Shown: piece by piece, positions 1 through 64,000 of the stretch
Layout: each line of letters starts with the position of its first letter
Position numbering within the stretch: the stretch's first letter is position 1
Assembly (NCBI RefSeq): GCF_016278385.1
Contig: NZ_JADQBY010000002.1
Coordinates: 170,338 to 234,337 of the forward strand
Direction of reading: 5' to 3'
Origin: Methanolobus sp.
Lineage (GTDB): Archaea > Halobacteriota > Methanosarcinia > Methanosarcinales > Methanosarcinaceae
Length of the DNA stretch: 64,000 bases
Position numbers and translations under genes: made by a program
Notes under the pieces: generated by a model
What the model saw: only the letters and a program-made list of their open reading frames with translations
What the model was told of the DNA's origin: nothing
Database searches by the model: none

Positions 1-1
1 G

Positions 2-2620
2 ATTAGCCTTGAGGAAATCAAAAAAGCAATTACCGATGCAGGATATGAAGTTGGTGGAGATACTTGTCAGATTCCTGATGAAGGTGAGGCTGCATGTCCC
101 ATTATAATTGATGACGTGGAACCAGAGGAGAGTAAACCGGAACCAGGTTCTGTGAAGGACATTGCCTTCAAGGTTTCAGGAATGCAATGCTCTGCCTGCG
201 CACAGAACATTGAAAAAGCCCTGAATAAACGGGATGGTGTGATTTCTGCTTCAGTGAACCTGCCTATGGAAAGGGCTTCAATCAGCTATGATCCTGCCAT
301 CATCAGCCCGGAAGATATAGAAAAGACAATTGATTCTATCGGGTATCATGTTATGAAGGAAAGGATAGTCCTTGAGATCGGCGGAATGAAGTGTGCTGCC
401 TGTTCCCAGAACGTTGAAAAGGTACTGAAAAGACTGAAAGGTGTCAGCTCGGCAAGTGTTAATATTACCACAGGAAAGGCACAGGTGGAGTATAACTCAT
501 CCCTTGTCTCCATAGATGATATCAGAAAAGCCGTGGATGGTATCGGATATTTTGCCTCCCTGCCTGCCGATAGGAAAGAAACAGAGGACAGGGAAAGACA
601 GGAAAGGGAACATGAAATAAGGCAGCAGAGGAATAACCTGCTTATATCTATTACAGTCCTGATCCCAATTATGCTTGGAAATATGAGAATGATGTTTCCG
701 GGTCCGTTTGGATTTGTGCCAACCCTGTTTTCAGACAAGAACCTGTTGTTCCTCCTGGCAACCATTGTTATGGTTTTCCCGGGAAGACAGTTCTTCGTTG
801 GAACATACCGTGGCCTGAAACATGGCGTTACGGACATGAATTTGCTGATAGCTACCGGTACCGGGGCAGCTTATGTTATCAGTATTGCAGCAAGTTATCT
901 TAATCTCGGACCCGGCTACGAGAATGTGTATTATGATACCGCCGTGATGCTTATCACATTCATAACCTTTGGAAGATACCTGGAAGCAAGAGCAAAAGGA
1001 AGGACATCCGAATCCATTAAGAAACTCATTGGCCTTCAGGCAAAGACCGCACGCATTATTGTTGCCGGTGAAGAGAAGGAAGTACCTGTGGAAAACGTAC
1101 AGGTAGATGACATCGTCTTTGTAAGACCTGGAGAAAAGGCACCTGTAGATGGTGTTATTGTCGAGGGTTCTTCTGCCATGGACGAGTCAATGATAACAGG
1201 TGAGAGCATACCTGTTGAAAAGAATGTGGGCGACATGGTCATCGGTTCCACACTTAACAAGTCAGGAGCATTGAAATTCAAAGCCACCAATGTTGGTGCT
1301 GATACTGCACTTGCAAGGATAATCGAACTCGTGGAAAATGCCCAGACTTCCAAAGCACCCATACAGCGTATCGCTGATGTGGTTGCCGGACATTTCATTC
1401 TTATAGTACATGTTATCGCACTTGCAGCATTCTTCTTCTGGTACTTCATCGGGTATGAGAGATTCGATGTTGCACTGCATTCAGGAATAGCAAGTCCGTT
1501 CCTGTTCTCTTTGCTTATTTCTATCACCGTCCTTGTAATATCATGCCCATGTGCCGTAGGACTTGCAACACCTGCTGCCATTATGGTGGGCACTGGAAAA
1601 GGAGCTGAGAATGGCATACTCATAAAAGGCGGTGAAGCCCTTGAGAGAACTTTGAAGATAGACACTATTGTGTTCGATAAGACAGGAACTCTCACAAAAG
1701 GCAAACCAGAACTTACAGATATTGTGCTGACTGCCGGACATGACAGAGATGATGTGCTTGCATTTGCTGCAAGTGCTGAGAAAGGGTCCGAGCATCCCCT
1801 TGGTGAAGCCATTGTGAAGGCTGCCGAGGAAAAGAAGCTGAAAATTAGGAATGTAGATAATTTCAACTCCATTGCAGGACATGGTGTTGAAGCCACTATC
1901 GATGGCAACCGGATACTTCTGGGAACCCGTAAGCTCATGGAAGACAATGATGTTGACATCTCATTACTTATTGAGAATATGGAAAAACTTGAAGCCGAAG
2001 GCAAGACCGCCATGGTAGTTGCAAAGGAAGGGCAGGCCATTGGCCTGGTTGCCGTTGCAGACACACTCAAAGAAAACTCCAAAGAAGCCGTTGAAAAGCT
2101 ACAAGATATGGACATTGAAGTTGTGATGATAACCGGAGACAACCGCAGGACAGCAGATGCCATTGCATCCCAGCTTGGTATCAAGAGAGTGCTCTCCGAA
2201 GTACTTCCCGGAGACAAGGCTTCAGAGATAAGGAAGCTTCAAGAAGAGGGCAGGATAGTTGCAATGGTGGGAGACGGTATCAATGATGCACCTGCACTCA
2301 CTCAATCCGACATCGGCATCGCAATGGGAGCAGGAACCGATGTTGCAATGGAATCAGCGCAGATAGTCCTGATAAAGAACGACCTGCGAGATGTACTCGC
2401 ATCCATAAGGTTGAGCCGATTGACAATGAACAAGATCAAGCAGAACCTGTTCTGGGCATTCGGTTACAACAGTATTGGCATACCACTTGCAGCCGGGATA
2501 CTGTATCCGTTCATTACCAAAATAGTCATCAGCCCTGAACTTGCAGCGGCTTTCATGGCTATGAGCTCTATATCGGTCACAACCAATTCCCTGCTTATGA
2601 AACGCAGCAGGATAAAATAA
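2..2620 (+). CDS. copA: Heavy-metal (Cu+-type) translocating P-type ATPase, 5'-truncated by the window edge
   Basis: Frame is open from base 2 and encodes an extra partial HMA-like segment upstream of the tracked GTG at 116. Two intact HMA motifs ([18 protein letters not shown]), [13 protein letters not shown] (CPC), [15 protein letters not shown]. Confidence 0.95.
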
Positions 2621-2632
2621 GGAGATGGTCAC

Positions 2633-2866
2633 ATGGATAATGTTTCAGGGAACAATACAGGAAAATACGCACTTATTGCAAGCATAGCTTCTTCACTAGT
2701 GCTTGTCATGATTTTTGCAGTGCTTTCTTTCATAGTGAACAGTTCCAGAACAATACCACTGTACAGTCAGGTGGACATCATTGCAGGCATGGTCTTTGTG
2801 TTCATTCTTAGTATGATAGTGTCAGCTTCGGTGTGGCCTGGGATTATTGAGAAAAGGGTGAAGTGA
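2633..2866 (+). CDS. Small membrane protein, two predicted TM segments, unknown function
   Basis: 77 aa, hydrophobic segments, starts 12 nt after copA with an upstream ggaga; probably co-transcribed. Confidence 0.6.
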   Translation: MDNVSGNNTGKYALIASIASSLVLVMIFAVLSFIVNSSRTIPLYSQVDIIAGMVFVFILSMIVSASVWPGIIEKRVK

Positions 2867-2923
2867 TAGTATTGTAATAACTTGGGCCATACATTATAAG
2901 TTTATTAATATTGGTGACATGAA

Positions 2924-3492
2924 ATGAATAATAGTCCGAAAACGATGCCTGAAGCTGAAGTTAGTCTTAATCTTGCACTATACCTTATTCTAAATGATTT
3001 TGTTACATCGAATGTAATGGTAGCCATCGATGGAGCACAAATTAAAACAGGCAATAATATTCACTTTCCAATTGAAGAGTTTATGGCAAAAAAGAATTGC
3101 AAAATGATTAAAAAACAAAATGATTGGAGAGGAACTTACAGAGTAGATAATGCTGCATATAACATTGAAGTTCATTCTACCCCAGGAAAAGGAGATGTTG
3201 TTGCTAAATTGATTAGTGGTGTTGATTTGCGCGTTGAAAGTAAAAAAGGACCTCTTACAAATAGTAAAAGTTCTAAAGAATATCCATTAATTAGAGAAGC
3301 AATTGGTCAACTTATACTATTGGAGAATATAATGACAACGATAAATTAGCGATTGCAATTCCAAATACACCAAAATTCAAAAGCCTTTCTGAAAAATGGA
3401 AAAAAGCATCCCTTATTCAAAAAAATAATATTTGTTTTTTATTAGTTGATAGAAATGGAAATGTAGAGAGAATTGAAGAGATATTGCATTAA
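2924..3492 (+). pseudogene. Hypothetical protein gene split by a frameshift
   Basis: ORF 2924-3349 ends at TAG. The +2-shifted frame continues from ~3313 with a plausible coding sequence (GEYNDNDKLAIAIPNTPKFKSLSEKWKKASLIQKNNICFLLVDRNGNVERIEEILH*) to 3492. Confidence 0.6.
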
Positions 3493-3962
3493 ATATCTCA
3501 CAATTTTGGGCTCTGTAGAAATCCTATCAAAATCCATAGACTGGAAATCGGATAGTATGCCAACATCGTGTAACGTATTTGGCAATATTTTTAAGTTGTA
3601 GTATTGTCCAAACTTGTTGTACTCATAACTATAGACCTATCCGTGCAAATACATAACACTTTTTGTATGAAGCATTATATACTAATAGGGACATATAAAT
3701 TATTCACATTAAAGACGATGCCCCTTCCAAATATTTATATTAAATAGACTTCGGTTTTTATTTCTGCTGGAAAACAATTAGGAATATTGCTCTGATGTGT
3801 TTCATTCTAGGGAGCTAAGTGAATGATATATCAAATCGTCTACGACAAAAGCAAGCAAACTCCTACATTAGTTAACAGTGTGAATGTGAAGATAGACACA
3901 TATAAATACACGTACAAAATATAATATGTATGATATATAACTGTCGTTAGTAAGTGATCCCT

Positions 3963-4328
3963 ATGACCAGAATATTAGTAGTCGAAGATAATTCCATGAA
4001 TATGGAACTAGTGACATACCTTCTTCAATCAAATGGAATGGAGGTCACACAAGCTGTAGATGGGCCAGAGGCATTGGAAAGAATCAAGAACGATCTCTTT
4101 GACCTAGTATTACTGGATATCCAGTTGCCTGGAATAGACGGATTAGAAGTCCTGAAAAAGATTAAAGAAAATCCAGCTTTACAGCAAATGCCAGTTGTTG
4201 CTTTAACCGCACATTCCATGCAAGGTGATGAGCAGAATTTCATCAGAGCAGGTTGCTCAGGCTACATTTCAAAACCTATCGATGTATCTCTATTCATGAT
4301 GGAAGTACGCTCTTTCATAACGATATAA
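3963..4328 (+). CDS. Single-domain response regulator (REC, DivK/CheY-like)
   Basis: TRILVVEDNSMNMELV, LVLLDIQLPGIDG, VVALTAHSM, YISKPID; ATG at 3963 within tracked ORF 3954. Confidence 0.85.
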   Translation: MTRILVVEDNSMNMELVTYLLQSNGMEVTQAVDGPEALERIKNDLFDLVLLDIQLPGIDGLEVLKKIKENPALQQMPVVALTAHSMQGDEQNFIRAGCSGYISKPIDVSLFMMEVRSFITI

Positions 4329-4340
4329 GGGGAGTTCTTT

Positions 4341-6521
4341 ATGCGAATATACCCTAAGACTCTGCTGACACTTGGAATTACATTCCTTTGTTTGTTTATC
4401 CTTTTGGCCGTTGCTACCGATCAGATCATTGGGAACAGTTATGGATCTCTGGAAGAAGATGATTTAGCAAAGAATGTCGAAAGGGCACAAAATGCAATCT
4501 GGGCTCAGGCATTAACTGCGGATATGACTGCAGCAAGTTTTGCAGTATGGGATGATACCTTTTACTTCCTGCAAGGATATGATGATTCCTATGTAGAAAG
4601 AAACATTGTTCCTGAAGGACTGGCCTCCATGCAAATCAATATGATGTTGTTCTATGACACTTCTAATGAGTTGTTCTATGGAATGGAAGCTGATTTAAAC
4701 ACTTATGAAGAAAAAGAGATATCTAATTCTTTACTGGAATACATAGGTTCAAACGAATTGCTTTTCTCTCATCCCACAAGTGATGATTTCATAACCGGTA
4801 TACTAAACTCGCCGGAAGGTCCATTGCTTATTTCCTCCTGGCCCATTACAAAAACCTCTGGAGACGGTCCTATTGTGGGTACCCTTGTTGTTGTAAAAAA
4901 TCTGGACTCTCCATGGATAGAGAACCTTGAAGAAGTGACCCAGTTAGATTTAAATTTAGGAGCCTTTAGTGAAACAAACCACTCATCCGGCATCAGCACT
5001 GCACCTTCGACTTTAGCAGAAACAGGTGACCTGAATATAACTTACTTGAGTGAAACATCTATTATGGGGTCCAGCATACTGAGTGATATCAATGGAAACC
5101 CTGCGTTAGTCTTAGATGTTGTGATGCCGAGGGATATTTACCAGCATGGTAGATCTTCAACCGAATTCATGATGTATGCACTCTTGATCATTGGGGTGGT
5201 TTTTGGCATTGTCCTGACATTTTCAATAGAAAGGTCTGTTCTGTCTCGTTTGACCTTATTAAGCCGTAACCTGACTGCCATCACTGATAGCAAGTCCATT
5301 TCTTCCCGTCTGGAGATTTCCGGGAATGATGAATTACATGATCTTTCAGTGACCATCAATGACATGTTGCAAGTTCTGGAAAATGAAGTAAAGGTCCGTG
5401 AAACTTTGAACTTATTGGAGTCCAGTCTGGAATCCATAAATGCCGGCGTTATGGTTGTAGATAGGGATTCGCGGCTGATCATGAATGACAAATTCATCAA
5501 TATGTGGAATATTAATGTAGAATTAATATCCCAAAACGATGCTTCAAAAGTGTTGGAATATATAGCAAGTCAAACAGATATTACAGAAGGAACTACTGAA
5601 CTGCTCGAAGAGCTGGAAAACTGTTCAAATGGATTCAGTATGACTTTGAACGTAAACAACAAGGCTGTTTATGACTGGTACGTAGGACCATTGAACCAGA
5701 ATGAGAATATTGTGGGTACTATCTATTGCGTAAATGACATCACTAATATCAAAGAAGCAGAGCGAAGCCTTATCCTGGCCAAGGTTGCAGCAGAGACTGC
5801 AAATCGTGCCAAGAGCGATTTCCTCACAAACATGAGCCACGAACTTCGTACTCCCCTGAACTCTATCATAGGTTTCTCTGACCTAATGATAGGTGGCAGC
5901 GTTGGGGAACTGGCTGACATGCAGAAAAAATTCCTGGGTAATATCTCTACAAGTGGAAAACATCTGCTATCTATTATAAACAACGTGCTAGATATTTCCA
6001 AAATCGAAGCAGGTAAAATGGAGTTGAATTGTGAACCATTCGGTATATCAGGGGCCATTGATGAGGTCAAAAAGCTTGTATCTCCACTTGCAGATGAAAA
6101 AGAACTAACAATAGAGTTTGTCATGGATGAGCAACTTGAAAATATATGTGCTGACAGAGTAAAGTTCAAGCAGATTATGTTCAATCTTGCAAACAACGCC
6201 ATCAAGTTCACTCCAAAAGGTGGAAAAGTCACAATTTCTGCACTAAGATTCCAGAATAAAGTGCAATTCACTGTAACGGATACAGGCATAGGGATCTCCG
6301 AAGAGAACAAGAGTAAGTTATTCCTGCCTTTCACACAGCTTGATTCAAACATAAACCGTCTTTATGAAGGAACAGGACTTGGCCTTTCCCTGGCGAAGCA
6401 ATTTGTGGAAATGCATGACGGTAAGATCTGGTTTGAAAGTGAGTTGGGAAAAGGTACATCTTTCACCTTTGAGTTGCCTTTGAAAACTGAAACTGTTGTA
6501 GATGCAAAAAGGCCGATATGA
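4341..6521 (+). CDS. CHASE4-HAMP-PAS-like sensor histidine kinase
   Basis: N-terminal TM, WDDTFYFLQGYDDSYV (CHASE4-like), second TM, H-box [20 protein letters not shown]-box [21 protein letters not shown]. Confidence 0.9.
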   Translation: MRIYPKTLLTLGITFLCLFILLAVATDQIIGNSYGSLEEDDLAKNVERAQNAIWAQALTADMTAASFAVWDDTFYFLQGYDDSYVERNIVPEGLASMQINMMLFYDTSNELFYGMEADLNTYEEKEISNSLLEYIGSNELLFSHPTSDDFITGILNSPEGPLLISSWPITKTSGDGPIVGTLVVVKNLDSPWIENLEEVTQLDLNLGAFSETNHSSGISTAPSTLAETGDLNITYLSETSIMGSSILSDINGNPALVLDVVMPRDIYQHGRSSTEFMMYALLIIGVVFGIVLTFSIERSVLSRLTLLSRNLTAITDSKSISSRLEISGNDELHDLSVTINDMLQVLENEVKVRETLNLLESSLESINAGVMVVDRDSRLIMNDKFINMWNINVELISQNDASKVLEYIASQTDITEGTTELLEELENCSNGFSMTLNVNNKAVYDWYVGPLNQNENIVGTIYCVNDITNIKEAERSLILAKVAAETANRAKSDFLTNMSHELRTPLNSIIGFSDLMIGGSVGELADMQKKFLGNISTSGKHLLSIINNVLDISKIEAGKMELNCEPFGISGAIDEVKKLVSPLADEKELTIEFVMDEQLENICADRVKFKQIMFNLANNAIKFTPKGGKVTISALRFQNKVQFTVTDTGIGISEENKSKLFLPFTQLDSNINRLYEGTGLGLSLAKQFVEMHDGKIWFESELGKGTSFTFELPLKTETVVDAKRPI

Positions 6522-6571
6522 ACTTGCTGAACGGAAATGTATAAGAAATGATGACTAAAGGGGATTGATCT

Positions 6572-9500
6572 ATGCGAATACGCAATAGAACACTGATGAT
6601 TCTTGGAGCTATTTTTCTAGTCCTGTTTGCCATTTTGCTTGTATCCACCGAACAAATAATGGGAAGCAGTTTTGCTCGCCTGGAAGAAGATGAGGTTTCG
6701 AAGAATGTCGGAAGAGCGGTGGCAACACTAGACTATCGTATCGCCACCCTCACTAGCACAGCAAATGATTGGGGTCATTGGGATGATACTTACAATTTCG
6801 TGCTAGGAGAAAGTGACGACTACATCACTAACAATCTCGAGGCCTCTGTAATAGCAAACCTTCAGTTAAATATGATGCTATTCTATGATGCTTCGGGTCA
6901 ACTATATTATGCAGAGGGGGCAGATATTGATAGTTATGAAGAACGAGATGTTTCGACTGCCTTGCTTGAATATCTGGCCACTCAAGAGTTATTATTTTCC
7001 AGACCATCCCACCCCGTTTATTTGAGTGGGATTATCGACACTCCCGAAGGACCTCTCCTACTTGCTACCAACCCTATCACTCCAAGTATAGATGATGAAG
7101 CCATAGTCGGAACCTTAATAATTGCGAGGTACCTGGATGCATCCTTAATTGAGGAACTTGAAGAAACAACCAGTTTATCTCTAGATACATGGAGTCTCAA
7201 TGTTGGGGATACAGCATCAGATCCTGTAAAGTTGTCTTCAGTTTTAGAGGCCAATGGGACTTTGTACATCCATCATGCCAGCGAAACTTCTATTATAGGA
7301 ACTACTGTATTGAATGATATTAATGGGAATCCTGCATTGGTTTTAGAAGCGGAAATGCCAAGAGGTATCCACCAGCAAGGTAAGGCTGCTATAAATTATG
7401 TAACTTTTATAATCCTGCTCATAGGAATCATATGTGGAATTGTAGTTGCGATATTATTGGAAAAATCAGTGTTATCAAAATTGTTCTTACTGAGCAACAA
7501 TCTTACTCAGATAACTGACAGTGGATCACTTTCCTCTCGTGTAGAGCTGGAAGGTAATGATGAACTGAATGATCTCGCAGATAACATAAACTACATGCTA
7601 GAGGGACTTGAAACAAAGGAGATAGAGTCCCAACAGGTTGAAACAGAGAATAAACAAAGAATGGAAACTGTTCTATCTAGCATTATCTGCGGTACACTCC
7701 TCATAGATGCAGAAACTCATATAATAGTTGATGCAAATCCAACAGCTGTAGAAGTCATCGGCCTGCCTAAAAAAGAGATAGTGGGTAATGTCTGCCATGA
7801 TTATATATGCCCGGTAAACACAGGAGAAGGTCTTTCTCATCATCACGGATCGACAATAAATAAGTCGGAAAGTATATTGATCAATGCATATGGAAATGAG
7901 ATCCCGATACTTATATCCATTGTGCCAGTATCGCTTTTTGATAGAACATATCTGGTTGAGAGTTTTGTGGACATGACAAGGATAAAGGAAGCTGAACAAA
8001 ACCTTTTCCAGGCCAAGATAACCGCGGAGATGGCCAATCGTGCCAAGAGCGAATTCCTTGCAAACATGAGCCATGAGCTACGCACACCCCTTAATTCAAT
8101 AATAGGTTTCTCTGACCTGATGATTAGCGGCAGTGTCGGAGAACTGGGTGACAAGCATATAAAATTTTTGGGCAATATCTCCACAAGCGGAAAACATCTG
8201 TTGTCCCTCATAAACAATGTACTTGATGTTTCCAAGATAGAAGCAGGTAAAATGGAGTTGGACTATGAACTATTCGATGTATACACTACCATTGGTGAAG
8301 TAAAACAGTTAGTAGCTCCCCTTGCGGATAAGAGCGAGCTCAAACTGGAAATATTAAAGGACGAAAGCCTTGAAAAAATATATGTTGACAGACTAAAGTT
8401 CAAGCAGATCCTGTTCAACCTTGCAAGCAACGCCATCAAGTTCACTCCCATAGGTGGAAAAGTCATTATCACTGCAGTAAGGGTTCATGACAAAGCACAA
8501 TTTAGTGTGAAAGATACGGGTATCGGTATATCCGAAGAGGACAGGAATAAGTTATTCCAACCCTTCGTGCAGCTTGAATCTACTACAACCCGTAGATACG
8601 AGGGGACCGGACTTGGACTTTCCCTTGTTAAAAAAATGGTGGAGATGCATGGCGGAAGTGTCTGGGTAGAAAGTGAATTGGGAAAAGGTACAACTTTTAC
8701 TTTTGAATTACCTTTAGAACCTGCTTTAAACAGAGAGATTACTGCTAAGATAGTGGCTATTCCTGCTAAGGCATCAACTGAAAGCGTAGTGAATGTTACG
8801 GGATCCAGGATATGTGTTCCACAAATAATCGAACCATCCAATTCAAAGGGTGACGAACCCCTTATACTTGTGGTGGAGGATGACGATGCTTCCAGGGAAT
8901 TGCTTGAAGCAACATTGGTATATGAAGGATATCGTGTGGCATCTGCAAAGAACGGAAAAGAGGCTCTTGAGCTTGCCAACGAGATGAAACCTTTTGCTAT
9001 CACTCTGGATATCATGATGCCAGGCATGGATGGCTGGGATGTACTGAAGCATTTGAAAGAGAAAGAGCCAACCCATGAGATCCCTGTAATAATCACTTCC
9101 ATGCTGGATGAAAGGGAACTGGGCATCATGTGGGGAGCGGTGGAACATTTCATCAAACCCATTCAAAAGAATGCATTACTTAATACACTGGATAAGGTGA
9201 AAGGAAATATCTCAAGATCATCGCTTAGTGTGTTGGTGGTGGATGATGAAGTAAATGCAGTGGAACTGTTAGCTGCGATGCTAGATAGTGAGGAGTTTGA
9301 TGTGCTAACAGCTTATGGAGGTCAAGAGGCCATAGACATTGCATTTAAAAACCATCCTGACGTGATCGTACTGGACCTCATGATGCCAGAAATCAGCGGC
9401 TTTGATGTGATAAAATCGCTCAAGGCAAATCCGGATACCATTGATACTCCTATCATTATCTGTACTGCAAAAGATCTGGAACCAACTGACCTAGATGCAC

Positions 9501-9595
9501 TTGATGGGAACGTTTCCCATATCATACACAAAGGTCTGTTCAATAGAGAGAAGCTTATTGGTTGTATAAAAGTTGTTCAAAAACAGGTTTTGTAG
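6572..9595 (+). CDS. CHASE4-HAMP-PAS histidine kinase with two C-terminal REC domains
   Basis: Same architecture as upstream paralogue plus [15 protein letters not shown]...[10 protein letters not shown] and [14 protein letters not shown]...[10 protein letters not shown]. Confidence 0.92.
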
Positions 9596-9612
9596 AAAAT
9601 AAGTTTTCTACA
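9591..9612 (+). terminator. Hairpin overlapping the histidine kinase stop codon
   Basis: TGTAGAAAA-TAAG-TTTTCTACA, perfect 9-bp arms. Confidence 0.45.
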
Positions 9613-9649
9613 GAGCCCAATTTTGCTCCAATATTATAACCGTTTAATG

Positions 9650-10633
9650 TTAGTCCTCTAAATCAACATGCGGATTAATATCGCATCCCGTACATGGCAG
9701 GCACATTGTATCAAAAGTGTCGGCACGCAGACAATACTCGTCCAGTTTTTCCTTCAGGAAACGGTTGAGATGCAGCAACCTTTCTGCTGATGGCCGCTCT
9801 ATTGTTACTTCACCTTCACGCAAAGGATGTCTGGCAGCTGCCCTGAGAATTGGTACAACTCCTATGGATACGAGTTCTTCAATACCTTTCTCTGCAGATT
9901 CATCTGTTTCACCAAGACCGATTATGAAATTTGAGCAGACCTTATTCTTCCCGAAGATCTTGACACCTTGCCTTAGTGAATCAAGTAAGAATTCAAGGTC
10001 CTGATTAGGACAAACCTTTGCGTGAATCTCACGGTCCATGGTCTCAACATTGTATTTTAGCTCTCTTGCACCAGCTGCCTTGAGCCTGCGGGTGGAGTCT
10101 TCGGTCGGATATACGGAAACACCAATTGGCACATTGTATATCTCCCTGAGCCTGCGAATGAGTTCTTCAGCCCTTTCAACCTCGTCCTGTGCAGAGACTT
10201 CAACGCCTGATGTAATGGAAATTGCATTCATCCTGCCAGTATTATGGGCATCTTCGATCATCTTCAGCATCTGATCCATGCTCTTGACCTTGCCGCCAAG
10301 TTTTGGAACCGGGCAGAACTTACAATCATAAATGCATTTTTCACACATGGTTATGAACGCCTGATCAGGGCAGTGGATGAGTTCTTCTTCAATACTGCCT
10401 CTTGCAATCTCAACACCGTCCTTTCTTATCACAAGGTTCCCATTTTCCATTTCTGCATTTAAAGAAGATTCTTTTTTGACAGCAAGACGCACACGGTGCC
10501 CACCTGAATTGAAGAAGAAGGCCACATTTCCGGCCCCTGGACCGGCTGTGGGGATGGTCAGGTTATGGATTAGTGCAGGATCCATATTTACGGAACCTAC
10601 TGAGATGAGTTGTGCTTTGGTTTCTGGTTTCAT
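9650..10633 (-). CDS. Radical SAM protein, CX3CX2C motif, with Cys-rich C-terminus
   Basis: MCEKCIYDCKFCPVPKLGG (CX3CX2C), ISITSGVE, C-terminal DTMCLPCTGCDINPH; likely Met start at 10633 (MKPETK), tracked ORF to 10651. Confidence 0.85.
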   Translation of the reverse strand: MKPETKAQLISVGSVNMDPALIHNLTIPTAGPGAGNVAFFFNSGGHRVRLAVKKESSLNAEMENGNLVIRKDGVEIARGSIEEELIHCPDQAFITMCEKCIYDCKFCPVPKLGGKVKSMDQMLKMIEDAHNTGRMNAISITSGVEVSAQDEVERAEELIRRLREIYNVPIGVSVYPTEDSTRRLKAAGARELKYNVETMDREIHAKVCPNQDLEFLLDSLRQGVKIFGKNKVCSNFIIGLGETDESAEKGIEELVSIGVVPILRAAARHPLREGEVTIERPSAERLLHLNRFLKEKLDEYCLRADTFDTMCLPCTGCDINPHVDLED

Positions 10634-10693
10634 GAATTCTCCGATAACCAAAAGAATGGTCGGTTTTGGTAATCATAACTATATAGGCTATTT

Positions 10694-11563
10694 TTACCTG
10701 AGATACTTTATTGTTTCCCTAAACTGGTCTATACCGCAACGGTCGATGACATCACCCAGCCTTTCCCCTTCAAGGGCATTCTGGCGATAATAAGCAATGG
10801 TCTTTTCAAGTACATCAAACACAACTTCCTCGTCGTCAGTCTTAAGCAACTTCTGGCCCATGCGTGGCTTTTTACCAACCTTGCCTCCAACAAATACAGT
10901 GAATCCCTGTTCTTTTATTTGCATGGCATCTTTCCGACAGGCTGCAATGCATAAACCACAGGATACACACTTATTCATGTCCAGATATAAGCTGCCGTTC
11001 TCTATTGTTATGGCAGACATCCCACATGCTTTTTCACACTGCCTGCACATGACACAGTTTTCCTCAATAAATAGCGGTTCTAAAAAACCCATAATACCAA
11101 AATCATTTTCCTGAACTTTCAGACAGGATGCAGGACAGCCGGTTACCGCTATTTTGAATTTATATGGGACAGGTTTTGCAAAGTATATTTCATCTATTTT
11201 TTCACATATGCCCTGGCAGTCAATCAGACCGCGTTTACACACCCTGTCACCCTGGCATGCCACAACGGCCCTTATCTTCTTTCCTGATGCTCCGGGACCG
11301 ATTCCTGCAGACATCATCTGTTCACTTGCGTCCCCTGCATTATCTAAATGAACGAACGGTATCTCAATTCCCTGACGTGATGTTATGTGAACATAACCTT
11401 TGCCATACCGGTCTGCAGCATCGGCTACCGCTCTGAGATAGTCGGATGTCACATTGCCACCTGCTGCATGCAGACGCATTGAGAAGTAGTCATCCTGTCT
11501 CTGGGAAAGGAAACCGTTGTCTTTGAGCAGGTCTTTATCTGTATTTTTTGCCATTTGGGTCAC
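10694..11563 (-). CDS. Dissimilatory sulfite reductase-like protein (siroheme/[4Fe-4S], Dsr-LP) with ferredoxin domain
   Basis: CQGDRVC (CX5C) ... CPASC (CX3C) siroheme-[4Fe-4S] motif; CVMCRQCEKAC and CVSCGLCIAAC ferredoxin clusters. Confidence 0.88.
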   Translation of the reverse strand: MTQMAKNTDKDLLKDNGFLSQRQDDYFSMRLHAAGGNVTSDYLRAVADAADRYGKGYVHITSRQGIEIPFVHLDNAGDASEQMMSAGIGPGASGKKIRAVVACQGDRVCKRGLIDCQGICEKIDEIYFAKPVPYKFKIAVTGCPASCLKVQENDFGIMGFLEPLFIEENCVMCRQCEKACGMSAITIENGSLYLDMNKCVSCGLCIAACRKDAMQIKEQGFTVFVGGKVGKKPRMGQKLLKTDDEEVVFDVLEKTIAYYRQNALEGERLGDVIDRCGIDQFRETIKYLR

Positions 11564-11804
11564 TTTCTGTTCCAGTTTATATGGAATTTACTTGAAACGC
11601 CTGTAAATAGTGAAGGAAGATGAAGGCTATAATATTACACGAGATATTGTAAAAGCGTTTTGGATAATATCAAATCAATACTAAAATACAATGAATAATC
11701 ATTACCATGCGAACCTTCATCATTATTTAATTCAAATTTTGTTTTATACCATAAGAACAATATGACGCATCCTAAAAGGACATCCGTGATCCTGGGAGAT
11801 TGAG

Positions 11805-12965
11805 ATGCCTATTGATCCTATATGTAAAAAAATAGTCCCTGAGGACTCTCCGTGTAATACAGAATACGGAGGGAAAAAGTATCATTTTTGTTCAGATTGG
11901 TGCCAGGTTAAGTTCGAGCACCTCGAAAAAAGCGTAATACGAATGAAGAGATCGATCCCTGAAAAAGAGCGCATATCTTTTGGGAAACTAAGGAAGGATA
12001 TAATAAAGCAAGGGATATGTACTCTCTGCGGAGCCTGTGCAGCATCATGCGAGTCCATTGCTATAAAAAATGATCAGCCCACACTTGTTGACAAGTGTAC
12101 GGCATGTGGTGTTTGTTATAACCAGTGCCCTCGAACCATAACCACAGAAGAAGGACTGATCGGGAAACTGCGCAATGCTTACAGTGCACGTTCAGCACTC
12201 CCTGATATCAAGGGACAGGATGGCGGAGTTGTGACTGCAATGCTGTCCTATGCACTTGATGAAGGACTCATCGACTGTGCCATTGTCACCAAAAGATCGG
12301 AAGAAGAGCCGTGGAAACCTGTACCTATGATTGCACGAACATGCGAGGAATTGCTGGATTCCTCAGGCAGTATGTACAGCCACAGCATGACGATGAATGC
12401 CTTAATGAGTGCCATAAAACAGGGATGGAGAAGTATTGCTTTTGTGGGTCCAAGTTGTAATATCGATGCCGTCACCAAGATGCAAAAGAGTCCATACGGA
12501 TTCTTGAATCTTTTCATGAGAGCAAATATTCTAAAGATGGGACTTTTCTGCATGGATACTTTCAATTTCGAAGGAATAAAGGAATTTGTAGAAAGTAAGA
12601 ACATACGCCTGGAAGATGTTGAATCCATGAAAATACGCAAAGGTCAGTTCGAATTCCACACTCCTGAAGAACTTAAAGTCTATCCTCTCCATGAACTGGA
12701 CATGTACAGGAGCAGTTCGTGTAAATTTTGCACGGATATGGCTGCTGAGAATGCCGATATTTCTTTTGGTGGCGTTGGTACACCACAGGGCTGGACTACG
12801 GTAATTGCCCGCTCCGGCCTGGGATACGAGCTGTATAATGAAGCTGTAGACAATGGTTACATAGATTCACACCTGCTGGAAGAAAAAGAGATGAAGGGTG
12901 CTCTTAATCTTGCGAAGATGAAGAAGATCCAGATGTATTCACTCAACCGTAGGCAAAATATTTGA
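11805..12965 (+). CDS. YHS domain - 2x[4Fe-4S] ferredoxin - FrhB/FpoF-like F420 oxidoreductase fusion
   Basis: N-term DPICKKIV...GGKKYHFCSDWCQVKFE (YHS); CTLCGACAASC, CTACGVCYNQCP; FrhB-like GQDGGVVTAMLSYALDEGLIDCAIV. Confidence 0.85.
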   Translation: MPIDPICKKIVPEDSPCNTEYGGKKYHFCSDWCQVKFEHLEKSVIRMKRSIPEKERISFGKLRKDIIKQGICTLCGACAASCESIAIKNDQPTLVDKCTACGVCYNQCPRTITTEEGLIGKLRNAYSARSALPDIKGQDGGVVTAMLSYALDEGLIDCAIVTKRSEEEPWKPVPMIARTCEELLDSSGSMYSHSMTMNALMSAIKQGWRSIAFVGPSCNIDAVTKMQKSPYGFLNLFMRANILKMGLFCMDTFNFEGIKEFVESKNIRLEDVESMKIRKGQFEFHTPEELKVYPLHELDMYRSSSCKFCTDMAAENADISFGGVGTPQGWTTVIARSGLGYELYNEAVDNGYIDSHLLEEKEMKGALNLAKMKKIQMYSLNRRQNI

Positions 12966-13255
12966 GATTTTATGGCGGCCCTGATACTGCCAATCTATTT
13001 TTATTAATTATTGTAAAATACTGTTGTGCAAATGAGATAGCAGTTTCGTAGATTCCTTCTTTTCAAAATAGAACATTAATATTATCATTTCCCCTGTGCT
13101 TGATAAAATTAATGAAGATTGAACAATTCTGACACTTACAGTTACTTTTACATGCCTTGCAATTGTATTTATGACAGGGATGCTGAAAGGAAATATCAGA
13201 GAGTAGTGACACAAAAAAACCTACTTTTTTAAGCATCATCATCCAATATTCTATT

Positions 13256-14062
13256 ATGACTTCCTATGACTACGTCCACGGTTATTCCGAAAGAGAATCT
13301 GTCCGCCTCTGTGAACAGGCAAACACGCTGTAAGATCTCCTGCACATCGATACAAAATACCCCGCAAGAAGCAAAGTTCTTGAAGCCGGTTGCGGCATCG
13401 GTGCACAGACGGTAATCCTCTCAAGGAACAACCCACAGGCACAGATAACGTCCATCGACATATCGGAGGACTCCCTGAACAAAGCAAAAGAACGTGCCGC
13501 AAAAGAGGGAGTCAAGAATGTGGAGTTCCGCGTGGAAAGCATCTTCGACCTCCCTTTTGAGAATGAGAGTTTCGACCACGTTTTCGTCTGTTTCGTACTC
13601 GAACACCTAAAGGAACCAGTTCAGGCCCTTGCTAACCTGCGCAGAGTGCTCAAAAAAGGAGGCAACATCACTGTCATCGAAGGCGACCACGGCTCATGTT
13701 TTTTCCACCCCGAAACAGAGGACGCAGTGAAAGCCTGGAACAGCCTTGTTGATGTTCAGGTAAGACTTGGTGGTAATTCACTCATTGGCAGGCAGGTTTA
13801 TCCGCTAATCAAAAAAGCAGGCTTTACTGACATTACAGTCTCACCCCGCATGGTTTACAGCGATTCCAGCCGTCCTCACATGGAGGAAGGTTTTGTTAGA
13901 AGGACCATAATACCTATGGTTGAAGGTGTTAGAGAGTGTGCCATTGAGATGGGAATTATTGATGCGGAGTCTTTTGACAGAGGGATTGAGGATTTGCACA
14001 GGACGGCGGCGGAGTACGGGACTTTTAATTATATGTTCTTAAAGGGCGTGGGGAAGAAATAA
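13256..14062 (+). pseudogene. SAM-dependent methyltransferase, disrupted by one in-frame TAA (13331-13333)
   Basis: Same length (807 nt) and colinear with intact paralogue 18259-19065; CTGGAA in the paralogue is CTGTAA here; SAM motif EAGCGIGAQT lies between the stop and the first downstream Met (13520). Confidence 0.8.
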
Positions 14063-14107
14063 AACAAGAAATAACAGTATAATGTTTCACACTTATTTTA
14101 TTAAAAT

Positions 14108-14950
14108 TTAATCTAAATCAGATATTTCTTTTGCTACTGACCACATCTCTTTAAATTTCACATGGAGCTCTTTTGACATTATCGGGTCATTTACCATGAC
14201 CATACCAAATATTTTATCTGAATTGATCGGATCATTGATTTCCAATATAACCAGTTGTTTGTCGATCAATACAAATTTATGTAGAGTTTCCAAATACCGT
14301 ATGTCGAGATGCTTAGAAATATTCTGCATTATTGATTCATTTCTTACTGACTCTTTCAATTGCATTAAAGAAGCAGATAGAACCGGATTTGGATCTATTA
14401 TTTTAATTTTCACTTCTTTTTGCATCAAAGGAAGAAGAGTATCATTGAATATTGAAGGAAACATATCCTTAAATTGTTCAGATCCCATTGACTTGATCGT
14501 TCTTGGAACAACAACACATATTTCTTTTTTTGCCCCCCGATAAACCCGCCTAATCATTTTCATGACTTCTTCGTTTCCCATTGCAGCTGACCAAAATATA
14601 TTTCCTTCTTTTACCTGGCTGCTATAGTGGGACAGGTTACCCTCAATAGTATCTATTGTCTCCCGAAATGTACCAAGTTCCCTATTTATTTCATGCTCTT
14701 TTCGAAGGTAATAATTTTCGAACGCAATATTTGCCTCTACTGCACGATATTTTTTTGGTCTTGAATGTTGGACTTCAATAAATCCCATATTATCCAGGTT
14801 TTCTAAAACAGCATATATCTTACCCATGGGGATTTTTGATAGTTTAGATAAATCAGTGGCTTCTATAAGTCCTTCCTTCAATGTGGTCAAATATGCAACG
14901 GATTCGTATTTGTTGAATCCAATATTCCTTAATAATTGCTCATTTTCCAT
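14108..14950 (-). CDS. TrmB-family transcriptional regulator
   Basis: N-terminal wHTH (LLRNIGFNKYESVAYLTTL...LSKIPMGKIYAVLENLDNMGFIE) plus C-terminal PLD-like regulatory domain. Confidence 0.85.
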   Translation of the reverse strand: MENEQLLRNIGFNKYESVAYLTTLKEGLIEATDLSKLSKIPMGKIYAVLENLDNMGFIEVQHSRPKKYRAVEANIAFENYYLRKEHEINRELGTFRETIDTIEGNLSHYSSQVKEGNIFWSAAMGNEEVMKMIRRVYRGAKKEICVVVPRTIKSMGSEQFKDMFPSIFNDTLLPLMQKEVKIKIIDPNPVLSASLMQLKESVRNESIMQNISKHLDIRYLETLHKFVLIDKQLVILEINDPINSDKIFGMVMVNDPIMSKELHVKFKEMWSVAKEISDLD

Positions 14951-14996
14951 AATTCAACCTACTCATGGTTTACTATAGAGTGAAATTGCTATATCT

Positions 14997-15016
14997 AAAC
15001 AACCATATAGTTGTTT
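14997..15016. promoter_or_regulatory. Candidate operator in divergent TrmB/exporter promoter
   Basis: AAACAAC-CATATA-GTTGTTT, perfect 7-bp arms; second perfect palindrome CCCATACTATGGG at 15038-15050. Confidence 0.4.
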
Positions 15017-15149
15017 ATATAGATAACGTAATCTTGTCCCATACTATGGGAATTACCAATGTCTTTACGAAAATAGGATCACACATCCCACAATAGAAAA
15101 TCGATAACTCTAACTGGATTATGAAGCACAGTCATAAGAGGTATTCTTA

Positions 15150-16316
15150 ATGAAACAAAATATGAAACACATTCGTATGTTTATGACAATTTTATTATTG
15201 ACCTTTATCGGTACCTCAATGGTTTGTTCTGCAGGTGTCAATGGTATTGGAATAACTAGTATGGAAATCACACCTCAGCCAGCAGAACCAGGAAATGATC
15301 TTACTCTAAAAATAAGGGTCATCAACGAGGGCGTGGAGAGCATCGAAGACTTTTCATTGAAAATAGACGTGAAATATCCTTTTTACCTGAAGAGCGAAAG
15401 TAAGAATTTCGAGAACAAGAGAACATTGAACATTGGTTCATCTGTCGATAACACCTATTATTTGGCAATTGATCCCAATGCCGTCTCTGGAACTTATCCG
15501 GTGGAATTCGATGTTTACATCAATGACGTGATACTTAATCCATCTGATAACAATGTATACATACAGATCATAGGGAAACCAGATCTTACCATAAAAGCTG
15601 ATACTATTGACAGAATAGCCCCTGGAGATACGTTCCCATTGCAACTATCAGTAAATAACATTGGCACCGGAATGGCGAAGAATATCAAGGTCAGTTCTGA
15701 ATCGGAGAGTATTTTGATGCGTGGATCTAACATTGAACTTATCAGTAAGATAATGCCAGCGGAAACATCACAGATAGAATGTAATTTCATTGTGAAAAAT
15801 GATCTGGAGCCTGATGCATACAAATTCCCTGTTAAACTTGAATATATCGATGAACAGGGAACCAGCTATGCATTGACCTACGACATTGGGCTAAATGTAC
15901 TAAACCGGGCAGAGGTTGGCATCCAAAATATAAAGATCACACCTACGCCAATCACACCTCTGGATAAAGTTCACATTGCAGGTATTGTCGAAAATACAGG
16001 AAACGGTGACGCAAAACAAGTAGTTGTACAACTGATGACTGAAGAAGGAGATTACAAGTCTTTTATCGGCCAGCTTAAAACTGATGATGATGCACCTTTC
16101 TATTTAGATATTGATCCGGGATCTGCAGGTCAGAAAAACTTCAATCTCACCATAGCCTATATCGATGATTTTGGCTCACATAATGTAAATCAGACAATCC
16201 CAGTCCAGGTCACCAGACCAAAAAGCAACGTGCTCCTGGCCATTTTCGTGATCTTGGTTATAGCCGGATCCGCCTATATGATACTCAAAAAGAGGCAGGA
16301 TGGAAATGGACAATAA
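15150..16316 (+). CDS. COG1361/CARDB-like exported protein, signal peptide and C-terminal TM anchor
   Basis: Signal peptide; repeated Ig-like segments (ITPQPAEPGNDLTLKIRVINEG, NNIGTGMAKNIKV, VENTGNGDAKQV); C-terminal hydrophobic segment then KKRQDGNGQ. Confidence 0.8.
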   Translation: MKQNMKHIRMFMTILLLTFIGTSMVCSAGVNGIGITSMEITPQPAEPGNDLTLKIRVINEGVESIEDFSLKIDVKYPFYLKSESKNFENKRTLNIGSSVDNTYYLAIDPNAVSGTYPVEFDVYINDVILNPSDNNVYIQIIGKPDLTIKADTIDRIAPGDTFPLQLSVNNIGTGMAKNIKVSSESESILMRGSNIELISKIMPAETSQIECNFIVKNDLEPDAYKFPVKLEYIDEQGTSYALTYDIGLNVLNRAEVGIQNIKITPTPITPLDKVHIAGIVENTGNGDAKQVVVQLMTEEGDYKSFIGQLKTDDDAPFYLDIDPGSAGQKNFNLTIAYIDDFGSHNVNQTIPVQVTRPKSNVLLAIFVILVIAGSAYMILKKRQDGNGQ

Positions 16317-17508
16317 TGACCTCAAAGTAATGACCTTTTTAGCGTATAAGAACCTCACTAAAAGCAAAGTTACTTTCATGGTCATTGTTGCCGTAATGGC
16401 AATGAGCTTTCTTTCCATTACATTCTTTGCATCAATCATTGATGGTCTGGGTTACGAATTTGAGGAAGGGATGATAAGGGGACAAACCGGACACCTCATG
16501 ATCGAACCCCAGGAAGATGAACTTTACATTTATGATTCAGCTAAACTTGTAAAGAACATCAGAAGAATTCCCGAGGTTGTGGGAGTAGCAAGGAGACAGG
16601 ATGCAAGTGCAGTTGCCAGGCATGAAAATATAGAGATTGGAAACCCTGTTCTTTTCATAGAACCTGAAAATGAGAAACATGTTTCAGATTATTGGAATAG
16701 TGTCCTTGTGGGGGAGTATCTTTCCCAAAGAGATACCGAGGAGCTGCTAATTGGAGCAAATCTGGTAAAATCCTATGCCGAAGAAGGAGATACTCAAAAA
16801 AGGTTTGATGTAGATGTTGGGGATAGAATCACATTGAGTTTTAGCAATGGATTTGTAAAAGAGTACAAAATAAAAGGCATATACAAGACAGGATCACGCT
16901 TTGTCGACGACAAAATAATAATTAATTTTGATCAGTACCAAGCTATATTTAATTCTACAGATGATGTTGCATCTAACATTTTAATAGCACTTCCGGAAAG
17001 AGGTATGGAAGAATACTATACAAGAGAGATTATTGATCTTGGTGTCAGTGAACAGATCAACCAATGGCAGACAAAAATGGGAGCTGTCAATCAGTTTGTA
17101 GGGAGCCTTCAGATCACAAACCAGATAACTGGTACAATTGGACTTCTCACGGCTTTTGCAACGATATATATCATTATATTCATCAATGTCACAAACAAAA
17201 GAAAACAAATAGGAATACTCAAAGCAGTGGGAATCAAAAAACAAATAATCCTGGGATCATATGTCCTCCAGTCATTTGCTTATGGCATTACAGGAGTTAT
17301 AATTGGAAATGTGGTAATGCAACTATTGCTATTGCTTCTGTCAATACACCCACTTAACATGCCAATTGGGCCAGTAATCCCTATTTTGACTACCGAGAGA
17401 CTTATGGTGACCAGTGCAACGCTTATATTGGCATCAATAATAGCCGGTTTTTTCCCATCTAAAAAAGCGGCTGATGAGAACATACTGGATGCAATATTTG
17501 GAGGATGA
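16300..17508 (+). CDS. MacB/FtsX-type ABC transporter permease
   Basis: Four-TM architecture, KRKQIGILKAVGIKK, terminal FFPSKKAADENILDAI. Confidence 0.85.
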   Translation: MEMDNNDLKVMTFLAYKNLTKSKVTFMVIVAVMAMSFLSITFFASIIDGLGYEFEEGMIRGQTGHLMIEPQEDELYIYDSAKLVKNIRRIPEVVGVARRQDASAVARHENIEIGNPVLFIEPENEKHVSDYWNSVLVGEYLSQRDTEELLIGANLVKSYAEEGDTQKRFDVDVGDRITLSFSNGFVKEYKIKGIYKTGSRFVDDKIIINFDQYQAIFNSTDDVASNILIALPERGMEEYYTREIIDLGVSEQINQWQTKMGAVNQFVGSLQITNQITGTIGLLTAFATIYIIIFINVTNKRKQIGILKAVGIKKQIILGSYVLQSFAYGITGVIIGNVVMQLLLLLLSIHPLNMPIGPVIPILTTERLMVTSATLILASIIAGFFPSKKAADENILDAIFGG

Positions 17509-18206
17509 GCATGGGAAGGGCTATCATCAAAACCGAGCACCTTGAAAGAGTTTACATAAATGGTGCAGTAAAAACATACGCTCTTCGGGATATCAGTATT
17601 GAGATCAAAGAAGGTGAGTTTGTTGCCATCATGGGAAAAAGTGGAAGTGGAAAAAGCACTTTGTTGCACCAGTTGGGACTTTTGGATAAACCTACTAAAG
17701 GAAACATAATCATAGACGATCATGACGTCATCAACATCTCTGAAAAAGAAAGGACAAGATTCAGACTTGATGAATTAGGCTATGTTTTCCAATCATATAA
17801 TCTTATACCGGAACTTACCGCCATAGAAAATGTCTATATCACACCAATGGCAAGGAATTTTAAAAAAGAAGAGTACGAGAAAATGGCAGAGGACATTCTT
17901 ACTGCAGTTGGGCTTAATGATCGGATGTATCATTACCCATCTGAACTTTCCGGAGGGCAACAGCAAAGAGTATCCATTGCAAGAGCACTTGTAAATAAAC
18001 CAAAGATACTTTTTGCGGATGAACCCACTGCAAACCTTGATTCTGCATCCTCAGAAGATGTCATAAATCTGTTCCGGAAATTCAACCAAGAGATAGGTCA
18101 AACCATAGTAATGGTAACCCATGAAATTGAGGAAGGTGAGAAAGCAGACCGGATCATCTGGGTCAAGGATGGATTACTAGATATGGACAAACAGCAGAAT
18201 ATCTGA
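17505..18206 (+). CDS. ABC transporter ATP-binding protein (LolD/MacB type)
   Basis: GKSGSGKSTLLHQLG, LSGGQQQRVSIARAL, ILFADEPTANLD; 4-nt overlap with permease. Confidence 0.95.
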   Translation: MSMGRAIIKTEHLERVYINGAVKTYALRDISIEIKEGEFVAIMGKSGSGKSTLLHQLGLLDKPTKGNIIIDDHDVINISEKERTRFRLDELGYVFQSYNLIPELTAIENVYITPMARNFKKEEYEKMAEDILTAVGLNDRMYHYPSELSGGQQQRVSIARALVNKPKILFADEPTANLDSASSEDVINLFRKFNQEIGQTIVMVTHEIEEGEKADRIIWVKDGLLDMDKQQNI

Positions 18207-18258
18207 TTTTACAGACAAAACACGTGCATTTTTAAGTCTATCCGTACAATATTCTACT

Positions 18259-19065
18259 ATGGCCTCCTATGACTACGTTCACGGCTATTCCGAAAGAGAA
18301 TCTGTCCGCCTATGCGACCAGGCAAACACACTGGAAGAACTCCTGCACAGCGATACAAAATACCCGGCAAACAGCAAAGTGCTTGAAGCCGGATGTGGTA
18401 TCGGTGCCCAGACGGTAATCCTCTCAAGGAACAGCCCACAGGCAAAAATAACATCCATAGACATATCAGAGGACTCACTGAACAAAGCTAATGAACGTGC
18501 TGCAAAAGAGGGAGTTAAAAATGTGGAGTTTCGTGTGGAAAGCATCTTTCACCTCCCATTTGAAGATGAGAGCTTCGACCACATTTTCGTCTGCTTCGTG
18601 CTTGAACACCTAAAGGAACCGGTTCAGGCTCTTGCAAACCTGCGCAGAGTACTCAGGAAAGGGGGCACTATCACCGTCATTGAAGGCGATCACGGCTCAT
18701 GTTTCTTCCACCCGCAAACAGAGGACGCAGTAAAAGCCTGGAATAGCCTTGTAGAAGCGCAGGCAAGGCTCGGAGGCAATTCACTCATCGGCAGGCAAAT
18801 CTATCCGCTTATCAAAAAAGCAGGCTTCACTGACATTACAGTCTCACCCCGCATGGTTTACAGCGATTCCAGCAGGCCACACATGGAGGAAGGTTTTGTG
18901 AGAAGGACCATTATTCCTATGGTTGAAGGTGTCAGGGAGAGTGCCATTGAACTAGGAATTATTGATACTGAGAGTTTTGACAGAGGGATTGAGGACCTGC
19001 ACAGGACTGCAGCGGAGTATGGGACTTTTGTTTATAGTTTCTTTAAGGGGGTTGGGAGGAAATAA
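18259..19065 (+). CDS. SAM-dependent methyltransferase (intact paralogue of 13256-14062)
   Basis: VLEAGCGIGAQTVILS, FDHIFVCFVLEHL, GGTITVIEGDHG. Confidence 0.85.
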   Translation: MASYDYVHGYSERESVRLCDQANTLEELLHSDTKYPANSKVLEAGCGIGAQTVILSRNSPQAKITSIDISEDSLNKANERAAKEGVKNVEFRVESIFHLPFEDESFDHIFVCFVLEHLKEPVQALANLRRVLRKGGTITVIEGDHGSCFFHPQTEDAVKAWNSLVEAQARLGGNSLIGRQIYPLIKKAGFTDITVSPRMVYSDSSRPHMEEGFVRRTIIPMVEGVRESAIELGIIDTESFDRGIEDLHRTAAEYGTFVYSFFKGVGRK

Positions 19066-19082
19066 ACTCCCTAGATGTCTAA

Positions 19083-19691
19083 TTATTTGAACTGACGATC
19101 CAAATCATTTGCCAGTTTGTTTAGTGGACTTGCACTGGCAAAATGCTCAGATTGTGACGAAGCAACCAGTATACCTCCTAATATTGTTGCAACGTCATAT
19201 TCACCCAGAACCTGATCAAGGAATGAGAATCCAATTCCTAACCATAAGTCGTATTCCACTTCACTAAAATCGTCAAAAAACAAAATGATACCCACTTTAT
19301 CAGGCGATTGATCCTTTATTAGCACGTAATGGACATCTTTCACTTTGACTTTTTTCTCTCCATACACCACATCATATGGTTCCCTCCTTGGCCTGAACTT
19401 AACAACAGACCATTTATCCATTTGTGGAGCAGCAGAATAGAGCTTTTTAACATCTTCAAAAGCAGAAATAATTCCACCTGCACTTAAAACGAACTCTCTT
19501 TTTCCATTGACAATTGGACCAAATTCAAAGACAATATCTTTGTTTACCTGCATCATTTGAGAATGAAGCTCCTTGAAAACAGAATCCTGGTCTTTTTCAA
19601 AATTCAGTATCTTTTCTTCGTTTTTCTGGAACCATGACCAGAATTTTTGTTCTTTGCTTTTAAAAATGGAAATCATAGCACCACACATCAT
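19083..19691 (-). CDS. Hypothetical protein (FWSWFQKNEEKI start)
   Basis: 202 aa ORF; no confident family by eye. Confidence 0.5.
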   Translation of the reverse strand: MMCGAMISIFKSKEQKFWSWFQKNEEKILNFEKDQDSVFKELHSQMMQVNKDIVFEFGPIVNGKREFVLSAGGIISAFEDVKKLYSAAPQMDKWSVVKFRPRREPYDVVYGEKKVKVKDVHYVLIKDQSPDKVGIILFFDDFSEVEYDLWLGIGFSFLDQVLGEYDVATILGGILVASSQSEHFASASPLNKLANDLDRQFK

Positions 19692-19734
19692 AATATTTTA
19701 ATTGATAGTAATTGGGACAGTGTATAAATATCTA

Positions 19735-20403
19735 TCAACGTTTCCCTTTAAATGCTAATGTTCTTACTATAGATATCTCTTCATAAGTAATATCGAGAGA
19801 ATCAGGTATAGGCCTGTGATTACCTAATAATCTCTGAAGGACAGTTGGTTCACTTTCTCCTATTATCTCAAGAGCTTTTTTTGCTGCTCTTTTTACATCT
19901 TCAACAGTACCTTCAGAAGTATAAATCACAGCAAAAGCAGTAGCTGACCAAAAACGTTCTTCTTTTGATGGCCACAGACCTTTATCCAAATTAGCAGACA
20001 TGAGTTCCATTAATTGTTTATTTGGCTTGAGTTTAGATGCACGAAGCCAGCTTCTAAGCCTTTTAAAATCATGACCAATAAGATTAGTACCTATATCTGC
20101 CCATTTTGTATAGCATTCATATGCTGCAAGATAGTCACGCAAATATTTTTCTAAAATATATCCTTTCACTTGCAGGGAATAAGCCATACCAACATCATCA
20201 TTATAATGTTCCATGGCATAATCAAGGATTTTTATTGCTTCAGATACTTTATAGTTATCACCTGTTGAAGCAATATTGTGGGATTTGTCTGCGCAGTTTT
20301 TCATTTTATGATAGTCTGTAGGAGACCTCCTGAGCCTAACAAAAAAATCATGTTTTATGCCCTCATTCCATTCATTTGACACTACAATTTCAGATAATTT
20401 CAT
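19735..20403 (-). CDS. Hypothetical protein, helical repeat (TPR-like) character
   Basis: 222 aa ORF; helical periodicity around AIKILDYAMEHYNDDVGMAYSLQVKGYILEKYLRDYLAAYECYTKW. Confidence 0.5.
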   Translation of the reverse strand: MKLSEIVVSNEWNEGIKHDFFVRLRRSPTDYHKMKNCADKSHNIASTGDNYKVSEAIKILDYAMEHYNDDVGMAYSLQVKGYILEKYLRDYLAAYECYTKWADIGTNLIGHDFKRLRSWLRASKLKPNKQLMELMSANLDKGLWPSKEERFWSATAFAVIYTSEGTVEDVKRAAKKALEIIGESEPTVLQRLLGNHRPIPDSLDITYEEISIVRTLAFKGKR

Positions 20404-20481
20404 GATAACAAATAATCTGCAAGAATATATTACATTAACTAAAAGAGTTGAAAATTATACTTTTATTCAAATGCAAAAGAA

Positions 20482-21159
20482 CTACACTTTCCTCCCCACA
20501 ATCACAAACCCATTCACCCGCTTCCCTGTCCTTGTCACAAACTCATCATTCTTGAAATACTCAACCTCAAACCCGTTCTCGATCAGCAAAAGAACAAGCT
20601 CTTTCTCAGTAAAATGATGAGCAATATAAGCAAGTTCCCCGGTGTCCTCATCATAAGCAACGATTGAACCCTCCTCTTTTGTCACCGGCAGGTCATTGAT
20701 GTAGCGTTCACGATAGAGCTTCGAGTGCCAGGTCTGTCCGAAATCAGCGATGTAGAGATGACCTTCTGGTTTCAGAACTCTGCACGCTTCCCGGATTATT
20801 CTGCCACGGTCCTCTTTTGAGACAACTGTGGTCAGGAAAGCCTGCATTACTGCAACATCGAAGCTTGCATCGGGGAAGGGGAGAGTTGTGGCATTGCCCT
20901 TAACGAACAATGGGATTTGCGGGCAGTTCTGTGATTTAGAAAAGGATTTTGCCATACTCAGCACCTCAGTGTTGACGTCAACACCGGTTACCGAATAGCC
21001 ATGCAATGCCAGGGGAATACTTACTTTTCCATTGGCACAGCCGATATCAAGGATATGGCAGCCTGGAAATGTGTATTTGTAGATGTTCGGGTCAAGCTCA
21101 ATGGTTGTTGGGATGTTCTTTCCCTCAATTTTTGACCATGAAGATGATTGGCTTTCCAT
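20482..21159 (-). CDS. SAM-dependent methyltransferase (methyltransferase 11-like)
   Basis: HILDIGCANGKVSIPLA, FDVAVMQAFLTTV, CRVLKPEGHLYIADFG. Confidence 0.85.
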   Translation of the reverse strand: MESQSSSWSKIEGKNIPTTIELDPNIYKYTFPGCHILDIGCANGKVSIPLALHGYSVTGVDVNTEVLSMAKSFSKSQNCPQIPLFVKGNATTLPFPDASFDVAVMQAFLTTVVSKEDRGRIIREACRVLKPEGHLYIADFGQTWHSKLYRERYINDLPVTKEEGSIVAYDEDTGELAYIAHHFTEKELVLLLIENGFEVEYFKNDEFVTRTGKRVNGFVIVGRKV

Positions 21160-21299
21160 TAGACAGACTCCGTGATATTTTAGCTACTTGCCTTTGCCCC
21201 TTATAATAGGCCTGAAGACTATTTGAACATCTGGTACACCAGATATCAACAGAGCCTGAAACAAACGTTTTATTATGATAACTGTGAGAAGTAAATACC

Positions 21300-21671
21300 A
21301 TGACACAGATAGATGCCAGGTGCACCTCCAGAACAAAAAGTATGATCCTTACCATTCTCCTGTTTATCCTTGCAGGTATTTTTGAGATTGGAGGAGGGTA
21401 CTTTATCTGGCTCTGGATACGGGAGAACAAAGATATCAGCTTTGCACTACTCGGAGCTATCACCTTGTTCCTTTACGGAATCGTTCCAACCTTCCAGACC
21501 TCACATTTCCATAGGATATACGCCACGTATGGAGGCATATTTGTGGTTATGTCGCTGTTATGGGGTTGGGTGTTTGACAGAATTCCGCCGGACACTTATG
21601 ACATCATAGGCTGTATTGTAATTCTTGTTGGCGTGGGAATCATTTACTTCTGGCCCAGGGAAGGTGAATAA
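21300..21671 (+). CDS. UPF0060/YnfA-family membrane protein
   Basis: AGIFEIGGGYFIWLW, YGIVPTFQ, RIYATYGGIFVVMSLLWGW; ~4 TM. Confidence 0.85.
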   Translation: MTQIDARCTSRTKSMILTILLFILAGIFEIGGGYFIWLWIRENKDISFALLGAITLFLYGIVPTFQTSHFHRIYATYGGIFVVMSLLWGWVFDRIPPDTYDIIGCIVILVGVGIIYFWPREGE

Positions 21672-21673
21672 TC

Positions 21674-22018
21674 ATGAACGAAGGATCGGTATCATTTGCA
21701 CTCGTATCCCTCGGACTGTTCTTCCTGGCCGCCCTCTTTGAGATTGGCGGAGGATACCTCGTATGGTTATGGTTGAGGGAAAAGAAAGGCATATGGATAG
21801 GGTTGCTGGGAGGAGTCGTGCTTGCAGTCTACGGGATCATCCCCACTTTTCAGCCCGCACACTTCGGAAGGGTGTATGCTGCGTACGGAGGAATATTCAT
21901 AGTCTCCTCACTTATATGGGGAAAGTTCGTGGATAGAACAGAGCCGGACAGGTATGAAATAATTGGTGCCTTGATAGCTCTTATAGGCGTATTCATCATG
22001 TTCTATATTCCAAGATAA
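21674..22018 (+). CDS. UPF0060/YnfA-family membrane protein (tandem paralogue)
   Basis: AALFEIGGGYLVWLW, YGIIPTFQ, RVYAAYGGIFIVSSLIWG. Confidence 0.85.
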   Translation: MNEGSVSFALVSLGLFFLAALFEIGGGYLVWLWLREKKGIWIGLLGGVVLAVYGIIPTFQPAHFGRVYAAYGGIFIVSSLIWGKFVDRTEPDRYEIIGALIALIGVFIMFYIPR

Positions 22019-22037
22019 AGCATCCACTTGAGAAATG

Positions 22038-22376
22038 TCAGTTTTCCAGAGAACACTTTGATGGTTTTTTACTGGCCAGCTTCTGCTCAGCCTCATACCT
22101 GCACTCCCTCATAACAGGTTCGGGAATCAGTTTCCTGACCAACAGGAACCCCAGAGGAACAAGAATAATATCATCAATTGTTCCTATGACAGGAATGAAA
22201 TCAGGAATCAGATCGATCGGACTTAAAGCATAGATGGCAACACCACCTGCAAGCACCCGGGTGTACAGAGGCAGATCAGTCCGTTTGCTTGCCAGAGAGA
22301 GAGTCTTTGTGTGTAGCTGCACCTTGTAGAATTTTTCCTTTAATAATGCTTTAGCTGCTATTTTTACTATACCCAT
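22038..22376 (-). CDS. YkvA/DUF1232-family membrane protein
   Basis: YALSPIDLIPDFIPVIGTIDDIILVPLG signature. Confidence 0.85.
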   Translation of the reverse strand: MGIVKIAAKALLKEKFYKVQLHTKTLSLASKRTDLPLYTRVLAGGVAIYALSPIDLIPDFIPVIGTIDDIILVPLGFLLVRKLIPEPVMRECRYEAEQKLASKKPSKCSLEN

Positions 22377-22441
22377 TGATTAAACCTCCAAAAGATGCAA
22401 TTATTTGAGAATATGTCACACGTACATAACAAAATTACGCA

Positions 22442-23230
22442 TCAAATATTAATCGGTCTGGAAGTATCCCACTCTGCTTCAATAAAATGTTTGAAAATAC
22501 GTACATGTTCTTTTCCATTGTACCATGTGGCATTAAGGTTCATGGGAAAGTTTTCATCCTTTACAGTAACAATCAAGAGTTCTTCATTGTCGATTACCAG
22601 TATCCCGCCCTTAAGAGGAGTGGCATTGCGCTTTTCTTCATATACCCTAACCTCTACTCCGGGAAACTCTTCTGCTATGTCATCAACATGGCTTTTATCC
22701 CGTCCGGTGATCTTTACCTTCACACCTTCGCTGATCTTTTTCATGATTGCCTGCTTTATGCTTTCCATTATAGGATAGACTTCAATTACCCTGTTCAACG
22801 AGGAATATGAAGAAGCGAATATGATCTCCTCCCGGGCTGATTCCAGCATCCCTACTATCTTATCATTAACATTCTGCACACCGCTGATACTCCATACGGA
22901 ATCTTCCTCCACATTTCCTGCATTTGCATGGTAGAGAAGCTCAAGTTGTTCCAGGGAAAAAATAACGGCGTTCTCGTAATCTACTTTCAGCCGGTTGATC
23001 ACCGTATCAGGAGCCTTTGCCTTGTAACGCATAGGCTTAGTGTTCTGAGTCTCAATAAGCCCCTTGTCTGTGAGCTTATCTATGACACCATAAACAGCAG
23101 AGCGCGGTATCCCCGAAAGTGCGTGTATATCCGCGGCAGTTCCACTCCCGTACTGCGTAAGTACGACCAGCGTCTTCGCTTCATAAGAAGTAAGACCCAG
23201 TCGCTGAAGTGATTCGATCAATTCATCCAT
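22442..23230 (-). CDS. TrmB-family transcriptional regulator
   Basis: LQRLGLTSYEAKTLVVLTQ...ALSGIPRSAVYGVIDKLTDKGLIET plus regulatory domain. Confidence 0.87.
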   Translation of the reverse strand: MDELIESLQRLGLTSYEAKTLVVLTQYGSGTAADIHALSGIPRSAVYGVIDKLTDKGLIETQNTKPMRYKAKAPDTVINRLKVDYENAVIFSLEQLELLYHANAGNVEEDSVWSISGVQNVNDKIVGMLESAREEIIFASSYSSLNRVIEVYPIMESIKQAIMKKISEGVKVKITGRDKSHVDDIAEEFPGVEVRVYEEKRNATPLKGGILVIDNEELLIVTVKDENFPMNLNATWYNGKEHVRIFKHFIEAEWDTSRPINI

Positions 23231-23260
23231 AATCGTCCTTAGTTAATTACCTTCTATTTG

Positions 23261-24340
23261 TTATTTTTCTTCTTTCGTACCCTTTTTCTTTGATCTCAAA
23301 TACAGAGGTGTACCAATGAAACCAACCAGAAGAACAGCGCCAACCATAGTAGTTCCGTTTAACTTAGATTCGGAAGCATCAACACCTACAGTTGCCTTAA
23401 GACCTTCGGAATACTGGCTCTCGTCATGCTCATCCTTATATTTGACCTCAGAGTTTATAGAGTATGTCTTCACTGTAGCATCATCTGCAACGTTTACCTC
23501 GAAGGTTGCGGTTTTTGAATCGCCTGGATACATGTCTCCAAGATAGGCCTCATCATCTGTGGTCGTAAAAGGATCAACAACACTTATCCTTGCGATACAA
23601 TCGTATGCAATATCATCTCCGGTATTAGCGTATGTGATATTGATATTTTCCTGGTCCCCTGCCTGAAGATCAGATTCAGTCTTAATCACCTTGAAATATG
23701 GTTCATCCTCAACGACCACCTGAACGTACATTGTCTCGTTCATATCCTCATACCAGTAGTAAGTATCGCCGTATGGAGGAGTGACAGCTGAATCCTTCTG
23801 GTACCTGTAGGTCACATAAAGCTTCAGATCATAAGTACCAGCCTTTGCATTGTCGTATATTTTGATAGGAAAAGCTGCGGGTGAATCAAGTGATTTGCCT
23901 GAACTTATAGAACCCAGAAGCAATGTGTCAAGCTGGATATCTATAGGAGCATCAGAATCCACCAGTGAAAGTGTTGCGGTTATGGACTCTGCTTTTGTGA
24001 TAGCTCTGTCAGACGCAAGTTCAGCTGACATAAATGACCTTGTGAGAGTTTCACCAATCTGGCCATCCCTGAAATCATCTTCTATTTCATCATCATCTGC
24101 TTCGTATCCTGTAATCTGCCCGTCATTCATCAAGTTCACATACAGGATTGCTTCGTCACCCCTCTCGAATACATCATCGCAGGCGAGATTTGCTGTCAAA
24201 TGAGGGGCTCCATACACATCATAATAATCACTTGCAATTTCTGAAACAACATCATCATCTATGCTTGCGGATACAACCTGCATGCTGCTAATTAGCAGGA
24301 GTGCGATTGTAAGCAACTTTACATTTTTAAGTGAAATCAT
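23261..24340 (-). CDS. COG1361-like exported protein, signal peptide and C-terminal TM
   Basis: Signal peptide; ITYANTGDDIAYDCIARISVVDPF...MYPGDSKTATFEVNV; terminal hydrophobic stretch then RSKKKGTKEEK. Confidence 0.75.
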   Translation of the reverse strand: MISLKNVKLLTIALLLISSMQVVSASIDDDVVSEIASDYYDVYGAPHLTANLACDDVFERGDEAILYVNLMNDGQITGYEADDDEIEDDFRDGQIGETLTRSFMSAELASDRAITKAESITATLSLVDSDAPIDIQLDTLLLGSISSGKSLDSPAAFPIKIYDNAKAGTYDLKLYVTYRYQKDSAVTPPYGDTYYWYEDMNETMYVQVVVEDEPYFKVIKTESDLQAGDQENINITYANTGDDIAYDCIARISVVDPFTTTDDEAYLGDMYPGDSKTATFEVNVADDATVKTYSINSEVKYKDEHDESQYSEGLKATVGVDASESKLNGTTMVGAVLLVGFIGTPLYLRSKKKGTKEEK

Positions 24341-26658
24341 ATACTCACCTTATTATTCTCTATATTTTTTTCTGCAACTTTATCTGATACTTTCCGTCCT
24401 GATCTCCACAAATCCAGGTTTACCATGATAGGTGGCAGGACGACAACTGTACTGAACAACGAAAAAGCCACAGCTATAACCGTAACCTTTCCAAAATCGC
24501 TTAACATCGGGAATGATGATATTATAAGGGCTGAAAAACCGAATATTACAGTAGAACCCGATGCAATGATAGCTGGCCCTACTGAGGAAGCAGCCTTTTC
24601 CATGGCATCATATGGCTCTATACCCTTATCACGTTCCTCAAAATACCGTTCAAGCATAAGTATTGTAAATTCAGCTCCAATGCCTATTGAAAGAGCACCA
24701 AGAGTAGCAGTTAAAGGATTATAGGCCATGTCAAGGAGATACATCACACCGCCAATCCATCCTGTTACCATCACAATTGGCAATATTGTGGACAGGGCCT
24801 TCAACCAGTCCCTGTAGATAACCAGCATACCAAGGAAGATGATAGCCATTCCGAGGTATCCCATCTGAGTCCTGCCTGATGTGAGAGCACCTATAATGGA
24901 AGTGGACATTACCTTTGAACCGGTAGCAGTTACCGAAACACCTGCTGGTGGAGTGTACCACTGCAGATCACTTTCTATCTGATCGATGGTGGCTGAAACC
25001 TGTTTGGAAGAGAGATCACTCTCAAGTTTCAGGTTCAGAATACCGAGATTGCTACCTTCTATGTACTGATCAGTGACAATAGAAGACATGCTGTCTGTAA
25101 TGGCAATAATCGTGTCTTTGTCAGAAGGTATTGAGCCATAACCCGAGTATACCAGTGAACCGATGCTGCTGGAGCCTGTAATATGACTATTGCCTTCTTC
25201 TTCCATTTCAGAGAAATCCACCATCCATTGCAACACATCCGGCTCCATTATATCATCAGCTTTGACGATAATGTTGATCTGATCTATGCCGCCCATGACA
25301 CTGGTCAGCTTGTTCAGGTCCTGCAAGGCCTGCATATCCTGCGGTACAAAGTCTTTTGTCTCGGTCTGTACCCCTACGCGCTCATCAGCATATAGTCCTG
25401 CAACTGCAAGGATAGATGCTAGAGCAATGATGATCAATGGCCTCTTTGCAGAGAACATTGTGACTCTGGAAAGCAGCTTTCCAATAGCAGTTTCCTTTGG
25501 TTCTGCCTGCTTTACAGGAGCACGTTTCCCAGAGCCAGCGCATTGCTTTTTTTCAGCCCGTCTGTCAAGTATGTACAATATGGAAACAAGAACGAACATA
25601 GAAGCAAGATAACACAGGAGTACCCCGATAAGGCTCATTTTTCCAAAGTCCTGTATCATCGGGACCGGGGATATCAGAAGGGCAACGAAACCAAGGCATG
25701 TAGCCACAACGGCAACACCAACTGCCGGACCGGTGTGTTTTATTGTATCGATTATAGCCTCTTCGACACATTCGCCTTTTGCAAGCTCTTCTTCCATTCG
25801 GTTATGGAACTGGATAGCATAGTCTGCCCCAAGTCCGATAAGGATAGGAAATACCGCCATGGATGCCATTGTCATGGGTATACTGAGGAAACCCATTGCT
25901 CCGAATGTCCATATCAGACCAATAAGAACGACAGGTATTGGCAGAAGACTCCATCTTACATGCCGGAACACTATAAGCAGGGCAATTATCATCAGAACAA
26001 ATGCAAGAAGAAGCATTGTCTGAAGACTGGAACTCATCTCCTCTGACATTGCTATTCTGAATGCAGGTTCACCTGTTGCAACTGCGGTGGTACCGGCAGG
26101 AAAATCAACCACTTCGATTGTCCTCTCAACCTGGGTAAGAACCCTTGCCTTGCTTTCCTCGTTAATATTTCCAGGCATCTGGATCATGATGATCGTATGC
26201 GTAGTATCAGGCATGAACTGGTCAACATAAGTAGAAGGCAATTGATCGATAATTGTAAGGATCGTGTCGTCATTATCTGGTATTTCAGCACGACCGGTCA
26301 TGGAATATGCTGCATCTTTAACCAGAGATGCCATACTGATAACATTCTCTACATCCTTGTCCTGTTCTATTATGGCATCAAAATTGTCAATTGCTGCCAG
26401 AACTTCGGACTCCTGGACATCGCCAGAATCTACAAGCACCATTACAACTTCGCTTCCAAAATTACTCTTGTAGATGTGATCATAGTTCTGATAAATCTCC
26501 GACCCCTTTTCAACAAAAGTGTCAGTTCCACTTTTATGCTCTATCAGGCCTGCGCCCTGAAATGCCACAAGCATCAGGAGAATCGCTACGATAATAATTC
26601 CCATGGGCCATTTTTCTATAAATGTCCCTATTTTTTCGAAGATTATTTTTGCAGACAT
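24337..26658 (-). CDS. RND superfamily (MmpL/HpnN-like) transporter
   Basis: 773 aa; two 6-TM halves with internal duplication (LIGLGADYAIQFHNRMEEE / SIGIGAEFTILMLERYFEER). Confidence 0.9.
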   Translation of the reverse strand: MSAKIIFEKIGTFIEKWPMGIIIVAILLMLVAFQGAGLIEHKSGTDTFVEKGSEIYQNYDHIYKSNFGSEVVMVLVDSGDVQESEVLAAIDNFDAIIEQDKDVENVISMASLVKDAAYSMTGRAEIPDNDDTILTIIDQLPSTYVDQFMPDTTHTIIMIQMPGNINEESKARVLTQVERTIEVVDFPAGTTAVATGEPAFRIAMSEEMSSSLQTMLLLAFVLMIIALLIVFRHVRWSLLPIPVVLIGLIWTFGAMGFLSIPMTMASMAVFPILIGLGADYAIQFHNRMEEELAKGECVEEAIIDTIKHTGPAVGVAVVATCLGFVALLISPVPMIQDFGKMSLIGVLLCYLASMFVLVSILYILDRRAEKKQCAGSGKRAPVKQAEPKETAIGKLLSRVTMFSAKRPLIIIALASILAVAGLYADERVGVQTETKDFVPQDMQALQDLNKLTSVMGGIDQINIIVKADDIMEPDVLQWMVDFSEMEEEGNSHITGSSSIGSLVYSGYGSIPSDKDTIIAITDSMSSIVTDQYIEGSNLGILNLKLESDLSSKQVSATIDQIESDLQWYTPPAGVSVTATGSKVMSTSIIGALTSGRTQMGYLGMAIIFLGMLVIYRDWLKALSTILPIVMVTGWIGGVMYLLDMAYNPLTATLGALSIGIGAEFTILMLERYFEERDKGIEPYDAMEKAASSVGPAIIASGSTVIFGFSALIISSFPMLSDFGKVTVIAVAFSLFSTVVVLPPIMVNLDLWRSGRKVSDKVAEKNIENNKVSI

Positions 26659-26662
26659 GATA

Positions 26663-26679
26663 ACTGTCAGTATTACAGT
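26663..26679. promoter_or_regulatory. Candidate operator upstream of RND operon
   Basis: ACTGT-N7-ACAGT inverted repeat between a TATA-like element (minus strand, ~26686-26698) and the RND start codon. Confidence 0.3.
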
Positions 26680-26919
26680 ACTAACACAATATATAGTTTA
26701 TGATTAACACCTATTTGCAATTATATTAATACAAAATACTCATTGGTCCTAACAGATTAAAATAAAAGAAGGTTCTAAAACATCAAAAAATACAAAATAA
26801 GAAGACATAATCGTATCAATCAGAAAATATCAGATTTATGAAAGAATACAAAGTCAGCCATTTACGTGCCCATATCTCTGAGGGAAATGAGCATCGCTTT
26901 TGGTCATAAGAATAAAATA

Positions 26920-27957
26920 TCATTTTTTGTGTAGAAGTTTAGACTCAGAAATCTGAATATAATATCCGATTACGAACGTTGCCGGAATACCAAGAAGTAA
27001 TACCGCTAACCCACCAATATAGGGATTGAACATAAGACCTGCACTATAAAACAAAGCAAGGATTGGACGATGGAAAAGATATACGCAATAAGATGACGTT
27101 GAAACAAGTAAGAAAAAATTCTGTAATCTCACGGAAGAGATTTGCGAGATCTTTCTGCCAGCATAATATGTCAAAAAAATGAAAGGCACAACTAACATAT
27201 AAATAATAAAAATCTCGCCGAATATGTTCAGTGAACTCATACGACGAAAAACCGGGAATGTGCTGATATATAAAATAAGCATTATTGGAATAAATCTACT
27301 GAAATTCATGTTCGAGAAGATGTTTTTGTGGCTGGAGATTATACCTGTGATAAATACAAAATAATAATAGAAAAAACGGACCTCAATAATATTGAAAAGT
27401 ACATGAAGAGCGGCAAATATTACAACAATAAAGATGGACCTCAAAACTATGTCATTAAGATTCCGGGATTTTATTACCAGTACTGGATAAAGCAGATAAT
27501 ACAACAGAATCAATCCAATGTACCATAAGGTCAGAATTGGAGTGACATATTCTGGTGCAAGCAATACCTGAGCTCCAAGGAAGTGTATTAAGTAAGAAGT
27601 AAAACTCGCCTTAAACGGTAACGCAAAATCAAAACCAATATCTTTGAAAATAAGCTCAAATGTTATAAAGAAAGAGATTAAAGCGATCAAATAGAGAGGA
27701 TAAATCCTAATTAACTTTTTTTTGTAAAAACTAAAAATATTACCTGATTTTAGATTAGAAGTTGTAGCATAAAGCAAATATCCACTCATAAATATGAAGA
27801 GACCTAACCCTAAATGACCAACATGGAAGAACTCATTTATTGAGGTTAATGAACCTATTCCATACCCAGGCAAATGAGTTAATAAAATTAATAAAATAGC
27901 AATAGACCTCATGAAATCAAATTCAAACTGTCTTTTCAAAGTATAATCACCAACCAT
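26920..27957 (-). CDS. Acyltransferase 3 (OafA/YrhL-like) membrane protein
   Basis: FDFMRSIAILLILLTHLPG, HLGLGLFIFMSGYLLY, multiple TM segments. Confidence 0.87.
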   Translation of the reverse strand: MVGDYTLKRQFEFDFMRSIAILLILLTHLPGYGIGSLTSINEFFHVGHLGLGLFIFMSGYLLYATTSNLKSGNIFSFYKKKLIRIYPLYLIALISFFITFELIFKDIGFDFALPFKASFTSYLIHFLGAQVLLAPEYVTPILTLWYIGLILLYYLLYPVLVIKSRNLNDIVLRSIFIVVIFAALHVLFNIIEVRFFYYYFVFITGIISSHKNIFSNMNFSRFIPIMLILYISTFPVFRRMSSLNIFGEIFIIYMLVVPFIFLTYYAGRKISQISSVRLQNFFLLVSTSSYCVYLFHRPILALFYSAGLMFNPYIGGLAVLLLGIPATFVIGYYIQISESKLLHKK

Positions 27958-28297
27958 CTGAAAGATTCAGAGTCTTACCTCAGAGTAGGCGCCTAATATA
28001 TTTATGCAAATTGGTCGAAATATAGAAAAATATTTTGATTAACAATCTTAATTCTAAAAAATAAAATTAGAGAAAGAGATAGCATGCGATCTGAAATATA
28101 TAAGCTTTAAATTTAGAGATTTCACTTGCTCCATTTAAGAGAATATAAATCCACCAAATTAGAATGGAGAGAAAAATAGCCTAATTTGAGAATATCAATA
28201 TGCTTTATCTTAACCAACATTTTTAATATAATCGTCTGCTTTTCTAACACTTAAATATCTACACATTATACCCTATTTCAAATTCGAGGAACTTACG

Positions 28298-28579
28298 ATG
28301 ATCACTAAAGAAGAAGTAGAACACGTAGGCTGGCTCGCACGCATCGAAATCGATGAGAAAGAATCCGATGCTTATGCGCAGAAGCTCAACTCAGTGCTGG
28401 ACTATTTCGAACAGCTCGATGAAGTTGATACTGAAAATGTGCCACCTACATACCATGTTGCAGACATTATGAACGTATTCAGGGAAGATGTTGTTAAGCC
28501 ATCCATGCCACAGGAAGATGTGCTTTCAAACACCGAGAACAAGCAGGAAGGCAATTTCAAAGCCCCAAGGATCATGTGA
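28298..28579 (+). CDS. gatC: Asp-tRNA(Asn)/Glu-tRNA(Gln) amidotransferase subunit C
   Basis: ITKEEVEHVGWLARIEI, LDYFEQLDEVDTENVPPTYH; followed by gatA and gatB. Confidence 0.95.
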   Translation: MITKEEVEHVGWLARIEIDEKESDAYAQKLNSVLDYFEQLDEVDTENVPPTYHVADIMNVFREDVVKPSMPQEDVLSNTENKQEGNFKAPRIM

Positions 28580-28588
28580 GGTGTGCAA

Positions 28589-30016
28589 ATGGCAGCATGG
28601 ACAGACATTTCAAACATAAAGCAGAAGATTGCGGACTCGTCAGCCGAGGAGGTTACAGCAGCCTACATCGAGACCATCGGTAAGAGTAAGATAAACGGAT
28701 TCACAACCGTCTGGGACGAAGCTATTAACACAGCTCGTGAGATTGACTCAAACGGCCACGATGGACCTCTGGCAGGAATTCCAATCGCAATCAAGGAAAA
28801 CATATCCACAAAAGGACTGTCTACAACTTGCTCATCAAAGATACTTCAGGGATATGTGCCACCATATGACGCACACGTCATCGAGAGGTTGAAGGAAGCA
28901 GGTGCAGTAATTCTTGGAAAGACGAACATGGACGAATTCGCCATGGGCACATCTACCGAGTCAAGCTGCTACGGACCTACATTCAACCCATGGGATATGA
29001 GCAGAGTTCCCGGAGGTTCATCAGGTGGCAGTGCCGCTGTTGTTGCAGCAGGTGAAGCACCTATATCCCTTGGATCAGACACCGGCGGATCAGTTAGATG
29101 TCCGGCAGCATACTGTGGTGTGGTAGGACTTAAACCAACCTACGGATGCATCTCAAGATACGGACTCATCTCCTATGCAAACTCACTTGAACAAATTGGC
29201 CCTCTGGCAACAACCGTTTCAGACATAGCAACAATCATGGACGTTGTTGCAGGATATGACAGCAGGGACAGCACATCCATCAACAGGGAGAACAACTACA
29301 GCGATGCCCTGAAAGATGATGTAAAAGGAATGAAGATCGGTGTGCCTGAAGAGTACTTCGGAGAGGGTATCGACAAGGATGTCGAAAAGTCTGTATGGGA
29401 TGCCATCAGCAAATTCGAGGACATGGGAGCTACTTACGAGAAAGTATCCATGCCGCACACAAAATATGCACTTGCATCTTATTATATCATAGCCATGAGC
29501 GAAGCTTCATCCAACCTCGCCCGCTTTGACGGAACCAGATACGGACTCCGTGCAGAAGGCGAAAACTGGCATGTTATGGCATCAAAGACACGTGCAGAAG
29601 GATTTGGAACAGAGGTCAAACGAAGGATACTGCTTGGAACCTACGCACTTTCAGCGGGCTACCATGACAAGTATTACCTTAAAGCACTCAAGGTAAGGAC
29701 ACTTGTAAAGCAGGACTTTGATAAGGCTCTTGCTAATGTTGATGTGCTTATGGCACCTACCATGCCAGCATCGGCATTCAAGATAGGCGAGAAGATAGAG
29801 GACCCACTTTCACTTTACCTCGCAGATGTCAACACAGTACCTATCAACCTTGCAGGTGTGCCATCTATTTCAGTACCATGTGGATTTGTAGACGACATGC
29901 CTGTTGGATTGCAGATAATAGGCAAGCAATTCGATGAGAATACCATCATCAAGGCAGCCTACTGTTTTGAGCAGAACACCAATCACCATACCAGAAGACC
30001 CCGGGAGGTGGCATAA
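28589..30016 (+). CDS. gatA: Asp-tRNA(Asn)/Glu-tRNA(Gln) amidotransferase subunit A
   Basis: Amidase signature [29 protein letters not shown]; likely ATG at 28589. Confidence 0.97.
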
Positions 30017-31437
30017 TGGTTTACGAGAACCCTGACGGAGTCAGAATAGGACTTGAAGTTCACGTCCAGCTGAACAAGCTCAACACAAAGCTGTTCTGCG
30101 GCTGTTCCACAAAATACCACGACTCCGAACCTAACACTCATGTATGCCCTGTATGCCTGGGACTTCCAGGTTCACTACCCGTCATCAACGAAAAGGCAGT
30201 TGAATACGCCATGAAGATAGGGCTTGCACTGAACTGCAGCATTGTTGAGCAGACCCAGTTCCACAGAAAGAACTACTACTACCCTGATCTTCCAAAGGGC
30301 TTCCAGACCACCCAGTATGATTTCCCGATAGCAGGTGAAGGGAAGATAGTCATTGAAGGGGAGGATGGGGAACGTGTCATTGGAATTACACGTGCTCACA
30401 TGGAAGAAGACCCCGGAAGGCTTCAGCACATGGGAAGCATTGACAAATCCAAGGGTACACTCATCAACTACAACCGTTCCGGAATGACCCTTATTGAGAT
30501 TGTCAGTGAACCGGATATGAGAAGCCCAAAAGAGGCAAGACGCTATCTTGACAAACTCAGGAGTATACTCGACTACCTTGATGTTTTCGATGGTGACCTT
30601 GAGGGAGCTATGAGGGTAGATGCCAATGTCTCCGTGTTTATGGGTGAGCGTGTTGAGGTTAAGAACATCTCATCCTTCAAGGGTGCTGAAAGGGCACTGC
30701 TCTACGAAATAATGAGACAGAAGAACCACATCAGACGTGGTGGCGAGATAACTCTGGAAACCAGGCACTTCGATGAGGCCAGAGGTGTGACACTGTCCAT
30801 GCGTACCAAGGAAACTGAGAATGACTACCGTTACTTCCCTGAACCTGACCTTGTACCTTTAAGAGTGGCAGACAGAGTGCCGGAGATACTTAAAACATTG
30901 CCGGAACTTCCTGATGCAAAAAGAGCGCGTTTTGTCAAAGAATACGACATCATCGACATGCACGCAAGGGCGCTCACCACTGAGATAAAGGTAGCCAACT
31001 TCTACGAAGATGTGGCAGCAAAGGTAGACCCAAAGGCAGCGGCAGTGTGGGTTGCAGATATCCTCAAGGGAGAACTCAATTACCGTGATCTGAATATTGA
31101 TGCTTTCAATGTGGGTGACATCGCAGAGATCATCACTCTGGTAACCGAGGAGAAGATCACAGAAAGTAGTGGTGTTGAGATTATACGCACCATCCTTGAC
31201 AACGGAGGAAAACCTCAGGATATTGTCAAAGAAAAAGGACTACTCAAAGTAGAGGATGACATCGTGGCAAAGGCAGTAGAGGAGGCAATTGCTGAGAACC
31301 CTGAAGCTGTTGCAGATTTCCATGCAGGTAAGGAAAAGTCAATGAACTTCCTTGTGGGCAAGGTTATGCAGAAGACAAAGGGACGCGCTGATGCCCGTGA
31401 AGCAAGAGAGAAACTCATTGCGAAACTGAGTGAATAA
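30016..31437 (+). CDS. gatB: Asp-tRNA(Asn)/Glu-tRNA(Gln) amidotransferase subunit B
   Basis: IGLEVHVQLNKLNTKLFCGC, FHRKNYYYPDLPKGFQTTQYDFPI. Confidence 0.97.
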   Translation: MVYENPDGVRIGLEVHVQLNKLNTKLFCGCSTKYHDSEPNTHVCPVCLGLPGSLPVINEKAVEYAMKIGLALNCSIVEQTQFHRKNYYYPDLPKGFQTTQYDFPIAGEGKIVIEGEDGERVIGITRAHMEEDPGRLQHMGSIDKSKGTLINYNRSGMTLIEIVSEPDMRSPKEARRYLDKLRSILDYLDVFDGDLEGAMRVDANVSVFMGERVEVKNISSFKGAERALLYEIMRQKNHIRRGGEITLETRHFDEARGVTLSMRTKETENDYRYFPEPDLVPLRVADRVPEILKTLPELPDAKRARFVKEYDIIDMHARALTTEIKVANFYEDVAAKVDPKAAAVWVADILKGELNYRDLNIDAFNVGDIAEIITLVTEEKITESSGVEIIRTILDNGGKPQDIVKEKGLLKVEDDIVAKAVEEAIAENPEAVADFHAGKEKSMNFLVGKVMQKTKGRADAREAREKLIAKLSE

Positions 31438-31449
31438 ATTTTAAAATAG

Positions 31450-31483
31450 AATGGGGATATAACCCCATTTGCCACCTTTTTTT
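31450..31483 (+). terminator. Intrinsic-like terminator downstream of gatB
   Basis: AATGGGG-ATATAA-CCCCATT hairpin followed by a T-run. Confidence 0.6.
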
Positions 31484-31529
31484 ACAGACATTTGACTAAA
31501 ATTCACCGTTTGGTGGCTCATTATTAGAG

Positions 31530-32189
31530 TTAAAGGTGCTTTGAATCAACATTCTCAAGGAATGCCTCGCCGCGTACTGTGATAACGTAAGTCGTTTCAT
31601 CTTCTTTTTCGATATAGAGGGTATCCACAAGCATATCAAGATTCAGCCTAGCCTGTACATCATTGAGATCGAACTTGGTCTTGACCTCATCAAAAGTCAT
31701 TTTGCCTTCACCCAGACTTTCAACAATGTGCCTTCGGACAGGATTCTGCATGGCTTTCAAACCAGCCCTGTGGTCCTCAGTGGGATTCTCCTTGAGCTTG
31801 CCTTCTTTCTTTGCTTCCTCGTACCACTCATCTCTTCTTTTCTTCAGATCACCTTTTGGTTCGTCCTTTGGTTCGACGCCCTCAAGGTAGTCCTCGCCAC
31901 GTGGTGTGATGATATAGGTGATCTCATCCTCTTTTTCAATGTACAGAGTATCCTCGAGCATTCCAAGGTTCATTTTCAGAGGCATGTCTTCAAGGTTGAA
32001 TTCGACCTTTAGTTCGTCGAATGTCATCTTCTTTTCATTCAGAGTTTTGAGGATGTTCCTTCTGACAGGGTTTTGCAGAGTCTTCAGTTTTGCGTCGTGT
32101 TCCTCTTTAGGACTTCTTTTGAGCTTCCCCTCTTTTTTTACCCTTTCGTACCATTCCTGCCTTCTTTGTTCCTTATCATCATTGACCAT
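31530..32189 (-). CDS. Tandem-duplicated winged-helix protein
   Basis: Two ~100-aa repeats: QNPVRRNILKTLNEKKMTFDELKVEFNLED... and QNPVRRHIVESLGEGKMTFDEVKTKFDLND..., each preceded by RRxEWYExxKKEGKLKxxP. Confidence 0.75.
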   Translation of the reverse strand: MVNDDKEQRRQEWYERVKKEGKLKRSPKEEHDAKLKTLQNPVRRNILKTLNEKKMTFDELKVEFNLEDMPLKMNLGMLEDTLYIEKEDEITYIITPRGEDYLEGVEPKDEPKGDLKKRRDEWYEEAKKEGKLKENPTEDHRAGLKAMQNPVRRHIVESLGEGKMTFDEVKTKFDLNDVQARLNLDMLVDTLYIEKEDETTYVITVRGEAFLENVDSKHL

Positions 32190-32410
32190 AGTAATCGTTC
32201 ATTATTAATTATTATATTTGATAAATAGTTTTTCCTGTAAGAAAGAATATCCGGAAGCAATATATATACCATAGAATAGTATGACAGAACTATTTAATAG
32301 GACTCGAAAATGAGCACGGATTTGCCAAAACAATTATATGTTTTGAGCATCATGTAAGCAGCCTATCATTCAAATTCATAATACATATTACAATCATTTA
32401 GGTGAAAATA

Positions 32411-32560
32411 ATGGCAAGATTTCCAGAAGCTGAAAATAGAATACTGATTAAGAAGATTTGCATGGAATGCAATGCTCGCAATGCAGTCCGTGCAACAAGA
32501 TGCAGGAAATGCGGAAACAAGGGCCTGCGTATGAAGTCCAAGGAAGCAAAGGGTGGCTGA
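32411..32560 (+). CDS. rpl40e: 50S ribosomal protein L40e
   Basis: [49 protein letters not shown]; four-Cys zinc ribbon. Absent from the ORF track because it is short. Confidence 0.95.
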
Positions 32561-32568
32561 TCGTTTTC

Positions 32569-33312
32569 ATGCAAGTGGAAGAGTACCTCAATAAGATCGC
32601 AGAAAGCGAAGGTACAGTTCACTTGACACTTATCGACCCGGCATCCCAGACTCCGGAAGAGGCTGCAGAGATAGCATATGCTGCAACTCTAGGAGGAACG
32701 GATGCCATCATGGTCGGTGGTTCCACTGGAGCCGGAGGAGTAGTTCTGGATCAGACACTCCTTAAGATTAAAGAGAAGACAGACAAACCAACCATTCTGT
32801 TCCCAGGCAACGCAGCCGGTGTCAGCCGATATGCTGATGCTATATTCTTCATGAGCCTGTTGAATTCCCGTGATATCAATTTCATCACGACCAGTCAGGC
32901 AATGGGAGCGCCGCTTGTTTACAAGAGTGGTATTGAACCGATATCTATGGCTTACCTAATAGTGGAGCCTGGAGGAACGGTTGGTTGGGTAGGCGATGCC
33001 AGACTCATACCAAAACATAAGCCTGAGCTTGCAGTTGCCTATGCACTTGCAGGAAAATACCTTGGCATGCACTACACTTATCTGGAAGCAGGCTCCGGTG
33101 CTAATGCACCAGTGACTCCCGAGATGATAGGTGCGGTAAAACATGTTCTTGGAGACAACAAACTAATAGTTGGTGGCGGAATACGTGACGGTGAAACTGC
33201 AAAATTATGCGCCCTTGCAGGAGCCGACATGATCGTAACCGGAACGATTCTTGAAGAGAGTTCAAATGTCACTGCAAAGATAGAAGAGCTGGTCTCAGCT
33301 ATCAAGAAGTAA
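32569..33312 (+). CDS. Geranylgeranylglyceryl phosphate synthase
   Basis: HLTLIDPASQTPEEAAEIAYAATLGGTDAIMVGGS, LEAGSGANAPV, VGGGIRDGETA; start placed at 32569, tracked start overlaps L40e. Confidence 0.93.
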   Translation: MQVEEYLNKIAESEGTVHLTLIDPASQTPEEAAEIAYAATLGGTDAIMVGGSTGAGGVVLDQTLLKIKEKTDKPTILFPGNAAGVSRYADAIFFMSLLNSRDINFITTSQAMGAPLVYKSGIEPISMAYLIVEPGGTVGWVGDARLIPKHKPELAVAYALAGKYLGMHYTYLEAGSGANAPVTPEMIGAVKHVLGDNKLIVGGGIRDGETAKLCALAGADMIVTGTILEESSNVTAKIEELVSAIKK

Positions 33313-33317
33313 TTATT

Positions 33318-33337
33318 AAAGGATTATCCTTTTTTTC
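33318..33337 (+). terminator. Hairpin plus T-tract after GGGP synthase
   Basis: AAAGGA-TTA-TCCTTT followed by T-run. Confidence 0.5.
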
Positions 33338-33378
33338 TAATATCTCTTCATACCAGCTGCAACATTCACGGAGGTCTG

Positions 33379-35103
33379 ATGATGCTTGAAGTATGCAATG
33401 TCGTAAAAGAGTATGAATTCAATAACGAAAATAAAAGAATTCTGGATAACATATGTTTCAATGTTGCAGACGGAGAAATCCTCGGAGTTACCGGGAAAAG
33501 CGGATGCGGCAAAACCACCATTTTAAAAATACTCAGAGGACTTGAGGATTTTGATTCCGGTTATTTCAAACTTGATGGGGAAAGAATCGAGCCAAATGCA
33601 GGAAAAGATAAACAGAAATTTCTTGCACGCAAAAGTGCAATACACCTTCAGCGCAATTTTGGGCTCTGGAACGGACCTGCAATTGAGAATATAATTCGCA
33701 AGCTGAATTTCCTGATAGAAGGTCACGAAGGACTCCCAGAACCTGATGACCTCAACTATGATGAGTTATACGAAGAAGCCATGTATTACATGCGTCTTGT
33801 AGGACTTGAGAACAAGGCAAAGCATTCTGCAAACCTTCTGAGCGGTGGAGAGAAGCAAAGACTCATACTTGCACGCCAGCTTGCAGCAAAACCAAGACTT
33901 TTACTTCTGGATGAACCTGTGACCATGACCGGTCCCGGCACAAAACAGGACATGCTTGATCTCATTAAGAACATCAAGACAGAACTGAACATCCCTATTA
34001 TCATCGTTTCACACCTCCCTGAAGTCCATCTATACCTTGCAGACAGGGTCGCATACCTGGAAGAAGGCAAGATCATTGAGATTGGCGAAGCTGAAAACGT
34101 ACTGAAACATTTCCTGAAGGATATCGAAGAACAGGTTCCACTTACCGACAAGGCAGATAATGACCCGATAATAAAGGTAACAGGACTCTCAAACCGTTTT
34201 GTCCTTTTGAGGGTAGGAGAAGTGCTAAAGTTTGAAGACCTTTCACTTGACATCAACAAAGGAGATATTACTGCACTTATCGGACCTTCCGGTGCAGGAA
34301 AGACAATACTTCTGAAGATGATAGCTGGCCTCAGGATACCAAAAGAAGGAGATATCAGTTATTTGCATGATGGAAACTGGATGAACATCACCGACTTTAC
34401 CCTCCAACGCATGGACCTGCGCAGGAAGATGAGCATCATGCATCAGGAGTTCACACTTTCGCCCCATTCTACCATCAGAGACCAAATGGCATTCAAACTG
34501 CGTCTTAAAGGTGAAAGATCACTTGATTATGCCCGACAAAAGGCTGCAGAACTTGGTATATCGGATGAAGTACTTGATACACTTTACAGGATAACTGAAG
34601 TTAACGAAGAAGAGAAAGACAAGACGCTTCGGGAAATAAACCAGTCCATTGAAGTATATTCCAAGCTATTCCCACAGATCACAAGAGAGGATGTCGATGA
34701 GCATGCTGTCGAGATATTTGGAGCTCTTGACCTTCCACTTTCAATACTCGATAAAACCCCTTACCAGATAAGCGGCGGAGAACATGTTAGAGCATATATT
34801 GCACTGGCACTTGTATCACGCCCTGAAATACTGATCCTTGACGAGCCATTCGGTGACCTTGACCCGGTCACCCTCAGAGATGTTACAAACTCCCTGAAGA
34901 AGATTAATCAGAAATTTGGTACAAGCATCATATTTGTAAGTCATCACATGGACTTTGTAAAGGAAGCTGCAAACAGAGCCATTCTTATTGATAAAGCAAA
35001 GATAATCATGGATGGCAAACCGGATGATGTATGCAGCAAACTCATTGAAATGAGTAATGCAAAGTACCTTGAGCATGATATCAGTGAACTGACTGGGAAT
35101 TGA
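33379..35103 (+). CDS. atwA: Methyl-coenzyme M reductase activation component A2-like protein, tandem ABC ATPase
   Basis: Two ABC cassettes (GKSGCGKTT / GPSGAGKT; LLSGGEKQR / QISGGEHVR), methanogen A2-type architecture. Confidence 0.85.
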   Translation: MMLEVCNVVKEYEFNNENKRILDNICFNVADGEILGVTGKSGCGKTTILKILRGLEDFDSGYFKLDGERIEPNAGKDKQKFLARKSAIHLQRNFGLWNGPAIENIIRKLNFLIEGHEGLPEPDDLNYDELYEEAMYYMRLVGLENKAKHSANLLSGGEKQRLILARQLAAKPRLLLLDEPVTMTGPGTKQDMLDLIKNIKTELNIPIIIVSHLPEVHLYLADRVAYLEEGKIIEIGEAENVLKHFLKDIEEQVPLTDKADNDPIIKVTGLSNRFVLLRVGEVLKFEDLSLDINKGDITALIGPSGAGKTILLKMIAGLRIPKEGDISYLHDGNWMNITDFTLQRMDLRRKMSIMHQEFTLSPHSTIRDQMAFKLRLKGERSLDYARQKAAELGISDEVLDTLYRITEVNEEEKDKTLREINQSIEVYSKLFPQITREDVDEHAVEIFGALDLPLSILDKTPYQISGGEHVRAYIALALVSRPEILILDEPFGDLDPVTLRDVTNSLKKINQKFGTSIIFVSHHMDFVKEAANRAILIDKAKIIMDGKPDDVCSKLIEMSNAKYLEHDISELTGN

Positions 35104-35256
35104 TTTTTTAGATTATATTCTTTTTTATTTTATTTCCTTTTTTAGTTTGCCTGACATTTTGTGATTTTAACACTAAACTTGACGGTGTCAAGCCAGGCAT
35201 ATCCCAGAATAAGATATTTATTGTAACACAGGATAATTAATCACTGGAGATTTAAA

Positions 35257-35604
35257 ATGAAAGACGTTTCAGATATCACAGAAATCATGAAAAAGGTTGG
35301 TCTTTTTGGAATCGGTTTGTGGGCATTGACAGAAGAGAAGATACAGGACATTGCCGACGACCTTATCGAGAATGGGGAAATCAAAAAAGAAGAGGGTAAG
35401 AAATTTGTTCGTGAGGTTATCGACGAACAAAAGAAACAGAAGGAAGAAATTGAGAAAAAAATCTCATCAAAAGTACAAGATACCTTCAGCAAAGCTGATG
35501 TTGCTACAAAAGATGAGGTCCAGGAACTCAAAGATATAATTAAAAGTCTCGAGGAAAAGATAGAAAAACTCGTTGGCTCTGATGATGAGGAGAAGGATGT
35601 TTAA
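35257..35604 (+). CDS. Small coiled-coil, phasin-like protein
   Basis: Hydrophobic N-terminus MKKVGLFGIGLWALTEEKIQDIADDLIENGEIKKEEGKKFV then Lys/Glu-rich coiled coil. Confidence 0.65.
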   Translation: MKDVSDITEIMKKVGLFGIGLWALTEEKIQDIADDLIENGEIKKEEGKKFVREVIDEQKKQKEEIEKKISSKVQDTFSKADVATKDEVQELKDIIKSLEEKIEKLVGSDDEEKDV

Positions 35605-35664
35605 CCCTAAAACGGAGGAATAAACTTTAGCAAAAGCGACAACCTCTTTCTGCTTTTTTCAAAG

Positions 35665-36225
35665 ATGCTTTATTCTTTGATATATGAACAGACAGGAGGG
35701 AATCCGGATGCACCATTGGATGAATGGAGCATTCATCCACCCTCACCCTGCACAGGAGATATACTGGATATAGAAGGAAAAACAAATCCCGGTGAAACTA
35801 TAGGAATGGCAGTTTCATTCACAATATACACCCCGGTCATTGATAATGAATATAGATACGTATTCAAAAATATCAGAATACCCGGAGGAAGTAACAGTTT
35901 TCTGGTAAGATCACAAAAAGTCGATGATCTGAACTTTATCGTTCATATGTTCGTGGATTTTAAGCGTAGCTTTGACGCCGAGGGCGGAATCGCTGAATTC
36001 TTCGAAAAGAACGTTCCAGCCGGAAACTATGAGATCGTAGTTGAGGGAAACGCACAGGACGGTGAAAAGGAAGTAAAGATCGATTTTGTAGCTACCCAGA
36101 CTATCAAGGCAGACGAAGAGGGCAATTTTTATCATAAATATGATACCAGTGCACTGCCTGATGGGGAGTTCACTGTGAAGATAGGAGACAGTAAAAAAAT
36201 AATCACATTAATGCCTGCTAATTAA
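35665..36225 (+). CDS. Hypothetical beta-rich protein; N-terminus uncertain
   Basis: 186 aa ORF; beta-sandwich character; ggagg RBS-like sequence ~45 nt upstream of the tracked ATG. Confidence 0.55.
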   Translation: MLYSLIYEQTGGNPDAPLDEWSIHPPSPCTGDILDIEGKTNPGETIGMAVSFTIYTPVIDNEYRYVFKNIRIPGGSNSFLVRSQKVDDLNFIVHMFVDFKRSFDAEGGIAEFFEKNVPAGNYEIVVEGNAQDGEKEVKIDFVATQTIKADEEGNFYHKYDTSALPDGEFTVKIGDSKKIITLMPAN

Positions 36226-36251
36226 AGACAAAAATTGAACAATAAAGGAAA

Positions 36252-36272
36252 AAAGGGAATCACAGTCCCTTT
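36252..36272. terminator. Convergent-gene hairpin
   Basis: AAAGGGA-N7-TCCCTTT between convergent genes ending at 36225 and 36260. Confidence 0.4.
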
Positions 36273-36529
36273 GCAATCATAAGTTTTATGAAATCTATGG
36301 ATTCCATTACAGGTACGCTGTCTATCACACAGACATCCGACCATGGAATATTGAATTCTGCATACGCTTCTGAGCTTTCTGCCTCATAGAGAATGAAATA
36401 CCTGCCCCCATTGAGGTCTACCCACTGGTTAATTACATTAATACCTGCAGGTGGTCTTAAATTCTTAAAATGTTCAATTACCTTTTCACTATCATGGGGA
36501 TCCCATGAGCTTATATCAAAAAATAACAT
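36260..36529 (-). CDS. DUF3303-like small protein
   Basis: 89 aa, ferredoxin-like-fold pattern MLFFDISSWDPHDSEKVIEHFKNLRPPAGINVINQWVDLNGGRYFILYEAES. Confidence 0.6.
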   Translation of the reverse strand: MLFFDISSWDPHDSEKVIEHFKNLRPPAGINVINQWVDLNGGRYFILYEAESSEAYAEFNIPWSDVCVIDSVPVMESIDFIKLMIAKGL

Positions 36530-36719
36530 TCTTCCTCACTCCTCATTACTATTTTCGAACAATTTGTCAGATAGTTTCTGACTATAAACAATTTGGAGTG
36601 CTAAATTATAAAACTGTTCCTCTAAATTTTTAAATCCAGGTATTGACGATAATTTAATAATAAAGCCAGCCATAAATAATACTACATCCAAATAAAAAAA
36701 TCAAAGTACAAGGACGATT

Positions 36720-38399
36720 ATGAGACCCCGGAAACTCCATAGATATTCAATGATCAAGAGATATGGGAAGATCGTTGATGCTCTAGTTAAGTATGAATTT
36801 GGACATATTGTTGACAGGCTTGGAATCGGTAATATAAGACCTTTGAGATCAAGGATCAAAAAGCAGGAAAAAGTTATCAAAGACACCGATTCCGGGCCCA
36901 CGAAAGCCAGGTTGATGCTGGAAGAACTTGGACCTACCTACATAAAACTTGGCCAGATCCTTAGCATGCGCCAGGACCTGATACCTCCTGAATATATCAG
37001 GGAATTTTCCAAACTCCAGGATGATGTGCAGCCTTTCGGGATTGAAGAAGTAGAACATTTGATCAAGGATGAACTAGGTTCCGGTATTGATGATCTTTTT
37101 GAGTATTTTGACGAAATACCTATTGCTGCAGCTTCGATAGGCCAGGTTCACCGTGCAAAATTAATAAGTGGTGACGAAGTAGTGATCAAGGTCCAAAGAC
37201 CTGGGATCCGGAAGATCATAGAAGCAGACCTGGATATTATGTACAGTATTGCAGCTTTTGCAGAAGAACACCTGCCAGAGGCGAGGTTATATCGCCCTGT
37301 CGATATTGTAGAGGAATTTGAACGCTCTATCCATGCAGAACTTGACTACAATCAGGAAGGCAGAAATGCCGAGCACTTTGCCCGCAATTTCCAGGATCAT
37401 ACACGCATATACATCCCAAAGGTCTACTGGGACCATACCAGCATGAAAGTGTTGACCCTTGAATACATTGACGGTGTCAAAAGCAGTTCCTTTGAGGAAC
37501 TTGAAAGAATGGAAGTCGATAGAAAAGAAATAGCCATCGATGTGCTGAATGCATTTATGAAGCAGGTATATGATGACGGATTCTTCCATGCAGACCTCCA
37601 TCCTGGAAATATTTTCATAATGAAAGATGGCAGGATAGCACTTCTGGACTTTGGAATGGCAGGATTTCTTTCCTACGATATGCGCAATTTGCTCATTGAT
37701 GAACTTATTGCCATTACAAGAGGTGATACTGCACTATATATTGAGCTTTTAAGAGACCTTGGTTCAATAGAAGACGAAGTAGATACGGCATTGCTTAAGA
37801 TCGACGTTGATCACCTACTATACAAATACTACGGAAGGCCACTCAGGCAACTTAACACCGCACAAATAATGGAAGAAATGATCAATCTGCTGAGAAAATA
37901 CCAGGTAAAGGTTCCGACCAATGTTGCACTATTATCAAAAGGCGCAATGACCATTGAGGGTTTTAGCAGCATCATGGACCCGCAGATCAATCTGACAATT
38001 GTAGCAGAGCCTTTTGCAAAGAAAGCAATAAAGGATCGTATTCGTCTCACTAACATTGCAGGCAGTGCGTATAGAGATATTAGCAACTGGTCACGTGTCC
38101 TTCACAGAGCACCCATGAAGATATCCCACATACTTGATATCGCAGAAAGGGGCTACCTGAATTTGCGGTTCGAGCACCATGGTTTTGATAGAATAGTTGC
38201 TGAAATAGATGCTGCAAGCAACCGCCTTGCCTTCAGTCTTATCATTTCAGCCATAATCGTGGGCTCTTCCCTGATAATACAAACAGGAATGGAACCCCAT
38301 ATATGGGGGGTTCCGTTAATGGGCGTCATTGGTTTTCTGATGGCAGGGTTTTTGGGAATGTGGCTGGTAGTATACATTCTTCGAACGGGAAGAATATAA
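36720..38399 (+). CDS. UbiB/AarF (ABC1/ADCK) atypical kinase
   Basis: LGPTYIKLGQILSMRQDLIPPEY, AAASIGQVHRAKL, VIKVQRPG, FFHADLHPGNIF, ALLDFGMAG; C-terminal TM pair. Confidence 0.93.
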   Translation: MRPRKLHRYSMIKRYGKIVDALVKYEFGHIVDRLGIGNIRPLRSRIKKQEKVIKDTDSGPTKARLMLEELGPTYIKLGQILSMRQDLIPPEYIREFSKLQDDVQPFGIEEVEHLIKDELGSGIDDLFEYFDEIPIAAASIGQVHRAKLISGDEVVIKVQRPGIRKIIEADLDIMYSIAAFAEEHLPEARLYRPVDIVEEFERSIHAELDYNQEGRNAEHFARNFQDHTRIYIPKVYWDHTSMKVLTLEYIDGVKSSSFEELERMEVDRKEIAIDVLNAFMKQVYDDGFFHADLHPGNIFIMKDGRIALLDFGMAGFLSYDMRNLLIDELIAITRGDTALYIELLRDLGSIEDEVDTALLKIDVDHLLYKYYGRPLRQLNTAQIMEEMINLLRKYQVKVPTNVALLSKGAMTIEGFSSIMDPQINLTIVAEPFAKKAIKDRIRLTNIAGSAYRDISNWSRVLHRAPMKISHILDIAERGYLNLRFEHHGFDRIVAEIDAASNRLAFSLIISAIIVGSSLIIQTGMEPHIWGVPLMGVIGFLMAGFLGMWLVVYILRTGRI

Positions 38400-38485
38400 A
38401 TTGAACAGTACATCTTAAATAGACATAGAATATAACTAATACGCCGATGACAATGGCCATCGATAACCATCTTTGAGTGAAAAAA

Positions 38486-39459
38486 TGACTGATCCAAACG
38501 TTGAGAGAAAGCTTGTCGAAATTATGCGCATTATTAGTGAAAGTGACAAGCCAGTGGGTGCGCGACTTATAGCTGATGAACTCCACAATCGCGGTTATGC
38601 AATAGGAGAACGAGCCGTAAGGTATCATTTACGTATACTGGATGAAAGAGGATTCACTAAAAAACACGGATACATCGGGCGCACTATAACTGAACGTGGA
38701 AAGAAGGAGCTTAATGATGCACTTATAAGTGATAGGTTTGGTTTTGTCATTACCAAAATTGAAGAGCTTATGTATAAAACTGACTACGACCTGGAATCAG
38801 GCAAAGGCAACGTTATTATCAATATCACGAACATAGACAAAGATGATTACGATAATGCTACGGAAATCATAAGATATGCAATGGATCATGGTGCGACCAT
38901 CAGCCCAAGAGTAGGGATAATTGAAGAGGACACGGACCTTGATATTTACGTGCCAGAGGGGAAAGTGGCCATTGCAACTGTGTGCAGTATTACTTTTGAC
39001 GGTTTACTTTTGAACAACGGTGTTCCCGTAGTTCCTATTTACGGCGGCCTCATGGAAATGCAAGATTATAAGCCTGCAGGTTTCCTGGACCTTATATCAT
39101 ATAGCGGGACATCCATTGATCCTATTAAGATCTTCCTCAGGCGTAAAGCAACGTCCATACTCCAAGCGATTGAAACAGGCAACGGAAACATGCTTGCAAA
39201 CGTACGTCAGATTCCGTCATCTGCAGCTCAAAAAGCAGCAGAGATACTGGAAATGGCAAAAAAAGATGACATCAGCGGTCATATTACAATTGGAGAACCT
39301 GATGAGGATGTCCTTTATGCACCCATAGAACGAGGAAAAGTAGGCATCCCTGTAATGGTAGGCATCAACTCTGTTGCTGCTGTGGAAGAAGCTGGTATCC
39401 ATGTTGACACACATCCGGTGTCAACAGTAATGGAATACAGCAAAATGAAAAAGCTTTGA
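38486..39459 (+). CDS. nrpR: NrpR-type nitrogen repressor: N-terminal wHTH plus one NRD (DUF128) domain
   Basis: ERKLVEIMRIISESDKPVGARLIADELHNRGYAIGERAVRYHLRILDERGF; NRD-like VAIATVCSITFDGLLLNNGVPVVPIYGGLMEM; likely start at or near 38473-38486. Confidence 0.85.
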
Positions 39460-39463
39460 GGAA

Positions 39464-39932
39464 CTATTCAAGTTCCGCAAGCAGATATTTATTGTTTTTG
39501 ATGGTGCTCATTATTGAAAAATAACCTCTCCCTAATTCAGTGGAGAGGATCTTATATGAATCCTTATCCATTATTCCGGCGCATTTCAATGCATGGTATA
39601 TGGACATGACATTTTTTATTTCACCATCAATCCATCTTTTTCTCTGATTGACATGAAGATTACTCCATCCTGATATTATATACATAGAACCAGTGTCTTT
39701 CAGAACCTTCTGTACCTGTTTCACCCACATGTCAGAAAAGTACCTGTTGTTTTCCTTTGAAACTTCAACGTAACCCTTCACTACGTGCTCTTCCTTGCGA
39801 TTATAGAGTTTGTGGAGGAAGGTCACCTTCTATTGCAAAAGGAGAATCTGTAATTATGAGATCTACAGAGCCATCGGGAATATAAGATATAGCTCCGGAA
39901 ATATAGTCCATGTTATAATAGACATCTTGCAT
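39464..39932 (-). pseudogene. Frameshifted and truncated DNA (amino) methyltransferase remnant
   Basis: Minus strand: MQDVYYNMDYISGAISYIPDGSVDLIITDSPFAIEGD (motif IV-like) then shift into FLHKLYNRKEEHVVKGYVEVSKENNRYFSDMWVKQVQKVLKDTGSMYIISGWSNL. Confidence 0.65.
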
Positions 39933-40154
39933 CAACAGAATACAAGTTCCAGTATATATATACGACTATGAACTATATATATTATTCGTGAAGTCACTAA
40001 ACTTTTTTAACTCCCGCAATATTGAACTCTTGATCCGCCGCATAGAAGAGAGAGAGACATGGCAAAAGTACGGAAAATAGCCAACTCTTTTTATATTGCT
40101 TAAAGTGAAAAATAACTAATGTGTGGGATTTGTCAAGTTTCTGCCGAGTTTAAG

Positions 40155-40166
40155 CCGTGGAAACGG
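40155..40166. promoter_or_regulatory. Candidate operator upstream of amtB
   Basis: CCGT-GGAA-ACGG inverted repeat. Confidence 0.25.
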
Positions 40167-40301
40167 ATAACTTTGTAGGAAAATTAGAATATAAACTAAT
40201 ATAACACGCTAAGTTACCGAATAAAAACAATTAGTTTAAATAATATGAAGTCTACACATAGAATCCGCCTTCCTATAGAGGCAAAAACAAAGGTGTTACT
40301 C

Positions 40302-41714
40302 ATGTATGGAATATCACAGAAACTCAATTACAAGATGATCTGGCAGGCTTTACTGCTAATGAGCGTCATATCTATGCTATTTATAGTTCCTGCATCAGCA
40401 GGAACAGTTGAAGAAAACAGCGAATCAATTGCAAACCTCCAGACTGCACTTACGGTCTTGTGGTTGATTATTGCAGGTGCAATAGTATTTCTGATGCATG
40501 CAGGTTTCTCACTTGTTGAGATAGGCCTGACACGTACAAAGAACACAGCCAACATTCTCATGAAGAACTTCATGACAATATGTCTTGGTATCGTAGTATA
40601 CTGGGCAGTCGGCTGGGGAATCATGTACGGTGCTGATTTTGCAGGTCTTATAGGTATTGACCAGTTCTTCCTGGTTGGTGCTGACAATGCACTATGGAAC
40701 AGCTGGTGGTTCCAGATGGTCTTCGCAGCAACCGGTGCAACAATTGTTTCCGGTGCAATGGCTGAGAGGACTGACTTTAAGGCATATCTTGTTTACACAG
40801 TATTTATGGTAGCACTCATCTACCCTGTATACGGACACTGGGTATGGAGTGGTGCAGGAATACTCACAAGCGGATTCCTCGTAGACTCAATCGGTGCATC
40901 TTTCCATGACTTTGCAGGATCTGGTGTTGTACACTCAATTGGTGGATACTCCGCTCTTGCAGGTGTATTAATTGTAGGTGCAAGAATTGGAAAGTTCAAG
41001 AACGGCAAGGCAATACCAATACCAGGTCACAGCCTTCCACTGGCATTCCTCGGTACCATTATACTGGCATTCGGCTGGGTAGGATTCAACGGTGGCAGCA
41101 CCCTTGATGGTAACGACCCATATGTTAGTATGGTAATTGTGAACACTTTCCTGGCAGCAGGTGCAGGTGCAATCATGGTCATGATCATCACCTGGATGAA
41201 GACCGGAAAGCCTGACCCATCCCTTACTGCAAACGGAATGCTTGCAGGTCTTGTAGCAATCACAGCACCCTGTGGTGCAGTTACTAACTGGGCAGCGATT
41301 GTCATTGGCCTTGTAGCTGGAATCATAGTATACGCAGGAGTAATGTTCAATGAAAACACGCTTAAGGTGGATGACCCTGTGGGTGCAATCGCAGTACATG
41401 GATACTGTGGTACCTGGGGACTTATCGCAGTAGGTATCTTTGCACTCGGGCAGGGCGAAGGTTCAATGCTGGCAGATGCAGCATATACATCAGCCGGAGC
41501 AGGACTACTCTACGGTGGATATCAACAGTTCCTAATTCAGGTAGTCGGTGCAATACTCAGTATAGTCTGGGCATTTGGTATCTCATTCATAATCTTCAAG
41601 GTACTCGACTGGACAATAGGACTTCGTGTATCTGCAGAACACGAAATTGCAGGACTGGACATTGTAGAACACGGAATCAGCGCATACCCAGAATTCATGA
41701 TTCAGGAGGAGTGA
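40302..41714 (+). CDS. amtB: Ammonium transporter
   Basis: AGFSLVEIGLTRTKNTANILMKN, DFAGSGVVHSIGG, AFGWVGFNGGS, DDPVGAIAVHGYCGTWG; likely ATG 40302 within tracked ORF 40245. Confidence 0.95.
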   Translation: MYGISQKLNYKMIWQALLLMSVISMLFIVPASAGTVEENSESIANLQTALTVLWLIIAGAIVFLMHAGFSLVEIGLTRTKNTANILMKNFMTICLGIVVYWAVGWGIMYGADFAGLIGIDQFFLVGADNALWNSWWFQMVFAATGATIVSGAMAERTDFKAYLVYTVFMVALIYPVYGHWVWSGAGILTSGFLVDSIGASFHDFAGSGVVHSIGGYSALAGVLIVGARIGKFKNGKAIPIPGHSLPLAFLGTIILAFGWVGFNGGSTLDGNDPYVSMVIVNTFLAAGAGAIMVMIITWMKTGKPDPSLTANGMLAGLVAITAPCGAVTNWAAIVIGLVAGIIVYAGVMFNENTLKVDDPVGAIAVHGYCGTWGLIAVGIFALGQGEGSMLADAAYTSAGAGLLYGGYQQFLIQVVGAILSIVWAFGISFIIFKVLDWTIGLRVSAEHEIAGLDIVEHGISAYPEFMIQEE

Positions 41715-41719
41715 TTTAA

Positions 41720-42058
41720 ATGATGAAGATCGAAGCAATCATAAGGCCAACAAAGATCCACGAAGTCAAGGATGCACTTGATGAAGCAGGATTTGAGAGT
41801 ATTACCGTAACTGATGTGAAAGGCCGCGGTAAGCAGAAGGGCGTAATGCAGCAGTGGAGAGGACGCAAGTACTGTGTCGACCTGCTGCCAAAGATCAAGA
41901 TGGAAATGGTAGTCAATGATGACAGCGTTGACAAAGCGGTTGACGTCATCATGAAGACCGCAGCAACCGGTTCTATCGGCGACGGTAAGATATTTGTTTA
42001 CCCTGTGACCAAGATCATCAGGATCCGCACAGGAGAAACGGACGAAGAAGCAATTTAA
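41720..42058 (+). CDS. glnK: PII nitrogen regulatory protein GlnK
   Basis: MMKIEAIIRPTKIHEVKDALDEAGFESITVTDVKGRGKQKG...TGSIGDGKIFVYPV; directly downstream of amtB. Confidence 0.95.
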   Translation: MMKIEAIIRPTKIHEVKDALDEAGFESITVTDVKGRGKQKGVMQQWRGRKYCVDLLPKIKMEMVVNDDSVDKAVDVIMKTAATGSIGDGKIFVYPVTKIIRIRTGETDEEAI

Positions 42059-42407
42059 GTGCTTTCTTCCTTTTTTATTTTTATTTTTATTTATTTGAAA
42101 GAACAATCACAGCGAGCCCCGGAAATTCAATATACCTATTGCACAGGATTCTGCAAGTCCAGTTGTCAAATTATATAGTGCTTCCATAGTTTTTCGGGGC
42201 TCTTCCCTAACTACATTTTTGCATTACGTTTTTTATTTTGAAGTAATGGATATTGGGAATGGGAACGGGAGCAAAACGTAGGCATATGGAAAAACATCAT
42301 GATTCAGACCTAATTGTCAAATCAGGAGAAGCGATCTAAATCGGCAGATAGAAGTCCATAAAACAGCACAACTCTAATATATAATCCATTGTATAATAAA
42401 CCGAGAG

Positions 42408-43889
42408 ATGCACCTGGATCACAGACACAAAATATTACTCGTTGATGATGAGAAGATAAACATAGCAATTCTTACATCCTACCTTTCTGACACCTACGAT
42501 ATAATTTCAGTATCAAACGGTGAAGATGCACTTGAAGCAGTGAAAAAAGAAGATCCAGACCTCATACTTCTTGATGTGGTTATGCCTGGAATGGACGGAT
42601 TCGATGTCTGCAGGATAATCAAGCAGGAGTATAAACTTGATTTTATACCTATAATAATGCTTACTGCCCTGAAATCCAGGAACGACCACCAGAAAGGCAT
42701 TGAAGTTGGTGCGGATGATTTCCTGAAAAAGCCCGCTGAAAAGTTTGAGCTGAACAAAAAGATAACAGCCCTGCTACGAATCAAAGAACAACATGATTCA
42801 CTCCTCACAGACAGGAACAAAGCATACGACTATCTTGACCATGTAGGTGTTTTGATAGCAGTTCTTGACGACAATTACAAGCTTGTCCACATCAATAAAA
42901 AAGGAGCTGACATCCTTGGATATAACAGGGACAATATCATCAATAGAGACTGGATGGATCTTTTTGCCGCGGAAAGCTATAGAGAGCATATCAAAAACAG
43001 ATATGATAAACTTCTGAAAGGAAATTGTATTGGGTCCGAATACCACGAATACCCCATAATGACCATCACGAGGAAAGAAAGACTTTTCAGGTGGTATGAT
43101 TCGGTCCTGAAGAATGAAGAGGGAAAAATAAACAGCATCCTGATATCAGGAGAAGATATCACAGAGAAGAGAATGGATGAAATTAAATTAATGGAATATG
43201 CAAATCAATTGAAGCATTCCAATGATCTAAAGGACCTTTTCACCGACGTATTGCGCCATGACCTGTTAAATCCTGCCGGACTTATTAAATCATTTACCGA
43301 GATACTCGAGGAAAAAAATCCCAGCGATGAACAAAAATACATAATCGATAATATCAAAAAATCAAATTTGAAACTCATTGAACTTATCGAAGATGCAGCA
43401 CATCTTGCAAAGCTTGAATCCATGGAGGAAATGGTTTTTGTAAGAATGGATATAGGGTCAATAATAACAGACCTGGTTCATAGTTTTACACCAGAAATAG
43501 AACGCAAAGGTATCAAAATAGAGATGAAAACAGGCGTCTCTTATCCTGCACTCGCCAACCCGATGATACGGGGCGTTTTTTCCAACCTGCTTTCAAACGC
43601 AATAAAGTATAGCCCCGACAATACCACCATCATGATAAGAGTTGATGATACTGCTAACAGATGGAAAGTGAGTGTTACAGACCAGGGAAATGGCATCCCT
43701 GATAAAGACAAAGAAGCTGTTTTTGACCGTTTTAACAGGCTACATAAAGAAAACATAAAAGGAAATGGAATCGGGCTTGCTATAGTGAAAAGGATTATGG
43801 ACCTACATGAAGAAAGTGTGGGAATCAATGACAATCCTAAAGGTAAAGGAAGCGTTTTCTGGTTCACATTGAAAAAGATTCAGAGATAA
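42408..43889 (+). CDS. REC-PAS-histidine kinase
   Basis: ILLVDDEKINIAILTSYL, LILLDVVMPGMDG; PAS; LRHDLLNPAGLIKSFTEIL; NLLSNAIKYSP; GNGIGLAIVKRIM. Confidence 0.9.
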   Translation: MHLDHRHKILLVDDEKINIAILTSYLSDTYDIISVSNGEDALEAVKKEDPDLILLDVVMPGMDGFDVCRIIKQEYKLDFIPIIMLTALKSRNDHQKGIEVGADDFLKKPAEKFELNKKITALLRIKEQHDSLLTDRNKAYDYLDHVGVLIAVLDDNYKLVHINKKGADILGYNRDNIINRDWMDLFAAESYREHIKNRYDKLLKGNCIGSEYHEYPIMTITRKERLFRWYDSVLKNEEGKINSILISGEDITEKRMDEIKLMEYANQLKHSNDLKDLFTDVLRHDLLNPAGLIKSFTEILEEKNPSDEQKYIIDNIKKSNLKLIELIEDAAHLAKLESMEEMVFVRMDIGSIITDLVHSFTPEIERKGIKIEMKTGVSYPALANPMIRGVFSNLLSNAIKYSPDNTTIMIRVDDTANRWKVSVTDQGNGIPDKDKEAVFDRFNRLHKENIKGNGIGLAIVKRIMDLHEESVGINDNPKGKGSVFWFTLKKIQR

Positions 43890-44295
43890 AAACTGAAATT
43901 ACAACTTACAATCAAGAAAAGATGCACAGCAGATGTGCAGCTTTGATTCTCTTTCTTTATCTCTGCCTCAAAGGAATCATAGCCCTTTGAACTACTATTT
44001 TTATGCCATTAATTTAAATATCACCGTATTTTTGCATCCTGCACAGGTTGTATGATATCTTAAAACCAATAATGAACTTACCGGTATCAACAGAAATACT
44101 AATTTTTAATAATGAGCTTGTTTCTTTTTTTGCTAAGCCGGGGAGAAAAGAAGCTAAAGTATATGCCGATAAAATTGTGATGACAATGGCCAGCTAGAGA
44201 TATCTTTAAGTATTAGCACATCAGTAATTGCCTTCCGTATATAGTGTATTTTTGTTGAAGAAATAGCTTAAAACATAAATTTAAAGAGGTTTATC

Positions 44296-44601
44296 ATGCA
44301 AAAACCAAACAAGCATATATTTATTTGTGCAAGCACAAGACTAAACGGAAAGGTGCAGGGCGCATGCAAGAACAAAGAATCACATAATCTGGTCGCGATG
44401 TTTAACGAAGCAATAATGGACAGGGATCTGGAAAGTGAAGTGATGGTTACTTCGACCGGATGTGTAGGTCTTTGTGAGAAAGGACCCATAGTTATGATTT
44501 ATCCTCAGCAGGCATGGTACGGAGAAGTAACTGAAGATGATATTGAGGACATACTTGATGCATTGGAGGAAGGTGCAGTCGTAGACAGATTGAGCCTATG
44601 A
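44296..44601 (+). CDS. Thioredoxin-fold [2Fe-2S] ferredoxin
   Basis: HIFICASTRLNGKVQGACKNK...VTSTGCVGLCEKGPIVMIYP, four-Cys pattern. Confidence 0.87.
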   Translation: MQKPNKHIFICASTRLNGKVQGACKNKESHNLVAMFNEAIMDRDLESEVMVTSTGCVGLCEKGPIVMIYPQQAWYGEVTEDDIEDILDALEEGAVVDRLSL

Positions 44602-44626
44602 AGAAACTGAATGCGATATTATAAAA

Positions 44627-44661
44627 CGAGTTGTTCAATTATATTGAATAACTCGCTTTTT
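44627..44661 (+). terminator. Terminator hairpin after ferredoxin gene
   Basis: CGAGTTGTTCAAT-TAT-ATTGAATAACTCG (12/13 paired, one G-U) followed by CTTTTTAT. Confidence 0.7.
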
Positions 44662-45025
44662 ATGGCTCTGTAAAAATCCTCATATGAATAATAAGTATAA
44701 CCTTGGCATACTTGTCAAGTTTATGCACCAATAGTTTGAATTTAACTTCTTTTGCCTGATTCAAGGACTTTTTGGCCATGAGTTCTTCCCCTGATATCCA
44801 ATATGGAACAAACACAATTACCCCTTTGTGTTTTCTTGTAACGAGTAATATCCAGGGGATTTGTCCTTTTTAAATTATTATTTGAAAATAAAATCTGAAG
44901 TAGGTTTTCCGCATAAACCAAATTGAAATTTTTTAAATTTTGCCTTGACCGAAAAATTACAGTCAATACTTGGAATGTGGGTCTTTCGGACTATATAAGC
45001 GTTTACCTAAAACGGACAAAAATAT

Positions 45026-45043
45026 CGTTTTTAGCTAGAAACG
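45026..45043. promoter_or_regulatory. Near-palindrome in the nifH upstream region
   Basis: CGTTTTTAGCTAGAAACG, flanked by direct repeat AAACGGACA (twice). Confidence 0.35.
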
Positions 45044-45184
45044 GACATAACGATCATACATTTATACATTATACAGAATGTTGAAACTATGCACTCCATA
45101 GATGACGTTTTTTATATATAGAACCTAAAAGTCACATCTAACATAATAGATAACTTTAAGTATAGTAACATAGTACATAGGATT

Positions 45185-45199
45185 CCGTTGTACGGTACA
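45185..45199. promoter_or_regulatory. Candidate nif operator
   Basis: CCGT-TGT-ACGG overlapping perfect palindrome TGTAC-G-GTACA, ~25-30 nt downstream of a TATA-like TTTAAGTATAG. Confidence 0.35.
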
Positions 45200-45275
45200 C
45201 CTTAAAGCAGCTCCAATAACACACATTCGTACAACAAATCCAATAAAAAAACACAGCAAACAAGTACAGAGGTAA

Positions 45276-46103
<828 letters not shown>

Positions 46104-46113
46104 GGTGAAATAA

Positions 46114-46431
46114 ATGCAGATGATTCGTGCAATTGTCAGGCCAACCAAGGTATCTGACATCGTTGAAGAACTTGAGAAGGAAGGCTTTGTTTCCCTTACC
46201 AAGACCGATGTATTCGGAAGAGGAAAGCAGAGAGGTATCCATACAGCTGAAGTACAGTTTGACGAACTTCCAAAGACAATGCTCATGATGGTAGTTGAAG
46301 ATGAGAACAAGTCAAAAGTTCTGGATATAATCAAGAGTTCAGCACACACAGGAAAGTACGGAGATGGGAAGATCTTCGTGAACCCTGTTGAAAGTGCATA
46401 CACCATACGTACCGGCGAAAGCGGACTTTAA
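46114..46431 (+). CDS. nifI1: PII-like nitrogenase regulator NifI1
   Basis: [25 protein letters not shown]...GRGKQRGI...[12 protein letters not shown]; located between nifH and nifD. Confidence 0.95.
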
Positions 46432-46450
46432 ACCCGGAGGGGATTTTCAA

Positions 46451-46831
46451 ATGAAGGAAATAACGGCAATAATTCGCATGAACAAGGTGCACAAGACCCT
46501 CGATGCACTTTCAGAGTGTGGATACCCTTCTTTCACCGTGGAAAAGGTAATGGGCAGAGGAAAGCAAAAGGGATTATGCTATGAATTCGATCCACCACTT
46601 CCTGAGCAGGAAGGAGTGTCATCAAAGAACTGTATCCCATTCATTCCAAAGCGTCTGTTCACCATTGTTGTCGATGATAAGGCAGCAGACAAGGTTGTCC
46701 AGAGGATAATCAACATCAATCAGACAGGACATGCGGGGGATGGAAAGATCTTCGTAACAGACATACCTGAATCCTGCAGGATAAGGACAGGAGAAGAAGG
46801 CGATATCACTGTAGGGAGGGAAGAACAATGA
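46451..46831 (+). CDS. nifI2: PII-like nitrogenase regulator NifI2
   Basis: [41 protein letters not shown]...[13 protein letters not shown]; extended T-loop; 4-nt overlap with nifD. Confidence 0.95.
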
Positions 46832-48405
46832 GTTCTGAAGTCGAACAGTCACAGGATCTCATTGATGAGATGATGAAGATCTACCCTGAGAAGGTTGCAA
46901 AGGACAGGAGGAAGCACTTAACGGTCAAGGATTCCTGTTCCGAAAATCACATCGAGGCTAATGCCAAGACAATACCAGGTATAATGACAAACCGTGGTTG
47001 TGCCTATGCCGGTGGTAAGGGTGTGGTAATGGGACCTATCAAGGATATGGTTCACATCACACACGGACCAATTGGCTGTGGATATTACACCTGGGGAACC
47101 AGGAGAAACATGGCCAAGGCAGAAGATGGCGGTGACAACTTCCTGCAATACTGTTTCTCAACCGACATGAAAGAAACAGATATTGTATTCGGTGGTGAGA
47201 AGAAGCTCAAGGCAGCTATCGATGATGTAGTGAGGATATTCAAGCCAGGAGCAATCTCCATCTGTGCAACATGCCCTGTAGGGCTTATCGGTGATGACAT
47301 CGAAGCAGTAGCTGCGGAAGCAGAGAAGGAACATGGTGTAAAGATAATGTCCCTTCGCTGTGAAGGTTACAGAGGTGTAAGTCAGTCAGCAGGCCACCAC
47401 ATTGCAAGTAATGTGATCATGGAGCACATCGTTGGTACCGAAGAACTGGAAAATCCAACACCATTTGACATCAACATCTTTGGTGAATACAACATTGGTG
47501 GCGACCTCTGGGAGATCAAGCCACTCTTTGAGAAGATCGGGTATCGTATCGTTTCAAGTTTCACAGGAGACGGTTCATACCACAGTCTTGCAAAGGCACA
47601 CCATGCAAAGCTTAGTATCCTCCTCTGTCACAGGTCAGTTAACTACACTAACCGTATGATGGAAGAAAAGTACGGAGTCCCATGGTTAAAGGTCAACTAT
47701 GTAGGAATTGAAGGCACAAAGAAGTCACTCAGGAAGATGGCTCAGTTCTTCGATAATCCAGAAATTACAAAGAAGACCGAAGAAATAATAGAAGAAGAGA
47801 TGGCAAAGATCCAGCCTGAACTTGAGAAGTATAGAAACAAGCTTCAGGGCAAGACAACATTCATCTACTCCGGCGGATCAAGGTCACACCACTACCAGAA
47901 TCTCTTTGAAGATCTTGGTATGAAGGTTCTTGTTGCAGGATACCAGTTTGCTCACCGTGATGATTACGAAGGAAGGCAGATTCTGGACGGTTTGAAGGAA
48001 AAGGCATCCAGCGGAATGCTTGAAGATCTCCACTACGAGCTAGAGGAAGGATTTGAACCTGCTATCAGTGAAGAACGTATGCAGGAATTAAGGGAAAAGC
48101 TTGGTCTGATGGCCTATGATGGAATGATGCCGGAAATGAAGGATGGGACGATCGCTGTGGATGACCTCAACCACTACGAAACTGAATTCCTCATCAAGGA
48201 ACTCAAGCCAGACCTGTTCTGTTCAGGTATCAAGGACAAGTACATGGCACAGAAGATGGGAATCCCATCCAGGCAGATCCACTCCTACGACTACAGCGGA
48301 CGTTACACCGGATTCTCAGGTGTACTTAACTTCGCAAGGGATGTCGATATGGCAGTGAACAACCCAAGCTGGAAGCTCATAAAGACCCCATGGAAGGCAG
48401 AGTAA
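46828..48405 (+). CDS. nifD: Nitrogenase MoFe protein alpha chain
   Basis: [69 protein letters not shown], internal insertion relative to short NifD forms. Confidence 0.96.
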
Positions 48406-48418
48406 GGGAGGAAGAAAA

Positions 48419-49789
48419 ATGTTAGATTATACTCCAAAGGAAGAAGTTAAGAGAGATGCACTGGTGGTAAATCCTGCCAAGATATGCCAGCCAATTGGCG
48501 CATCATATGCTGCAATGGGTATACACAACTGTATGCCTCACAGCCATGGATCGCAGGGATGTCTCTCATACCTGAGAATGTGCCTTACAAGACACTTCAG
48601 GGAACAAACTGTAGGAACTACCAGTAGTTTCTATGAAGGAACTGCCGTTTTCGGTGGTGCATCCAATCTGAAGAAGTCACTCAGCAACATTGAGGCAGTA
48701 TACACACCAGAAGTTATTGCAATTCACACAACATGCCTCTCAGAGACAATTGGTGATGATGTAAACTCTATCATTGAAGACGTAAAGATGGAAGAGCTCA
48801 TTGACCCTTCGATCAAGCTCTGTGCTGCATCAACCCCCAGTTATGTGGGTTCCCACGTAACAGGCTATGACAACATGGTAAAGTCATTCGTTACAACCTT
48901 TGCCACAAAGACAAAGCCAAATGGTAAGCTTAACCTTATCCCAGGTTTTGTGGACCCTGGAGACATACGCGAGATGAAGAGAATACTCTCCATCATGAAA
49001 ATCCCAACTATTGTATTCCCAGACCAGACAGATGTGTTCGATGCCGGAATTACCGGAGAAGGAGGACTCTTTGCAAAGGGCGGTACCCCAATAGGAGATG
49101 TTGAGGACAGCGCAAACTCAATGGGAACGATTGCGCTCTGCGGTATGGCAGGAGGCGCAGCAGCAACTGTATTCAAGAACAAGTTCAAGATGCCAGTACA
49201 GATCGGACCTGCACCAATTGGTGTTCGTTACACTGACAGATTCATCATGAAGGCAGCAGAACTTGCAAATGTCCCGATCCCGCCGGAACTGGAACATGAA
49301 AGAGCGAGAATAGTCGATATGATGACAGATGCCCACCCACACTTCTACGGAAAGAAGGTAGCCATATTCGGTGATCCGGACATACTCGAAGGTCTGACAA
49401 GCCTGGTGCTTGAAATGGGAATGGAGCCAACTGTAATCCTATCTGGATCAGAGAGCAAGGCTTTCGTGGAAAGAGTTTCAGAGATGGTACACCCACTGTA
49501 TCCTGACTCACATATCCTTGCAGGAGCAGATTTATTCACACTCCACCAGATCATAAAGAACGAGCCTGTAGACATGCTGATTGGTAACACCTATGGAAAA
49601 CACATAGCACTTGCTGAAGATATTCCACTGATCAGAGTCGGTTTCCCAATCATGGACAGGGCAAACCTGCACTACTTCCCCGTCATGGGATACGCAGGAG
49701 CAGCTCGCATGATCGAGTGGATAGGAAACACATTCTTGGACATTAAAGACAAGACAATTCCTGAAGAGGAACTCGAGGTCGTTCAATAA
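48419..49789 (+). CDS. nifK: Nitrogenase MoFe protein beta chain
   Basis: VVNPAKICQPIGASYAAMGIHNCMPHSHGSQGCLSYLRM, TTCLSETIGDDV. Confidence 0.96.
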   Translation: MLDYTPKEEVKRDALVVNPAKICQPIGASYAAMGIHNCMPHSHGSQGCLSYLRMCLTRHFREQTVGTTSSFYEGTAVFGGASNLKKSLSNIEAVYTPEVIAIHTTCLSETIGDDVNSIIEDVKMEELIDPSIKLCAASTPSYVGSHVTGYDNMVKSFVTTFATKTKPNGKLNLIPGFVDPGDIREMKRILSIMKIPTIVFPDQTDVFDAGITGEGGLFAKGGTPIGDVEDSANSMGTIALCGMAGGAAATVFKNKFKMPVQIGPAPIGVRYTDRFIMKAAELANVPIPPELEHERARIVDMMTDAHPHFYGKKVAIFGDPDILEGLTSLVLEMGMEPTVILSGSESKAFVERVSEMVHPLYPDSHILAGADLFTLHQIIKNEPVDMLIGNTYGKHIALAEDIPLIRVGFPIMDRANLHYFPVMGYAGAARMIEWIGNTFLDIKDKTIPEEELEVVQ

Positions 49790-49805
49790 AACGACCTCTT
49801 TATAT
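49775..49805 (+). terminator. Intercistronic hairpin nifK-nifE (stop codon in loop)
   Basis: GAGGTCGTT-CAATAA-AACGACCTC, perfect 9-bp stem, followed by TTTATATTTTTA. Confidence 0.6.
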
Positions 49806-49821
49806 TTTTAGGAGTGAGAAC

Positions 49822-51321
49822 ATGCCAGACATTACAAGCGTGGTAGACACGCTGGATGAAAGAAAGCCATACATAGAACTGAAGCAGGCAAAGAGCAGCG
49901 GAGAACTTGCATGTGATAACACATCCATAGCAGGTTCAATGAGCCAGAGAGCCTGTGTTTATTCCGGTGCTCGTGTGGCGCTGAATCCGGTGACAGATGC
50001 TGTACATCTTGTACACGGTCCAATCGGATGCGCAAGTTACACCTGGGATATCAGGGGTAGCCTGTCAAGTGATAAGGAAACGTTCCGTACCAGTTTCTCA
50101 ACTGATATGAAGGAACTTGACGTAGTATTCGGTGGAGAGAAAAAACTCTCAAAGAGCATCGACGAGATTGTCGAGTTATACAAACCTCCTGTCATATTTG
50201 TCTATTCAACCTGTATTGTCGGTATAATCGGAGATGACCTTGAAGCGATTTGCAAGGAAGCAAACGAGCGAGTGGGCATTCCTATAATACCTGTACAATC
50301 AGAAGGTTTCAAGGGAACTAAGTCTGATGGATATAAGGCAGCATGCAATGCACTTATGCAGATCATCGGAACAAAGGAACCTGAGATCACTTCAGAATAC
50401 AGGATCAACATCTTTGGTGACTACAATGTAGCAGGAGATGTCTGGCTGGTAAAGCCCCTCTTTGAAAAGATGGGAATACAGGTCATCACTTCCATGACAG
50501 GCGATGCAACTGTAGATACTATCTCAAAGTCACACGGAGCCCAGTTGAATCTGGTTCAATGTTCCGGTTCCATGACATACCTTGCAAAATGGATGCAGAA
50601 GGAATATGGGATTCCTTACACCAAGGTGAGTTACTTTGGAATAGAGGATCTTGCAATTGCACTTAGAACAACAGCTGAGTTCTTTGGTTCCGAAGAAATG
50701 ATGAGAATCACCGAAGATATCATCGAAAAGGAAACAGAGAGAATAATGCCCGAGATTCAGGCAATCAGAAAAAGAGTTCAGGGAAAGACAGCAGCAATAT
50801 ACATGGGCGGTGCTGCCAAGGCACTTACATTAATAAAGGGCTTCCGGGAACTTGGAATGGAAGTCGTTATAATAGGTACTCAGACCGGAAAGAGAGAGGA
50901 CTATAAGCAGATCAGCTACCAGGTGAAGGATGGAACGGTCATTGTAGATGATGCAAATCCATTGGAACTTGCCGACCTTCTTGTTAATCAGAAGGCAGAC
51001 CTGATGGTAGCAGGTGTCAAAGAAAGATTCCTGGCTTACAAGCTTGGAGTCTCGTTCTGTGATTTCAATCATGACAGAGTCATTGAGTTCGAGGGATATG
51101 ACGGATTCCTGAACTTTGCAAGGGAAATTGACATTTCAATAAACAGTCCTGTATGGAAGTATGTTGGAAGCAAGCTGGGAGATTCAAATTCAGGAAGCTT
51201 GGAAATAAAGAACACCAACATGTCTGCAGAACAAAACACAGCAGAATCAAGGAAGGTTGTAGGGGAGAGAAGCAATATGCGCGATATTGACATAATTACA
51301 TTACAGGGGTCTGTGGCATGA
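49822..51321 (+). CDS. nifE: Nitrogenase FeMo-cofactor scaffold protein NifE
   Basis: [56 protein letters not shown]; position after nifK. Confidence 0.94.
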   Translation: MPDITSVVDTLDERKPYIELKQAKSSGELACDNTSIAGSMSQRACVYSGARVALNPVTDAVHLVHGPIGCASYTWDIRGSLSSDKETFRTSFSTDMKELDVVFGGEKKLSKSIDEIVELYKPPVIFVYSTCIVGIIGDDLEAICKEANERVGIPIIPVQSEGFKGTKSDGYKAACNALMQIIGTKEPEITSEYRINIFGDYNVAGDVWLVKPLFEKMGIQVITSMTGDATVDTISKSHGAQLNLVQCSGSMTYLAKWMQKEYGIPYTKVSYFGIEDLAIALRTTAEFFGSEEMMRITEDIIEKETERIMPEIQAIRKRVQGKTAAIYMGGAAKALTLIKGFRELGMEVVIIGTQTGKREDYKQISYQVKDGTVIVDDANPLELADLLVNQKADLMVAGVKERFLAYKLGVSFCDFNHDRVIEFEGYDGFLNFAREIDISINSPVWKYVGSKLGDSNSGSLEIKNTNMSAEQNTAESRKVVGERSNMRDIDIITLQGSVA

Positions 51322-52733
51322 GCGAGCGTAATTATACGACGGTCAACCCCTGCATAATGTGCCAGCCTATTGGCAGTGTAATGGCATTTAAGGGAATAGA
51401 GGATTCAATGGTTCTATTACACGGTTCCCAAGGTTGCAGTACATATATGAGACTGCACCTTGCACACCACTTCAGGGAACCTGTGGACATAGCTTCAAGC
51501 TCACTTAGTGAGAAGGGTGCAGTCTACGGTGGAAGCGAGAACCTGAAGAAGGCACTTAAGAACATAATATCACGATACGACCCGAAGGTCATCGGCGTTT
51601 CAACAACATGTCTTGCCGAGACGATCGGGGATGACATTTCCCGTATAATAAGTGAATTCAGGCAAGAGGAAAACATTGGCGATGAAAGAATAATCATCCC
51701 AGTCCCAACACCCAGCTATGAGGAAAGCCACAACAGTGGATACATCAAGGCTGTAGAGGCTATTGTCAAGACCTTCACACTGGAAGACTCAAATAAGGAG
51801 ATATTCAATAACAAGCTCAATGTCGTGCTTTCAGAGAATATCTCGCCTGAAGATACCAGGGAAATGAAGCATATTTTCACTGGTATTGTAGGACACAATT
51901 CATTCATACTCCTGCCTGACATCTCAGAGACATTTGATGCACCCATGACCGGAGACCTTCACAAGATACCCCTGGGAGGAACTACACACTCTGATATTGC
52001 AGATATGAAAAATAGTGCAGCAACTATCGGGCTTGGAATTACAAATGATAACAGAGCAGTCAACTATCTCGAACATACATTTGAGATTCCTGCACAAAAT
52101 CTGCCACTTCCCATAGGACTTGAGTACACTGACATGGTACTGAATGCATTGTCAGAGGTATCCGGGATGGAAATACCTGATGAGTTCCAGAAAGAAAGAG
52201 GAAGACTTATCGATGCCATGGTAGATGCTCACAAGTATGTTTATGGTACGAAGGTTGCAATCTATGGTGACCCTAACAATGTGCTGGGAATGTTATCTCT
52301 GGCACTTGAGAACGGCATGCATCCAACACTTGTGGTTGCTTCCAGTAAGTCACCAAGATTTGCAGAACATGCTATTGAAAGAGTTGACCAGGTAAAACCA
52401 GATTGCGATGTTACGATTCTTGAAGATGTAGACTTTGATACATTCAATGACGCAGTCAGAAAGGTAAAGCCTCAGATGCTTATTGGCAACTCCAATGGAA
52501 AGTACATTGCAAAGGATATGAACATCCCGTTGATAAGATTCGGGTTCCCAATACATGACAGGGTCGGTGCCCAGAGGATACTGACACTTGGATATAAGGG
52601 AGCAATGCGCATGCTCGACAGTATCACCAATACTATATTGGAAGTACAGGATACTGAAATAGCTGCGAAATGGTCTGAACCGGAAAGCTATGTTCCGCTC
52701 GGCGAAAGTAACTTTCACTCCGCAGAAGCGTGA
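51318..52733 (+). CDS. nifN: Nitrogenase FeMo-cofactor scaffold protein NifN
   Basis: NPCIMCQPIGSVMAFKGIEDSMVLLHGSQGCSTYMRLHLAHHFREP; 4-nt overlap with nifE. Confidence 0.93.
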   Translation: MSERNYTTVNPCIMCQPIGSVMAFKGIEDSMVLLHGSQGCSTYMRLHLAHHFREPVDIASSSLSEKGAVYGGSENLKKALKNIISRYDPKVIGVSTTCLAETIGDDISRIISEFRQEENIGDERIIIPVPTPSYEESHNSGYIKAVEAIVKTFTLEDSNKEIFNNKLNVVLSENISPEDTREMKHIFTGIVGHNSFILLPDISETFDAPMTGDLHKIPLGGTTHSDIADMKNSAATIGLGITNDNRAVNYLEHTFEIPAQNLPLPIGLEYTDMVLNALSEVSGMEIPDEFQKERGRLIDAMVDAHKYVYGTKVAIYGDPNNVLGMLSLALENGMHPTLVVASSKSPRFAEHAIERVDQVKPDCDVTILEDVDFDTFNDAVRKVKPQMLIGNSNGKYIAKDMNIPLIRFGFPIHDRVGAQRILTLGYKGAMRMLDSITNTILEVQDTEIAAKWSEPESYVPLGESNFHSAEA

Positions 52734-52758
52734 GGACAATACAAAGAATGTGTGAATA

Positions 52759-52805
52759 AAATTTGGCGTTTCTTTATTAGAAATTTGCCAAATTTACTTT
52801 TTTTG
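52759..52805. terminator. Terminator between nifN and the convergent redox operon
   Basis: AAATTTGGC...GCCAAATTT outer arms with additional internal pairing (TTTCT/AGAAA), then ACTTTTTTTG. Confidence 0.65.
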
Positions 52806-52867
52806 TTTAAAGTTCAACTTTTAGATTCAGAACGGTGCTTTAATACCGATTTAATCTGAACACCATG

Positions 52868-53458
52868 TCAGTAAATCCAGACGACCTCAGGTTCTTTCTT
52901 GGGAATCTCCTCAGTCTCTGTGGTCGGATATCCGAAGACTATGGGTGCAATTACCCTATAATCAGGTGTGATGCCAAGTTCTTCCAGAATCTCAGGATTA
53001 TCCTGAATGAAACATCCTGTTCCGATCCAGCAGCTTCCAATACCCATCGAATGAGCTGCAAGCATCATATTCTCAGCACATAGCGCACAGTCATAGTCAG
53101 CGGTCACACTTGCATTGTTGCCAAGGACTATAATAAGGACAGGTGCATCGTAAAATATATGGAATTCATCATTTGCAAGTTCCTTTTTGAACTCTACAGC
53201 AGCGTCATTGGTAGCTTCATCCAGCATTGCAAGCAAACGTGGTTTACAATGATCGGACATTCTTTTCATCATCTCACGGTTCTTCACAACAACAAAGAAC
53301 CATGGCTGGCTATCAAAACCTGATGGTGCATGAATACCTGCATCAATTATTGTTTTTATATCTTCGTCATTGATGTCCTTATCAATATATTCACGAACAC
53401 TTCTACGTGCCTTTATATTTTCAATTACACTATTTTCTTCCACTCCCATTGAAATCAC
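52868..53458 (-). CDS. Nitroreductase-family flavoprotein
   Basis: IKARRSVREYIDKDINDEDIKTIIDAGIHAPSGFDSQPWFFVVV, AHSMGIGSCWIG. Confidence 0.92.
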   Translation of the reverse strand: MISMGVEENSVIENIKARRSVREYIDKDINDEDIKTIIDAGIHAPSGFDSQPWFFVVVKNREMMKRMSDHCKPRLLAMLDEATNDAAVEFKKELANDEFHIFYDAPVLIIVLGNNASVTADYDCALCAENMMLAAHSMGIGSCWIGTGCFIQDNPEILEELGITPDYRVIAPIVFGYPTTETEEIPKKEPEVVWIY

Positions 53459-53461
53459 TCC

Positions 53462-53803
53462 TTATTTTTTAGATTCAAGGAATTCTTGCAGAGATATCTG
53501 CATAAGACTGTCAGGATCTTCAATATCCTTGTGTACGTAAAGACCACACCAGCATCGTTTCATTGCATCATAGTGTTCCCTGTGAAAAGGTATGCAGGGA
53601 CAGACAAGTTTCATATCATGCTCCCTTTCACCCGTAAGACCCTGGCATGGACAAAAAGGACTCCCTTTTTCCTTTTCGATGTTTACTTCCTGCTCAAGCA
53701 AGAAATCAACCAGTTCCGTATCAGGACTGAATTTATATCCCAGGGGACCCACAACCTTTGAGAACATGGCCCTTAGCTTTTCCTTTCTCTTTTCAGAATC
53801 CAT
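53462..53803 (-). CDS. Ferredoxin:thioredoxin reductase catalytic-subunit-like protein
   Basis: FCPCQGLTGEREHDMKLVCPCIPFHREHYDAMKRCWCGLYVHKD: three CXC motifs of FTR catalytic subunits. Confidence 0.9.
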   Translation of the reverse strand: MDSEKRKEKLRAMFSKVVGPLGYKFSPDTELVDFLLEQEVNIEKEKGSPFCPCQGLTGEREHDMKLVCPCIPFHREHYDAMKRCWCGLYVHKDIEDPDSLMQISLQEFLESKK

Positions 53804-53809
53804 CTGACA

Positions 53810-54058
53810 TCATAACCCCATTAATTTAGAATATTTATCAGGATTGTATCCCACAACCACATCATCGCCTATTTTCACAAACGGGAAAGACATTTCCGAA
53901 CCATGTGCCAGACAATCTTCCTTGATATCTCTTTTTGTTTTATCGTCTGCCTTATCATAATCTACATACTCAAAAGGAATATCGTGTTCCCTGAAGAATT
54001 TTTTTGCCCTCATACACCAGGGACAGGTACTGAGGGTATACAGAACTACTTTCTTCAT
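53810..54058 (-). CDS. Glutaredoxin-like protein
   Basis: KKVVLYTLSTCPWCMRAKKFFREHDIPFEYVDYD; FPFVKIGDDVVVGYN. Confidence 0.92.
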   Translation of the reverse strand: MKKVVLYTLSTCPWCMRAKKFFREHDIPFEYVDYDKADDKTKRDIKEDCLAHGSEMSFPFVKIGDDVVVGYNPDKYSKLMGL

Positions 54059-54384
54059 ATGCCTGCACCTTCCAGATTTACAAAAACACTGCCATCCATA
54101 ACCTTCGTTTCATAAACAGGCACCTTGATCTCTATTGCATCAAGGAACTCACCGTTGCGAATATCAAACTTCCAGTCGTGACATCCACATTTTATCACAT
54201 AATCTTCCAGAGTGCCTTTTGATAAAGGACATTCCATATGAGGACACTTGTTGGAAATTGCAAAAAAGACACCTTCTTTCCTGAGAAGAAGAACCTTGTT
54301 ACCTTCAAGTAATAATGCTGTTTTCTCACCGTCGGGAAGTTCATCTACCCTTATTGCCAGAATCCATCTACTTTCCACGTTCAT
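54055..54384 (-). CDS. Rieske [2Fe-2S] protein, soluble (copy 1)
   Basis: NKCPHMECPLSKGTLEDYVIKCGCHDWKFDI (CXH...CXXH). Confidence 0.92.
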   Translation of the reverse strand: MNVESRWILAIRVDELPDGEKTALLLEGNKVLLLRKEGVFFAISNKCPHMECPLSKGTLEDYVIKCGCHDWKFDIRNGEFLDAIEIKVPVYETKVMDGSVFVNLEGAGI

Positions 54385-54405
54385 AAATTCATTCCTGCTG
54401 CATAT

Positions 54406-54711
54406 TTATGTGAGAATGGATATTTTTCCATCCTTCACCTGCGTTTCATATACATTTACCTTTATCTTATCGGATGCAACATATGCTCCGGTGCGAATAT
54501 CAAAGGTCCAGCTATGACAAGGACATTTTAGAGAGTAGTCTTGAAGAATACCTCCTTGCAGAGGACAATTCATATGCGGACAACGGTTCTCAAGGGCATA
54601 GACTTCCCCCTCTTTACGAATCAGGATGATTCGCTGATCTCCAATATCGACTGGTTTTATTTTACCTTCTTTCACTTCATTATCATTTGCAGCGATTATC
54701 CACGAAGTCAT
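54406..54711 (-). CDS. Rieske [2Fe-2S] protein, soluble (copy 2)
   Basis: NRCPHMNCPLQGGILQDYSLKCPCHSWTFDI; start placed at MTSW (54711). Confidence 0.92.
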   Translation of the reverse strand: MTSWIIAANDNEVKEGKIKPVDIGDQRIILIRKEGEVYALENRCPHMNCPLQGGILQDYSLKCPCHSWTFDIRTGAYVASDKIKVNVYETQVKDGKISILT

Positions 54712-54737
54712 TTTAAATCCCCTTATAGTCGAACATA

Positions 54738-55052
54738 TCATAGATAGACAAGTATTTCTCCGTCTTCTACCTTATTTTCATAAACCTCAAGAACCTCATC
54801 CTTTTCCCCAAGGTATTTACCAGACCTTATGTCGTACTCCCAGCCATGACACGGACATTTCAGGATAAACTCATCACTGAAGGTTCCTTTAGAAAGACGG
54901 CATCCCATGTGCTTACACTTGCCGGAAAGAGAGTAGATTACTTTATTTTTCCTAATCAGAAGTACAGGATTTCCCTTTACCCTGACAAACTTCATATTCC
55001 CATCTTTCAAATCACTGTCTTTAAGTGCAAAAAACCAGGATTGTCCTGACAT
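54738..55052 (-). CDS. Rieske [2Fe-2S] protein, soluble (copy 3)
   Basis: GKCKHMGCRLSKGTFSDEFILKCPCHGWEYDI. Confidence 0.92.
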   Translation of the reverse strand: MSGQSWFFALKDSDLKDGNMKFVRVKGNPVLLIRKNKVIYSLSGKCKHMGCRLSKGTFSDEFILKCPCHGWEYDIRSGKYLGEKDEVLEVYENKVEDGEILVYL

Positions 55053-55125
55053 TCGTACCTCCTATAAATAATCAGGGTTCCAAAAATATAAATAGTTGTC
55101 GTGGAATAAAAATAAAGTATCAAGC

Positions 55126-56487
55126 TCATTCATTGATACTTCTGTGCTGGAAATAACGATATTCCCGCCATACAAGGAACATACTTATAGTGGCAGCCAT
55201 GAGATCCGCTATCGGAAATGCCATCCATACTCCTGTAAGATCGAAGTAGTACGGAAGAAGAATTACCAGAGGTATCAGGAACAATATCTGACGGCTCATT
55301 GAGAGGAAGAAAGATGGTTTTGCTTTGCCCAATGACTGGAACAGCGTCGTTCCAATTACATTCAGACCAATTAATGGACTTGCCAGAACCATTATCCTCA
55401 GAGCATATGCTCCACTACTTATGAGGTCAGCATCTGTGCTGAACATACTGAAGAATGTGCCTGGAAATACCGACAGCATAATTAAACCTACCACACCAAA
55501 GAGAGTGGTGATTAGTAATGAGGTCCTGACGGATTCATTTACCCTTGCATAATTCTCTGCTCCATAATTATAGCCGACTATTGGCTGCAGACCATGAGAT
55601 ATACCTATTATAGGCATGAGAATGAGCATTATCAATTTGATTGCAACACCAAACACCGCTATTGAAAGGTCGCCTCCATAGATAACAAGTACATTGTTCA
55701 GTACAAGCATCATAAAACTGTTTGATGCACCCATTACAAAGGAACTAAAACCTATCAATGATATTTCTTTGATAAGATGGAATTTTGGAGCAAAATTTGA
55801 TAATTTGATCTTGACTTGACTTTTCCCACCCAGATAATAATACACAAGATACAGAGTTCCTGCCAGTTGTGCAAGTACAGTCGCAAGAGCTGCACCTTTT
55901 ACACCCATACCAAAGCCGAACATTAGTATCGCATCAAGGAAGATGTTCAGTACTCCTGAAAATATCATGTTATTCATGGCAACTTTTGAGTTACCTTCAG
56001 CCCTTACAAGATTGTTCAGCACAAAACCAAATGTGAATGCCAATGTTCCCTGCAATATTACAACAGAGTATTCCTTTGCATAGAAAAGATTGTCAGCAGT
56101 GGCACCGAACAGATTCAGTATTGCATCTACGTTGAAGAAAAAGAGAATCTGAAAAACGACACTAAGTATCAGTGTATAGCTAAAGACATTCCCAAGAGTT
56201 CTTTCAGCTTTGTCCACATCCCCGGAACCCAGCATACGTGATATCACCGAAGAACCACCGACGCCTATTCCAATGGATATTGCCATCATAAGCATCTGCA
56301 AAGGAAAAGCAACAGCTACGCCTGCAATTCCAAGAATGCTCTGCTCACCCAATGCCCTCCCAACAAAGAATGTGTCCACCAAATTATAGAATGCCTGTAC
56401 AAGAAGTCCTATTATAGCAGGTGTGGACAATTTCCATAATAATTTGTTAATACTCTCAGTTCCTAAAAACTCACTTTTGTTGTTCAT
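55126..56487 (-). CDS. MATE-family efflux transporter
   Basis: LWKLSTPAIIGLLVQAFYNLVDTFFVGRALG, 12-TM architecture. Confidence 0.93.
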   Translation of the reverse strand: MNNKSEFLGTESINKLLWKLSTPAIIGLLVQAFYNLVDTFFVGRALGEQSILGIAGVAVAFPLQMLMMAISIGIGVGGSSVISRMLGSGDVDKAERTLGNVFSYTLILSVVFQILFFFNVDAILNLFGATADNLFYAKEYSVVILQGTLAFTFGFVLNNLVRAEGNSKVAMNNMIFSGVLNIFLDAILMFGFGMGVKGAALATVLAQLAGTLYLVYYYLGGKSQVKIKLSNFAPKFHLIKEISLIGFSSFVMGASNSFMMLVLNNVLVIYGGDLSIAVFGVAIKLIMLILMPIIGISHGLQPIVGYNYGAENYARVNESVRTSLLITTLFGVVGLIMLSVFPGTFFSMFSTDADLISSGAYALRIMVLASPLIGLNVIGTTLFQSLGKAKPSFFLSMSRQILFLIPLVILLPYYFDLTGVWMAFPIADLMAATISMFLVWREYRYFQHRSINE

Positions 56488-56502
56488 GAAGTTATCCTGA
56501 TA

Positions 56503-56982
56503 TCAAATGCTAGTTTGTTTTTTATTCTCTGACTTTTTGTCAAATTCTATTAGGGTATTTCTGCCTTTGTCCAGAAGTTTCCTGAAAATGGTTTCCTCTT
56601 CTTCTGTGAATTCTGAAAGGAGGATTTGGTTCCACTCGTAGAGGGTTTTATTTATCAGCGGGATTATCTCCCTGCCTTTATCCGAGATGAAAACACGGTA
56701 TATCCTTCGGTCATCCTCGTCCTTTTCACGATAGATGTAACCTTCTTTTTCAAGAGCCACTATGGCTCGTGTTGCAGTGGCTTTGCTCAGGTTGAGATGT
56801 CGTGCAAGGCTTTCCTGAGAACAGCCACCCTTATGTGAGAGCGTTAGTAAAAATGCAAACATCGGTCCTTTCAGATTATAAGACCCGAGTGCATTCTCAA
56901 TGTAAAGATGATTATGCGAGAAGATGAAAGCTATTTTCGCACCGATTCGTTCAGATTGCCTCACTAACATCACTCCACACAC
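56503..56982 (-). CDS. MarR-family regulator
   Basis: SQESLARHLNLSKATATRAIVALEKEGYIYREKDEDDRRIYRVFISDKG. Confidence 0.92.
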   Translation of the reverse strand: MCGVMLVRQSERIGAKIAFIFSHNHLYIENALGSYNLKGPMFAFLLTLSHKGGCSQESLARHLNLSKATATRAIVALEKEGYIYREKDEDDRRIYRVFISDKGREIIPLINKTLYEWNQILLSEFTEEEETIFRKLLDKGRNTLIEFDKKSENKKQTSI

Positions 56983-57100
56983 ATTAGTTTCACATGAAAC
57001 TATATCGTTTAACGTGAAACTAATATATAAATGATATGGAAATAATGAATATGGGGATGAAAAGTTTGACTAATCGAAAGTCGTGAATAACTAAAACCAT

Positions 57101-57123
57101 CCCGAAGGGTCCGGCGAAGCCGG
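57101..57123. ncRNA. GC-rich twin-hairpin element (candidate structured RNA or mobile fragment)
   Basis: CCC-GAA-GGG followed by CCGGC-GAA-GCCGG in an AT-rich intergenic context. Confidence 0.3.
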
Positions 57124-57185
57124 TACGATTCGAAAATATCAATAAAATAATCAGTTGACTTTAACTCTTTTTCTGAATACCGGAG

Positions 57186-57587
57186 TTAAAAAACACGATT
57201 TCTCCCATAAAATTGATAGTCTGCAATCCTGGCAGGCATATTTGAAGGAGCAGTATTCATTTCACTCTGCTGAGCCTGTAGTCTCATATTCTGCATGTTC
57301 TGGTTTTGCATATTATTCTGTTGTGGAGCTTGCAGAGTCTGCATGTTCTGAGTATTCTGCATTTGACCTTGTCCAAGTCCTAATCTCTGACCCATATTGG
57401 AATTAAAGAACTGCTGACTGATCGCATAGTATATCTGCTGGGCTTTAGCCTGCATGCAAACTGAAACACCATCCTCTATGGAAACAGAAGAAAAGGAGAG
57501 AGTCGAATCATCATTTTCAGCAGCCACAGAATAAGCCGAAAACAGAAGTAAAAGTGCCACAAATGTAAACAATATCAGTTTCTTCAT
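57186..57587 (-). CDS. Secreted Gln/Asn/Met-rich low-complexity protein
   Basis: Signal peptide MKKLILFTFVALLLLFSAYSVAA; GQGQMQNTQNMQTLQAPQQNNMQNQNMQNMRLQAQQ. Confidence 0.65.
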   Translation of the reverse strand: MKKLILFTFVALLLLFSAYSVAAENDDSTLSFSSVSIEDGVSVCMQAKAQQIYYAISQQFFNSNMGQRLGLGQGQMQNTQNMQTLQAPQQNNMQNQNMQNMRLQAQQSEMNTAPSNMPARIADYQFYGRNRVF

Positions 57588-57752
57588 AGCATTTAACCTT
57601 ACTTTTCTATACAATCCTCTATTCAATCATGTTTATTTTTTCCTTACTTCCCCCACTTGTTCCTGAATATAGTAAAGGGGTCATATGAAGCGTTAAAACT
57701 CCATATGAAACCTGCCAATTCCCTTCAGGAGAGGAATCTTAATATTACTTGT

Positions 57753-58988
57753 TTATTCGTATCTCAGTGCATCCACTGGCTTCATCTTCGATGCGTTGTA
57801 TGCAGGTATTACACCTGAGAGCACTCCGATAACTACTGCAATGGAGATTCCCATTAGCATGAGATCAGGAGCTATCGTTGAACCCATAGATGAACGCATA
57901 ATTGAAATTCCAAGGTACGGCAGCATAGAGGTCAATCCAAGACTCAGTACTATGCCGAGCACACCACCTACAAAACCTACCAACGCGGAATTTACCAGAA
58001 ATATCATCATAATATCACTATTTTTAGCGCCGATGGCTTTCATTGTCCCGATCTCCTTGGTCTTTTCCATGACAGATGTGAACATTGTGTTTGCTATTCC
58101 CACAGAACCAACTACAAGAGATACACCTGCTATGGCTCCCAAGAAGAGGGTCATTGAGTCCATCATCTCACTTGCGGATTCGGCCTGTGAAAGTGAATCG
58201 GACACAGTGAAATCCCGATCGTCGTCATTAACGATATGCCTGGATATCATAAGTTTCTCTTCGACAGCATCCACCACAGTCTCCACATTATCGACGTCGT
58301 CTGCCTTTACGACTATAGAATCAAAAACATCACGCTCTGCATTATCTATGATATCCACTGCTGCATCTATTGGCATGATGATAGAACTATCACTTTCACC
58401 ATTGTCCAGTATGCCCACAACTCTGAAAGACTTACCTTCGATAGTAAGCACACGGTTAAGGCCTACTTCCTCATCGAACATTTCATGGGCTATCCTGTAT
58501 CCTATTACTACAACATTGTTGTCAGTGGCTTCCAGCAATCTGCCTGATTCCAGATCGTACGTCACAGTATACTGCCATACCTGCGGGTCGACCCCTTTCA
58601 CAGAAAGATCGGCGGCCTCACCCATGAAATACACTTCCATCCCGTTGCCGGATATCTGACCATATATGTAATCGATATTCTCAACCAGTTTTATGGCCAT
58701 TATATCCTTATCTGTCAGTTCTGCATCCGAAGAAGATGAAGAGGTATCAGTTTCCCGACCGGGACCAAAACCTGACTGAGCCTTGGTATAACCCGGGGTG
58801 ACGGTTATTGATGTAAGGTCCATGTCAGCAAATCTTGATTCCATATCTGCACTCATACTATCACTGAGCGCCATGATAGTGACCACAGAGCCAACACCAA
58901 TAACGATACCTATGATAGTGAGCCAGCTTCTGATCTTACTGTGAATCAGGATATTTGTAGCAAGCTTCAGATAGGTACTTCGCCTCAT
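57753..58988 (-). CDS. MacB/FtsX-type ABC permease
   Basis: IHSKIRSWLTIIGIVIGVGSVVTIMALSD...MEKTKEIGTMKAIGAKNSDI...YNASKMKPVDALRYE. Confidence 0.94.
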   Translation of the reverse strand: MRRSTYLKLATNILIHSKIRSWLTIIGIVIGVGSVVTIMALSDSMSADMESRFADMDLTSITVTPGYTKAQSGFGPGRETDTSSSSSDAELTDKDIMAIKLVENIDYIYGQISGNGMEVYFMGEAADLSVKGVDPQVWQYTVTYDLESGRLLEATDNNVVVIGYRIAHEMFDEEVGLNRVLTIEGKSFRVVGILDNGESDSSIIMPIDAAVDIIDNAERDVFDSIVVKADDVDNVETVVDAVEEKLMISRHIVNDDDRDFTVSDSLSQAESASEMMDSMTLFLGAIAGVSLVVGSVGIANTMFTSVMEKTKEIGTMKAIGAKNSDIMMIFLVNSALVGFVGGVLGIVLSLGLTSMLPYLGISIMRSSMGSTIAPDLMLMGISIAVVIGVLSGVIPAYNASKMKPVDALRYE

Positions 58989-60379
58989 TGCTTTTCCTTC
59001 TTCAAGATCTTATCTTTAAGGTTCTTAATTTCTACACTTAGAGGTTCATAGGTACCTTCTTTGAGCATCTTCTTTTTCCTGTAATTGAATCCTACAGCCA
59101 AGACTATCAAAAGTGCAGCACCATAGAACAAGTAACTGTTAGTTGATGAACTCTGATTAGCCCGGCTACCAGGACCCGTTCCTGCTGCCATGGTACCACC
59201 AGTTAGCTCTTCTATCTGAACCGTTTTCTCAACTGAGTTTCTCTGACCTGCTGAGTCTGTGTACTCAATTAGAACAAGAAGCTCATTTTCAGATTCCATC
59301 TGTTCCTGCCTTGCTGTTATCTCCTCATCTGTCATCTCTGAAAAGTCCGGACGTGCCTGGGCCGTACCGGACGAATCGTCATCATTGGAAGAAATAGAAC
59401 CCACCTGGGATATTGAGAATGATGTTATGGTATAATCTCCCTTCTCAAGGTTGCCGACTATTGTAGATGTGCTGCCAGTGGCCTGGAAGTTATCCTGCTC
59501 AGGTATTGATACCTTGACCGAGTAAGCTTCATTGTTACCTACGTTCGCAAGGGACAGGGAAACCTCACCTTCATCACTCTCAGAGTAACTCAGGTCAAAG
59601 TCAGTGGCTCCTCCCACAAACATACCTGCCTTGGTTTCGATAGTATTGATGTTTGAATCATAATCCTCAAATTCCAGGGTGATATCAAGCTGATACAATC
59701 CCGGATCTGCATTCACATCTGCCATTACAGAGTATGCTACTGATACTGATTCACCCACATCAAGATAACTTATGTACTTGGTATTGGATGAATACACAGG
59801 CAGAATAATACCTGTTGACTCATCCCATGAAACTGCCATGTTCTTGAGTGGAGAACTTCCTGTATTGGTAATTACAAATTCTATAGGTTCCACGGTTGCA
59901 ACATCAATATTAGATTCACTTATTGTGACAACCTGTGCGTACTCCTTACCCTGTATATCCACATCAACGGTTGTCGAGACACTTGAATCAGTGTCACTGT
60001 CGCTGACAACTACATCTATACCATAGATATCCTCTGCAACATCCGCATCCACCTTCAGTTTGAATTTGACAAGAGTTGCATCTTCTTCATCCTGACGAGC
60101 TTCAAGGAAGGATATTGTTTTAGTTAATGATTCTCCGGATACCTGTGAAAAGGGATACTCCGGTTCTATCTCAACTACCACATCTGTAAGGTCATTACTT
60201 CCTACATTCTGAACACTTATAGTAAGTTCTACTGTTTCACCGGGTCTTGCCGGGTTCGGACTCTGGGTCATCAGATCCACTTCCACTCCTGATACACCGG
60301 CGGAGATACCGGCCGATGCAGTGCTTAGTGACAGGATCAGAATTAACATCAATATCAAAATTTTTCTCATTAAAATCAC
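58985..60379 (-). CDS. COG1361-like exported protein with signal peptide and C-terminal TM
   Basis: Signal peptide; MTQSPNPARPGETVELTISVQNVGSNDLTDVVVEI; SYLFYGAALLIVLAVGFNYRKKK. Confidence 0.85.
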   Translation of the reverse strand: MILMRKILILMLILILSLSTASAGISAGVSGVEVDLMTQSPNPARPGETVELTISVQNVGSNDLTDVVVEIEPEYPFSQVSGESLTKTISFLEARQDEEDATLVKFKLKVDADVAEDIYGIDVVVSDSDTDSSVSTTVDVDIQGKEYAQVVTISESNIDVATVEPIEFVITNTGSSPLKNMAVSWDESTGIILPVYSSNTKYISYLDVGESVSVAYSVMADVNADPGLYQLDITLEFEDYDSNINTIETKAGMFVGGATDFDLSYSESDEGEVSLSLANVGNNEAYSVKVSIPEQDNFQATGSTSTIVGNLEKGDYTITSFSISQVGSISSNDDDSSGTAQARPDFSEMTDEEITARQEQMESENELLVLIEYTDSAGQRNSVEKTVQIEELTGGTMAAGTGPGSRANQSSSTNSYLFYGAALLIVLAVGFNYRKKKMLKEGTYEPLSVEIKNLKDKILKKEKQ

Positions 60380-61251
60380 ATCGCTTCACTGTTTTTTATC
60401 TCTATACTGTCAACCATTCCATCTCTGATATGAACCACACGATCTGCATACTTTGTAAGAGCGGGATCATGGGTGATCATTATGATAGTTTTACCCTCAT
60501 TTTTATGAAGATTGCTTAAAAATTCAAGAATATAGTTTCCTGTTTCACTATCCAGATTCCCGGTTGGTTCATCTGCAAGAATTACCTTGGGGTCAACTGC
60601 CAGAGACCTTGCAATTGCAACTCGTTGCCTTTGACCTCCAGATAATTGTGAAGGAAGATTGTACTTTTTATCAGAAAGAGTGACTACCTCAAGGAGAGCT
60701 TCTGCTCTCTTCCATGAAAAATCTGAATCTGCTTCCTGGAATTCGAGAGGAAGCATGACATTTTCAATTGTGTTCAAAGTAGGTATCAAATTGAATTGCT
60801 GGAAAATGAAACCTATTAGTTGTCCCCTGATCTGAGCAAGCTCTGATTCCTTCATTTTGGAAATATCCTTATTATTCAGTTCAACAACACCCTTGCTTGG
60901 GAGGTCAAGGCATCCCAGAAGGTTCATCATCGTACTCTTTCCGCTTCCACTAGGTCCAAGTATAGCGATAAATTCACCGTGAAATATCTCAAGATCAACG
61001 TTTTTCAAAGCTGCAAACTCGACCTCACCCATCTTGTATATTTTCCACACATCAGTAAGGCGCATGAGAGTTTCAGGATTCTTGCCTGAAGAGTTATTTT
61101 CTACATTCGATTTATCGATGACATTTTTAAAAATCTTAATAGAATCATCTGAAGACTTGTTTTCCACATTAGCCTTATCAGTGATATTCTTAACAATCTC
61201 AATATAATCATCTGAAGACTTGTTTTTCACATTCGTAAGATTCTCTTCCAT
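60376..61251 (-). CDS. ABC transporter ATP-binding protein (MacB/LolD type) with repeat-bearing N-terminal extension
   Basis: [42 protein letters not shown]; likely start MEENLT (61251). Confidence 0.94.
61108..61233 (-). repeat. 63-bp in-frame tandem repeat (two units plus partial third) in ABC ATPase N-terminus
   Basis: [21 protein letters not shown] / [21 protein letters not shown] / NVENNSSGK... Confidence 0.8.
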
Positions 61252-61952
61252 GATCAGCCTCAATATTTAGATCCCGAATAATCAACTATTATATATTATT
61301 ATACTAATTAAAATATGTGTAACTCATATGTTAATATAAATACAGAATTCATTTTGAGATTCATTCTCACCTAAAGAAGATATGTTCAACAAACGAACCA
61401 TCTGTTCCAAACTTAGTTTCCCATACAAAGAAGAGAGAACATATCCAGACCCAGATTGAGTTTTCTGATGACATTCAGAATCCTGCAGAATAAAACCTAT
61501 TAACTTGATCTGTGTATTCATATCTTTCATTTTTGTCTCCAATTTCGAATAAGGGACACCTGACGGATAAGTAGCAGGTATCTCTTATACGAGTGGGGTG
61601 GTTGGTTGTTGGTATGTCGGTGACACCGAATTGGATGTGGTTGGGGGTTAGGTATCACCAAACTTGGATGGTATGTTTCAGCAATCATTTGCTGGACAAT
61701 TCCCAATTGATTATTTTTAATAAAAGGATACTTACAGGAAAATAGATTGAAAAATAGAAATATTTAACAATGAAGCTTTTTCATGCAACCATAATAAAAT
61801 AAAATCATTAAATAGGTTTTAAAACATTATCAAACGTCTAATTAGACTTTATTTTGCTAAATAAGCACTATAAAAGGATACTCAAAAAAATTATCAAAAC
61901 CGACTCACAAAAATACTTCCACAAACCGGATAGTTCAAATCAAAAGGGAGGA

Positions 61953-62837
61953 TCAATTATCTTCCTCATCTACCAGGAACAGAACATTCCCACGTCCTTT
62001 CTTGAATTTCTGAATCTTGCCCCTCTTTTCAAGGTCAAGAAGCATGAGACTGACCTTACCTTCAGAGTATTTAAGGCGCTTACGCATGTCTTTCTGCGTC
62101 ATTCTTCCACCCTGTGATATCAAGATATCAAGTATTTCCTGAAGGTCTGCCGGAACGGGTTCATCGGAAAGAATTGGAACTTCTACTTTAATATCATCCC
62201 GCAGAGAAATACTTAAGGGTTCATCAATGATTTCATCTGTAGTTGGACCAGCATCCATTTCTGTCACTTCAAACTCCGGTCCTTCCTCAATATCTTCAAC
62301 AACCTTTACTTTGTTCTCAGGAACAACATAAGGAGATGCTTCCGGTTTTAATTTCTTTGTTATAGGGGACTTTGGCTTCTTCATTATCTGTGATACCAGA
62401 ACAACCAGAAGGAGAGCAAAAACGACTATAGCCCTAATAAGGATCCAACGACTCTTGTCAGGAGTAGAAGTGGTACTTTCACCTGTAGATCCTTCACTGG
62501 AACTAGAATAGGATGGCAGGAGCAGAAGATCCAGAACATAACTTCCCTCATCGAAGACAATGATAATATCTTCTGCGTAGTAGGTTAACTGGTCATCTTC
62601 ATAATAACTTGCAGTGATATTATACGTCCCGTTTGTTAACTCAAAGGAGTAAACACCATATTTTGCAACCATTGATTGTGATGGTGTGGAGTTCACCTCT
62701 ATTATTGCATTGTCAAGTGGCTCAAATGTACTCCATTCATAAGCTACGCCGTGCACAGTTGCAATCTCAGCTGCTCCGGTGATGCCTGACAATAGTAAGA
62801 TCATGACAATACAGCTAATGCAGGATATTACTCTCAT
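61953..62837 (-). CDS. Membrane-anchored wHTH protein: signal/TM, extracytoplasmic CnaB-like domain, TM, cytoplasmic winged helix
   Basis: HGVAYEWSTFEPLDNAIIEVNSTPSQSMVAKYGVYSFELTNGTYNITASYY; TM WILIRAIVVFALLLVVLVSQIM; C-term LQEILDILISQGGRMTQKDMRKRLKYSEGKVSLMLLDLEKRGKIQKFKKGRGNVLFL. Confidence 0.82.
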   Translation of the reverse strand: MRVISCISCIVMILLLSGITGAAEIATVHGVAYEWSTFEPLDNAIIEVNSTPSQSMVAKYGVYSFELTNGTYNITASYYEDDQLTYYAEDIIIVFDEGSYVLDLLLLPSYSSSSEGSTGESTTSTPDKSRWILIRAIVVFALLLVVLVSQIMKKPKSPITKKLKPEASPYVVPENKVKVVEDIEEGPEFEVTEMDAGPTTDEIIDEPLSISLRDDIKVEVPILSDEPVPADLQEILDILISQGGRMTQKDMRKRLKYSEGKVSLMLLDLEKRGKIQKFKKGRGNVLFLVDEEDN

Positions 62838-62859
62838 ATTACACAACCCGGACCTTATA

Positions 62860-63771
62860 TCAACCACTCTCAAATATTGGTTGTACCCAGTTACTCTCAT
62901 TTCTGACAGTACCATCATCAAAATAATAAACTCCTTCCCCAATAAGTTCAGCTTCGCCTGTACCTGTTGTACGAAGAATTATATTATCTGCCATCATGGC
63001 AACAGTAAATTCAGAACCTGAAACTGATACGTTGCCTGTCACATTCGCATATGAAAATGCCTCATGCGGAACCATTAAACCATTATCCGGACCTCTTTCG
63101 GGCATTTCCTCACTCTCAAAATCCTGTTCCATTTTAATCTGAACGTCACCTGAAAAGTCAACTATAGAGAATCTGCCTTCTGACAGGAAAAAGTCCACAT
63201 CTAAGTCCCCGGACAATATAGAAATACCACTGCCTCTGGCAACCAGACTACTGTTCTCTGAAATAAGCAAAGGACCTGGAAGATATGATTTTATCTCATC
63301 AAATATAGGCTTAAGTTCTGAATTTGCACGAATGATACTCTCCCGTGACAATTTAAGGTACTGTTCCTTATCTGCTTCTAAAGAAGAATTTTCAGCCTGT
63401 GCCAAGTATGTCCGGGCTTCAGACACGAATCTGGAATAATCATTAACGGTCTGTTCCAGTTCATTGATATCGTTACCTTCTGCTTTCAGACCTGTAATTA
63501 CCTTATCAAGACGCACTACCATGTCCTCAGATTTATGAATATTGTCCTCAAGGAAAGCTGTCTCATCTAAAGGAGATAAACGTGAGAACTTATCGATGAG
63601 ATACTCATCCTCATGAGGCGATTCCCGCACAGTAAAAGGAGACTTGTGCAGAAGATCGCCACGATCCTCTCTTTCATCAGGATGTTGTTGCATATCCCCT
63701 GAATCCACCATACCCGAAATTACAACGAGTAACATGAGAAATACCAACACTACAAAAGGCATCCTTTTCAT
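62860..63771 (-). CDS. Exported protein of unknown function, signal peptide
   Basis: MKRMPFVVLVFLMLLVVISGMVDSG; helical then beta-rich region; ends 23 nt before the membrane wHTH gene. Confidence 0.7.
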   Translation of the reverse strand: MKRMPFVVLVFLMLLVVISGMVDSGDMQQHPDEREDRGDLLHKSPFTVRESPHEDEYLIDKFSRLSPLDETAFLEDNIHKSEDMVVRLDKVITGLKAEGNDINELEQTVNDYSRFVSEARTYLAQAENSSLEADKEQYLKLSRESIIRANSELKPIFDEIKSYLPGPLLISENSSLVARGSGISILSGDLDVDFFLSEGRFSIVDFSGDVQIKMEQDFESEEMPERGPDNGLMVPHEAFSYANVTGNVSVSGSEFTVAMMADNIILRTTGTGEAELIGEGVYYFDDGTVRNESNWVQPIFESG

Positions 63772-64000
63772 TGGAGATCACATCTTTAAGAACATATTAG
63801 AATATATATCAGATTCCACAACAGGTAAACAGAGGGTAATCTAACTTAAACGTTTTCTTTGTATTTAAAGAGACTGAATAATATATAAATGCATGCCACT
63901 TGATAGGGATAAAATGCACACATACATAAACCCTGAATTAAACAGAGAGGATTTCGATAAACTGCTATCAATCCCCCATACAATTTAATAAAAATTAAAT

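Follow-up and report, generated by a model that had tools for sequence, protein, structure and literature searches.

FTR-type enzymes convert one-electron carriers into two-electron thiol reduction. They need a one-electron donor, and to our knowledge ferredoxin and rubredoxin are the only inputs known for them. In Methanosarcina barkeri, a NrdH/FDR system, in which a glutaredoxin-like protein is the partner of an FTR-type reductase, delivers electrons to the class III ribonucleotide reductase. PDB entry 4tpu is the ferredoxin:disulfide reductase (FDR) of Methanosarcina acetivorans, in which electrons reportedly enter via a rubredoxin centre and a glutaredoxin-like protein is reduced. This enzyme has the FTR catalytic fold with its CPC...CPC...CxC cysteines, no variable subunit and CYC as third motif, and a rubredoxin is fused to it. 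The plant and cyanobacterial FTRs (PDB 1dj7 and 2pu9) have a catalytic [4Fe-4S] subunit of the same family, with CHC as third motif, and use a ferredoxin donor, a variable subunit and a thioredoxin acceptor. In PDB 7pwe, a glutaredoxin domain is coupled to an FTR catalytic domain within a single chain, with Tyr in the third CXC. The FTR/FDR class is listed in PMC7278568.

The locus compared here with these systems lies in a 64,000-nt stretch of a Methanolobus genome (the window), where a six-gene array, all on the minus strand, spans positions 52868-55052 (Table 1). Coordinates and Pfam matches (Rieske three times, Glutaredoxin, FeThRed_B and Nitroreductase) confirmed the same-strand redox array proposed in the first-pass annotation, and the motifs were all as first described: CKH/CPCHGW, CPH/CPCHSW and CPH/CGCHDW for the Rieske proteins, CPWC for the glutaredoxin (Grx) and three CXC for the FTR. 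For R2, the ATG at 54711 is a more likely start than that at 54741, because it is preceded by an AAGGGG Shine-Dalgarno sequence and because the resulting 26-nt R1-R2 spacing matches that of relatives. With this start, the gaps along the array are 26, 21, -4, 6 and 3 nt; the -4 nt overlap reported initially does exist, but between R3 and Grx, R1 and R2 being 26 nt apart.

Table 1. Features of the redox array and of its promoter region (window coordinates). Pfam cut-offs, in bits: Rieske, 20.3; FeThRed_B (PF02943), 22; Glutaredoxin (PF00462), 22.9
Feature	Position	Strand	Support
Promoter block CACGACAACTATTTATATTTTTG, TATA-like core TTTATATT, upstream of R1	55081..55103	-	conserved 23 bp
R1, small soluble Rieske protein, CKHMGC...CPCHGWEY	54738..55052	-	Pfam Rieske 69.3 bits
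R2, small soluble Rieske protein, CPHMNC...CPCHSWTF	54406..54711	-	Pfam Rieske 80.3 bits
R3, Rieske protein adjoining Grx, CPHMEC...CGCHDWKF	54055..54384	-	Pfam Rieske 68.3 bits
Glutaredoxin (Grx), STCPWC active site	53810..54058	-	Pfam Glutaredoxin 44.8 bits
FTR catalytic-type [4Fe-4S] disulfide reductase, CPC-x14-CPC-x13-CWC	53462..53803	-	Pfam FeThRed_B 92.8 bits
Nitroreductase-family flavoprotein, last gene of the array	52868..53458	-	Pfam Nitroreductase 112.9 bits

The 23-bp promoter block ends 28 bp before R1. All 15 aligned rows share it without change save at one C/T position, and in two of them the MATE gene does not precede R1; an exact-sequence search placed it ahead of R1 in over 20 genomes of Methanolobus, with a single match in the window. 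The intergenic gaps, of 26 nt or less, are too short for the independent internal promoters against which the first-pass annotation had cautioned. Together with the single conserved block ahead of R1, they support the view that the six genes form one separate transcription unit, i.e. the operon postulated at the outset. An Rfam search gave no match to an RNA element. Upstream of R1, on the same strand, lie a MATE gene (55126-56487) and a MarR gene (56503-56982); most Methanolobus retain this pair next to the operon, outside the promoter unit of the latter.

The other caution had concerned a missing linkage in relatives; linkage proved strong, within the family and across phyla. In 40 family regions selected by the presence of a Rieske gene near an FTR gene, the order Rieske(1-3)-Grx-FTR recurs (one region, L040, is without FTR), and the nitroreductase is present in 29 of the 40. 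The named relatives with an FTR up to 92% identical are Methanolobus species. Seventeen distant FTR relatives (55-69% identity) were retrieved by FTR similarity alone, without a Rieske criterion: all 17 have the Rieske-Grx-FTR cassette, 15 have a second Rieske gene directly downstream, and a nitroreductase was found in none of these 17 cassettes. They belong to Methanoperedens, Methanomassiliicoccales, Elusimicrobia, Omnitrophota, Fibrobacteres, Myxococcales, Chloroflexi and one unclassified bacterium; since they are mostly MAGs, an individual case might reflect mis-binning, but there is no such doubt about the isolates among the methanogens, and members from Elusimicrobia are numerous. The recurrence of the Rieske-Grx-FTR order is far above chance. 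Moreover, cassette-to-cassette distances agree among FTR, Rieske and Grx (r of 0.79-0.81, with 0 of 2000 permutations as high, shared ancestry being ignored). A literature search, covering few subscription papers, turned up no publication that describes such a cluster of Rieske, Grx and FTR genes.

A few irregular loci were seen. One MAG carries a main operon without FTR (L040) and a second Rieske-Grx-FTR set (L041), the Rieske protein of which has Ser as first ligand in place of Cys. A second, longer Grx reading frame lies inside the operon of another relative (L030:7574-8173), with an FTR-like N-terminal remnant devoid of the motif cysteines. A Myxococcales genome (L137) has a decayed second copy of the cassette-type FTR, without Rieske or Grx.

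The array converges on nif genes, and a role in protecting nitrogenase had been suggested on that account. Adjacency is indeed frequent: in 18 of 27 assessable relatives, nifN ends less than 300 bp from the nitroreductase gene, in convergent orientation. However, in eight relatives no nif gene lies less than about 6 kb from the operon, none was seen near the 17 distant cassettes or near six loci of other genera that are without nitroreductase, and the operon has its own promoter, on the opposite strand, and is not co-transcribed with nif. The adjacency suggests that synteny was simply retained and that function does not require it; the case for a nitrogenase-protection module is weak overall and we regard it as highly improbable.

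The FTR passes its family profile, and the CPC...CPC...CxC cluster and redox cysteines are invariant in a 17-row alignment. Judged by its sequence, the cassette FTR is a discrete and sharply bounded subfamily: with a profile built from 17 cassette FTRs, members scored at least 170.8 bits and every other FTR in the searched genomes at most 69.5. We then classified 169 distinct FTR cores, 55 cassette members and 114 others. All 55 members (from Methanosarcinaceae, Methanoperedens, Methanomassiliicoccales, Elusimicrobia, Omnitrophota, Chloroflexi, Myxococcales and Fibrobacteres) have CWC as third motif, a 13-residue spacer, and Grx and Rieske neighbours. A Rieske neighbour was found for none of the 114 others, some of which had their neighbourhood read over 1.5 kb per side only; the Rieske profile used detects even the divergent downstream Rieske proteins, at 50-77 bits. 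The difference (55/55 versus 0/114) gives a Fisher p of about 1e-45, shared ancestry being ignored; the first family loci had been picked for a Rieske gene near FTR, but the phylum-wide sets, which were not so picked, had it in 29 of 29 and 6 of 6 cases.

Among the non-cassette FTRs, 28 are CHC proteins with neither Grx nor Rieske neighbour. Sixty-one of CYC/CFC type combine a Grx with a C-terminal rubredoxin-like tail, as does one CLC protein; two CYC proteins have the tail without Grx, 11 of CYC/CFC type have neither rubredoxin tail nor Rieske, and three cores have other residues in the third CXC. The last eight, from Thermoplasmatota, are CWC proteins with an N-terminal rubredoxin-like domain and neither Grx nor Rieske (L235, L236, L242, L243, L245, L252, L257 and L262; nitroreductase gene directly upstream in five); these proteins, low-scoring and with rubredoxin in place of a Rieske neighbour, rule out CWC alone as a marker of the subfamily. 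Rubredoxin and Rieske are thus mutually exclusive, the 64 FTRs with a C-terminal tail (CYC, CFC or CLC) and the eight CWC proteins with an N-terminal domain all being without Rieske.

The cassette reductase stands apart from both described types, since it shows the defining features of neither. Plant-type FTRs have His in the third CXC, where every cassette FTR has Trp; the cassette has a Grx neighbour and no variable subunit. As noted initially for the locus, no variable subunit gene is nearby, and this holds generally: PF02941 was found in 0 of 112 family genomes, the Synechococcus control being positive. Compared with FDR of the Methanosarcina type, with its fused rubredoxin and Tyr/Phe in the third CXC (CYC or CFC in archaeal and bacterial FDRs), the cassette FTR has CWC, a spacer one residue longer, no rubredoxin tail and Rieske neighbours; what they share is the catalytic fold with its CPC...CPC...CxC cysteines, a glutaredoxin-type partner and the absence of a variable subunit. 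That Grx and FTR are a real pairing is indicated by 7pwe, where one polypeptide holds both, although in the operon Grx, FTR and Rieske proteins are separate. The Grx, with its CPWC active site, passes PF00462, but it scores 34.1 against a cut-off of 85.75 with the NrdH redoxin model TIGR02194; its PDB relatives include the glutaredoxins 3ic4, 3nzn and 5cax and the natural Grx-FTR fusion 7pwe. The operon also differs from the M. barkeri NrdH/FDR system in having Rieske proteins and lacking nrdD and nrdG.

The same comparison bears on the view that the operon is a co-regulated stress set, with no direct electron exchange among its products and an ordinary ferredoxin reducing the cassette FTR. 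The two other FTR genes of the genome (L065 and L067, on contigs C34 and C14) are also near likely stress genes, as recognised by eye: one directly follows an FprA-like flavodiiron protein, and the other has a cupin and a probable hybrid-cluster protein in its vicinity. But the Rieske linkage is tight, cross-phylum and specific to one FTR subfamily, and no gene family other than Rieske, Grx and FTR recurs beside the cassette FTR across phyla. We consider a mere stress set distinctly unlikely.

The Rieske proteins of the cassette are, by sequence and predicted fold, ferredoxins of the dioxygenase type in which two further cysteines are invariant. They have the CxH...CxxH ligands and the Rieske fold, and their best sequence and fold matches are Rieske ferredoxins of dioxygenases (3dqy, 2qpz and 1fqt); for R3 (AlphaFold2 model, pLDDT of 93.8), which fits electron-transfer Rieske ferredoxins best, the top ten PDB matches have TM values of 0.82-0.88. 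Those ferredoxins serve oxygenases and do not have the extra cysteine pair. Here no Rieske oxygenase is available as a partner, because no more than four Rieske matches occur in the genome; every one is a small protein, and the operon accounts for three. The fourth is a stand-alone protein (L003:1495-1818, contig C30; CPHQGC/CACHNW) that groups with R2-type proteins in the tree.

The first-pass annotation had the ligand motifs right but overlooked the two extra cysteines (CxHxxC...CxCH). In a 22-row alignment these are as invariant as the ligands, and the pair, which gives the upstream cassette Rieske proteins a CxHxxC...CxCHxW pattern, is found in 86 of 87 motif-bearing sequences. The two cysteines fall where bc1/b6f Rieske proteins have their disulfide. 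The set of bc1/b6f high-potential features is nevertheless incomplete, as the cysteines are present but the bc1 Ser is replaced by Trp. The Rieske proteins could be substrates or switches, with a Cys52-Cys68 disulfide (R3 numbering) reduced by Grx/FTR so as to tune or unload the cluster. The invariance of the pair fits this, as does its absence from the downstream Rieske proteins of other lineages (26 of 26). We find it unlikely all the same, since the pair has a structural part in the Rieske proteins of bc1/b6f, which have no such system, and since one R1 orthologue (L037) has lost one of the two cysteines.

In the tree, the R1 orthologue group, which takes in Methanolobus and genus g11, forms one side of a supported branch (starred, 97/91), so the duplication predates the split between the two. 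R3 looks like the core member, being kept where R1 (L027) or R2 (L053) is degenerate; it also matches, by position and sequence, the single upstream Rieske protein of other genera and phyla. At the position of bc1 Tyr165, Tyr is found mainly in R1 (all 28 CHGW motifs) and Phe in R2 and R3. This difference and the orthologous paralogue groups go in the direction of the graded potentials proposed initially, but are only suggestive of them.

Gene adjacency of Rieske, Grx and FTR is not proof of contact. The conserved, cross-phylum linkage to one FTR subfamily nevertheless makes credible the earlier idea that the Rieske proteins are dedicated redox partners, here of the cassette FTR. A swap of modules, Rieske for rubredoxin, is the simplest reading: no variable subunit was found in the 112 family genomes, rubredoxin is fused to most other Grx-linked FTRs, and Rieske is found where CWC FTRs lack rubredoxin. 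Not every FTR gene has such an input module, though, as shown by the 11 CYC/CFC proteins with neither.

We infer the Rieske-FTR contact, the direction of electrons, the substrates and the stress role, and on balance lean slightly towards the operon encoding a Rieske-coupled [4Fe-4S] disulfide reductase. The Rieske ferredoxins, as one-electron carriers, would dock on the FTR-type catalytic protein and assume the role that ferredoxin and the variable subunit have in plant FTR, and the fused rubredoxin in FDR. Two electrons would pass in succession through the active-site [4Fe-4S] cluster to the CXC disulfide of FTR and from there to the neighbouring CPWC Grx, a two-electron acceptor. Grx would in turn reduce cellular disulfides, probably in repair after oxidative or electrophilic stress, while the nitroreductase may detoxify or recycle a flavin-linked acceptor.

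Potentials of dioxygenase-type Rieske ferredoxins are usually near -100 to -150 mV, which would make them weak donors for a dithiol at about -200 mV or below. The flow could therefore be reversed, Grx dithiols being oxidised by FTR and single electrons passing via Rieske to an acceptor, for example the nitroreductase, which is co-encoded in most family loci and adjoins five of the eight Thermoplasmatota CWC proteins with rubredoxin. Such a drain on thiols would be of little use to an anaerobe, the known FTR/FDR enzymes act as reductases, and the distant cassettes are without nitroreductase; we give reverse flow a low probability.

If the Rieske-coupled reductase reading holds, it might extend to a third class of [4Fe-4S] disulfide reductases, fed by Rieske proteins in archaea and bacteria, a proposal to which we give slightly less than an even chance. 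The centre residue of the third CXC would then track the partner: His for ferredoxin, with or without variable subunit, Tyr/Phe for rubredoxin, and Trp mainly for Rieske, the Rieske paralogues providing different potentials or a disulfide switch. As the subfamily is sharply bounded, the idea is directly testable with a few small proteins. If true, it would add a new use of Rieske proteins to those in quinol oxidation, in oxygenases and in nitrite reduction; the orphan Rieske ferredoxins of anaerobes that have no Rieske oxygenases would thereby acquire a role.
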